In this document: positions 1-41,549 of the stretch, one piece after another
Layout of the letters: each line of letters opens with the position of its first letter
How positions within the stretch are numbered: position 1 is the stretch's first letter
Origin: Paucisalibacillus globulus
GTDB lineage: Bacteria > Bacillota > Bacilli > Bacillales > Amphibacillaceae
NCBI RefSeq assembly: GCF_900184735.1
Contig: NZ_LT855386.1
Span: 353,338-394,886, forward strand
DNA: 41,549 bases
Direction: 5' to 3'
Program-made: the position numbers and the translations under genes
Notes under the pieces: generated by a model
Seen by the model: the letters and a program-made list of their open reading frames with translations, nothing else
What the model was told of the DNA's origin: nothing
Database searches by the model: none

Positions 1-345
1 TTACCGTAAATTTCACCAGTTTTCTCGTCTGAAAGCTTCTCCCTGACGTATTCTTTTTGAGATTCCCACTTTTCATTGAGATATACTTTTCGATTGTTTC
101 CCTCTTTCGCCTTTGTACACATGGAGCGTAAAGGGCATCCGGAACAATCTTCGCATTCATAGACTTTAAATTCGCGTTTAAATCCGTATTTGTCGGTTCG
201 ATGGGACACATGGCTGAATAATAATTTCTTTCCATTCGGACAAATGAATGCATCATCCTCTTCATTGTATTCCCAATTGTCTACATGAAAAGCATTGTTT
301 TGTGTTTTCTTTTCTTCTCCTTTCGATACTGATTATATCTAATAA
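1..345 (-). pseudogene. IS1182-family transposase remnant, middle part, frameshifted
   Basis: Minus-strand translation from about 345 down to the window edge reads like the middle of an IS1182-type DDE transposase. It has a KEKKRKHK stretch, then FHVDNWEYNEED, CPNGKKL and a cysteine cluster (CEDCSGCPL...C). The frame shifts by one base near 297-300: the upstream frame runs into a stop after HKTMLFM, while the homologous reading continues one frame over. The protein runs off the left edge at EIYG, just before the C-terminal block, which is instead found inverted at 360-575. Family assignment is from remembered motif order. A dead copy is likely, but the part beyond the edge is unseen. Confidence 0.75.
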
Positions 346-359
346 GAGGTGTTCTATTT

Positions 360-575
360 CTATATCTGAAGGCTAATTTGGGTTTCACTCGAATGTCTGT
401 TAGAGGAAAAGAGAAAGTGATAAATGAATTAGGATTTGCGCTTATGGCGGTAAACTTGAGGAAGTATACCGCAAAAATGGGTAAATCTAGTTTAGGAAAT
501 GGAAATGATTTCAAAAAACTGGTTCCAAGCAATTTTCAATCGCTTAGAACCAGTTTTTTATTACTTTCTGGCTAG
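360..575 (+). pseudogene. IS1182-family transposase C-terminal fragment, inverted
   Basis: The plus-strand frame reads LKANLGFTRMSVRGKEKV and then ELGFALMAVNLRKYTA, the typical C-terminal block of IS1182-type transposases. In an intact protein this would directly follow the sequence seen on the opposite strand at 1-345, so the C-terminus has been inverted or belongs to a second copy. Translation ends at the TAG at 573. The last ~25 codons read through a hairpin (about 513-561) and are probably element end rather than conserved protein. There is no usable start codon or ribosome-binding site, so it is not an independent gene. Confidence 0.72.
513..561. terminator. Hairpin at the end of the IS remnant
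   Basis: AAAAAACTGGTTC pairs with GAACCAGTTTTTT, with an inner AAGC/GCTT extension and a short loop. A T-rich run follows on the plus strand and an A-rich run precedes it, so it could terminate in both directions. It lies just before a half palindrome TGTCCCAGCCTC (579-590). Confidence 0.6.
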
Positions 576-618
576 TTTTGTCCCAGCCTCTTGTGAGCAG
601 AATTTTATATTGCTTTCA

Positions 619-1191
619 CTATGCTGCAGATAGTAGTGTTCTTGGTTGTTTATGAAATAGGAAATATACCGCAACAGTACAAATAATAATAGAAGGAGCA
701 ATATAGCTGATATTATATAAGAATGAATACATCCAAACATTCATTCCTTCAATTGCTGATTCAAAAAATACAATCCCAGCTACAAAATGCGCAACAAACC
801 TTAGAATAGATCCAATAATTACACCAAGTAAAATATAAGAGAAATATGCCTTAGTATTTCCTTCTTTTAATGCATTTTTGATCTTACTTGCGAATATTCC
901 AGCAAAGCCTAATACAGTAAACGCTACTAAATAATCAATTGCACCTTGTAACCAATGCATAATCCAAGCCTGGCCAACAGCTATTTGTAGAACTCCCCAT
1001 AAGAAACCGGATAATAGTCCTCCTTTGATTCCCCAACGAAATGCTACGATGAATATCGGTATCATAGCAAGTGATATAGAACCACCTTGAGCCCATACTT
1101 TAAATGATAAGAATGGAGCTAGGTCTAAGACTAATGCTAAAGCTGTAAATATTGCTACTTCAATTAGAAACAATGTTCGTTTTGAGTTCAC
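619..1191 (-). CDS. thiT: Thiamine ECF transporter substrate-binding (S) component ThiT
   Basis: 190-residue integral membrane protein, the usual size for ThiT (YuaJ), with about six hydrophobic segments. Recognisable blocks are LVLDLAPFLSF, QGGSISLAMIPIF and the tryptophan/histidine stretch GQAWIMHWLQGAIDY. ThiT binds thiamine at the membrane and uses the shared EcfAA'T energising module, which is not encoded here. I chose the GTG start at 1191 because GGGGAGG lies 8 bases upstream. A longer frame back to 1245 would have no ribosome-binding site and would run into the leader. Transcription is controlled by the TPP riboswitch and terminator just upstream, which fits thiamine uptake. Single-gene unit. 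Confidence 0.93.
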   Translation of the reverse strand: MNSKRTLFLIEVAIFTALALVLDLAPFLSFKVWAQGGSISLAMIPIFIVAFRWGIKGGLLSGFLWGVLQIAVGQAWIMHWLQGAIDYLVAFTVLGFAGIFASKIKNALKEGNTKAYFSYILLGVIIGSILRFVAHFVAGIVFFESAIEGMNVWMYSFLYNISYIAPSIIICTVAVYFLFHKQPRTLLSAA

Positions 1192-1246
1192 ACCAAATTC
1201 CTCCCCTGAATGTATTCTAAAATCAAATAAAAGATTTTTAAACACA

Positions 1247-1300
1247 AAAAAAGCAATGCCAAGGGGAAGCTTCCTGATGGGGAATTCCGCTCACATTGCA
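1247..1300 (-). terminator. Riboswitch-controlled terminator of thiT
   Basis: On the minus-strand RNA, GCAATG..GAGCGGAA pairs with TTCCCCTT..CATTGC over about 14 pairs with one mismatch and is followed by seven Ts. It sits between the TPP aptamer and the thiT ribosome-binding site, so it is the expression platform: ligand binding should favour termination. Confidence 0.8.
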
Positions 1301-1323
1301 TACTATATCCATCATAAAAGCCA

Positions 1324-1408
1324 CCATCCCTACGCTAGTATTAACTAACAGGTTCAAAGGGTCTGAACTAATTCGTTCACTCTCAGCCAAAAGGCTCCCC
1401 CTGTGGTC
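1324..1408 (-). promoter_or_regulatory. TPP riboswitch (THI box) upstream of thiT
   Basis: Minus-strand RNA carries the conserved TPP aptamer elements in order: GGGGGAGCC, GGCTGAGAGTGA, GACCCTTTGAACCTGTTAG, then CTAGCGTAGGGA. These match the thi-box consensus (CUGAGA and ACCUGAU-like blocks). With the downstream terminator hairpin it forms a transcription-terminating switch. High thiamine pyrophosphate should turn thiT off. Confidence 0.95.
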
Positions 1409-1435
1409 TTATTTTTCACTTTTTTTGCTACCGTT

Positions 1436-1464
1436 ATTGTAGCTTAAGTTTATACTTTTGGCAA
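1436..1464 (-). promoter_or_regulatory. SigA-type promoter of the thiT leader
   Basis: Read on the minus strand: TTGCCA (1464-1459), a 17-base spacer, then TACAAT (1441-1436). It lies about 30 bases upstream of the first TPP aptamer stem, the expected position. Confidence 0.75.
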
Positions 1465-1474
1465 TTATTCCAGT

Positions 1475-3262
1475 TTAAAGAGAAATAAACTCTTCAACAT
1501 CCTTTACACAAAGCGCAATTGCATTTTCCCAGAAATCAGGCTTTGTTAGATCAACTTTCAGGTGCTTCATTGCTAGGTCCTCCACATTCATTCGACCCGT
1601 ATCACGTAATAATGCTATATAGTCATCCTCAAAACTATTATTACTATTTTGCGCATGTGCATAGATTCCTAGACTAAATAAATATCCAAATGTGTATGGG
1701 AAATTGTAAAAAGGTGTACCTGTTATATGAAAATGTAGCTTCGATGCCCAGAATGTTGAATCATACTCACTAAGAGCGTCACAATATGCTTCTTTCTGTG
1801 CTTCAACCATCAATTCATTAAGTCTATTAACAGAAACCATCCCTTGTTTACGTTCCTCATAAAATCTAGTTTCGAATAGGAACCTGGCATGAATATTCAT
1901 GAAGAAAGCTATACTACGTTGTATCTTATCTTCTAATAACTCTAGTTTCTCTTGTTTAGACTCAGCACTCTTTACCGTTGCATCCGCAACGATCATTTCT
2001 GCAAAAGTGGAAGCTGTTTCTGCAACATTCATAGCATATCCCTGGTTTAGTCCATGCATGTCATTCATAACATGTTGGTGGTATGCATGTCCTAATTCGT
2101 GTGCAAGTGTAGATATATTAGATGATGTCCCAGAGTATGTCATAAACACTCTAGTTTGTTGGCTATCTGGGAAGCTAGTACAGAACCCACCCGGTCGTTT
2201 ACCAGAACGGTCTTCTGCTTCAATCCACTGCTTTTCGAAGGCCATCTGAGCAAACTCCGACATTTTCGGGCTGAACTTCCTAAAATTATCGATAATAAAA
2301 TTGGCACCTTCTGAATAAGGTACTGTTTTAACGGTTTTAGATAGTGGTGCACCAATATCATAAATCGCTAATTTTTCTTTTCCGAGTATGTCTGCCTTTT
2401 TATTTAAATACTTTACGAAATGCTTCTTATTATCGGTTATCGCGCTCCACATTGCATCCAACGTTTCTTTTTTCATTCGGTTAATCTTAAGTGGTTCTTT
2501 TAAGACATCGTCCCAACCACGATGCTTGTATTTTTGCAATCGAAAACCAGCCAAATGATTGAGGGTTTGTCCAAACAGGTCAGAATTATTATTCCATGCA
2601 TTACTCATTTGATTGAAAACATGTTTACGGAAATTGGAGTCTGGATTACTTAATTTATTCGCTGCCTGCCCAACTGAAAAGGACTTAATCTCTTCCCCTT
2701 CGGTAATTTCTACTGTCATATTACCAACTATTGTTTGATACATTTGCCCCCAGGCATTGTAACCATCCACTGCCAAGTCATTAATAATAAGCTCTTGCTC
2801 AGAAGGAAGTAGTTCCTTAGCTCCTTCTCTTGTTTCATTAAGTACAAAAACTACCTCTTGCAATTCGTCTGCAGTTAATATTTCAGTCCATGTATTGTCA
2901 GGAATAGAAATTAACTTCTGATTGAAAGCAGTACGGATACTACCCATTTTTGCAGCTAAATCATTTCGTTTTCCAACTAATAAATTAGCTGCTGCATCTT
3001 TCACATCTTGTGCACTTAAACAACTTATGTATGCAAAGGATTCTCGTAATTTTTTCATAGTAGATTCAAGCTTCTTTACAATGTTAACTAATAATAAGGT
3101 ATTTGTATTTTCATCTGGATGATATCCGTTAATAAGAGAGGATAATTCATCCATTTCACCATCTACTATTTTAAGATAATCCTGAAATTCCTTTGATTCA
3201 CTACCCCCAGGGAAAATAACATCTAAATCCCATGTTTTCTTGTAATCACTAGTCTGTTGCAT
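1475..3262 (-). CDS. M3B-family oligoendopeptidase (PepF-like)
   Basis: 595-residue cytoplasmic zinc metallopeptidase. The active-site motif HELGH lies at about residues 388-392 in STLAHELGHAYHQH, where the two His are zinc ligands and the Glu is catalytic. The C-terminal FYNFPYTFGYLFSLG block is typical of the M3B PepF branch, which cleaves short peptides. The start is the ATG at 3262 with GAGGAGA six bases upstream. An open frame extends 52 codons further (to 3418), but it is AT-rich, lacks a ribosome-binding site and overlaps the terminator of the upstream gene, so I reject it. Possible substrates include imported signalling peptides, but nothing in the context shows this. Confidence 0.93.
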   Translation of the reverse strand: MQQTSDYKKTWDLDVIFPGGSESKEFQDYLKIVDGEMDELSSLINGYHPDENTNTLLLVNIVKKLESTMKKLRESFAYISCLSAQDVKDAAANLLVGKRNDLAAKMGSIRTAFNQKLISIPDNTWTEILTADELQEVVFVLNETREGAKELLPSEQELIINDLAVDGYNAWGQMYQTIVGNMTVEITEGEEIKSFSVGQAANKLSNPDSNFRKHVFNQMSNAWNNNSDLFGQTLNHLAGFRLQKYKHRGWDDVLKEPLKINRMKKETLDAMWSAITDNKKHFVKYLNKKADILGKEKLAIYDIGAPLSKTVKTVPYSEGANFIIDNFRKFSPKMSEFAQMAFEKQWIEAEDRSGKRPGGFCTSFPDSQQTRVFMTYSGTSSNISTLAHELGHAYHQHVMNDMHGLNQGYAMNVAETASTFAEMIVADATVKSAESKQEKLELLEDKIQRSIAFFMNIHARFLFETRFYEERKQGMVSVNRLNELMVEAQKEAYCDALSEYDSTFWASKLHFHITGTPFYNFPYTFGYLFSLGIYAHAQNSNNSFEDDYIALLRDTGRMNVEDLAMKHLKVDLTKPDFWENAIALCVKDVEEFISL

Positions 3263-3386
3263 TAAATCTCTCCTCATTTTAAAATTATAATTAATTAGTA
3301 TTTTACCAATATATGCATTATTTTTCACTAAGAATATTTTGGAAATCGAAATATTTCTATTCCGAAATAAATATATTTCAAATAAT

Positions 3387-3422
3387 AAGGATGTCTTACC
3401 TAAATCCAGGTAAGACATCCTT
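3387..3422 (-). terminator. Terminator after the endolysin gene
   Basis: Perfect 15-base inverted repeat AAGGATGTCTTACCT / AGGTAAGACATCCTT with a 6-base loop, directly after the stop codon of the amidase gene. Confidence 0.85.
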
Positions 3423-3427
3423 ATTAA

Positions 3428-4861
3428 CTATTGCTTATTAGAAATAGTTGCACCTGTGCTTGGGTGAGCATAAATTTGGACCTTGCCAAAATCACCGGTT
3501 TGAATTATATACACATGTGCCTGTGTTGTACCAAGAATTTTATACGATAGCCCTCCGAATTTCTTCGGATTTAGGAAACCTTTTTCATTACCCTTTACCG
3601 GAGAAGTATTTAATGGATATACACGCCATGAGCTCTCCGATTTAGGTAAATGCAAATACCGATCTCCAGTATTTTTAACGTCACTATTTGATGCACGTCT
3701 ATCCTCATCAGAGATTGTGGATGCAGTATTAGGGCCTGCATAGATTTGTACTCTTCCAAAGTCAGAAGTTTCAATAATATAAACATGTGCTCCTGTACTA
3801 CCTAATATCTCGTACGTTAGGCCACCAAATTTCTTCGGATTTAAGAAACCTACCTCATTCCCTTTAACTGGATCTACCCCTATTGGGTACACTCTCCAAG
3901 AGCTTTCACTAGCTGATAAGTGTAAATGTTTTTCTGTCTTTTCGTCAGTGTTAGTTGAAGGGCTGGTTGTGGATGAGCCCGGACTGCTATTAATAACTGC
4001 ACCTGTACTTGGATGCCCGTATATTTGCACCCTACCAAAATCACTTGTTTGTATAATGTAAACATGTGCTTGAGGCTGACCAAGAATTTCATAGGTTAGT
4101 CCCCCGAACTTAGCTGGATTCAGAAATCCTTTTTCATTACCTTTCACAGGAGCTACATCAACAGGGTATACACGCCATGAATTCTCAGAAGCTGGTAAAT
4201 GGATGTACTGTCCGGTAGACCCATTTGATCCACCACCTGGATTACTTGGTACTGGCGCAGGATTTATCGGTATATTGACATCTTGTTCCTCCCCTGATGG
4301 AGTTCGGTACGTGTATCCAGCATAGTCACAAAAAGCTTTTACAACCGCTTCTGCATATTTGAGATGATTATTACGCAGTTGCTGTATATCATCTCCTGGT
4401 GAATCAGCAAATCCATACTCGATTATATTAGTCACTACATTTCCAGTTTCTCTAATCATAAAATAATAATCCAAACTAGAATTCCCTGGAAGTGTACGTG
4501 TGAATACACGTCTAATATTTTGACCTGCTTTCCTTAATTCATCTGCAATTTTTTGAGCAATTGCTTTCCCGTCATAAATAGAGTGAATGACTTCTGCTCC
4601 GTCACCACCACCGGCATTTAAGTGATTGGAGTGACAATATTTCGCCCCGCTATCACGAACAATCCTTGTTCTTTCATCGGGAGAAAGGTATTTGTCAGTT
4701 GTTCTTGTAATTGCAACTGGAACCCCTAAATCTCTATATCGATTGTATTGATACAACGAAATCTTTAATGCTAAATCCTTTTCTTTCCAATAACGATTCG
4801 TACCACCACCCGGGTCCCTACCACCATGTCCCGGGTCAATGATTAAGATTGGTCTTGCCAT
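3428..4861 (-). CDS. Phage-type endolysin: Amidase_3 N-acetylmuramoyl-L-alanine amidase with three C-terminal repeats
   Basis: 477 residues. Residues 1-175 form an Amidase_3 domain that cuts the MurNAc-L-Ala bond. Zinc ligands are H12 (DPGHGG), E27 and H80 (SNHLNA), and the catalytic E148 lies in NIIEYGF. A Pro/Ser/Gly linker follows, then three copies of a ~62-residue module (about 221-282, 314-375, 404-466), each with SWRVYP, VKGNE.GFLNP.KFGGL and HVYIIQT.DFG.VQIY. These are probably cell-wall-binding modules. There is no signal peptide, as in holin-dependent endolysins. The start ATG overlaps the 3' end of the upstream holin gene by 26 bases, so the two are translationally coupled. No other phage genes are nearby. 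Confidence 0.9.
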   Translation of the reverse strand: MARPILIIDPGHGGRDPGGGTNRYWKEKDLALKISLYQYNRYRDLGVPVAITRTTDKYLSPDERTRIVRDSGAKYCHSNHLNAGGGDGAEVIHSIYDGKAIAQKIADELRKAGQNIRRVFTRTLPGNSSLDYYFMIRETGNVVTNIIEYGFADSPGDDIQQLRNNHLKYAEAVVKAFCDYAGYTYRTPSGEEQDVNIPINPAPVPSNPGGGSNGSTGQYIHLPASENSWRVYPVDVAPVKGNEKGFLNPAKFGGLTYEILGQPQAHVYIIQTSDFGRVQIYGHPSTGAVINSSPGSSTTSPSTNTDEKTEKHLHLSASESSWRVYPIGVDPVKGNEVGFLNPKKFGGLTYEILGSTGAHVYIIETSDFGRVQIYAGPNTASTISDEDRRASNSDVKNTGDRYLHLPKSESSWRVYPLNTSPVKGNEKGFLNPKKFGGLSYKILGTTQAHVYIIQTGDFGKVQIYAHPSTGATISNKQ

Positions 4862-5111
4862 TAGATTTTCTCTCCTTTACTTTAATTAGACCTTTATCTC
4901 GTAATGCATCCCTCTGAGCAATTCCTCTCTTTGTTATATAGTTATTTTTAAACCAAGTATTTAGTGCAACAATTATTGTAAAAATTGAAGCAACAACTTG
5001 TTCTAATGTCTCACTATCTATTGGAAGTGGTGATTTTCCAAAGATAACTAGTATTTGGTTAATTAACGCCAAAAAAAGTATGGACGTGCGAATGACCGTA
5101 CCTTTGTCCAC
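4836..5111 (-). CDS. SPP1-family holin
   Basis: 91 residues. It opens MDKGTVIRTSILFLALINQ and continues into FGKSPLPIDSE, the pattern of the SPP1-type phage holins, with two hydrophobic segments (about 9-25 and 38-56) and a charged C-terminus. Holins open the membrane so that a signal-less endolysin can reach the wall. The start is GTG at 5111 with AAAGGAGGTG seven bases upstream. The end overlaps the endolysin gene. The pair stands alone between pepF and yceI, so it is a domesticated or remnant lysis cassette rather than part of a prophage visible here. Confidence 0.88.
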   Translation of the reverse strand: MDKGTVIRTSILFLALINQILVIFGKSPLPIDSETLEQVVASIFTIIVALNTWFKNNYITKRGIAQRDALRDKGLIKVKERKSNGKTNLNH

Positions 5112-5291
5112 TTTTTTCCACCTCCTTTAATAGGTATATACTATTATTTTCATTCCTGAACTATTTCGTGACGGCGAATGTCCATAAGAATGAATCTTCA
5201 TAACTATATTCGAATATTTTCTTAAGAAGGTGGCAAAAGAAAATCATAAACCAAAACTAAAATTAATTAAAAATAAATTAATTAAAGATAC

Positions 5292-5320
5292 TTGACTTGC
5301 GACTATTATGCATATATACT
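5292..5320 (+). promoter_or_regulatory. SigA-type promoter of yceI
   Basis: TTGACT (5292-5297), a 17-base spacer, then TATACT (5315-5320). Just downstream lies TTACGTAAAGTAA (5324-5336), an imperfect palindrome in operator position. The regulator is unknown. Confidence 0.75.
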
Positions 5321-5370
5321 TAGTTACGTAAAGTAAGTTAAGGAAATTTAATAACAAACAGGAGGAATTT

Positions 5371-5907
5371 ATGATGACTAAAGCAGTATGGAATGTAGAC
5401 AAAAGCCATAGCGCATTAGAATTTACTGTAAAACACATGATGATTTCAAAAGTTAGAGGATCGTTCACTAATTTTGATGCAACAATCGAAGCTAATCCAG
5501 ATGACTTAACAGATGCAAGAATTGAATTCTCTGTTGATGTAAATAGTATTAATACTCAAAATGAGGATCGCGATAATCACTTACGTTCTAACGACTTCTT
5601 TGATATCTCAAATCATCCAAAAATGACATTTGTTGCAACTAATATTAAACGAAAATCAGACGACGAATATGCTGTTACAGGTGATTTTTCTCTTCGTGGA
5701 GTTACAAAACCTGTTACATTTGATGTAACCGTCGAAGGTGTCGGTAAAGATCCTTGGGGAAATGAAGTAGCAGGTTTCAGTGGCTCAACAAAACTAAACC
5801 GTAAAGACTTCGGTCTTGTATGGAACGCTGCACTTGAAACAGGTGGAGTACTTGTTGGAGAAGAAGTAAAAATAAATATTGAATTAGAAGCTCATAAACA
5901 AGGTTAA
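5371..5907 (+). CDS. YceI-family lipocalin-like protein
   Basis: 178 residues. It begins with W.VDKSHSALEFTVKHMM and contains DFFDISNHPKMTF, LRGVTKPVTFDV and SGSTKLNRKDFGLVWN, the regular signature of the YceI fold, a beta-barrel that binds polyisoprenoid-like lipids. There is no signal peptide, so it is probably cytoplasmic, unlike the periplasmic E. coli YceI. The ribosome-binding site AGGAGG precedes the double ATG (5371/5374); either could be used. It has its own promoter and a shared terminator. The physiological role is not known in Bacillaceae; related genes often respond to stress, and the operator-like site hints at regulation. Confidence 0.9.
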   Translation: MMTKAVWNVDKSHSALEFTVKHMMISKVRGSFTNFDATIEANPDDLTDARIEFSVDVNSINTQNEDRDNHLRSNDFFDISNHPKMTFVATNIKRKSDDEYAVTGDFSLRGVTKPVTFDVTVEGVGKDPWGNEVAGFSGSTKLNRKDFGLVWNAALETGGVLVGEEVKINIELEAHKQG

Positions 5908-5942
5908 ATTAAGATTTACTAGATAACTGTTTTACCTTTATA

Positions 5943-5985
5943 AAAAGGACCATTCCTCCGTGTAATTAGGAGGAATGGTCCTTTT
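5943..5985. terminator. Bidirectional terminator between yceI and the vanW-like gene
   Basis: AAGGACCATTCCTCC pairs perfectly with GGAGGAATGGTCCTT, with A and T runs on both sides. Its right arm overlaps the last codons of the minus-strand vanW-like gene. Confidence 0.9.
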
Positions 5986-6847
5986 TTCGATTAACTGTTG
6001 CATAATCTGATGTAAAAATTCTTACAATCATTTTTCCATCAATAGCTTTTGCACGTATTAATATCGGATAGCTATACTCGTTCTTGAAAATGAAGTCAGG
6101 CCCCCACCAACTTACTGTCGCATCCTTCCCTGGTGGAACATACGGTACTGAACGACTATGAGAATACCTCTCAACTATCTCAATTCCTTCAATAGAAACG
6201 GCATTAAATAGAGTGGATGAAACTTGGCATATACCTCCACCAATGTCTTCAGATAACTCCCCCTTTACAATCACAGGAGCTCTCTTATATCCTTTTTCAA
6301 CTGTTCGCTTCCCTACTACCTCATTAAAGGAAAACGTTTCTCCTGGAAAAATCACATGATTATTGATGGCCTCTGCAGCTAGTTGAATATTATGAGAACG
6401 TTCTCGATTGCTAGTACGAAAGTAGGTAAGATAATTTCCGATTTCATTAGAACTAATATCAGTCAGTAATTCAGTATCCACCCTAGGATAAACTAGCTTT
6501 TTAGGCACTTTCATTTCGAACGAAACATCACTATAAAAAAACTCATAAAAAAAACGTATAAAGTTACGGCGATCTAACGATAAGCCTACTTTTTCTGGAA
6601 CAATATTCCAAGAATCATCTAATGTAGCATTAACTGGTTCTTTATATATTTGTTCTTCAAGTCGTTCAAGTAATAAGGACAATTTTTCACGATCAAGAAA
6701 TATAGAATCTATATGACGATATGTAAAATCACTTCGTATAAGTGTTTCATTTACATTATTATCCGAAATTACCAATCGGTTCTCCGCAGCAGTATTCATT
6801 CCAGTAAAAATAATAATTAAAAGTATCAGTACTATTATCCTTTTCAT
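5966..6847 (-). CDS. VanW-family protein, secreted or membrane-anchored
   Basis: 293 residues. An N-terminal hydrophobic segment (residues 3-21) acts as a signal or anchor. The C-terminal half is a VanW domain with FPGETFSFNEVVGKR, then GGGICQVSSTLFNA and RYSHSRSVPYVPPGKDATVSW. VanW domains occur in exported cell-wall-associated proteins of Firmicutes; the biochemical role is unsettled. The start ATG has AGGAGGTG about 12 bases upstream, a slightly long spacing. The terminator shared with yceI lies inside its 3' end. This is not evidence of vancomycin resistance: no van ligase genes are present. Confidence 0.88.
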   Translation of the reverse strand: MKRIIVLILLIIIFTGMNTAAENRLVISDNNVNETLIRSDFTYRHIDSIFLDREKLSLLLERLEEQIYKEPVNATLDDSWNIVPEKVGLSLDRRNFIRFFYEFFYSDVSFEMKVPKKLVYPRVDTELLTDISSNEIGNYLTYFRTSNRERSHNIQLAAEAINNHVIFPGETFSFNEVVGKRTVEKGYKRAPVIVKGELSEDIGGGICQVSSTLFNAVSIEGIEIVERYSHSRSVPYVPPGKDATVSWWGPDFIFKNEYSYPILIRAKAIDGKMIVRIFTSDYATVNRKKDHSS

Positions 6848-6905
6848 TAATGGTCTGCACCTCCTGACTTTAGTATCTGAAAAAAACCATAATTAATGTA
6901 ACAAA

Positions 6906-6935
6906 CCCCACCTCACTACAGGCAGCAAGGTGGGG
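6906..6935 (-). terminator. Terminator of the small membrane peptide and ndh unit
   Basis: CCCCACCT / AGGTGGGG hairpin followed on the minus strand by a short T run. It lies just after the stop codon of the 32-residue ORF. Confidence 0.65.
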
Positions 6936-6939
6936 AAAA

Positions 6940-7038
6940 TTATCTAAAATCCCGCTTATCTTCTAATGAACGACAAGTGACCATATAGCCAATCATGGCC
7001 GATAGTCCAATTAAAAACCATTTCCATATTTTTTTCAT
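6940..7038 (-). CDS. 32-residue single-pass membrane peptide
   Basis: The minus-strand frame gives MKKIWKWFLIGLSAMIGYMV followed by TCRSLEDKRDFR: a positively charged start, one hydrophobic helix (about residues 6-20) and a charged tail. The ATG has GAGGTGG five bases upstream. It begins 28 bases after the stop of the NADH dehydrogenase gene and ends at a terminator, so it is probably the last gene of that unit. It could be a small partner of the dehydrogenase or the membrane, but no family is recognised. Confidence 0.6.
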   Translation of the reverse strand: MKKIWKWFLIGLSAMIGYMVTCRSLEDKRDFR

Positions 7039-7066
7039 GAAACCACCTCATTTAGATAAAAAACTG

Positions 7067-8284
7067 TTAAAATGGACGAACTTTTCCTTTTTTCAATAAA
7101 AGTTTTGGACCACCTAGTAAAAATAAATATCGATCATCTACTACTTTTTTCATTGTTGCAGCTGCCTTACCATATAACTTTTTATCACCTAAAATAGCTC
7201 CCATTCCATCTGTGACGCCTAAACTAGCAACTGTTCCTTTATCACTAAAAACAAATTCTTCTAATGGTTCATTGTGGATAAGGGCCCTTATATTATTCCC
7301 GCAAGTTGTTGCATGTTGCATTGCGGCTTGAGCAGTTGGCGGATAAGGGCGGTTAGCTTGCTTATCCATTACCCATGCACAATCTCCTAGTATAAAAATA
7401 TTATTGTATCCAGGCGCTCGCAAATCACCATGTACTGTTACCTTTCCTTTAGTTAAGTCGAAACCTGACTTGCCTAATATGGAACTACCGGTAACACCAC
7501 CTGTCCAAACAATAGTACCCGCCTTAATTAATTCATTATTTTCTCCAACGATAAACCCTTCTTCAGTACACTCATGAATACGAGTGCCCTCCATGATATG
7601 AGCACCACGTTCTTGTAATGATTTTCTGGCATAGGTTACTAGATCTTTGTCAAAGTTAGGGAGTATACTCGGTGCTGCCTCGACATTAACAATCTTCACT
7701 TTCCCTCTATCTATATCATATTTTTTACATAGCTTTGGAACCTTCTCCACAAGCTCCCCAACAAATTCAATTCCAGTAAACCCACCGCCTCCAACCAAGA
7801 TGTTCAGACTGGATTCATGCGCATTAGGATCATTATTGAATTTCGCAAATTGATATTCGATATGTTCACGTATTAATCGACAAGAATCAAAATCCTCAAT
7901 AAAAAATGCATGTTCATCCATACCCTTTATTCCAAATGTGTTGGTTTCATAACCGAGACACACCACCAAGTAATCATAAGTCAACTCGCTATTTTCTAGA
8001 ATAACCCTGTTATCATCTTTTTCAATTTTAACAACCGTATCATAGATCAACCGTACTCTATTCGGATTAATTATATCTCGAATCATAATTCGAACTTGAT
8101 TTTGATTAATAGTACCCGCTGCTAATTCATGGAGCCATGTAGTTTGATAGTGATAATTATGTTTATTGACTAATATTATTTCTGCTTCTTCTGGAGAGAG
8201 ATTTTTTATGAGTCTCTTTGTTGTCATCATGCCTGCATAGCCTGCACCTAACACAACAATCCGAGGCTTGTTATTCAATGTCAT
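7067..8284 (-). CDS. Type II NADH dehydrogenase (NDH-2)
   Basis: 405-residue FAD enzyme close to B. subtilis YumB/YjlD. The FAD dinucleotide motif is VVLGAGYAG near the N-terminus, the second Rossmann motif is LVGGGGFTGIE for NADH, and FILGDCAW and RPYPPTAQAAMQ contact FAD and quinone. The hydrophobic C-terminus LFLLGGPKLLLKKGK should anchor it to the membrane face. It passes electrons from NADH to menaquinone without pumping protons, feeding oxidases such as the Qox enzyme encoded at 34.5-38.3 kb. The start ATG has AAGGGTGAA immediately upstream. A small membrane peptide follows in the same unit. Confidence 0.92.
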   Translation of the reverse strand: MTLNNKPRIVVLGAGYAGMMTTKRLIKNLSPEEAEIILVNKHNYHYQTTWLHELAAGTINQNQVRIMIRDIINPNRVRLIYDTVVKIEKDDNRVILENSELTYDYLVVCLGYETNTFGIKGMDEHAFFIEDFDSCRLIREHIEYQFAKFNNDPNAHESSLNILVGGGGFTGIEFVGELVEKVPKLCKKYDIDRGKVKIVNVEAAPSILPNFDKDLVTYARKSLQERGAHIMEGTRIHECTEEGFIVGENNELIKAGTIVWTGGVTGSSILGKSGFDLTKGKVTVHGDLRAPGYNNIFILGDCAWVMDKQANRPYPPTAQAAMQHATTCGNNIRALIHNEPLEEFVFSDKGTVASLGVTDGMGAILGDKKLYGKAAATMKKVVDDRYLFLLGGPKLLLKKGKVRPF

Positions 8285-8441
8285 TTCACCCTTTTCACTA
8301 TTACTTGCGATCGAACTTTAAACGGTAAACAGTTTAGTATTATGCATAATTTTTGATAATATCCGATACTAACTTCTTTTCTAAATGGATGATTAAATAT
8401 CACTGGACTAGCATAAGTATGGTTAGTAGGGGGGATTGTTT

Positions 8442-8885
8442 ATGCCTTTAAAAACTGTGGAATATCTATCTGATGAAACAATAAACAAATTAAAGGAAGT
8501 TATTAAAAAAAGTAAAAAGAAGAAACGATATGAGAGATTACGAAATAACTCTCTAATAGTAGCACTATTACTTTTACTCACGTTTTTTTCAATACTCTAT
8601 GTTGTCGATGTACGTTATGTTTCTGATCCATTTTCTACATTTGCGAATATCCTATTAAATCCTTATTATTTATTTATTATTGGCTTAATATCACTTTCAT
8701 TTGTCTATTATAATTTTTACCAGAAAAAGCTTAAAAAAGAGAAAGACAAGCTAAATAATGTTCGAAAAGAAGTTATCGATTACCTTAATGATTCCAAAAA
8801 TATGAACCTACAGGAAAAGGTTGATGCCATTAAAAAAGAGATGAAAGATGTTTATGATATTAATTTGTATGTTAAAAACAAGTAA
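8442..8885 (+). CDS. DUF2663-like (YpbF-like) two-TM protein
   Basis: 147 residues. A basic N-terminal stretch (KKSKKKKRYERLR) precedes two membrane helices (about 41-58 and 76-95), followed by a lysine-rich coiled-coil-prone tail. The arrangement resembles B. subtilis YpbF (DUF2663), function unknown; the match is by architecture and remembered sequence, so moderate. I chose the ATG at 8442 because AGGGGGG lies seven bases upstream; a TTG two codons earlier is less well placed. Downstream lies the first structured repeat element, whose GAGGCTGGGACA hairpin end may act as its terminator. Confidence 0.5.
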   Translation: MPLKTVEYLSDETINKLKEVIKKSKKKKRYERLRNNSLIVALLLLLTFFSILYVVDVRYVSDPFSTFANILLNPYYLFIIGLISLSFVYYNFYQKKLKKEKDKLNNVRKEVIDYLNDSKNMNLQEKVDAIKKEMKDVYDINLYVKNK

Positions 8886-8929
8886 TAACATCCACTATGT
8901 AAATCGCATTGTTATAAGAAAGTAATAAA

Positions 8930-9240
8930 AAAGAGGCTGGGACATAACTAAAAGTATAAGTTGAGAACCTGAACGATACACCACATCAGCTCCGGAAATA
9001 TACGGAGACTCCTACGGGAGGATAGGCATCGGTGAGACCCCGGAAGAGCTTTAGCTCTGAGGAGGCTCACCAGCCGCCCGTGGAAAGCGTAGTATATTTC
9101 CGGACCCCGGAAGAGCTTTAGCTCTGAGGAGGCTCACCAGCCGCCCGTGGAAAGCGTAGTATATTTCCGGAGCGGGTCTATGCGCTTTTCATGTTCGTTC
9201 GGATTTTAATCAACTAAAACTCTTTTGTCCCAGCCTCTTT
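8930..9240. repeat. Dispersed structured repeat, copy 1, bounded by AAAGAGGCTGGGACA inverted repeats
   Basis: The element begins AAAGAGGCTGGGACA (8930-8944) and ends with the perfect complement TGTCCCAGCCTCTTT (9226-9240). The inside folds into nested palindromes: CGGAAATATAC/GTATATTTCCG outside, then ACGGG/CCCGT, GGTGAG/CTCACC and AGAGCT/AGCTCT towards the centre. A 67-base unit is exactly duplicated in tandem (9037-9103 and 9104-9170). A near-identical copy lies inverted at 29254-29524. There is no coding capacity. GC content is clearly above the surrounding sequence. Confidence 0.85.
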
Positions 9241-9251
9241 AAATATAGGTG

Positions 9252-10589
9252 TTACTTCACCTGTTGTAAGGTCTCGGATGAAATATCCATAATGGTTGTA
9301 CCTGGATAATAAAATGAAATAATCTCCCTATAATTCTTTCCCTGTTCTCCCATAAAATGTGCTCCCCATTGACTCATCCCTACTCCATGCCCAAAACCTC
9401 TACCCTTCATCGTATATACACCACTATTCAACTGAAGGGAATCAATTAAATAACTTTTAAAAATAGTCCCCCCTATCATGGGACGAATACGGTTTAAATT
9501 CATATCTTTTAATTGAACTTGCTCAAACAAAACCAATCCTTCAAAAATACGTCTCATAAATGTCACACTGATCGAACCACTAACACTTCTCCCCGAATCA
9601 AGTTGATCTCCTTTTAGTTCAAATTCAGGTACAGTTAATATTTTAATGTCACCTGGATACCCATTACGATTTAACCAACTTTTGATGGTATCGGTAATGT
9701 CCTTATCTCTTTCCGCCGTATTTTCCCACCAGTTTGGATTGCTGAAATCAATGCTTTCATAGTCAATTTGTGTTTCGTGTAATGAAAATTCCCATGGATG
9801 AGTTGGATCAAATGGATCATCCTTAATAGGAAAATAATTTAAAGGTTGTCCCCCCCAAACATTCGCATTATTTTCCGTTACACCACCATTACTCGCTGAG
9901 TAAAATGTTTCAACTAATCGGTTATTATGTGTTATTACTTCACCCTTTGTTTCTTCTACAGCTTTTGTCGTATTGATATCCCACTCATAGCCACCATAAA
10001 CTTGGTAGCTTATCGTATCATCCATTACCTGATCCATTTTAGATACAGCATAGGTTCTTGCTGCTAATGTTTGCGCTTTTAACGTTTCGAGCCCCCATGA
10101 CGAGAAAACTTCAAACGGAACAACTCCTTTTAAATAATCCTCTAACGGCAATTGGTTTATCGGACGTATTGAATGATCTTCTTCAACAATAAATTCCATC
10201 GCACCTAAGTATGGTCTATCATTAATAAAGACGACATGGTTTGTGTCATATACTTGAGGGACTAAGATTAATCCTCCAGTTATTTTTTGTTTCTTCTGAC
10301 CCTTGTTTTTTAGATATAGTTCTCCTTTCTTTAGTGATAATGTATAATTCACTCCTTCTTTTAAATGTAATGTTGGGTCTAGACTAAAATAGTCTCCTTC
10401 AATTCGGATGTCTAATTCGTGCGTGTTTCCAATATAGTTCCTGAGTTTAACAGTAACCATCTGGTCAGCACTTACTAAATTCGGTACAAGTAATATTCCT
10501 ATTATGGTGAATATAAATGTTATATATCTCATGTGGATATTTTTTCTTAGGTTTGCTTTTATATACATAGTAAAAAAGTAGATTGACAT
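9252..10589 (-). CDS. SpoIID/LytB-domain exported protein
   Basis: 445 residues from the first ATG. Residues ~20-42 form a signal peptide or anchor (ITFIFTIIGILLVPNLVSA). The SpoIID/LytB domain follows, with LPLEDYLKGVVPFEV, LKAQTLAARTYA, FYSASNGGVTE and GHGVGMSQWGA near the C-terminus. SpoIID enzymes are lytic transglycosylases acting on denuded glycan strands; LytB-type proteins modify amidases. The start is uncertain: ATG at 10589 has only a weak ribosome-binding site, and internal ATGs at 10568 and 10532 (the latter placing the signal peptide at the N-terminus) are possible. It is larger than SpoIID of B. subtilis (about 340 residues), so it is likely a paralogue rather than SpoIID itself. 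Confidence 0.85.
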   Translation of the reverse strand: MSIYFFTMYIKANLRKNIHMRYITFIFTIIGILLVPNLVSADQMVTVKLRNYIGNTHELDIRIEGDYFSLDPTLHLKEGVNYTLSLKKGELYLKNKGQKKQKITGGLILVPQVYDTNHVVFINDRPYLGAMEFIVEEDHSIRPINQLPLEDYLKGVVPFEVFSSWGLETLKAQTLAARTYAVSKMDQVMDDTISYQVYGGYEWDINTTKAVEETKGEVITHNNRLVETFYSASNGGVTENNANVWGGQPLNYFPIKDDPFDPTHPWEFSLHETQIDYESIDFSNPNWWENTAERDKDITDTIKSWLNRNGYPGDIKILTVPEFELKGDQLDSGRSVSGSISVTFMRRIFEGLVLFEQVQLKDMNLNRIRPMIGGTIFKSYLIDSLQLNSGVYTMKGRGFGHGVGMSQWGAHFMGEQGKNYREIISFYYPGTTIMDISSETLQQVK

Positions 10590-10611
10590 AATTCTTCATT
10601 CCGTGTAATAT
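10583..10611 (+). promoter_or_regulatory. SigA-type promoter of the pyrP leader
   Basis: TTGACA (10583-10588), a 17-base spacer, then TAATAT (10606-10611). The -35 box overlaps the putative start codon of the divergent SpoIID-domain gene. Confidence 0.8.
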
Positions 10612-10616
10612 GTATT

Positions 10617-10771
10617 TAAGTTCATACGGTTACCTTTAATTCAGTCCTGTGAGACTGACAAGGTGTGTAAGGCAGTAAGGCTGTCTTATATATTCATAGA
10701 AATGGTCTGTCCATTTCTATACTCTTATGCTTTTTAGCACCTTGTCCTTTTTTAGGCAAGGTGCTTTTTTA
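10617..10771 (+). promoter_or_regulatory. PyrR-dependent attenuator in front of the uracil permease
   Basis: The leader has a PyrR-binding hairpin TCAGTCCTGTGAGACTGA (10641-10658), matching the AGUCC-N-GNGAGG-U type site. Directly after it comes ACAAGGTG, which can pair with CACCTTGT (10738-10745) as antiterminator. The terminator is AGCACCTTG/CAAGGTGCT (10736-10765) followed by a run of Ts. A further perfect hairpin (AGAAATGG/CCATTTCT) lies between. With UMP bound, PyrR should stabilise its hairpin, block the antiterminator and stop transcription. Confidence 0.92.
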
Positions 10772-10821
10772 TTTCTCTTACTTGGTAACTGATGAACAAT
10801 TTATTAAGGGAGAGAATTTTA

Positions 10822-12096
10822 ATGGCACAATATGATGAAATACAAGTAGATCAACGTTTACCATTTTTACAAAGCTTACCACTAAGTTTCCAGCACTTAT
10901 TTGCAATGTTTGGATCTACTGTATTAGTACCAATTATTTTTGGGGTAAACCCAGCTACTATTCTATTAATGAATGGGATTGGAACATTATTATACCTATT
11001 TATTACAAAAGGAAAAATTCCTGCTTATCTAGGATCTAGTTTTGCATTTATCGCGCCAGTTGGATTAGTCATTAGTCAATTCGGATATGGATATGCATTA
11101 GGTGGCTTCCTTGCAGTGGGAATCATTCTAACCCTTGTAGGTCTGTTAGTAAAGTTTGCAGGTACTGGATGGATTGACGTATTATTCCCACCTGCAGCAA
11201 TGGGAGCAATTGTTGCTGTTATTGGATTAGAATTAGTACCAGTTGCCGCTAGGAATGCGGGGTTAATTGCTCAAAATGCAGGAGATACTTCTTGGACAAT
11301 GGACCCAACAACAGTGATTGTGGCACTTCTTACATTAGGAATAACGGTTATTGGTTGGGTAACATTCCGCGGGTTCTTTAAAATTATCCCTATACTTATT
11401 GGTTTTGTGGCAGGTTATGTTATCGCGTATTTCTTTGGATTAGTAGATTTTGAACCAGTTAAAGAGGCAGCTTGGATTCAAGTACCAACATTCTACACCA
11501 TGCAATTTGATTGGTCTGCAATTCTTATTATCGTTCCAGCTGCATTAGTACTTATTCCAGAACATATTGGGCACCTTTTTGTAACGTCTAACATTGTTAA
11601 GAAGGATTTAGCAAAAGACCCTGGACTTGATCGTTCCCTAATGGGTAATGGTATTTCCACAATACTTTCTAGTTTTGTAGGTTCTACACCAAATACAACT
11701 TATGGAGAGAACATTGGTGTACTAGCAATAACAAGAGTTTATTCCACATGGATTATTGGTGGAGCTGCCGTTATCTCTGTACTTCTATCATTTGTAGGTA
11801 AGCTTGCAGCACTTATCACTTCAGTTCCACCAGCAGTACTTGGCGGAATTTCCTTACTATTATTTGGAATCATTGCTGCTAGTGGGATTAGAATGCTAGT
11901 AGAAGCCAAAGTTGACTATAGTAAGTCCCAAAACCTGATTTTAACTTGTGTCATTTTAGTCATTGGTATTAGTGGTGCAACTGTACAAATTGGTGAGGTT
12001 GGACTTTCAGGTATGGGATTAGCAACTGTTATAGGAATTTTACTCAGTCTACTTTTCAAAGTATTTGATGTATTAAAACTATCTAACGAAAAATAG
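10822..12096 (+). CDS. pyrP: Uracil permease PyrP (NCS2 family)
   Basis: 424-residue nucleobase:proton symporter with about 12-14 hydrophobic segments. It opens with VDQRLPFLQSLPLSFQHLFA and has the NCS2 signature regions around ELVPVAARNAG, IPEHIGHLFVTSN and GSTPNTTYGENIGVLAITRV. The PyrR attenuator upstream identifies the substrate class as uracil. The start is the ATG at 10822 with AAGGGAGAG seven bases before it; an in-frame ATG at 10792 sits too close to the terminator and lacks a site. It is monocistronic, ending at a hairpin shared with topB, and is separate from the biosynthetic pyr operon. Confidence 0.93.
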   Translation: MAQYDEIQVDQRLPFLQSLPLSFQHLFAMFGSTVLVPIIFGVNPATILLMNGIGTLLYLFITKGKIPAYLGSSFAFIAPVGLVISQFGYGYALGGFLAVGIILTLVGLLVKFAGTGWIDVLFPPAAMGAIVAVIGLELVPVAARNAGLIAQNAGDTSWTMDPTTVIVALLTLGITVIGWVTFRGFFKIIPILIGFVAGYVIAYFFGLVDFEPVKEAAWIQVPTFYTMQFDWSAILIIVPAALVLIPEHIGHLFVTSNIVKKDLAKDPGLDRSLMGNGISTILSSFVGSTPNTTYGENIGVLAITRVYSTWIIGGAAVISVLLSFVGKLAALITSVPPAVLGGISLLLFGIIAASGIRMLVEAKVDYSKSQNLILTCVILVIGISGATVQIGEVGLSGMGLATVIGILLSLLFKVFDVLKLSNEK

Positions 12097-12122
12097 TATT
12101 TATTATCTACTAGATTAAAAGA

Positions 12123-12164
12123 AAAAGCTGGGATGTCATTTTAAATGAATCCCAGCTTCTTTTA
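12123..12164. terminator. Bidirectional terminator between pyrP and topB
   Basis: AAGCTGGGAT / ATCCCAGCTT with an inner TCATT/AATGA stem, A-rich on the left and T-rich on the right. The right side overlaps the last codon of the topB-like gene. Confidence 0.85.
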
Positions 12165-14318
12165 CTTTTCAAACTCCATATTCCATGAATAGTACTCATT
12201 TTGCGGATTTTTATCATAACTTAAATAGGCGTTGAATTTCTTCCCTTGTTTACTAGTTAAACCCTTTACATACGCCTTTTTATTCTTAAGTAAACTTTTT
12301 ACCATGGTTTTTGTAGGTCTTTTCTTTAAAGCTGATAAATACTTATCATTTTTCCAGATTACAAACTTGCAACCTTTTTTCCAATTACTACAACCAAAAC
12401 CTTTTCTCCCCTCAACAATCTTCCCACCACAATTTGGGCATGTTCCTAGTACTTCGTTAGATGGTTTCTTTGAGCTACCCGTTATTTCATGAATGATAAT
12501 CTCTTTATCTTTCTTAATTATATCAACTGATTCGGTTGTAAATCTAAAGATCGTATCAAGAAATATGTTTTTCTTAACTGTTCCCTTTTGAATATCAGAA
12601 AGTGTTTTTTCCAGACGACCGGTAAATTCCAGATCAAAAAGAGATTTAACTGGGAATGTATCGACTAATCTCCTACCCAATTCGGTAGTAACCAAATTTT
12701 TACCATTTGCAGAAATATAACCGACGTCTTTTAGTTTCTTTATTGTTTCCGCTCTTGTTGCAGGTGTTCCAATACTAAACCCAGTCAATATGTTTCCAAC
12801 TAACTCTTCATCCTCTTCCTTAATACTCCTTCCACACGTCTCCATCACTCGAAGTAGTGTCTTCTCAGTATGTGGTTTTGGGGGTTGAGTGACATGGGTT
12901 GATACCTCTGATGTATCTACAGTGACTTTTTCATCTTGTTGAACAACTGGAAGTAACTTGTCCTTTGAGGAGATTCTTTCTACCTTTTTCCAGCCTTCCA
13001 CTAGTTGTACTTTCCCTTTGGACTCAAATATTCCTTCTAGGTCTACATGCAAAACCTTCGTCTTAAGTCGAGTTTCTTCATACTCTGCAATCGGCATAAA
13101 TTGGGCAATAAAGCGATTTTTGATGGCTGTATAGACAATTTGCTCGTCTGCTGTTAAACGGCTAGGCTTCATATAGGTTGGGATAATTGCACTGTGACTT
13201 TCTACTTTTGCATTGTTAAACACACGCTTCGTTTTCATAAATTTAATTTCATCTTTATACGGTAAATCTGCCGAAAGTGTAGTTAACACTTTCGCTGTTT
13301 TACCCACTAAGCTTTCCTCTAGTGCGGTACTTGAGGTTCTTGGATATGTGATAAATTTCTTTTCGTATAACGATTGAGCAACCTTAAGAACCTTATCGGA
13401 AGTCCATCCCTTATACTTACTAGTAATAAATCCTTGTAAGTTTGATAGATTAAAAAGAAACGGTGGAAATTCTTTTTTCTTTTCAACTTTCTTATCGAGA
13501 ATAACTGCTTCTTTCTGTTGAATAAGCTCTTCAACTTTTACTAGGATATCCTTTTTCTTAAATTTTTCTTCTTTCCCCACTACATATGTCCCTTCATATG
13601 TTTCACTTTTACTTGTCATAAAAGTTGCCGTGAGCTTGAAAAAGTCTTCCGGAACAAAACTTTCAATCTCTTTATCTCGATCATAAATAATCTTTAAAGT
13701 AGGGAGTAGTACACGACCAATGTTTAATGCCTTTCCCTTTCCTTTTTGATATTTCAATGTTGCAACTGAGGTTAAATTGATACCGATTACCCAGTCTGCC
13801 CATTGTCTACTAACTCCCGCATCTTGCAGGTGCCGTAATTCATCATTTAGCTTTAATGAATCAAGTCCTCTAAGTACTTCATCTCTAGTCCATTCATTTA
13901 ACAACAACCGGTAAACAGGTTTAGTTGGCCTAGCTTTATAAATAATACTATCACCAATCAACTGACCTTCCCGATCATAGTCACATGCTGAGATGATACC
14001 ATCAATATCTACCCGCTTCATCAAACTATGTATAATTGTTAGTTGCTTCTTAGCACCTTGATCTGCCCATTGTCTGTTTTTAGGATTACTTTTTACTTTA
14101 TACTCAAACTTCTCTGGGATGAATGGGAAATTATCCATTTTCCATCTTGCCATTTTGGTATCATAATCTTTTGCATCAAATAATTGTAATAAGTGTCCAA
14201 AAGCCCAGGTTATAACATACTGATTTCCTTCAAAGTAACCATCTTTTTTGCCTTTAATGCCAAGTGCATCAGCAATATTCTTTGCAACAGATGGCTTCTC
14301 TGCAATAATTAATTTCAA
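12162..14318 (-). CDS. topB: DNA topoisomerase III (type IA)
   Basis: 718 residues. The Toprim domain starts MKLIIAEKPSVAKNIADALG and carries the acidic DYDREG at 113-118. The active-site tyrosine is Y325 in KFITYPRTSS. The C-terminus has a four-cysteine zinc finger (CPNCGG...CSNWKKGC) and a repeat-type tail. It relaxes negative supercoils and decatenates. The start is TTG at 14318 with AGAAGGTG upstream. One odd point: the usual GRVQTPTL motif reads GRVLLPTL (about 201-208), a double change next to the DNA path that suggests a divergent TopB branch. Single-gene unit. Confidence 0.93.
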   Translation of the reverse strand: MKLIIAEKPSVAKNIADALGIKGKKDGYFEGNQYVITWAFGHLLQLFDAKDYDTKMARWKMDNFPFIPEKFEYKVKSNPKNRQWADQGAKKQLTIIHSLMKRVDIDGIISACDYDREGQLIGDSIIYKARPTKPVYRLLLNEWTRDEVLRGLDSLKLNDELRHLQDAGVSRQWADWVIGINLTSVATLKYQKGKGKALNIGRVLLPTLKIIYDRDKEIESFVPEDFFKLTATFMTSKSETYEGTYVVGKEEKFKKKDILVKVEELIQQKEAVILDKKVEKKKEFPPFLFNLSNLQGFITSKYKGWTSDKVLKVAQSLYEKKFITYPRTSSTALEESLVGKTAKVLTTLSADLPYKDEIKFMKTKRVFNNAKVESHSAIIPTYMKPSRLTADEQIVYTAIKNRFIAQFMPIAEYEETRLKTKVLHVDLEGIFESKGKVQLVEGWKKVERISSKDKLLPVVQQDEKVTVDTSEVSTHVTQPPKPHTEKTLLRVMETCGRSIKEEDEELVGNILTGFSIGTPATRAETIKKLKDVGYISANGKNLVTTELGRRLVDTFPVKSLFDLEFTGRLEKTLSDIQKGTVKKNIFLDTIFRFTTESVDIIKKDKEIIIHEITGSSKKPSNEVLGTCPNCGGKIVEGRKGFGCSNWKKGCKFVIWKNDKYLSALKKRPTKTMVKSLLKNKKAYVKGLTSKQGKKFNAYLSYDKNPQNEYYSWNMEFEK

Positions 14319-14494
14319 AAAAGCACCTTCTTTCCGTATAGAAAAAATGTTAAAGAGAGGAATTATTTATTGGGATCAAAATAGAGGTTAGAAAAGAGAG
14401 TGAATCTATTATACTACATATTTTTACTTTTTATAAGGAATATCGAGTTGTTTAAAATATAGTGAAGCTTAATACCTGTATGATAAAAAGAATT

Positions 14495-14530
14495 AAAAGC
14501 AAAACAATCACGAAACGATTGTTTTGCTTT
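14495..14530 (-). terminator. Terminator of the S13 carboxypeptidase gene
   Basis: AAAAGCAAAACAATC / GATTGTTTTGCTTTT with a 7-base loop. It overlaps the stop codon of the minus-strand gene and is followed on that strand by a T-rich stretch. Confidence 0.85.
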
Positions 14531-15905
14531 TTTCAGAGATAATGTACTCAACTAACTTGTCGATAATATCTGGTCCATCTTCTTCATCTAGGAGATTATT
14601 CAACATAATGGAGAAAATGAGCTCTTCCCCTTCCTTTGTCTTTAAATATCCCGACAAAGTACTAACCCCCATAATCGTTCCAGTTTTCGCATGTACCTCT
14701 AACCCATACATTCGGTCATTCAACGTACCTCCTATCATCCGGTCCTCATTACCAGCAACAGGAAGAGAACGATAGAAGCTATTAAACCAAGGCTCTTCTT
14801 GAATACGGAAAAGAAATTTCGAGATTTCATTTGGTTGAATTAGTGTAACATGTGAAATGCCAGAGCCATCACGGATTAGTAGCTTACTAGTATCTACTCC
14901 TAATGTATTTAGCGTCTCTTCCATTACGTTTAATCCACAATCCCAACTTCCTTCTCCCTTTACAACCTTACCTAATTCTTTAACAATCATTTCCCCATGA
15001 CCGTTATTGCTCAACTTCATAAAAGGGACACTTAAATCTGCTAAAGATATCGAATCACGTACATATAGAAGACTGGCTTGTTTAGGTGTAACTCCTCTAA
15101 TTGCTGTGCCACTGGTACTAATCCCTAACTTCTTTAAAGCGTTCTGGAATAACTCTATTGCATAGTCAGTTGGTTCCCAAACCGCCACCCATTCTTTTAG
15201 ACTTTCAGAGTTAAGTGAAATACTTCCCTCTACTACAACATCATTATTCCCGTGAAGTCGTATTACCGTTATTTCCGACTCACCCTCCTCGACATGGGAT
15301 TCTGTAGTGATTGCCCTATTTATAATGTTTATATAATTGGTCAACGGTGTTAATGAGATGGTAGGTTTTTCACCTGGTTTATCTCCGGGAGAGATGGTAA
15401 GCATTACTGTGCCTGTATCATAATCTTGATTAGGTGAAGCTGTTAAAGCAGATACCTGTGCACCATAATAATAATGTTCATCATTCCAATTCAAGTCCTG
15501 TGACAATCGAACATCATCATACCATGTATCATCACCAATTATATCCCCCTGGATCTCTAGAATTCCTTTTTCCTTTATCACTTGAGCAAGATATTCAAAA
15601 TCTTGTTGTAACAAGGTTGGATCTCCTTTGCCTTTTAAATAGAGATTTCCAATTAATATATGGTCTTTTATTTCACCATCAATCCATAACTCAGTTGAGA
15701 AGGTATAGTTTTCCCCTAATACTGCAAATCCTGTAGCACAAGAGAAAATCTTCATATTTGATGCTGGATGCAGTCGAGTATCTCCCAAATGTTCATATAA
15801 TAATTCGCCTGTTTTTCTTGTTCGTATACTTATTCCAGCAAGTGCCCCCTGAAGATTAGGTTCACTTTTCATAAAATGATGAAATTTCCTCCATTTTTCA
15901 TCCAT
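14508..15905 (-). CDS. S13-family D-alanyl-D-alanine carboxypeptidase/endopeptidase (PBP4/DacB type)
   Basis: 465 residues. Penicillin-binding motifs are present in order: S49-x-x-K52 in HPASNMKIF, SNN in MKLSNNGHGE, and KTG in VHAKTGTIMG. The inserted domain between the first two motifs is typical of S13 enzymes, which remove the terminal D-Ala or cut cross-links in peptidoglycan. Unusually there is no signal peptide: the sequence starts MDEKWRKFHHFMKSEPN and goes straight into the enzyme. An in-frame TAA lies six codons upstream of the ATG, with AAGGAG between, so the start is secure. Either it acts inside the cell, is exported by another route, or works after lysis. Confidence 0.9.
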   Translation of the reverse strand: MDEKWRKFHHFMKSEPNLQGALAGISIRTRKTGELLYEHLGDTRLHPASNMKIFSCATGFAVLGENYTFSTELWIDGEIKDHILIGNLYLKGKGDPTLLQQDFEYLAQVIKEKGILEIQGDIIGDDTWYDDVRLSQDLNWNDEHYYYGAQVSALTASPNQDYDTGTVMLTISPGDKPGEKPTISLTPLTNYINIINRAITTESHVEEGESEITVIRLHGNNDVVVEGSISLNSESLKEWVAVWEPTDYAIELFQNALKKLGISTSGTAIRGVTPKQASLLYVRDSISLADLSVPFMKLSNNGHGEMIVKELGKVVKGEGSWDCGLNVMEETLNTLGVDTSKLLIRDGSGISHVTLIQPNEISKFLFRIQEEPWFNSFYRSLPVAGNEDRMIGGTLNDRMYGLEVHAKTGTIMGVSTLSGYLKTKEGEELIFSIMLNNLLDEEDGPDIIDKLVEYIISEKSKTIVS

Positions 15906-16129
15906 AAAGTTTACTCCTTTTTATTTGTTTTTCATTTTCCCTATTGATTCTTCCTACCTAGGTACATATTTTTAGCCTGATTATCGAGGTTTTCCAGGAA
16001 AACTTTCCTCTTTTTCTACAAAAATATATAATAAACTACCTATTTTCCCATTTTGTTGAATATTGTCATTATTATATAGTATTCTAACTTATTTTTGCTT
16101 ATAATAAAACCCAGAGAGGTGAGGGAAAT

Positions 16130-17392
16130 ATGGGAATAGATTTAGGACAAGCAATTAAGATTAATCGTTTACGAGCAAATATGACACAAGCAGATCTCGC
16201 AAATGGAATTATCTCTGTATCCTATTTATCCAAGATAGAAAATGGTTCAGCTGAGCCCCCAAACGAAGTCATCGAACTACTAGGTGAAAAGCTTAAATTA
16301 AATACAGATTACTCAGAGGATGATATTACAGATCAATCAATAATACAGTGGTTTAAGCATTTGTTACATTATGAGGTTGACGATTCAGTAATACTCTACA
16401 ACAAAATCAAAAGTAATATCTCAAATGTATTCGATAATCAATTGTTGTCTCTAATTGAAATACATAAGTTGTATTACTATGTATTAATAAATAATTTTAC
16501 AGAGGCTGATGGCCTTATTGTTTCACTACATAAAAGCTCTAATAAATTTACAGAAACTGAAAAGTACTATTTCTATAAGTTTGTTGCATACTACCATTAT
16601 TCAAAACTGGCATATCGAAAAGCCCTAGATTTCTATCAAAAGGCAGAAAAATATTGTAAATCTGATATTTTTCACAAACCGGAAGAAATTGCTGATTTAT
16701 TCTATATGATAGCTTGTTCAGCAAGTAAAAGTAGACAGACACATTTATCATTACTATATTCTATTCGTGCTTTAGAATATTACCAATCTAATTATGACTT
16801 AGTAAAGTCAGCAAATTGTCATATACTACTTGGAATTTCTTACCGAAGAATTAATGATATTGAAAAGGCAAAAGAGAGTTATAATTATGCAATTAAAATA
16901 GCAAAGAAACTTGAAAATAACTATATATTAAATTTATGTCATCAAAATTTTGGTAAAGTACTTTCTTCCATAGGGGATTCTGAAGAGGCAATTAATCAGT
17001 ATCTTATGAGTTATGAGTTGAGGAAAAATAGTTCAATCCATAAAAAACTGACAACTATTTCGAGTTTAATGCAAGAATACTATTCTAAAGGCGACATGGA
17101 CAACGCAAGGATTTGGATGGAATTAGGAATAGATCTTTCAAATGGACTTAAACCATCTGAATCAATTCATGTTTATGAATTTAAAGTTTATAAATATTTA
17201 ATTAACGGCCTAGATACATCATTTGAATCACTAATTACAGATCACATAATTCCTTTCTTTAACGAAAAACAATTACACTACGAGGAATCAAAGTATATTA
17301 AGCTCATAGCAAAATATTATTACAGTAATCGAAAATATAAGTTAGCAGCAACTTACTATAAAAAGTTGGGTAATATTTACTTTTATCCTTGA
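16130..17392 (+). CDS. RRNPP-type quorum-sensing regulator, HTH plus TPR (NprR-like)
   Basis: 420 residues. Residues ~6-60 form an Xre-type helix-turn-helix (IKINRLRANMTQADLA...SYLSKIENG). The rest is all-helical tetratricopeptide repeats, clearest at about 175-200, 250-275 and 300-320 (A...Y..A..YA or GD.EEAI.QY patterns). The size matches NprR (about 420) rather than PlcR (about 285). RRNPP regulators bind a re-imported peptide in the TPR groove and change DNA binding or Spo0F interaction. A 46-codon secreted peptide ORF begins 15 bases after the stop, the expected cognate precursor. The start ATG follows GAGAGGTGAGGG. Target genes are unknown; a secreted subtilase at 29.5 kb is a candidate only by analogy to NprR. 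Confidence 0.85.
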   Translation: MGIDLGQAIKINRLRANMTQADLANGIISVSYLSKIENGSAEPPNEVIELLGEKLKLNTDYSEDDITDQSIIQWFKHLLHYEVDDSVILYNKIKSNISNVFDNQLLSLIEIHKLYYYVLINNFTEADGLIVSLHKSSNKFTETEKYYFYKFVAYYHYSKLAYRKALDFYQKAEKYCKSDIFHKPEEIADLFYMIACSASKSRQTHLSLLYSIRALEYYQSNYDLVKSANCHILLGISYRRINDIEKAKESYNYAIKIAKKLENNYILNLCHQNFGKVLSSIGDSEEAINQYLMSYELRKNSSIHKKLTTISSLMQEYYSKGDMDNARIWMELGIDLSNGLKPSESIHVYEFKVYKYLINGLDTSFESLITDHIIPFFNEKQLHYEESKYIKLIAKYYYSNRKYKLAATYYKKLGNIYFYP

Positions 17393-17407
17393 AAGGAGGT
17401 GAAATAG

Positions 17408-17548
17408 ATGAAAAGAATCTTTATTTTAGCACTTATTTCTTTTGCTATCATATTCTCAAGCGTTTCAGCTAGCAGTTTGTTTTCTTACCAAGGATATGAA
17501 TTAGCAAATAATGAGGAACCATACCCTTGGCCAAAAACAAAAAAATAA
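17408..17548 (+). CDS. 46-residue secreted peptide precursor, likely cognate signal of the RRNPP regulator
   Basis: MKRIFILALISFAIIFSSVS begins a clear Sec signal peptide (basic start, hydrophobic core, Ser/Ala-rich cleavage region near residues 20-23). The short remainder is SLFSYQGYELANN and EEPYPWPKTKK. The gene has a perfect AAAGGAGGTGA seven bases before its ATG and starts 15 bases after the regulator stop. Size, signal peptide and position match PapR, NprX and Phr precursors. The mature peptide would be cut from the C-terminal half; the Pro/aromatic stretch EPYPWP is my best guess for its core. I recognise no known signal sequence in it. Confidence 0.75.
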   Translation: MKRIFILALISFAIIFSSVSASSLFSYQGYELANNEEPYPWPKTKK

Positions 17549-17624
17549 CCCTCTAGATTAAAGATGTGTATTTTTCCTTGTCTTCTACAAAAACGTATTA
17601 CTCAAGGACATTTTAAGGTAGCCT

Positions 17625-19235
17625 TCAAACATCCTCGGTTTCATTCTTCTGAATGTCATACTCTATTGATAAGAAAGGCAAGGAAAATATCCACATTTTG
17701 TGTTTTGCTATTAATTTTCCATCGGTACTTTCCGTTACTATAAACTCCTCTTCCAACGGTAATTTCATTACATATTTTTTTACTACCAGATAAATTCCTG
17801 AATCCAAATTATCTAAAGAATGTCTTTTACTTGTTAGGCAAAGACTGTTACCACTTTGGCTCAGATTTAACACACCCATCATCGAAGCACCTGGTAACGG
17901 CAAAGCAATATTCATATATCTTTTTCCATTTGTTAAATGCTCCGAATACAATGCAACAAATACAGTTTCTCCTTTTATCTTACGGATCCACGCTCGTACA
18001 TTTCTTCTGCCATCGATGGTATCGTCGATTGGAATAATAGCCCCGGTCATTTCCTCTCTTCTTCTTAGTAGTGGTAGATTTATTTGTTTCATATACTTAC
18101 TAAACAGTTTATAAATGGCTGCATAAGGAATAAACCACTTACTCCAATTCACCTTCGCAAAAAGTCTATATGAATTCGTATTTTCATAGAAATCTACTAT
18201 TGTTGGTATAGTCTCAGGAATGATGGATTGGTAATGTTTCATCTCTCCCACTAATCCTTTGTACGGAGTGGCTCCGATTTTCCCTTGCAATACCCTTTCT
18301 CCGACTACCTTTTGTCCTCTAATTTTACTTATAGGAAACTTAGGTTTCCTTTCTTTAGAAGCTGGCATCTCTATCATCCAACCAGTAATACCAATTAATC
18401 CAAAGAATATTGTATTTAACACACCATGTGTAGCAATCATCTGATCGATACCAATAGAGTATAGACTAGAATAATTACCAAATGCATAAGCTAACGAAAA
18501 CAAAATAGTTATTCCTAATGAACCAAATGAAATTATGATGAATACTCGCTGTACCTTATTAGTAATTGGAGCTTTTATACTCAAAAAAACACAAGAATAA
18601 ATACCAAAAATATATAAGATAACAGATAATACTTCTAATAAAACCGAAAAAGTAATCCCTAACGCAACCATCCAAGGTGAAAGAATAATAATGAATCCAG
18701 TTACCAAATACCATTTTCCTATCTTCTTAAGTAATCTTCCCAAAAGGCCAAAGAATACTAGAAATAAAAAGCCAGAGTAATGGAAATGTATACTTGTGAG
18801 CCATGTTATGATAGTTGAAAATCCTGTGTCAATTTTAGAGTGGTATGCGAAAAACCACATTCCACCAACCGATAAGTATATTAACCCAAGGTCAATTAAT
18901 ATTTCTTCAAAATGAACAAATCCCCTATTTATAAATCGCTTTACTCCCAATAACGCAACCATACATGTAAACAATAGATAGAGAAATGCTAGAGAAGTAA
19001 TAACAAATCCATGAACAAATGGAATTAAGAATACCGAAGTAGAAGCAATTAATGAATAATAAGGTAATAGACTCTCTAGTTTACCATGAGTTTCTTTTGT
19101 TAATAGATAGAGTACTAATGGAACAAAGATCAACTGTGAAACTGTTAATAAAGCGATAAACCATTCCGTTCTTTGAAACAGTATAGTCACTATCATAAAA
19201 ATAATATTTACATAAAGAACGTTACGAAAGTTCAT
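17625..19235 (-). CDS. yndJ: YndJ-like membrane protein
   Basis: 536 residues. The N-terminal ~290 residues hold about nine membrane helices. The C-terminal ~230 residues are soluble, with blocks SYRLFAKVNWSKWFIPYAA and GRRNVRAWIRKIKGETVFV. This architecture and its neighbours (DoxX-like fusion, DUF4166) match the yndG-yndH-yndJ cluster of B. subtilis; function unknown. The start is the ATG at 19235, overlapping the previous gene by 14 bases, with AAGGGGTG about 12 bases upstream. A frame extending to 19340 lies wholly inside the previous gene and is rejected. Last gene of the operon; no convincing terminator is seen after it. Confidence 0.75.
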   Translation of the reverse strand: MNFRNVLYVNIIFMIVTILFQRTEWFIALLTVSQLIFVPLVLYLLTKETHGKLESLLPYYSLIASTSVFLIPFVHGFVITSLAFLYLLFTCMVALLGVKRFINRGFVHFEEILIDLGLIYLSVGGMWFFAYHSKIDTGFSTIITWLTSIHFHYSGFLFLVFFGLLGRLLKKIGKWYLVTGFIIILSPWMVALGITFSVLLEVLSVILYIFGIYSCVFLSIKAPITNKVQRVFIIISFGSLGITILFSLAYAFGNYSSLYSIGIDQMIATHGVLNTIFFGLIGITGWMIEMPASKERKPKFPISKIRGQKVVGERVLQGKIGATPYKGLVGEMKHYQSIIPETIPTIVDFYENTNSYRLFAKVNWSKWFIPYAAIYKLFSKYMKQINLPLLRRREEMTGAIIPIDDTIDGRRNVRAWIRKIKGETVFVALYSEHLTNGKRYMNIALPLPGASMMGVLNLSQSGNSLCLTSKRHSLDNLDSGIYLVVKKYVMKLPLEEEFIVTESTDGKLIAKHKMWIFSLPFLSIEYDIQKNETEDV

Positions 19236-19836
19236 CTTCAGTAAACACCCCTTTATACGAAAAAACTGTTCCAATAATTGGATTACGGACATTAACACTG
19301 ATGGTATATGCCTGTTTTGTGTCACAGTAACCTTCTTCAACAGTAGCTATCCCTTGGAATATTCTTGGTAATGGTATCTCTATCCTTCCAATAACTAAAC
19401 GTTGTCCTTTAGATGAAATTAACAGACTCCCGTCCTTAACTACATGAAAACTTAAATCAGAGTAAAACCTTGCTGGATCACCTAGATAATCTTTAATTAC
19501 TTTTTGATTACGATCAAGACTCATGATTGCATTAAAATAGCGTTCCTTGTTTCCAAACTGGAATTTTCTCTCCCAGTGAATTTGCTCTTCTCCTTTTTCC
19601 CCAACAGTAGGTGTATTACAAATTATAAAAGGGATGTTCTTTCCACGCTCTGGGAAAAGCAACTTCCATTTCACACCATACCAAAAGAAAGGATAGAGCC
19701 ATTTTGGACCACCTACTATAGTATGCATGATCCCGGAACCTATAAATTCTCTTTTTCCCATAGATTCGTAGCGTTGTCTAAGCATGGGATGAAGTTTAGT
19801 AAATTCTTCTCCAAGTACGACTTCATATATAGACAT
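19222..19836 (-). CDS. DUF4166-domain protein (YndH-like)
   Basis: 204 residues, soluble. It begins SIYEVVLGEEFTKLHPMLRQ and contains GSGIMHTIVGG, WERKF.F and HVVKDGSLLISS...RLVIGRIEIPLP, the pattern of DUF4166, a beta-rich family often fused or adjacent to DoxX-like or epimerase domains. Function unknown. It starts 11 bases after the SRPBCC/DoxX gene and overlaps the YndJ-like gene, so the three are one operon and probably act together at the membrane. Confidence 0.75.
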   Translation of the reverse strand: MSIYEVVLGEEFTKLHPMLRQRYESMGKREFIGSGIMHTIVGGPKWLYPFFWYGVKWKLLFPERGKNIPFIICNTPTVGEKGEEQIHWERKFQFGNKERYFNAIMSLDRNQKVIKDYLGDPARFYSDLSFHVVKDGSLLISSKGQRLVIGRIEIPLPRIFQGIATVEEGYCDTKQAYTISVNVRNPIIGTVFSYKGVFTEDELS

Positions 19837-19847
19837 TTTCGGAACCC

Positions 19848-20756
19848 CTACCGTTCTCTTTTACAATTTCTTGCAGTTGGAATATCTTTACTAATAACTA
19901 AGCCAATTAACGATAAAAGAAATAACGCTAAATTAAAGGTTAATGGATTAAATGGTTGAAAAAGGGAGTGAAAATTATAGATAATAGCTCCTACCATTAA
20001 GAATGGAAATACAAGAGCCTGGATGCAAAATAATCTCCGCTTATTCCGATAGAACATCCAAATTATCGCGAAGAGTACTTCTATCACCCCTGCGATTATT
20101 GTAATCCACTCCCCTTGATTAGTTGTCATGGGTATTACATTTGTCACCATTGCGATTTCTTCTGGATGCATGGCTATTAATTTCGGAATCATTCCATGGT
20201 ATATCCAAATAAATATAAAAAAAACAGTAAGCAAGGAATGACTAAAGAATCGTATGTATTGCGATGACGGTGTTTCTCCTGTCTCCATCCATCTCTTTAA
20301 AACATCGAAGCTTAGAGCCGTTGCCCAACCCATTAATGGCCTAAAAACATAACGGTCAATTAAACTACCAATGCGACCAAAGCTAGGTTCATAGTTGTAT
20401 TGCGTGAGAAATTGGATAGAATTATTTTTATTAGGTATGTATTTCCAATACCCTTTACCCTCTTTTATAATCGATATTTTCTGTTCTGTACCAAAATGAA
20501 GTGAGGATGTTCTGGAATCATCATCCGCATGAAAACTCCCTACACTTTTTCCCCACCCTTCTACGGATAAACCAAATCCAATATTGGTGCGATATAAAAA
20601 CTCCTGTGGCTCACCGTCTTGTTTGGGCAGGTAATTTATTTCCGAAAACCTTAAATCCCATTTTTGATGGAGGCTTGGTTCCTGTGTTGCTTTCCACAAC
20701 CTGTCCATATCTGTATGAATCACGGTCTCCACATATATAGGCTTGTTTTTCACCAT
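19848..20756 (-). CDS. SRPBCC-domain/DoxX-like fusion membrane protein (YndG-like)
   Basis: 302 residues. Residues ~1-150 look like an SRPBCC ligand-binding fold (YVETVIHTDMDRLWKATQEP...HQKWDLRFSEI). The C-terminal part from about 165 has four hydrophobic helices of the DoxX-like type (GVIEVLFAIIWMFY, LVFPFLMVGAIIYN). First gene of the three-gene unit. The ATG is preceded by a G-rich ribosome-binding site. Role unknown; the fusion suggests recognition of a small hydrophobic ligand linked to a membrane redox or transport step, which is inference only. Confidence 0.7.
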   Translation of the reverse strand: MVKNKPIYVETVIHTDMDRLWKATQEPSLHQKWDLRFSEINYLPKQDGEPQEFLYRTNIGFGLSVEGWGKSVGSFHADDDSRTSSLHFGTEQKISIIKEGKGYWKYIPNKNNSIQFLTQYNYEPSFGRIGSLIDRYVFRPLMGWATALSFDVLKRWMETGETPSSQYIRFFSHSLLTVFFIFIWIYHGMIPKLIAMHPEEIAMVTNVIPMTTNQGEWITIIAGVIEVLFAIIWMFYRNKRRLFCIQALVFPFLMVGAIIYNFHSLFQPFNPLTFNLALFLLSLIGLVISKDIPTARNCKRER

Positions 20757-20803
20757 TTATCCCCGTCCCCTTACCGTCCTTTTGATTCAGTTTACCATAA
20801 AAA

Positions 20804-20831
20804 AAGGGTAGTAGAAATTACTACCACCCTT
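20804..20831 (-). terminator. Terminator of the ABC-F gene
   Basis: GGGTAGTAG / CTACCACCC hairpin (one mismatch) just before the stop codon region of the ABC-F gene, followed on the minus strand by seven Ts. Confidence 0.8.
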
Positions 20832-20832
20832 C

Positions 20833-22395
20833 TTAATTACTATATTTCTTTTTCTTTTCTAACAGTTCTTGAAATTCTTGTTCTAAATTTGGATCCGGAT
20901 TTAAGCTTAATCTACTTAATACTTCTGTTAGCCTTGCTTCAATAACCATTAGCTCTTGTTCTGTTTCATCTATTACTTTAGGCTGAAAGTTTTGGTATGC
21001 ATGATAATCCCCTTCTATTAATTTCATCCTCTGATTCTCTATTGTTATAATTTTTGTTGCTGTATTTTCTATAAATCTTCTATCATGGGAGACAAAAATA
21101 ACGGTTCCTTTATATTCCCTAATCAAAGACTCTAATGCTTCTACTGCATCAATATCCAAATAATTGGTCGGCTCATCCAAAACAATTGTATTAATATTGC
21201 TTAAGAAAATCTTAGCAAAAGCGACTTTGACCCTTTCTCCGCCACTAAGTACTTCTACTTTCTTATATACATCGTCTCGAATAAAATGCAGTCGAGCCAA
21301 TACTGTTCTTACTAATGACATCTCTTGAGTAGATGTTTCCAAGACATTATCTATGATAGTCTTGTCTCGCTCTAAGATATCTAAGTTCTGACTGAAGTAC
21401 CCTATCTTAACAGCCGGTGATACCTCAATGTCTTTCTCCGTTGAAATGAGTTTTTTGATAAAAGTGGTCTTTCCAACTCCATTGTTTCCAATAATGGCCA
21501 CTTTATCTCCAGCATGAATATATAATTTAGCTTTCTCCCATAGCAATCGACTTCCTATCTTTCCTTCCATTTCCTCCACACGAATTATTGGCTTATTACC
21601 GAGTAACGTTTCATTGACTATATCCATAACTAATGGAGGATCTTCCTTTACTTTCTCAACCTTTTCTAGTTTTTCTAACCGGGTTTTTATAGCGTTAGCT
21701 GCAGTTTCAAGTTTTTTCTGCTTTTTAGCAAAATATGGTTTACCACCTTTAAGATTTGCATCAGAATCACTCTTTTTTTTGGGATTTTTGGTTGCTCTTG
21801 CAGCCTTTTTCTTTTTCAGTTCTAAGGCGTGATTTAGTTGCCTCTTAATGGATAAATATTGATTATATTCCCTTTGTTGCTTTTCTATTTCCATTTCTTT
21901 TTGGTCGCGATATGACGTATAATTACCAATATACGCAGTCACCTGCCCGTCTTTCACTTCCCATATTTTATTACAAAGTGAATCTAAAAAAGCACGGTCG
22001 TGAGATACAATCACTACAGCACCAGTCCAACGTTTTAACTGACTTTCTATTTTTGCTATATGGGCTTTATCTAAATTCGTTGTTGGTTCATCAGCAAATA
22101 GAATATCCGCCTTACTAGCGATTGCTTCATTAATATACTGTTGGGTAATTTCCCCACCACTTTTTGTTGTATTAGTATCTTTTAATTGTGGTAGTAGCTT
22201 CAAACTAGCTACAGTTTGGACAGATCCAGTAAAATTTTCTTCCTTACCTGATAGAATATTTATTAAAGAAGTTTTTCCACTTCCATTTTTGCCGACTACA
22301 CCTATAAAGTCACCTTTCTGTATTTGTAGGTGCTGAGCTTTTAATATTTCCATCCCATTGACTTCATATATTATATCTTGAGCTTCTAATAGCAT
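20833..22395 (-). CDS. ABC-F ribosome-protection-like ATPase (Vga/VmlR type)
   Basis: 520 residues with two ATP-binding cassettes and no membrane domain. First cassette: Walker A VVGKNGSGKTSL, signature SGGE, Walker B ILFADEPTT. Second: IIGNNGVGKTTF, LSGGERVKVAFA, TIVLDEPTNYLD. The linker between them is long and lysine-rich (KKKKAARATKNPKKKS), as in antibiotic-resistance ABC-F proteins that push drugs off the ribosome; the compact first cassette resembles Vga/VmlR. The start is the ATG at 22395 with GGGGTG upstream; an in-frame TTG at 22416 is less likely. A long leader with an attenuator precedes it, which supports a drug-inducible resistance role. The exact drug class cannot be read from sequence alone. 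Confidence 0.82.
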   Translation of the reverse strand: MLLEAQDIIYEVNGMEILKAQHLQIQKGDFIGVVGKNGSGKTSLINILSGKEENFTGSVQTVASLKLLPQLKDTNTTKSGGEITQQYINEAIASKADILFADEPTTNLDKAHIAKIESQLKRWTGAVVIVSHDRAFLDSLCNKIWEVKDGQVTAYIGNYTSYRDQKEMEIEKQQREYNQYLSIKRQLNHALELKKKKAARATKNPKKKSDSDANLKGGKPYFAKKQKKLETAANAIKTRLEKLEKVEKVKEDPPLVMDIVNETLLGNKPIIRVEEMEGKIGSRLLWEKAKLYIHAGDKVAIIGNNGVGKTTFIKKLISTEKDIEVSPAVKIGYFSQNLDILERDKTIIDNVLETSTQEMSLVRTVLARLHFIRDDVYKKVEVLSGGERVKVAFAKIFLSNINTIVLDEPTNYLDIDAVEALESLIREYKGTVIFVSHDRRFIENTATKIITIENQRMKLIEGDYHAYQNFQPKVIDETEQELMVIEARLTEVLSRLSLNPDPNLEQEFQELLEKKKKYSN

Positions 22396-22419
22396 GTTTT
22401 CACCCCATTTGTTCAAAGA

Positions 22420-22546
22420 AAAAAGCCCCTACTCACGAAGAATAGGAAGCTAAACCATGCCAAATAAACAAATGTCTTTTAAAACATTTCGAATGTCTAC
22501 CTGTACAGATTATAATCCTATTCAACGTGTTGAGTATAAATTGCAT
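22420..22546 (-). promoter_or_regulatory. Attenuator leader of the ABC-F gene
   Basis: On the minus-strand RNA a terminator hairpin (AGC-U-UCCUAUUC with GAGUAGGGGCU, 22451-22424, then six Us) lies about 25 bases before the gene. Upstream, GAAUAGGA (22523-22516) is perfectly complementary to UCCUAUUC of the terminator's left arm, so it can act as antiterminator. Candidate upstream ORFs are a 37-codon frame (22546-22433) that stops inside the terminator stem, and a three-codon ATG-TTT-TAA (22487-22479) preceded by AGGTAG. Ribosome stalling on one of them would favour read-through. Confidence 0.65.
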
Positions 22547-22661
22547 GCTAAAAAGAGGGCTTTTCCCCTTATTTTCCAATACAATTATTCAATTCACGAT
22601 TTAAAATAGGATTAATTTAACATCTGCTTAAGGTAACACCCTTTCATATTTTCTTACGTTA

Positions 22662-22691
22662 ACTATAAAATAAATCCAACTTATCTGTCAA
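22662..22691 (-). promoter_or_regulatory. SigA-type promoter of the ABC-F leader
   Basis: Minus strand: TTGACA (22691-22686), an 18-base spacer, then TATAGT (22667-22662). It gives a leader of about 260 bases before the ABC-F start codon. Confidence 0.65.
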
Positions 22692-22722
22692 ATCAATTTC
22701 TAATATATATTCTCTAAATGTC

Positions 22723-22763
22723 AAAAAGGACAACCCTTCTCTTATAAAGGGTCATCCTTTTTT
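22723..22763 (-). terminator. Terminator of the chemoreceptor gene
   Basis: AAAAAGGA-ca-ACCCTT pairs with AAAGGGT-cat-CCTTTTTT around a 7-base loop, immediately after the stop codon of the minus-strand gene. Confidence 0.85.
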
Positions 22764-22767
22764 GTGT

Positions 22768-24492
22768 CTAAAATTTAAATTGGCGAACAAGTCCGTTTAG
22801 TTCCTCTGCGATCTTTGCTAAATCTTCGGAACTCCTTGCCATTTCTTCCATTGAACTGCTTGTTTGCTGAATTGAAGCTGATGTTTGTTCAATTCCAGCT
22901 GCTGACTCTTCTGATATAGCTGCAATTTCTTCTATAGAAGTATTCATTTCTTGTGTTGTCCCATCAATCTCTACCAGATTCTGTTTCACAACCCTGATAC
23001 TGTTAACCATCTCTTTAATTGCTTGGCTAATATCGTTAAATGTTTCCTGTGTATCGTTTATTTGTTTAGTTCCCAGCTGCACTTCTTTATATCCCATTTC
23101 TAATGAGGAGGTAACAGTACTAGTTTCTTGTTGAATCTTTTTCACGATTTCCGTAATGTCTGCGACCGAAGTTGCTACCTGTTCCGATAACCTTCTTACT
23201 TCACCTGCAACTACTGCAAACCCTTTACCGTGCTCACCTGCACGTGCTGCTTCAATTGCTGCATTAAGAGCAAGCAGGTTGGTTTGTTCAGCAATGTCAC
23301 GTATTACTGAGATTAACTGGCTAATGGCTTTTGAGTTCTCATCTAAACCGCGAACTTTTGCTACAGCATCCTTTACTATTGAATCAATTTGGTTCATTTG
23401 ATCTCCAGATGCTTGCATTAAGTTACTACCCTGATTAGTCAGGCCAACTACAGATTCAGAGAAATGGTGGATCTTCTCTCCGTTATCATTTGCCTCTTGA
23501 ACACTCGTATAAAAACTGTGCATAGTATGGGTCAGATCACTAGCACCATCAGCTTGTCTTTCTGATCCAGAGGCTAACTCCTGCATAGTTGATGCTACTT
23601 GTTCCGCACTTGCTCTTACCTCACCTGTAGACTGCATCAATTCTTCACTCTGTGCGGTTACAGTGTCTGATGCGGTTGCTACTTGTTTCATAATACGTTT
23701 TAAATAAGCAGTCATTTTACTCATAGAAGAAGCTAATTGTCCGATTTCATCTTTTCCTTCATAATCAATATCCGCTACCGTCAGGTCACCTTCTGCAATT
23801 CGATTGCTTACCTGAACAACTTTTTTGAGATTTTGAGAAATTGCACGGCTAATGAAAACAATTGATATTACACCAACTATAATGGAAACAATTAGAAAAA
23901 TGAGTTGTGTCGTAAATGTTTCTTGTTGATTCTCAATTGCACTATTGACTGCATCCTCTCGCTCTTTATCCACTGATTGTACTAGTTGATCCAGTAGCTC
24001 TATGGACTCTTCTCTAAGATCATTTGTTTGAATTAGAAATGACTCTGCTACATCCGTATTGCCATTCTGTATAGCCGATACAATGTAATTTGTAAACATT
24101 CTATAGAGCTCTTGATTGTTGGAAGCTACTTGTTGAAATACTTTTTCTTGCTCTTCTGATTTCAAATTAACTTTAACCTTACTTGCTAACTTATTATATT
24201 GGACCTGATTTTCTTTAAATGTATCTACTAAACTAGGATCTTGTATTTGATAGTAAGAAACAATGTATATACTCATGTTACGTGTTAAAGATCCCATTTC
24301 TGAAATGTCCATTGCGATATCACTTTTATTCTCCAACGCTTCAATATCTTTACCAATGCTGTTAATTGAACCCGATACTAATATCGCTGAAATAATAAAT
24401 AACAAACCGACAAATGTAAACGTAAGCCCATACTTCATGCCTATTCTTAAATTGCGAAAGTTTAGTTTTTTATTTCGAGACTTTTTCCCCAT
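22768..24492 (-). CDS. Methyl-accepting chemotaxis protein
   Basis: 574 residues. TM1 about 20-41, an extracellular four-helix-bundle-like sensor (about 42-195), TM2 about 196-217, a HAMP domain (about 218-270), then the long signalling coiled coil. Its hairpin tip reads [20 protein letters not shown], continuing [19 protein letters not shown], the site that contacts CheA and CheW. It senses an unknown ligand and feeds the chemotaxis phosphorelay. GGGGGAG lies five bases upstream of the ATG. Single gene with its own terminator; no SigD promoter could be recognised. Confidence 0.95.
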
Positions 24493-24523
24493 GTCTGCTC
24501 CCCCAAATATGTATCTATTGCAT

Positions 24524-24556
24524 AAAAAAAACTATTCATTTTGAATAGCAATCTTT
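24524..24556. terminator. Small hairpin in the chemoreceptor leader
   Basis: CTATTC-atttt-GAATAG, flanked by eight As on the left and seven Ts on the right, so it looks like a terminator in both directions. On the minus strand it sits about 35-50 bases before the chemoreceptor start and could attenuate it or stop read-through from upstream. Confidence 0.5.
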
Positions 24557-24673
24557 TTTTACTTCTTTCAAGCAATCATTTCATTTATGATATTAATTTT
24601 ATACGATAATCCACTAAATTACAACAAAACCCGACAAATAAACTACGGTCTTATTTATTTCCTCTTATAAGGT

Positions 24674-24707
24674 TAAATGCCAGTCAATTTAGCAGTGACT
24701 GGCATTT
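24674..24707 (-). terminator. Terminator after the Tyr/Pro-rich protein gene
   Basis: Perfect AAATGCCAGTCA / TGACTGGCATTT hairpin 14 bases after the stop codon of the minus-strand gene. The T tail is weak. Confidence 0.7.
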
Positions 24708-24721
24708 AAGTTGGTATTCAT

Positions 24722-25081
24722 TTAACTCCATCGTAATGCTACCGTAAGTCTGCAGCATTCTGTATCTTCAACCTTTGAAATGAATTCTAATTTTAATCCA
24801 TCCGGATTAAAATTCACATGAACGTCCGACGTTATTCCAAGCGATTTTATTAAACGCTCCACCTCATTCATATTCGACTTTTGTGCGGACTCCATGACTT
24901 TTTTACTAAATTCCTCTGAGTCTGCAAATTGGTCTAATACAATACTCGCTTCCCTCATTAATTTCCTTGTTTCTTGTGCTGATTGATGCAGATAACCCGT
25001 ATTTACATCAGGAAATTGACGATGAAATTGGTTAGGATATGGGTATACCGGGTAAACATATACTGGATAATAATAATACAA
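24722..25081 (-). CDS. Tyr/Pro-rich protein of unknown function
   Basis: 119 residues from a TTG at 25081, preceded by a strong GGGGGGAG at six bases. An in-frame ATG at 25114 would add 11 residues but has no comparable site. The N-terminus is low complexity (YYYYPVYVYPVYPYPNQF). The middle is helical (SAQETRKLMREASIVLDQFA). The C-terminal ~60 residues have alternating beta-type sequence (GITSDVHVNFNPDGLKLEF) and end ECCRLTVALRW. The Tyr/Pro-rich head recalls spore coat or surface proteins, and similar conserved Bacillaceae proteins probably exist, but I recognise no named family. Confidence 0.7.
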   Translation of the reverse strand: MYYYYPVYVYPVYPYPNQFHRQFPDVNTGYLHQSAQETRKLMREASIVLDQFADSEEFSKKVMESAQKSNMNEVERLIKSLGITSDVHVNFNPDGLKLEFISKVEDTECCRLTVALRWS

Positions 25082-25230
25082 CGACCGCTCCCCCCTTTCC
25101 CCTATTTTTTCCATACAACACTATATGCAAAAAAATTGCTTTCAGGGATTATATAATAGATGGTTTATTATTTCTCAATTAGTTAGAATCTAGAGATTGT
25201 CCTCTTATAGCCTATTTGTATAATTTTCCA

Positions 25231-25273
25231 TTGATAATCTAAATTAAAAAACATATAATAAGAACAAATGTTC
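25231..25273 (+). promoter_or_regulatory. SigA-type promoter with LexA box for the Y-family polymerase
   Basis: TTGATA (25231-25236), a 17-base spacer, TATAAT (25254-25259), then the palindrome GAAC-AAAT-GTTC (25262-25273), which fits the Gram-positive LexA/DinR consensus GAAC-N4-GTTC. The operator lies just after the -10 box, ideal for SOS repression. Confidence 0.88.
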
Positions 25274-25292
25274 CGTTTAGGTGGTGAAACAA

Positions 25293-26543
25293 TTGGATTA
25301 TTCTACTTTCCCACGACATGATGTTCTTTGTATTGATATGCGATCTTTTTATGCTAGTGTCGAGGCTGTTAAATTGGGGCTTGACCCAATGAGAACCATG
25401 CTTGCAGTCGTTGGTGATCCAAATAGATCTGGAAGTATTGTTCTAGCAGCTTCACCAGCTTTAAAAGAGAAATACGGTATAAGTAATGTCAGTCGTTTTT
25501 TCGAATTACCAAATGATCCAGAAATCCATATTGTCCCGGCACATATGGCCGACTATCTCCAAGTCTCTGTAGAAATCACCAGACTTATTAATCAGTATGC
25601 TCCGAAAGAAGCTATCCACCAATATTCTGTAGATGAAGTCTGGGTAACACTGAATGGACTTGGTAAGCTATTTGGCGAACCTATAGAAATTGCAAAACAA
25701 ATTAAACGCGACATCCTCGATAATTTTGGCATTACCTGTTCGATTGGTATTGGGGATAATAAATTCTTAGCGAAGGTTGTAATGGATTTACACGCCAAAA
25801 AAGTTGGAATAGCAGAATGTCGCTATGAGGATGTAGAAGAAAAACTCTGGCCTTTCCCCGTTGAAAAAATATGGGGAATTGGAAGTCGTATGAAACGAAA
25901 TTTAAACCGCATGGGTATTATCACTCTTGGGCAGCTCGCAAGATTTGACTTAGAACACCTTAAGAAAAGATTTGGTGTTATGGGGGAACAGCTATATTGG
26001 CATGCTTGGGGAATTGATTTAAGTCCTGTATTGGGGGACTTTGTTAAACATGAGCAAAAAGGATTTGGGCATGGTATTGCACTCTTGAGGGATTACACGA
26101 GAGATGAAGTTGCCGTTTGTATATTAGATCTTTGTGAGGAAGTCTGTCGTAGAGCACGTACAGCTGAAAAAACTGGTAAGACGATCCATCTTGGGATTGC
26201 TTATTCTAAAGAAACTGGCGGTGGGTTCTCTCGCTCTAGATCTATCCCGATTCCTACTAATGTCACAATGGATATGTACCATATCTGTATGCAGCTTTTT
26301 GAGGAATTTTATGATGGCTCTAGTAATATCCGCCATGTCTATGTCACACTGGATAACCTATATGATAAAGCTGAAACACAATTAAATTTATTCGAGGACC
26401 GCTCCAAACGAACGGATATTGGCTATGTAATGGATGCCATCCGCGAAAAGTATGGAACAACTGCTATCCTCCGAGCAAGTAGCTTCACCGATGCTGGAGT
26501 TACACTAGATCGTAGCAAGAAAATTGGTGGACATTATGCCTAA
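25293..26543 (+). CDS. Y-family translesion DNA polymerase (YqjW/UvrX type)
   Basis: 416 residues. Catalytic motifs are VLCIDMRSFYASVEA (first acidic residue D in CIDM) and YSVDEVWV (the acidic pair in SVDE). A helix-hairpin-helix thumb follows (VEKIWGIGSRMKRNLNRMGI), then the little-finger domain, and a QLNLFED clamp-binding peptide (QLNLF) near residue 365. It resembles the UvrX/YqjW group more than DinB. The best start is the TTG at 25293, since AGGTGGTGA sits eight bases upstream; GTGs at 25281/25284 fall inside that site. A LexA box overlaps its promoter. The YolD-like partner gene often found next to this group is absent here. Confidence 0.9.
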   Translation: MDYSTFPRHDVLCIDMRSFYASVEAVKLGLDPMRTMLAVVGDPNRSGSIVLAASPALKEKYGISNVSRFFELPNDPEIHIVPAHMADYLQVSVEITRLINQYAPKEAIHQYSVDEVWVTLNGLGKLFGEPIEIAKQIKRDILDNFGITCSIGIGDNKFLAKVVMDLHAKKVGIAECRYEDVEEKLWPFPVEKIWGIGSRMKRNLNRMGIITLGQLARFDLEHLKKRFGVMGEQLYWHAWGIDLSPVLGDFVKHEQKGFGHGIALLRDYTRDEVAVCILDLCEEVCRRARTAEKTGKTIHLGIAYSKETGGGFSRSRSIPIPTNVTMDMYHICMQLFEEFYDGSSNIRHVYVTLDNLYDKAETQLNLFEDRSKRTDIGYVMDAIREKYGTTAILRASSFTDAGVTLDRSKKIGGHYA

Positions 26544-26574
26544 ATCCCCTCAAACTTTTTTTGAGGGGATTTAG
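26541..26574. terminator. Hairpin between the polymerase and coaW genes
   Basis: TAAATCCCCTCAA / TTGAGGGGATTTA, starting at the polymerase stop codon. The stem is strong but the T run is lacking, so it may serve both convergent genes. Confidence 0.65.
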
Positions 26575-26598
26575 CGTTTAGCGAATAGAACAAAACAA

Positions 26599-27402
26599 TT
26601 ACTCCATTAATGCTCCAATAGCCCCAGCATGCGATCCCTTTTCTAGAAAAATAGGCTCATAGGACATCGCATCCTTAAAGCTACTAAGAACATTCTTTAA
26701 AGCAGTATTATTCACTAATGTACCACCAACAAAAACAATACGTTTAACCTGCTTCAACATCGCAGCTTGACCAGCAAGCAAGATGATGGTCTCACCAATT
26801 AACTGCATCACACTTGCTAAATAATCATTCTCATTAGCTGCATCATTTAAATGTACTTTTCCTAAATTTGCAGCTGTTAAATCACCAAAGATTGGTGGCT
26901 CATCAGGTGCATAAATATCTCGAACTAATAAGTCGCTCTTTCGATTATCCCCCAATTCAGCCTTAGCAGTATACGAAGAAAAGTCATTTTCACCGGTTAT
27001 TAAATGGCCAAGTCCCATTAAGGTTCCTCCACCAATCCCACTACCTAACATGCGTTCAAAAGAATCAAATTTCACATGGAATATGGAGGTCCCTGTACCG
27101 ATATTAACCAAAATATAGTCTTCATGTATTACGCCTATTTTCTGTTCTAGCAAATAGCGTGTCCCTTTCGTAACCGCGTGAAATTCTTCAACAATTTGTG
27201 AATCATTTATCAATAGATTCTTTAGTTGACCAGCTTTTCCACCAGTAAATACTAATTTAGCATCAGGAGCTAATACTGCTAACCATTGTGCTATTTTTTC
27301 TAATTCAAGATTTGAAAAAGTTTTAATATCTAGTTTTCCTTTTTCCTGATAAGCAATTTTAACAAGTGATCCTCCAGCATCTATTCCAATTTTACGTGTC
27401 AA
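26599..27402 (-). CDS. coaW: Type II pantothenate kinase
   Basis: 267 residues of the ASKHA fold. The phosphate loop is IGIDAGGSLVKIAY, followed by LVFTGGKAGQL, VNIGTGTSIFHV and GSGIGGGTLMGLG. It phosphorylates pantothenate, the first step of coenzyme A synthesis. The family is the type II (eukaryote-like, staphylococcal CoaW) form, not CoaA or CoaX. The start is TTG at 27402 with GGGGGAG five bases upstream. Single gene. Confidence 0.92.
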   Translation of the reverse strand: MTRKIGIDAGGSLVKIAYQEKGKLDIKTFSNLELEKIAQWLAVLAPDAKLVFTGGKAGQLKNLLINDSQIVEEFHAVTKGTRYLLEQKIGVIHEDYILVNIGTGTSIFHVKFDSFERMLGSGIGGGTLMGLGHLITGENDFSSYTAKAELGDNRKSDLLVRDIYAPDEPPIFGDLTAANLGKVHLNDAANENDYLASVMQLIGETIILLAGQAAMLKQVKRIVFVGGTLVNNTALKNVLSSFKDAMSYEPIFLEKGSHAGAIGALME

Positions 27403-27519
27403 CTCGTCTCCCCCTCAAAAACCCTCTTCATTTTCAATTTACACGAACCAGTTGAAAAAGAAAAGTAGAGCATTAGGTTAATGCAATGAAACTGTAATAT
27501 AGAAATAGTTTGACCACTG

Positions 27520-27546
27520 GTTTAAGTAACATGGAAAGCAGGAAAT
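27520..27546 (+). promoter_or_regulatory. Possible SigB-type promoter of the BCCT transporter
   Basis: GTTTAA (27520-27525), a 15-base spacer, GGAAAT (27541-27546). The -35 box is perfect for SigB, the -10 box only partly matches GGGWAW. Osmolyte transporters are often SigB-dependent, hence the mention; low confidence. Confidence 0.3.
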
Positions 27547-27602
27547 TGTACATATTATGAGTAGACTACAAATTTGAGAGTGTACAAGGAAGGAATGTTC
27601 TC

Positions 27603-29195
27603 ATGAACACTAAACTAATTGATTGGCCAACCTTTATTGGCGCACTCGTCGTGTTATTTGCCGTGACTTTACCTTTAATATTTTTTCCGGAAGCAGGAGC
27701 TCAAGCAATTAATTTTGCTAATGACTTCTTAACTGGAAAATTTGGAGTTTTATATTTATCCCTAGGTATATTCGCATTTATATTTCTTCTCTATGTCGGA
27801 TTTAGTAAATACGGGAAGATAAAATTAGGCAAACGCGGGACAGAAAGAGAATTCGGATCGTTTTCTTGGGCAGCCATGCTATTTTCTGCAGGTATTGGAT
27901 CTAGCATCCTATATTGGGGAATGATTGAATGGGCTTATTATTATCAGGCACCTCCATTCAATGTTGAACCAGGGACAAAAGAAGCGATAGAACTAGCCGC
28001 GACCTATGGCATATTTCATTGGGGGCCGATTGCATGGGCAATCTACACACTCCCTGCTTTACCAATTGCCTATTTTTATTTTGTTCGTAAAAGTCCCGTC
28101 CTGAAAATAAGCGCTGCATCAAGGCCAATTATAGGTAACCTTGCAGATGGCCCTCTGGGTGTAGTCATAGATGTATTGTTTATTTTTGGACTATTGGGTG
28201 GTGCCGGTACAACACTTGCCCTAGGAACACCTATGATTGCTGAAGGTGTACATGACATTACTGGTTTACCAGTAAATCTAGGCCTGCAGTCGGGAATCAT
28301 GCTATTATGTACGATTATTTTTGCAATAAGTGCATATTCCGGTTTGAATAAAGGAATTAAAGTTTTAAGTGATTTTAATATATGGCTTGTACTATTTATT
28401 TTAGTTTTTATCTTTGTCTTTGGTCCAACAGTATTTATTAGTGAGACAACGTTTACCAGTCTAGGTATTTTATTAGATAATTTCTTCCATATGGCGACCT
28501 GGTTGGAACCTCTAGCACAGATAGACGGTTATCCAGCTTCAAACTTCCCGGAAACATGGACTGTTTTTTACTGGGCTTGGTGGACGGTGTATGCTCCTTT
28601 TGTTGGACTATTTGTAGCAAGAATCTCACGAGGTAGAACAATACGTGAAATGATCTTTGGAACTTTAATTTATGGAACATTAGGATGTGTATTGTTTTTT
28701 GGGATATTGGGTAACTTCGGACTCTATCTACAACTAACAGGCTCATTTGATGTCATCGGCTTTATGAATGAATTCGGTGCACCAGCAACCATTATCGAAA
28801 TTCTTCATCAGCTGCCGATCTCAAATTTTATTGTGATTGTTTTTACTATATTAGCTATTGTTTTTCTAGCCACAACGTTCGACTCTGCCTCCTATATATT
28901 AGCTGCTGTTGTTCAAAAACACGTCCCGGGCGGGGAAGCATTACGTTGGAATCGCTTATTTTGGGCATTTGCCTTATTATTGCTTCCTCTTGTACTCATG
29001 TTTTACGGAGATTTACAAGCATTACAAACAGCGAGTATCGTGGCAGGATTTCCGGTTATGTTTATTATGGCATTACTCGCGATGTCCTTTATCAAGGCAG
29101 CAAATACAGATTTAAAAGCACTAAAGGAATATCGATCCCCTACGATTTATATCAATAGAAAGAATACAGATGATACACGGGATCCAAAATCCTGA
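27603..29195 (+). CDS. BCCT-family osmolyte transporter (OpuD/BetP-like)
   Basis: 530 residues with 12 predicted helices. The tryptophan-rich substrate region is FYWAWWTVYAPFVGLFVARI, followed by the family signature SRGRTIREMI. AAMLFSAGIGSSILYWGMIEW in helix 3 carries the Gly-rich motif of sodium-coupled betaine carriers (GIGSS rather than GMGIG, so the coupling ion is uncertain). It imports glycine betaine, choline or a related compatible solute. The ATG is preceded by AAGGAAGGAA. Single gene ending in a hairpin. Confidence 0.9.
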   Translation: MNTKLIDWPTFIGALVVLFAVTLPLIFFPEAGAQAINFANDFLTGKFGVLYLSLGIFAFIFLLYVGFSKYGKIKLGKRGTEREFGSFSWAAMLFSAGIGSSILYWGMIEWAYYYQAPPFNVEPGTKEAIELAATYGIFHWGPIAWAIYTLPALPIAYFYFVRKSPVLKISAASRPIIGNLADGPLGVVIDVLFIFGLLGGAGTTLALGTPMIAEGVHDITGLPVNLGLQSGIMLLCTIIFAISAYSGLNKGIKVLSDFNIWLVLFILVFIFVFGPTVFISETTFTSLGILLDNFFHMATWLEPLAQIDGYPASNFPETWTVFYWAWWTVYAPFVGLFVARISRGRTIREMIFGTLIYGTLGCVLFFGILGNFGLYLQLTGSFDVIGFMNEFGAPATIIEILHQLPISNFIVIVFTILAIVFLATTFDSASYILAAVVQKHVPGGEALRWNRLFWAFALLLLPLVLMFYGDLQALQTASIVAGFPVMFIMALLAMSFIKAANTDLKALKEYRSPTIYINRKNTDDTRDPKS

Positions 29196-29223
29196 GGAGC
29201 AACCTTTATTGCTCCTTTTCTTA
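29196..29223 (+). terminator. Terminator of the BCCT gene
   Basis: GGAGCAA-ccttta-TTGCTCC followed by TTTTCTT, starting at the stop codon of the transporter gene. Confidence 0.8.
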
Positions 29224-29253
29224 CTTTTTTCAATTCGAATGAACCATAAAAAT

Positions 29254-29524
29254 GAGGCTGGGACAAAAGAGTTTTAGTTGATTAAAATCCGAACGAACAT
29301 GAAAAGCGCATAGACCCGCTCCGGAAATATACTACGCTTTTACTGTCAGCACAGGGGCGACATCTGTTCGAGAGTACCTCCGGCTGGTGAGCCTCCTCAG
29401 AGCTAAAGCTCTTCCGGGGTCTCACCGATGCCTATCCTCCCGTAGGAGTCTCCGTATATTTCCGGAGCTGATGTGGTGTTTCGTTCAGGTTCTCAACTTA
29501 TACTTTTAGTTATGTCCCAGCCTC
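29254..29524. repeat. Dispersed structured repeat, copy 2, inverted relative to copy 1
   Basis: Bounded by GAGGCTGGGACA (29254-29265) and TGTCCCAGCCTC (29513-29524). Read on the minus strand it follows copy 1 (8930-9240) almost base for base through the flank, the outer stem, the GGTGAG/CTCACC stem and the AGAGCT loop stem. It differs in lacking the 67-base tandem duplication and in having about 40 unrelated bases (about 29340-29380) in place of the CCCGTGGA region. No coding capacity. The two copies form a ~20-kb-spaced inverted repeat. Confidence 0.85.
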
Positions 29525-29538
29525 AATATTAAGTATTA

Positions 29539-30741
29539 TTAATAACGAACAGAAGCATTTACATTAATTAGACCGTGCTCAACTGTTCGACCTACACCAT
29601 TCATGTAAACAGCAGTATTTTCAATTGCTGCTCTAACCTGTGCATTATTTTTTCCTTGACCAGTAAGTAATGCCGCTTGACCTGCTACATAAGGAGAAGC
29701 CATGGATGTACCAGACATATAAACATAACTGTTATTTGGATAAGTAGAGGCAATGTCTACACCTGGGGCCATTACATCAACCCAAGTACCCCAGTTTGAG
29801 AAATTAGCTTTACGATTATTCGAATCAACCGCACCTACAGCAATAACATTTTCATAAGAAGCAGGTTCGAAAGTTGTTCTAACACCATCATTACCGGCAG
29901 CAGCTACCACCACAGCACCACGGTTCCAAGCGTAATTAACAGCATCTTCTAATGTCTGTGTATCACAGTTACAACCCAATGATAAATTTATAACCTCTGC
30001 ACCTGCATCTGCTGCGTAAATAATTCCATCTGCGATATCAGCCAATGAACCACTTCCTTGTGCATCCAATACACGAACCGCCAATACTTTTGTGTTTGGA
30101 GCCATACCAGCTATTCCAGTAGCATTGTTCGTTTCAGCAGCAGCAATTCCTGCTACGTGTGTACCGTGACCATTTTGATCTTGTGGATACCAGTCATTTT
30201 GAACAAAGTCATAACCAAGAACTACTTTCCCATCTAAATCAGGGTGATTATAGTCAACTCCTGTATCAAGTACGGCAATTTCTTGACTTGAGCTACCACG
30301 TGTAACATCCCAGGCATGGTCTGCATCGGTATTAAATAATCCGTATTGATAACTAGGGCTAAAATACGTATCATTTGGTGACCAAGTTGCATTAAGTACA
30401 TAGTTTGGCTCGGCGTACTCTACATTAGGATTATTACTTAAAGCCTTAACAACTGCATCTACATTGCCCACCTCAAGCACTAAAAAAGGTGATTTTACTG
30501 CGTCTACATCTGCTTTCACCTTAACATTAGCATTGTTAAGGACTTTATTTTGTTGCGAGACAGAAACCTTATCTTTAAACTTAACAATCACTTCACCTTT
30601 TACCTGTTCAACTTTAGCTGCTGATACCGATACATTTGTAACCTTTTCAAGCTCCCCCTCATCAGCAGCGGCATTCCCAACAATTGGGAAAATCAATGTA
30701 AAAACAACGACAATCAAACCAGCTAGCCAAGACTTCTTCAT
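29539..30741 (-). CDS. Secreted subtilisin-like serine protease (S8)
   Basis: 400 residues. Signal peptide about 1-25, an I9-type inhibitor propeptide about 45-116 (VIVKFKDKVSVSQQNK to EYAEPNYVL), then the mature enzyme. The catalytic triad is D159 (AVLDTGVDYNHPDLDG), H192 (NGHGTHVAGIA) and S346 (MSGTSMASPYVAG), with oxyanion N284 (AAAGND). A CNC pair (C257, C259) is unusual. It is probably an extracellular feeding protease, and perhaps also the kind of enzyme that matures signal peptides. AGGAGGAG precedes the ATG. Single gene beside repeat copy 2. Confidence 0.95.
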   Translation of the reverse strand: MKKSWLAGLIVVVFTLIFPIVGNAAADEGELEKVTNVSVSAAKVEQVKGEVIVKFKDKVSVSQQNKVLNNANVKVKADVDAVKSPFLVLEVGNVDAVVKALSNNPNVEYAEPNYVLNATWSPNDTYFSPSYQYGLFNTDADHAWDVTRGSSSQEIAVLDTGVDYNHPDLDGKVVLGYDFVQNDWYPQDQNGHGTHVAGIAAAETNNATGIAGMAPNTKVLAVRVLDAQGSGSLADIADGIIYAADAGAEVINLSLGCNCDTQTLEDAVNYAWNRGAVVVAAAGNDGVRTTFEPASYENVIAVGAVDSNNRKANFSNWGTWVDVMAPGVDIASTYPNNSYVYMSGTSMASPYVAGQAALLTGQGKNNAQVRAAIENTAVYMNGVGRTVEHGLINVNASVRY

Positions 30742-31009
30742 AAAACTCCTCCTCTCGTTTATACGTTTAAGTATACTGTGAGAGGCATATCCAACTAATG
30801 AGCAAAGTAGCCTAAAAAAGTTGGGAAAGTAATGAGGATATGTTCATTTTGACACTGGCCAATATCCTTACGAAGGAAAAACTACCAAATTTAAAATTAA
30901 CTCTTTATAATGATAAAATAGTTAAGCTTAAATGAAATAAATGAAAGAACTATTTGATTTCAATTAAACATAGACATCAAATTATTTTAGAGGTGAAAAT
31001 AATAACCAG

Positions 31010-31828
31010 ATGAACTTCACAAAAACTTACATAAAATTACTAAAAACAACTATTTATTGTGAACACAGGATTCAGGAAGAAAAACCAATAATATTTCTCA
31101 TACATGGCTTTGTAGCTTCATCCTATACTTTCAATCGTCTTAAACCACTTCTAGCAAAAGACTTTTCTGTAATTGCAATTGATTTACCCGGATTTGGTAA
31201 GAGTGAAAAATCAACTACTTTCACCTATTCCTTCGACAACTATGCCAATTTAGTATTGGCATGCCTGGATCATTATCAAATAAAAGATGCTTATGTTGCG
31301 GGTCATTCAATGGGAGGACAGATTGCCTTAAACACAGCATTGAAGGCACCGGAGAGAGTGAAAAAATTAATATTATTCTGCAGCTCAGGATATCTACCAA
31401 GAGCCAAGAACTACCTTATATATAGCTCGTATCTCCCTTTCTTTCATTTAATTGCAAAACGAAAGATAAATTCTCAGAGTGTTGTAAGGAATCTCAAAAA
31501 CGTATTTTATGACCATTCCTATATTACAGAAGACCAAATTGAGGAATATGGGAGGCCACTTAAAGACAAGAACTTTCCAAGATCGCTAGTACGGTTGCTT
31601 AGGCATCGCGAGGGGGATTTATATAGTGAACAATTAAAACAAATCAAGACACCTACTTTACTACTTTGGGGCAAGGAAGATAAAGTTGTCCCCCTACCAA
31701 TTGGGAAAAAACTTGCTAAAGACTTACCAAATGCAAAATTAATTTCGTATGAACAAGCTGGTCACTTGGTAACAGAGGAAAAAGCCCAACAACTATATAA
31801 AGATATCCAAACCTTTACCTTAACCTAA
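31010..31828 (+). CDS. yugF: Alpha/beta hydrolase, YugF-like
   Basis: 272 residues, closely following B. subtilis YugF in length and motifs: oxyanion loop LIHGFVASSYTF, nucleophile elbow AGHSMGGQIAL (Ser), acid in LLWGKEDKVVPL (Asp), and His in YEQAGHLVTEE. The block RLLRHREGDL is also YugF-like. Cytoplasmic; substrate unknown. The ATG at 31010 has GAGGTGA 13 bases upstream, a rather long spacing, but the earlier GTG runs into a stop. A terminator follows the gene. Confidence 0.85.
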   Translation: MNFTKTYIKLLKTTIYCEHRIQEEKPIIFLIHGFVASSYTFNRLKPLLAKDFSVIAIDLPGFGKSEKSTTFTYSFDNYANLVLACLDHYQIKDAYVAGHSMGGQIALNTALKAPERVKKLILFCSSGYLPRAKNYLIYSSYLPFFHLIAKRKINSQSVVRNLKNVFYDHSYITEDQIEEYGRPLKDKNFPRSLVRLLRHREGDLYSEQLKQIKTPTLLLWGKEDKVVPLPIGKKLAKDLPNAKLISYEQAGHLVTEEKAQQLYKDIQTFTLT

Positions 31829-31859
31829 GATTAATTGTTTCTAAATCTTGGGTTTTTTT
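31822..31859 (+). terminator. Terminator of yugF
   Basis: CCTAAGATT / AATCTTGGG hairpin (with G-T pairing) overlapping the stop codon, followed by seven Ts. A second hairpin (GCCCACC/GGTGGC, about 31869-31912) lies before the next gene. Confidence 0.8.
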
Positions 31860-31944
31860 AGGTTCAAAATGGAATATTTGCCCACCACTTTTCTTAGAGG
31901 TGGCATATTCTATTAGTAATATTCCGTCATATGAGGTGAGTTAA

Positions 31945-32403
31945 ATGGGTTTTAGAAAGAATAGGTTACCCGGTCGCTTTGATATAGACATGTCACCACT
32001 ACAGGATTTGATGAAACAAATGGATTCCTTTTTTAATCAATCCTTTAAACATATGAACGAGCACTTTCACCTTCAACCATTTTGGCTAGACCTAAAGGAA
32101 TATGACACCTATTACTTAATTCAAGCAAAACTGGATGGATACAACCGGGACCAAATTCATATTGAAGTGACTGGAAACAAACTACGAATAACTATTAAAG
32201 ACCATCAATTTTTCGATCAGAAAGACTTAAAAGGTGATTTTAATCATAAGAAGGAAACGATTCAAAGAAAAGAGCGTGTCATATCATTGCCAGTCGATAT
32301 AGCAAAGAAAGATATTCTTGCTTCTTTTAAAAACAGCCTATTAAACATAAAAATTCCAAAAGAAAAAATTAATAAAACTATTATTGACATTGAAGAATCA
32401 TAA
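31945..32403 (+). CDS. Hsp20/alpha-crystallin-type small heat shock protein
   Basis: 152 residues. An N-terminal arm with LKDLM-like amphipathic sequence (LQDLMKQMDSFFNQSF) is followed by an alpha-crystallin beta-sandwich (about 45-150): YYLIQAKLDGYNRDQIHIEV, KLRITIKD, and RVISLPVDIAKKDILASFKN, then LLNIKIPKE. The missing classical C-terminal I-x-I motif is partly replaced by IIDIEE. It is a holdase chaperone; in bacilli such proteins may also be spore coat parts (CotM type). GAGGTGA lies before the ATG. Confidence 0.85.
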   Translation: MGFRKNRLPGRFDIDMSPLQDLMKQMDSFFNQSFKHMNEHFHLQPFWLDLKEYDTYYLIQAKLDGYNRDQIHIEVTGNKLRITIKDHQFFDQKDLKGDFNHKKETIQRKERVISLPVDIAKKDILASFKNSLLNIKIPKEKINKTIIDIEES

Positions 32404-32411
32404 TACAGCAT

Positions 32412-32452
32412 GGATTCAGACTTTATTAAAGGTGCCTGAATCTCTTTTTTAA
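32412..32452 (+). terminator. Terminator of the Hsp20 gene
   Basis: GATTCAG / CTGAATC with a long loop, followed by TCTTTTTT. Confidence 0.7.
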
Positions 32453-32475
32453 TAACAAATAAAGGAGGGAAATGC

Positions 32476-33258
32476 TTGCCCGTATATCGAACTGATAAAT
32501 GGATAGAAAAATCCTATCATTCCCCTAAATATATTTATAAAAAACTTACGAAGTTCTTTCATGAAGGTAATGTAAAGGATATTACAAATCTCTTAATACA
32601 TCATGGTATGTATCATAAACCAGAAAATGATGGTGAACTATTACTAGAATCTTTACGTAAAAAAAATGTGTGGGAAATTATTGAGAAAGAAGAAATAAAA
32701 CTTAAACGGGAATGGAATGGGCAAAACGTATCAATATTTATCTTGCCTTCTGATAGCTATAATAGAAAAATTAGAGAACATTATAACGGTAGATCTGGTC
32801 TTGCTTTTCCTGACAAATTATTTATATTTTTATCATCTGAAAGTACAGTGGAAGAAATAAAAGCATTATTTACTCATGAATATAATCATTGTTGCAGACT
32901 CATCCACGATCCAACAAAGGAAAAAGATTACACACTACTTAATCGTATCATATTAGAAGGGCTAGCCGAAAATGCCGTCCGTGAGAGATTTGGTACCTCT
33001 CCTCTAGCTCCATGGACCACCTACTATACAAATGATGAATTACAGGATTTATGGGAACAGGTAGTTCTCCCCCACAAGGATTTATCCAAAAACACAAGAA
33101 ATGCGAGTGCTATTCTTTATGGAAAGAGCTTCTACCCAAATATGGTCGGCTATGCCGTTGGTTATTATTTGGTTAAACATTATATGAAACAAACTGGAAA
33201 AAGAAGTAAAGATTTATTAAAATTACCAGCTGAAAAAATTGCCTTCATTGACGAATAG
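32476..33258 (+). CDS. DUF2268 putative zinc metalloprotease (YjaZ-like)
   Basis: 260 residues. The zinc motif HEYNH (in LFTHEYNHCCRLIH) and the downstream EGLAE give a gluzincin-like active site. This is the DUF2268 pattern seen in YjaZ. No signal peptide is seen, so it is probably cytoplasmic. The start is TTG at 32476, because AAAGGAGGG lies seven bases upstream; the nearby ATG is in another frame. Substrate unknown. It lies between an Hsp20 gene and a sporulation-type peptide, which may hint at stress or spore formation but is not proof. Confidence 0.85.
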   Translation: MPVYRTDKWIEKSYHSPKYIYKKLTKFFHEGNVKDITNLLIHHGMYHKPENDGELLLESLRKKNVWEIIEKEEIKLKREWNGQNVSIFILPSDSYNRKIREHYNGRSGLAFPDKLFIFLSSESTVEEIKALFTHEYNHCCRLIHDPTKEKDYTLLNRIILEGLAENAVRERFGTSPLAPWTTYYTNDELQDLWEQVVLPHKDLSKNTRNASAILYGKSFYPNMVGYAVGYYLVKHYMKQTGKRSKDLLKLPAEKIAFIDE

Positions 33259-33414
33259 GCAAATGTACAGTTTCCTTAAAAACTGGGTGTCTAACCCAGT
33301 CAATTAACGAGCACATTCATATAGTATTAACAAACACTAAATCTTAAGTGTTTTGTCTTTGGAGGTTTATTTCTCCCAAAATTCACCGTTATTGTATGTT
33401 AGGAGGGATGTAGA

Positions 33415-33543
33415 ATGTCATTCGGATACGGCTGTGGTGGTTATGGTGGTTATGGCTACGGCGGGGGAGGATACAACAATAGCTTCGCGCTTATCGTTGT
33501 TTTATTTATCCTTCTAATCATCGTAGGTGCTGCTTGGCTATAA
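33415..33543 (+). CDS. YjcZ-family tiny sporulation membrane protein
   Basis: 42 residues: a Gly/Tyr-rich head ([20 protein letters not shown]) then [20 protein letters not shown] and WL. This is exactly the pattern of the tiny transmembrane YjcZ family made in sporulating bacilli, where the C-terminal hydrophobic helix inserts in a membrane. AGGAGGG lies about seven bases before the ATG. Role unknown. It is the strongest direct sign in this window that the host forms spores. Confidence 0.9.
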
Positions 33544-33673
33544 TTTAAGAATTTACTAAACTACGATTAGGCGGGGGCATCCCCGTCCTAGGTAGTTATG
33601 GATTTAGTTACGAAAGGGCTATATTTCTTCTAAGTTATTGGCCAAGAGGTGGGCCTAAAACGATTAATTAATG

Positions 33674-33702
33674 GAGCATCCTATTTAGGATGCTCTTTTT
33701 AT
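33674..33702 (+). terminator. Terminator after the YjcZ-type gene
   Basis: GAGCATCC-tattta-GGATGCTC followed by TTTTTATTTTT. A GC-rich hairpin (GCGGGG/CCCCG, about 33571-33589) precedes it closer to the stop codon. Confidence 0.85.
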
Positions 33703-33752
33703 TTTTGGGTTAATATATATAGTTTTTTAGTATTGGTCTTACTCATTAGTAG

Positions 33753-34185
33753 ATAGAAACTGTGCGGTAAATACGCATTATGGATAGAGCATCATACCCG
33801 CTACGGAAATACACTCCGCACTCGCTGAGCGGCTGGTGAGCCTCCTCGTGCTAACTTCTTTAGGGGTCTCACCGATGCCTATCCTCCCGCAGGAGTCTCC
33901 GTGTATTTCCTTCGCTAGTATTTTGTCAAAAAGATTTTAGCATCTTTTAATTCAGTATCAAGATTCAATAACTTATAATAATTAGAAAATCGAAACTAGC
34001 GCAGGCAGAATACGGAGACTCCTGCGGGAATAGCACGTGTCCGAAGACCCCGCAGAGGCGAACTTTCCTCGAGGAGGCTGAGGCCGGGCCCGCGGAAAGC
34101 GGAGTATTCTTCCGGAGCGGCTCAGTACAGCTATACCCAATAACTAATTCTGTTGTAATTAAACTAGTTACCGCACAGTTTCTAT
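33753..34185. repeat. Composite element with two structured repeat cores, bounded by an 18-bp perfect inverted repeat
   Basis: ATAGAAACTGTGCGGTAA (33753-33770) and its exact complement (34168-34185) enclose two cores. Core 3 (about 33794-33912) is related to copies 1 and 2, in minus orientation: its outer stem is GGAAATACAC/GTGTATTTCC. Core 4 (about 34005-34122), in plus orientation, has GAATAC/GTATTC and GCGGG/CCCGC stems and a shared CGGAGACTCCTGCGGG block. No coding capacity; frames crossing it are chance. With 33704-33752 and 34186-34370, which show nothing else clear, it fills the gap between yjcZ and qox. Confidence 0.8.
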
Positions 34186-34377
34186 TAAAGAATGTCTTAA
34201 TTAACAAAAAAAGTTTGAAGTATTACATAAACGGAAACATAATGTTAGCCTCAACTAAATTTGTCAAGGTTCAAGATCAAACCTACTTTCTATTACTAGC
34301 TTAACCTAGCACATTTTCCCAATTGCCACAAATTCGACAAATATTATTGAACAATATGTGAAGTACTTCTCAAACCA

Positions 34378-34438
34378 TTGTAATAATTATCACAACGTAA
34401 TAATATATAGTAGCGCCACTTTGTGAATAAAATCACAA
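34378..34438 (+). promoter_or_regulatory. qox promoter with two TGTGA-N6-TCACA-type operators
   Basis: A promoter TTGTAA (34378-34383)-17-TAATAT (34401-34406) is overlapped by palindrome 1, TTGTAATAATTATCACAA (34378-34395). Palindrome 2, TTGTGAATAAAATCACAA (34421-34438), lies 43 bases further, four helical turns. Site 2 fits the Fnr consensus TGTGA-N6-TCACA exactly, matches the Rex consensus at nearly all positions, and contains TTTGTGAAT, the ResD-type box. The sequence does not decide which oxygen/redox regulator binds. A further half site TTGTGAA is at 34450. Confidence 0.65.
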
Positions 34439-34491
34439 GTTTGTCCAAATTGTGAACAACTGTAACCATTTTTGGTGAAAGGAGAAAAAAT

Positions 34492-35391
34492 ATGAAACTT
34501 AAGTTAGCATTTATTTCATTTGCAATTTTGTTAACAACTTTTTTAGCTGGTTGTGAACCTTTACTTGTATTAGACCCTAAAGGTCCTCAAGCAGAAACAA
34601 CAGCTAATGTAATTTGGATATCTATAATAACCATGGCAGTCATTGTAATTGTGGTTATTTCGTTATTGATTTTCATGATTTATAAATACAGGGCTTCTAA
34701 ACAAGGAGAGGATTATGAACCCCCTCATATCGAAGGAAACCCACTTGTTGAAACAATTATTGTTGCTATTCCAGTATTAATTGTAATCTTTCTTTCTATT
34801 GTCTCAGTTAAATCAACCTATGAAGTAGAGACTGTTCCTGAAGGGTACGAAAATCAAGAACCCCTTGTAATCTATGCTGCATCTTCTAACTGGAAGTGGC
34901 ATTTTAGTTATCCGGAACAAGATATCGAAACACTTAACTATGTATTTATCCCAACTAACCGTCCTGTAGAATTTCGATTATATTCTTATGGACCGATTAC
35001 AAGCTTCTGGATCCCACAGCTTGCTGGCCAAAAATATGCAATGGCAGATATGGTAACAAAAATTAACTTAGTAGCAGAAACACCTGGGGATTATGTTGGT
35101 AGAAACGCTAACTTCAGTGGTGAAGGATTCGCTGAAAATACATTTACAGCAACCGCATTGTCTAATGAAGAGTTTGATAAATGGATTGATGAAATTCATT
35201 CTACTGCAGAACCACTAACAGAGGAACAATTTAACAAACTACTAAAACCAGGTCATTTAGGACAAATGACATTTACTGGAACACATTTAGATTTTGCGCC
35301 TGCTCCTGAAGGTGAACACGCTGGACATCATCATGGCGATGAATCTGAAGATGAAACTAATACAGAACACGAAGATCACTCAAATCACTAA
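34492..35391 (+). CDS. qoxA: Cytochrome aa3 quinol oxidase subunit II (QoxA)
   Basis: 299 residues. A lipoprotein signal ends in LAGC (Cys at residue 21). Two helices follow (about 41-63 and 84-104), then an extracellular cupredoxin domain without the Cu-A cysteines, which marks a quinol rather than cytochrome c oxidase (SNWKWHFSYPEQDIE, LAGQKYAMADMVTKI). The C-terminal ~25 residues are very rich in His, Asp and Glu (HAGHHHGDESED and onwards), an added tail beyond the family core that may bind metal. First gene of qoxABCD. GAAAGGAG precedes the ATG. Confidence 0.95.
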   Translation: MKLKLAFISFAILLTTFLAGCEPLLVLDPKGPQAETTANVIWISIITMAVIVIVVISLLIFMIYKYRASKQGEDYEPPHIEGNPLVETIIVAIPVLIVIFLSIVSVKSTYEVETVPEGYENQEPLVIYAASSNWKWHFSYPEQDIETLNYVFIPTNRPVEFRLYSYGPITSFWIPQLAGQKYAMADMVTKINLVAETPGDYVGRNANFSGEGFAENTFTATALSNEEFDKWIDEIHSTAEPLTEEQFNKLLKPGHLGQMTFTGTHLDFAPAPEGEHAGHHHGDESEDETNTEHEDHSNH

Positions 35392-35459
35392 AATACAATG
35401 GATCATTCATAGTTTGCAAGCTTCATATCAAATGAAGTATTTCGAAAGGAGTTAAAAAA

Positions 35460-37406
35460 ATGGAATTCTTTGATCGGTTTGCCGTCCCCCATCCAAGTCC
35501 ATTGATTTATGCATCAATGGTTGCAATCGCATTAACACTTATCGCAGTTGTTATTGGGATAACATACTTTAAAAAATGGGGTTATTTATGGCGTGAATGG
35601 TTAACTACTGTTGACCATAAACGAATCGGTATGATGTATATAATTTCGGCATTGTTAATGCTTTTCCGTGGTGGAGTAGATGGAATTATGATGCGTCTAC
35701 AAACTGCTGTACCGGAAAATTCTTTTCTAGATGCCCAGCACTATAATGAAGTATTTACGACTCATGGAATTGTCATGATTATCTTTATGGCAATGGCTTT
35801 TATCATTGGTATGATGAACATTGTTGTACCGTTACAAATTGGTGCACGTGATGTAGCATTCCCAAGATTAAATGCAATTAGTTTTTGGTTATATTTTGCG
35901 GGAGCAATGCTCTTCAACGTTTCATTTGTAATCGGTGGGTCACCTGATGCAGGATGGACTAACTACTTCCCATTAGCAGGAACAGATTTCAGTCAGTCTG
36001 TTGGAGTTAACTACTATATGTGGGCACTTCAAATATCGGGGCTTGGTACTTTAATGACTGGTATTAACTTTATTGTTACGATCCTTAAAATGAGAGCACC
36101 AGGGATGACATTAATGAAGATGCCAATGTTCACTTGGTCTGCTTTAATTACTAACGTTATTATTGTATTTGCCTTCCCTGTACTAACCATCGCGTTACTT
36201 ATGGGTACACTTGACCGACAGTTTGGCACACATTTCTTCGCTTCAACAAATGGCGGGATGGATATGCTTTGGGCGAACCTTTTCTGGGTTTGGGGACACC
36301 CTGAAGTTTATATCTTGATTCTACCTGCTTTTGGTATTTACAGTGAAGTCATTGCAACTTTCTCTCAAAGAAACCTTTACGGATATAAATCCATGGTTGG
36401 ATCTATGGTACTAATTTCATTTATGTCCTTCTTAGTATGGGTACACCATTTCTTCACAATGGGCCATGGTCCATTAGTAAATGGTATCTTTTCCATTACG
36501 ACAATGGCAATTGCCGTACCAACTGGTATTAAAATATTCAACTGGCTACTGACCATGTGGAAAGGTAAAATACGTTTCACAGTCCCAATGCTCTATTCAA
36601 TCGGATTTATTCCGCTATTCACCATCGGTGGGGTTACCGGGGTTATGTTAGCTATTGCAAGTGCGGACTATCAATATCACAATACGATGTTCCTAGTTGC
36701 CCATTTCCATAACGTAATAATTCCAGGTGTTGTCTTTGCAATGCTTGCAGGACTAACATACTGGTGGCCAAAAGTATTTGGATTTATGCTTAATGAACGA
36801 ATTGGAAAATGGGGATTCTGGTTCTTATCCATTGGCTTCTGTCTAGCATTCTTCCCTATGTATATTACAGGACTCGATGGTCAAGCTCGACGTATGTACA
36901 CGTATTCTGAAGAAACTGGCTTTGGTCCATTGAACTTGCTTTCGTTCTTTGGTGCAGGATTGATGGCAATTGCCTTTATCCTTATCGTGTTTAACATTTA
37001 CTACAGCTTCCGTAACTCACCTAGAAATGTTGGTCAAGATCCATGGAATGCACGCTCACTTGAATGGGCTACCCATAATCCGGTTCCAGAATACAATTTC
37101 GCTGTAACACCTGTAGTAAACTCATCTGAAGCATTCTGGGATTCTAAGAAGAATGGTCATAACTTATTCCCAGATAAATTTGAAAAAATTCATATGCCAA
37201 ACAATAGTGGAGTGCCAGTCATCATGGCAGGATTCTTCTTTATCTTTGGATTCTCCTTTGTATTTAGCATATGGATTGGAGTTATCTTAGCTGCACTTGG
37301 TATCTTTGGCTGTATGGCATATCGAACATTTGAAAATGATCATGGAAGATATATTTCCGTTGAAGAAATTAAGGAAACTGAAAAGAAATATGGAGGTGCT
37401 AAATAA
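35460..37406 (+). CDS. qoxB: Cytochrome aa3 quinol oxidase subunit I (QoxB)
   Basis: 648 residues, about 15 helices. It holds heme a, heme a3 and Cu-B: the ligand motifs are TTHGIVMI (heme a), WGHPEVYILILPAFG (Cu-B His and cross-linked Tyr), VHHFFTMG (two Cu-B His) and VAHFHNVI (heme a3 and heme a His). It reduces oxygen to water with menaquinol electrons and pumps protons. AAAGGAG lies before the ATG. Its TAA overlaps the qoxC start by one base (TAATG), so they are translationally coupled. Confidence 0.97.
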   Translation: MEFFDRFAVPHPSPLIYASMVAIALTLIAVVIGITYFKKWGYLWREWLTTVDHKRIGMMYIISALLMLFRGGVDGIMMRLQTAVPENSFLDAQHYNEVFTTHGIVMIIFMAMAFIIGMMNIVVPLQIGARDVAFPRLNAISFWLYFAGAMLFNVSFVIGGSPDAGWTNYFPLAGTDFSQSVGVNYYMWALQISGLGTLMTGINFIVTILKMRAPGMTLMKMPMFTWSALITNVIIVFAFPVLTIALLMGTLDRQFGTHFFASTNGGMDMLWANLFWVWGHPEVYILILPAFGIYSEVIATFSQRNLYGYKSMVGSMVLISFMSFLVWVHHFFTMGHGPLVNGIFSITTMAIAVPTGIKIFNWLLTMWKGKIRFTVPMLYSIGFIPLFTIGGVTGVMLAIASADYQYHNTMFLVAHFHNVIIPGVVFAMLAGLTYWWPKVFGFMLNERIGKWGFWFLSIGFCLAFFPMYITGLDGQARRMYTYSEETGFGPLNLLSFFGAGLMAIAFILIVFNIYYSFRNSPRNVGQDPWNARSLEWATHNPVPEYNFAVTPVVNSSEAFWDSKKNGHNLFPDKFEKIHMPNNSGVPVIMAGFFFIFGFSFVFSIWIGVILAALGIFGCMAYRTFENDHGRYISVEEIKETEKKYGGAK

Positions 37407-38002
37407 TGAAGCTAGATAAATCGCAGCCTCTTGAATATGGCACTCATCAAAACCAAATGAATATCTTAGGATTTTGGATATTCCTAGGTGCTGAAATTAT
37501 GCTTTTTGGAACATTATTCGCATCTTTCTTCACACTAGAAAACGGTGTTGGTTCTGGCCCAACTGGTGCTGATGTATTCGAAATAACACCGGTTGTCTTA
37601 GAAACAATTATTCTATTAACTAGTAGTTTTACAATTGGCCTTGCAACACATGCAATGCGAATTAATAACAAAAAAGCAACTCTAGTATTCTTAGGAATTA
37701 CCCTTTTATTAGGCCTTTCATTCCTAAGTGTAGAAATTTACGAGTTTATACACTATTATCATGTAGGCTTAACCTTACAAACAAGTGCTTTCTCAGCAAT
37801 TCTATTAACAACACTTGGCACACACGGTGCTCACGTAACATTCGGCTTATTCTGGGGATTATTCATTTTCCTTCAAATTAAGAAGCGTGGATTTACACCA
37901 GAAACAACCAATAAATCATTTATTTTCTCTCTTTATTGGCATTTTCTAGATGTTGTCTGGATCTTTATTTTCAGCTTCATCTATTTGAAAGGACTGATGT
38001 AA
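37406..38002 (+). CDS. qoxC: Cytochrome aa3 quinol oxidase subunit III (QoxC)
   Basis: 198 residues, five helices. It begins with QNQMNILGFWIFLGAEIMLF and ends YWHFLDVVWIFIFSFIYL, the standard subunit III signature. It stabilises subunit I and its proton uptake. The start overlaps the qoxB stop; qoxD follows two bases after the stop. Confidence 0.96.
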   Translation: MKLDKSQPLEYGTHQNQMNILGFWIFLGAEIMLFGTLFASFFTLENGVGSGPTGADVFEITPVVLETIILLTSSFTIGLATHAMRINNKKATLVFLGITLLLGLSFLSVEIYEFIHYYHVGLTLQTSAFSAILLTTLGTHGAHVTFGLFWGLFIFLQIKKRGFTPETTNKSFIFSLYWHFLDVVWIFIFSFIYLKGLM

Positions 38003-38004
38003 AC

Positions 38005-38289
38005 ATGAAAGAATTATTTCCAGCAAAACAGGTAATGGGGTTTGTCTCTTCACTACTTCTTACCGTTGTTGCCCTTTGTGTTTACTTCCTTGATATGTCA
38101 TTTGAAGTAGGAATGACGATATTATTAGTCACAGCATTTATTCAAGCGGCTCTCCAGTTAGTATTTTTCATGCATGCTGGTGAATCATCTGATAAAAAAG
38201 CTATTTACACAAATGTGTACTATGGTATTGCAATTGCATTAGTTACTGTATTTGGTACTCTATTAACATTAATTTGGGGATACATGTAA
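38005..38289 (+). CDS. qoxD: Cytochrome aa3 quinol oxidase subunit IV (QoxD)
   Basis: 94 residues with three helices (MGFVSSLLLTVVALCVYFLD, MTILLVTAFIQAALQLVFFM, YGIAIALVTVFGTLLTLIWG). The start is the ATG at 38005, two bases after the qoxC stop; a frame extending upstream to 37936 lies inside qoxC and is rejected. Last gene of the operon, closed by a strong terminator. Confidence 0.94.
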   Translation: MKELFPAKQVMGFVSSLLLTVVALCVYFLDMSFEVGMTILLVTAFIQAALQLVFFMHAGESSDKKAIYTNVYYGIAIALVTVFGTLLTLIWGYM

Positions 38290-38291
38290 TA

Positions 38292-38324
38292 AAGGAGCTC
38301 TGTCCTAATCGACAGAGCTCCTTA
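38292..38324. terminator. Bidirectional terminator after qoxD
   Basis: AAGGAGCTCTGTC / GACAGAGCTCCTT, a perfect 13-base stem with a 6-base loop, lying between the convergent qoxD and small membrane protein genes. Confidence 0.9.
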
Positions 38325-38331
38325 TTATTAT

Positions 38332-38556
38332 TTAGATGACTTTCCGCTTATTTTTTTCCACTACTTCTTCAGTTGCAACTAAAAATACACCCATAATGAA
38401 AATGAATACGCCACCCATTGTTACTCCAATACCAATTCCCGTTAACATTCCGTAATCGCTTCCAAAATAACCATATAGGAATAATACCATACCTATTGTA
38501 ACTAAAGTTCCGCAAAGTATGCTGACTGCCCTTAACAATTTCGCAGAATTTAACAT
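38332..38556 (-). CDS. Small two-helix membrane protein, unknown function
   Basis: 74 residues. Two helices (about 9-30 with ILCGTLVTIGMVLFLYGYF, and 38-62 with IGIGVTMGGVFIFIMGVFLV) are followed by a short basic tail EEVVEKNKRKVI. AGGGGG lies seven bases before the ATG. Convergent to the qox operon and sharing its terminator. No family recognised; a role with the oxidase is possible only by position. Confidence 0.7.
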   Translation of the reverse strand: MLNSAKLLRAVSILCGTLVTIGMVLFLYGYFGSDYGMLTGIGIGVTMGGVFIFIMGVFLVATEEVVEKNKRKVI

Positions 38557-38745
38557 GATAAAACCCCCTTCTTTCTTATATTATTCATCTCGTTCACAAA
38601 TTTGTCAAATTTTTAACTAAATAGGTAACTGTCCTTTATCTTGTCTAAATGCTGGAATATAAAATAGGCTGAGGTGTAAATCACCACGTAATTTTATCTA
38701 TTTCAAGTAGTTCCTATCATTTTTTTAAAAATTGTTTGTATTTTA

Positions 38746-38772
38746 TGAAACCTACGTTACAATAGAAACGTA
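38746..38772 (+). promoter_or_regulatory. SigW-type ECF promoter of the nfeD-flotillin operon
   Basis: TGAAAC (38746-38751), a 17-base spacer, CGTA (38769-38772), about 35 bases before the gene. This fits the SigW consensus TGAAAC-N16/17-CGTA, and the B. subtilis yuaF-floT operon is a known SigW target. No competing SigA promoter is clear. Confidence 0.8.
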
Positions 38773-38815
38773 ATATAGGTAATCGGAATTTTATTTTATA
38801 GTTAGGATGATGCAT

Positions 38816-39358
38816 ATGACATTGTTTGGGGTAGACATTCAAACCATATATTTAACAACACTAATCATATCAGGGTGTTTTACCGTTCTTTACCTATTCT
38901 TTGGTGATGTCATAGACGGTGTTGGTGAGGGTGTTCCTTTCTTAAATCCTACTCTAATTTTAGCATTTATTGTATTCTTATCCTCTTCTGGATATGTATT
39001 TGAGTTAGTAACACCTTTCTCAAGTACATTTATTCTTCTTATCTCAATTGCTTTTGCACTTATTATGGATGTTTTACTAAACTTCTTCGTGCTAATTCCA
39101 CTTGCTTCAGCAGAAGAATCCATAGCTTTCACTGAAGAATCATTAAAAGGTAGAGTCGGTAAGATCATTATCTCTGTTCCCACTGACGGTTTCGGTGAAG
39201 TTGTTATTGATGGTAAAAGTGGTATGATTTCGAGACCAGCAGTAAGTTATGAAAACATCCCTATCTCTGAAGGAACAGAAGTATTAGTATTAGATATTAA
39301 AGATGGTGTTTTTTATGTTATTCCTTACAATTTAGATTCCGAATTATCATTATCATAA
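38816..39358 (+). CDS. yuaF: NfeD-type membrane protein (YuaF-like), flotillin partner
   Basis: 180 residues from the ATG at 38816, chosen because AGGATGA lies just before it; ATGs at 38807 and 38810 overlap that site. Three membrane helices (about 10-30, 45-63, 70-95) are followed by a C-terminal OB-fold domain (LKGRVGKIIISVPTDGFGEV...SEGTEVLVLDIKDGVFYV), the layout of the short NfeD proteins that accompany flotillins. It helps organise membrane microdomains. First gene of the SigW-controlled pair, 47 bases before floT. Confidence 0.85.
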   Translation: MTLFGVDIQTIYLTTLIISGCFTVLYLFFGDVIDGVGEGVPFLNPTLILAFIVFLSSSGYVFELVTPFSSTFILLISIAFALIMDVLLNFFVLIPLASAEESIAFTEESLKGRVGKIIISVPTDGFGEVVIDGKSGMISRPAVSYENIPISEGTEVLVLDIKDGVFYVIPYNLDSELSLS

Positions 39359-39405
39359 TATGGTTAATAACCGTATTAAATATATATTATTAAGGGGGAA
39401 ATTAA

Positions 39406-40983
39406 ATGGATCTAGGAATTTTTGGTGGTTTTACAATCCTAATCGTAATTGCTTTATTTCTTGTCATTACACTTATTGCAGTATTTATTAAGAAATACCG
39501 TACAGCAGGTCCTGATGAGGCTTTAATTGTAACAGGTAGTTATTTAGGGAATGGAAAAACCGTACATACAGATGAATCAGGCAACAAAATTAAGATAATT
39601 CGTGGTGGAGGTACTTTTGTACTTCCTGTATTCCAACAAGCAGAACCATTAAGTCTATTATCAAGCAAACTTGATGTAACAACTCCTGAAGTATATACAG
39701 AACAGGGTGTACCTGTAATGGCAGATGGTACTGCTATTATTAAAATCGGTGGTACAGTTAACGAAATCGCAACAGCCGCCGAGCAATTTTTAGGTAAAAC
39801 AAAGGAAGACCGAGAAATTGAAGCAAAAGAAGTACTTGAAGGACATTTACGTTCTATTCTTGGTTCTATGACAGTAGAAGAAATATATAAAAACCGTGAT
39901 AAGTTCTCACAAGAAGTACAGCGTGTGGCGTCACAAGATTTGGCTAAAATGGGGCTAAATATTGTTTCCTTTACAATTAAAGATGTAAGAGATAAAAATG
40001 GTTATCTTGATTCCTTAGGTAAACCACGTATTGCACAGGTAAAACGTGACGCTGATATAGCTACTGCAGAGGCAGACAAAGAGACTCGTATTAAACAAGC
40101 CGAAGCAGCAAAAGAAGCTAAAAAAGCTGAGCTTGAACGTGCAACAGAAATTGCTGAGGCTGAAAAAGAAAACCAATTAAAAACAGCAGAATACCGCCGT
40201 GAACAAGATGTTGCAAGAGCGCGTGCTGACCAAGCTTATGATTTAGAAAATGCTCGTGCACAACAAGAAGTAACTGAACAAGAAATGCAAATTAAGATCA
40301 TCGAACGTCAAAAGCAAATTGAACTAGAAGAAAAAGAAATTCTACGTCGTGAAAAACAATATGACTCTGAAGTTAAGAAAAAAGCTGATGCAGACCGCTA
40401 CTCTGTGGAGCAAGCAGCAATCGCTGAGAAAGCGAAACAAATTGCTGCTGCTGATGCGAACCAATATCGAATTGAAGCAGAAGCAAAAGCACAAGCTGAA
40501 AAGATCCGTGTAGATGGTCTAGCAAAAGCCGAAGCAGAACGTGCACAAGGTGAATCTGAAGCAGACATTATTCGTCTTAAAGGTCTTGCTGAAGCCGAGG
40601 CAAAACGTAAAATCGCTGAGGCGTTTGAACAATATGGTCAGGCTGCAATTCTAGATATGGTTATCCGTATGCTTCCAGAATATGCGAAAGAGATTGCTAG
40701 TCCACTAGGTAACATCGATAAGATTACTGTCGTAGATACAGGTGGAGATGGTAAAAATGGTGGCGGTGCTAACAAGGTTACTGGTTATGCAACTGACCTC
40801 ATGGCATCTCTCCAAGAGACACTTAAAGCGTCCTCAGGAATTGATGTAAAAGAATTATTAGAAGGATTAGTAGGAAATAACAAACTACCTGTCAATGACC
40901 GTGATGGATTGTCATTTGAACTAAATGAACCCAAAACAAGTACTGAAAAAGAATCCAAAGTAGAAGAAAAGGTCTCTAAATAA
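39406..40983 (+). CDS. floT: Flotillin FloT
   Basis: 525 residues, close to B. subtilis FloT (YuaG, 509). A membrane-inserted N-terminus (about 5-28) is followed by an SPFH/band-7 domain (about 30-200, with ALIVTGSYLG, ILGSMTVEEIYK and DLAKMGLNIVSFTIKDV). A long Glu/Ala-rich coiled coil follows (about 205-410, repeated EAEAKAQAEK-type units), and a Gly-rich C-terminal tail. Flotillins oligomerise in membrane microdomains and support signalling and membrane fluidity control. AAGGGGGAAA precedes the ATG. A hairpin follows. Confidence 0.95.
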   Translation: MDLGIFGGFTILIVIALFLVITLIAVFIKKYRTAGPDEALIVTGSYLGNGKTVHTDESGNKIKIIRGGGTFVLPVFQQAEPLSLLSSKLDVTTPEVYTEQGVPVMADGTAIIKIGGTVNEIATAAEQFLGKTKEDREIEAKEVLEGHLRSILGSMTVEEIYKNRDKFSQEVQRVASQDLAKMGLNIVSFTIKDVRDKNGYLDSLGKPRIAQVKRDADIATAEADKETRIKQAEAAKEAKKAELERATEIAEAEKENQLKTAEYRREQDVARARADQAYDLENARAQQEVTEQEMQIKIIERQKQIELEEKEILRREKQYDSEVKKKADADRYSVEQAAIAEKAKQIAAADANQYRIEAEAKAQAEKIRVDGLAKAEAERAQGESEADIIRLKGLAEAEAKRKIAEAFEQYGQAAILDMVIRMLPEYAKEIASPLGNIDKITVVDTGGDGKNGGGANKVTGYATDLMASLQETLKASSGIDVKELLEGLVGNNKLPVNDRDGLSFELNEPKTSTEKESKVEEKVSK

Positions 40984-40990
40984 TAATTTA

Positions 40991-41018
40991 GCGCATCCCT
41001 GCGGATGCGCTATTTTTA
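40991..41018 (+). terminator. Terminator of the flotillin operon
   Basis: GCGCATCC-ctgc-GGATGCGC followed by a T-rich run, eight bases after the floT stop codon. Confidence 0.88.
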
Positions 41019-41039
41019 TACTTTAATAGGTATTATCAG

Positions 41040-41320
41040 GCTGGTGATTAAAATGCCTGGGCACATGCTTAAGAATTTATAGCTAATGTCTTGGGAATTT
41101 GGGTTGATACTATCGGAGTTCGGGAGCATGATTCAGCATCTTGGGAACAAGATGCTCGGTTTCGAGCTGATGCTCTACAAGTTTGGGTATATGGTTTCAA
41201 ATTTTGAGCACATGAATTGGAGATTCGGGCTGATACGTCAGGAATCTAGAAGCTTACTCTGACAACTTGGGATATGATGCTCAATTTCAAGGTGATAGTT
41301 CAGCTGCTCCAGCATTTTCT
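41040..41320. repeat. Degenerate short-repeat tract next to the rRNA operon
   Basis: This non-coding stretch of more than 300 bases consists of loosely repeated 20-30-base pieces built on TTGGGA/TTCGGG, GAGC, and GATGCTC or GCTGAT motifs, for example CATCTTGGGAACAAGATGCTC and TTCGAGCTGATGCTCTAC. No frame, RNA gene or promoter could be seen. It lies just downstream of the rrn terminator. Confidence 0.5.
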
Positions 41321-41383
41321 CTAAGAACTGGCACTCATTCTCCATTGAATACCCTATCTTACCCCACATCATCCTTATACATC

Positions 41384-41422
41384 AAAAAGCCAAGAGACGA
41401 CTAAATCATCTCTTGGCTTTTA
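41384..41422 (-). terminator. Terminator of the rRNA operon
   Basis: AAAAAGCCAAGAGA / TCTCTTGGCTTTT hairpin located directly after the 3' end of the 5S rRNA gene on the minus strand, followed there by a T run. Confidence 0.88.
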
Positions 41423-41426
41423 ATTT

Positions 41427-41544
<118 letters not shown>

Positions 41545-41549
41545 ATGGA

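Follow-up and report, generated by a model that had tools for sequence, protein, structure and literature searches.

A probable RRNPPA-type quorum-sensing cassette with an NprR-like receptor in a bacterium related to Ornithinibacillus

Introduction

In the Rap-Phr systems the propeptide gene lies downstream of the receptor gene, and PlcR-PapR likewise combines an HTH-TPR regulator with an adjacent propeptide, PlcR being a short receptor of about 285 aa with five TPRs. Receptors of the RRNPPA superfamily were defined here by a superhelix of 5–9 TPRs, usually with an N-terminal HTH. In NprR-NprX (Bacillus thuringiensis/B. cereus group), a receptor built from an HTH and TPRs is followed directly by its propeptide gene. 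PMC4970707 gives the NprX octapeptide as SSKPDIVG, and it assigns R126 of NprR to peptide binding, Y165–R343 to the closed form, F225 to the tetramer and D107, Y118, E188 and Y223 to contacts with Spo0F. NprR has been reported in 21 genera, and Virgibacillus is listed with NprR (PMC9765709). The RRNPP_detector survey describes 34 high-confidence clusters and, in Priestia koreensis FS-1, NprR-NprX systems carried on plasmids; its cluster-naming rule calls for at least 30% identity to the reference NprR, taken for the best cluster member, with more than 80% mutual coverage (PMC10075063). A term search of the main text of that survey did not find Ornithinibacillus, Oceanobacillus or Virgibacillus.

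We describe here a receptor–propeptide pair from a bacterium related to Ornithinibacillus (genome of 3.92 Mb), in a stretch of 41,549 nt that was analysed as a whole and is referred to below as the window (Table 1). Neither a description of the pair nor the strings "EPYPWP" and that of the operator were found among the literature matches listed; the pair is new in itself, and the kind of system is already known.

Table 1. Features of the receptor–propeptide locus, in window positions; the two cassette genes are given from the ATG to the last base of the stop codon
Feature	Position	Strand	Evidence
S13 D-Ala-D-Ala carboxypeptidase family gene, divergent neighbour	14508..15905	-	PF02113
Probable operator AGGAAAACTTTCCT, AGGAAA-NN-TTTCCT palindrome	15996..16009	.	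Invariant in 7/7 orthologues
Promoter-like TTGTTG-N16-TATAGT, weak -35	16053..16080	+	Inferred from second conserved block near gene
Receptor/transcription factor, 420 aa	16130..17392	+	HTH_3 + TPR_12; phmmer; Foldseek
Ribosome-binding site AAGGAGGTGA of propeptide gene	17393..17402	+	Sequence; AAAGG(A/G)GGTGA in 7/7 orthologues
Propeptide gene, 46 aa	17408..17548	+	In 7/7 close orthologues; purifying selection
Sec-type signal of propeptide, probable cleavage after SVSA (residue 21)	17408..17470	+	Inspection
EEPYPWP, probable pheromone core	17513..17533	+	Codon constraint; shared P-x-P core; fusion-model pLDDT
Propeptide stretch around EEPYPWP for candidate 6- to 11-residue peptides: NNEEPYPWPKTKK			
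Propeptide portion whose fragments are candidate extracellular peptides: SSLFSYQGYELANNEEPYPWPKTKK			

Results

The receptor and its relation to NprR

The 420-residue HTH-TPR regulator of the sequence-only reading was recovered with exact coordinates, and both of its domains scored over the Pfam cut-offs, HTH_3 at residues 9–61 (E 6.9e-11) and TPR_12 at residues 210–260 (E 2e-8). In the predicted structure (mean pLDDT 84.7, pTM 0.75) the HTH is N-terminal and the TPR superhelix extends over residues ~68–417. A search with phmmer matched the receptor to RapF, NprR, RapJ and RapH, and the top Foldseek match of the model was apo NprR (5dbk_A, E 2.1e-11, TMt 0.84), followed by Rap proteins and NprR-NprX; no AimR chain was present among the 50 best structural matches listed. 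PlcR was a far lower match (E 6.9e-6, TMt 0.53), and its chain 3u3w has 280 residues versus 420 aa here. The window receptor shares with Rap-Phr the TPR superhelix and the groove asparagine column (N in RapF), whereas Rap proteins lack the HTH that it carries. Taken together, Pfam, the helical model and the structural matches to NprR and Rap proteins show an N-terminal HTH with a TPR superhelix; the receptor belongs to the RRNPPA superfamily and is built like NprR without being an NprR.

An HTH followed by a Rap/NprR-type superhelix in about 420 aa is the build of NprR, the closest solved structure, and to this extent the description of the protein as NprR-sized stands. However, identity to the NprR TPR fragment is only 19.4% over 340 aligned columns, at which level some columns may be misplaced. 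In this alignment W79, D107, Y223 and N275 of NprR correspond to W74, D102, Y222 and N273, the last column having N in 56/64 homologues; N275 is a peptide contact in NprR. Six other NprR residues are not kept, namely R126, Y165, R343 and F225, replaced by N121, L160, P342 and L224, and Y118 and E188, so that two of the four Spo0F-contact residues (D102 and Y222) are present. In the quick tree, NprR and RapF fell outside the clade of the window receptor, on long branches that make their placement unsure. Given the 19% identity and the unkept residues, we call the receptor NprR-like rather than NprR. The identity is below the 30% naming threshold, but as the rule applies to the best match of a cluster with 80% mutual coverage (PMC10075063), this value is compatible with membership of the NprR cluster.

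A receptor encoded on a plasmid of P. koreensis FS-1 (NZ_CP061869.1) is 31.5% identical over 95% of the window receptor. Its propeptide gene lies 11 nt downstream and the product ends in EEEFPEPTVAQVLI, of the acidic-PxP type seen in the window. The two pairs differ in that the Priestia pair is plasmid-borne, has other neighbours and, by eye, has only the half-site GTAGGAAA upstream, without the palindrome. This gene is likely to be one of the NprR-NprX systems reported for this strain, and the ending of its propeptide suggests that such systems are probably already included in the NprR cluster of that survey, as far as its text describes it (PMC10075063). A phage home for the window pair found no support: a search of 50,697 phage records with an E threshold of 1e-5 gave no match to the receptor.

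The propeptide gene

The 46-codon ORF was found, as described in the sequence-only reading, 15 nt after the receptor stop codon at exactly the positions claimed. The strong ribosome-binding site that it had pointed out was also confirmed, adjoining the receptor stop codon and ending 5 nt 5' of the propeptide ATG. Inspection of the N-terminus likewise agreed with a Sec signal: MKR is followed by a hydrophobic stretch and by SVSA|SS, which resembles a Sec/SPI site. A small adjoining gene with a secretion signal, as judged by inspection, and a short C-terminal pheromone region is the arrangement of RRNPPA systems.

The receptor was searched for in 101, 11 and 159 genomes (overlapping sets), and the homologue set comprised 65 distinct receptors from the best loci, the total number of matches being larger. 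Seven of these were taken as close orthologues (L001, the window's own, to L007; 63–100% identity), and an orthologue was present in 7/11 genomes of the genus. One outcome proposed as a refutation of the pair was that relatives would have the regulator but not the small ORF; instead, the ORF is carried by all seven close orthologues and by 52/65 best-match homologues (50 by the first rule and two more by a laxer look). This conservation, together with NprR as the closest solved structure, supports the original interpretation as a quorum-sensing pair. The propeptides of the orthologues end in EEPYPWPKTKK (2), EEPYPWPKK (2), EEPDPFIKK, EEPYPGWTKD and EEHPDPWTKK.

The propeptide is under purifying selection. 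In the six pairwise comparisons among the four closest copies (L001–L004), pN/pS was 0.11–0.26 for the whole ORF and 0.04–0.08 after the signal, the first 20 residues being the less constrained part (0.23–0.61). The last 11–13 aligned codons (NNEEPYPWP..) had no nonsynonymous changes versus 2–5 synonymous changes per pair, and an indel near the end (PKTKK/PKK) leaves L003 and L004 without two residues.

A recognisable adjacent propeptide was absent from 13/65 best-match homologues. Nine receptors of this kind (L012, L014–L018, L020, L060 and L067) form a branch of the quick tree (SH-aLRT 94), and they are candidates for a listening-only role.

No terminator was called by the scan after the propeptide gene, although the sequence there contains a long imperfect inverted repeat (17549–17720, arms 17572–17584 and 17675–17687). 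The right arm falls within the 3'-terminal part of a convergent yndJ-like ORF, and the region folds better than shuffles (z -2.7).

The pheromone core

A comparison of propeptides across species gave the shared core E-(E/H)-P-x-P, which is EEPYPWP in the window; the earlier guess of EPYPWP came close to it. The pattern [EHQYGLK]P[DGYKEQ][PQ] occurred after residue 20 in 28/52 propeptides, versus a mean of 2.9 and a maximum of 9 in shuffled tails, and E or H preceded P in 46/52 (shuffled mean 19.7, maximum 30). Because these patterns were picked with the sequences in view, and because many rows are related to one another, the shuffles describe how strong the signal is and do not amount to a blind test. 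P-D is common to the NprX octapeptide and many propeptides of this set, but the core of the window propeptide differs from that of NprX. A second, EPSIL-like class has 16 members, the receptors of which form one branch (SH-aLRT 99, quick tree). The core unit is tandemly repeated in the propeptides of L022, L024, L057, L066 (EEHPDPSEEEHPEPSEEEHPDPS) and L068 and in a plasmid homologue, and these repeats help to delimit the likely mature peptide. Up to six copies were seen, with HRDAEPGVLS five times in L022 (2779–3093) and HESHPDP six times in L024; EE(L/F)PPPLAP repeats occur in L222:2763–3176.

The reading frames of receptor and propeptide coincide in the window, so the two could be modelled as a single chain with AlphaFold. 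In this fusion, the block 461–470 (NEEPYPWPKT) had a mean pLDDT of 71 versus 43 and 41 in the two preceding blocks and 34 after it; the signal-peptide helix was also raised (61 at 431–440). In the fusion from L034 (40% identical, core KEPDPYP), the tail was below 50 at 444–466 and 480–483 and not under 50 at 467–479 (DNEKEPDPYPDTD), with the signal region again raised (71 at 431–440). The raised confidence at the core is suggestive, being consistent with recognition of the core and with a putative docking, but conserved alignment columns by themselves may raise pLDDT at the core, and the comparison covers two fusions, both with native tails.

The operator and the divergent neighbour

Alignment of the upstream regions showed AGGAAA-NN-TTTCCT unchanged in the seven orthologues, inside a drifted stretch and at -131 to -134 from the receptor start codon, and in the window this is the only match with at most one mismatch. 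Allowing at most two mismatches within 300 nt upstream, the palindrome was found in 25/58 further homologues versus 2, 3 and 3/58 in three control regions, and in 16/42 versus 1, 3 and 2 when the EPSIL class (16) was left out, Markov shuffles having an expectation of 1.7. The contrast was weak at three mismatches (39/58 versus 17–22 in controls). An exact palindrome is present in L013, a homologue of 41% identity, and most of these receptors have SYLSKIE or a close variant of it as their likely recognition helix, which fits a common operator. The palindrome is thus a candidate site that the receptor probably binds. The promoter-like element between it and the gene was not among the consensus-scan sites.

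The S13 gene is divergent in 7/7 orthologous loci and shares the intergenic region with the receptor gene; it may also share the operator. The palindrome was found upstream of the S13 gene in 7/7 genus genomes with a receptor orthologue and in 0/4 without (at most two mismatches in the 320 nt upstream of the best homologue; related genomes rather than seven independent events), suggesting that the operator travels with the cassette. The regulon, left unknown in the sequence-only reading, can accordingly be narrowed to a candidate operator, conserved in 7/7 orthologues, and likely autoregulation.

Candidate targets and paralogues

Exact sites numbered 3–6 per genus genome with the orthologue and 1–3 without it, with 0–2 for the reversed control, and many operator-like sites fall within genes. 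In the window's genome, at most one mismatch gave 43 places (32 of them inside genes) versus 33 for the reversed control, and this weak excess does not support a large regulon, so a broad regulon defined by the palindrome was rejected there. The five exact sites comprised the cassette's own, one intergenic and three inside genes; the 38 one-mismatch places were divided between 29 inside genes and nine between genes, four of which are upstream of a well-sized gene start (L142, L156, L172 and L176). Only the cassette's own site is convincing in this genome. The other exact intergenic palindrome (L089:2497–2510; G000:C1:66496–66509) lies beside genes that by eye are FtsK-like and replication-like, in a probable mobile element.

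Further targets of the receptor seem to be few and to differ between species. In G005, an exact site (2502 in L097) is located about 120–160 nt 5' of a lasso-peptide gene set (L097:2502–5001), composed of a precursor ORF whose lasso-leader match exceeds the cut-off, a B2 protein that likewise exceeds its cut-off (NF033537), and a protein of the asparagine-synthase family that stays below the one for lasso cyclases; the position of the site suggests possible quorum control of the lasso peptide. An exact operator lies at -130 of a subtilisin gene in G006 (L210), a site precedes an FAD oxidoreductase gene in G001 and G005 (L179 and L184), and in G007 a site precedes two small proteins with signal-like N-termini (L101), beside the paralogue L035. 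These intergenic sites may be functional. As conserved targets, S8 proteases were rejected, with an exact site at 1/11 loci and one more with one mismatch (L220), as were the FAD oxidoreductases, with an exact site at 2/11 loci and two more with two mismatches (L182 and L187); neither site is conserved in the window's genome. We also rejected two recurrent sites that are kept between genomes, one inside a gene for 286–288 aa (L095, L098, L110 and L117), which looks like coding constraint, and one 17–18 nt after the end of a gene for 666–679 aa (L100, L111 and L114), which looks like a terminator.

The homologue of the G006 subtilisin in the window (29539–30741) is a subtilisin-family protease gene that has a fervidolysin-like prodomain and runs divergently to a gene for an alpha/beta hydrolase (31010–31828); no site with at most two mismatches was found upstream of the protease gene. 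Positions 20833–22416 encode a ribosomal-protection-type ABC-F protein, which scores over the cut-off of the general model NF000355 but, at 697 of 725 bits, falls slightly short of that for the Vga family.

G001 and G007 each carry the orthologue and a 42% identical paralogue (L034 and L035) whose pheromone core is different but whose operator is near-identical (one mismatch), which might allow cross-talk at the DNA. In L106 (G003:C28:28500–36500), a stretch of 8 kb contains three homologous receptors; propeptides were seen for two of them, and these differ. The middle receptor has an exact operator 114 nt upstream of its ORF.

Discussion

The reading that we prefer, with a probability of about 0.85, is that the pair is a self-contained RRNPPA-type quorum-sensing cassette, in which the peptide-loaded receptor acts on the palindrome of its own promoter. 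It is directly supported by the architecture, conservation, purifying selection, predicted fold and operator conservation, and we infer export, processing, binding and activation as follows. The propeptide would be exported by Sec and cut by signal peptidase, and trimming outside the cell would yield a short peptide containing EEPYPWP. This peptide would be re-imported by an oligopeptide permease (seven SBP_bac_5 oligopeptide-binding proteins in the genome are over the Pfam cut-off) and would bind the receptor in its TPR groove. In this loaded state, the receptor would act through its HTH on AGGAAA-NN-TTTCCT upstream of its own gene, a site centred about -84 from an inferred start of transcription. 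Most likely it would activate the receptor–propeptide operon in a positive feedback; the divergent S13 gene might also be activated, together with a few species-specific targets.

For a frame of only 46 codons, in a region with other short ORFs, a chance origin from intergenic sequence has to be considered, but the pN/pS values of the whole ORF, the absence of nonsynonymous changes in its last codons and the retention of ribosome-binding site and start in all seven orthologues make this practically negligible. Being short and secreted, with a variable signal region, the product might instead have another job, bacteriocin-like or in immunity, and merely share an operon with the regulator. We consider this very improbable, since the branches of the receptor tree track the propeptide classes, with seven label changes versus a shuffled mean of 29.5 and none of 200 shuffles as low (near-copies contribute to this). 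Moreover, the core and its repeats resemble those of pheromone propeptides, and the flanking genes encode an S13 peptidase and a YndJ-like protein rather than modification or immunity functions.

Two further possibilities accept the pair and differ in what the receptor does. It might repress through the palindrome, with the peptide relieving repression: the site is placed between two divergent genes, from where an HTH protein can repress, and the peptide of AimR is described in PMC6536502 as inhibiting DNA binding by AimR. However, the operator does not cover the conserved -35-like box but has its centre ~50 bp farther upstream, and the box is a poor match to the consensus in a promoter that is itself inferred; an operator upstream of a poor -35 box is a better fit for an activator, so repression seems to us the less likely mode, although the most credible of the alternatives. 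The peptide-free receptor might also be a Spo0F phosphatase that delays sporulation, given that NprR is described as having both functions (PMC4970707) and that D102 and Y222 match two of the four Spo0F contacts. Nevertheless, the positions of Y118 and E188 are taken by K113 and I187 (phmmer places K183 at E188; neither is Glu), and the D107 column has D in only 26/64 homologues, so such a bifunctional protein is unlikely.

Returning to the peptide-activated cassette, we suggest tentatively, at somewhat less than even odds, that the window pair represents an unnamed NprR-like branch within this bacterial family, with its own acidic/His-P-x-P pheromone code, an operator of its own and a regulon that is switchable and species-specific. 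If this is true, paralogues within a single cell would use AGGAAA-NN-TTTCCT and its variants in common; in G005 this operator would control a lasso-peptide cluster and in G006 an extracellular subtilisin, and a related propeptide-less branch would listen without a signal of its own. The analysis names a specific candidate peptide and a specific DNA site of 14 bp, and so opens the whole circuit to direct testing. The pair also shows that NprR-like signalling has diversified far beyond the Bacillus cereus group; there are hints that paralogous circuits within a single cell have a common operator and separate pheromones.
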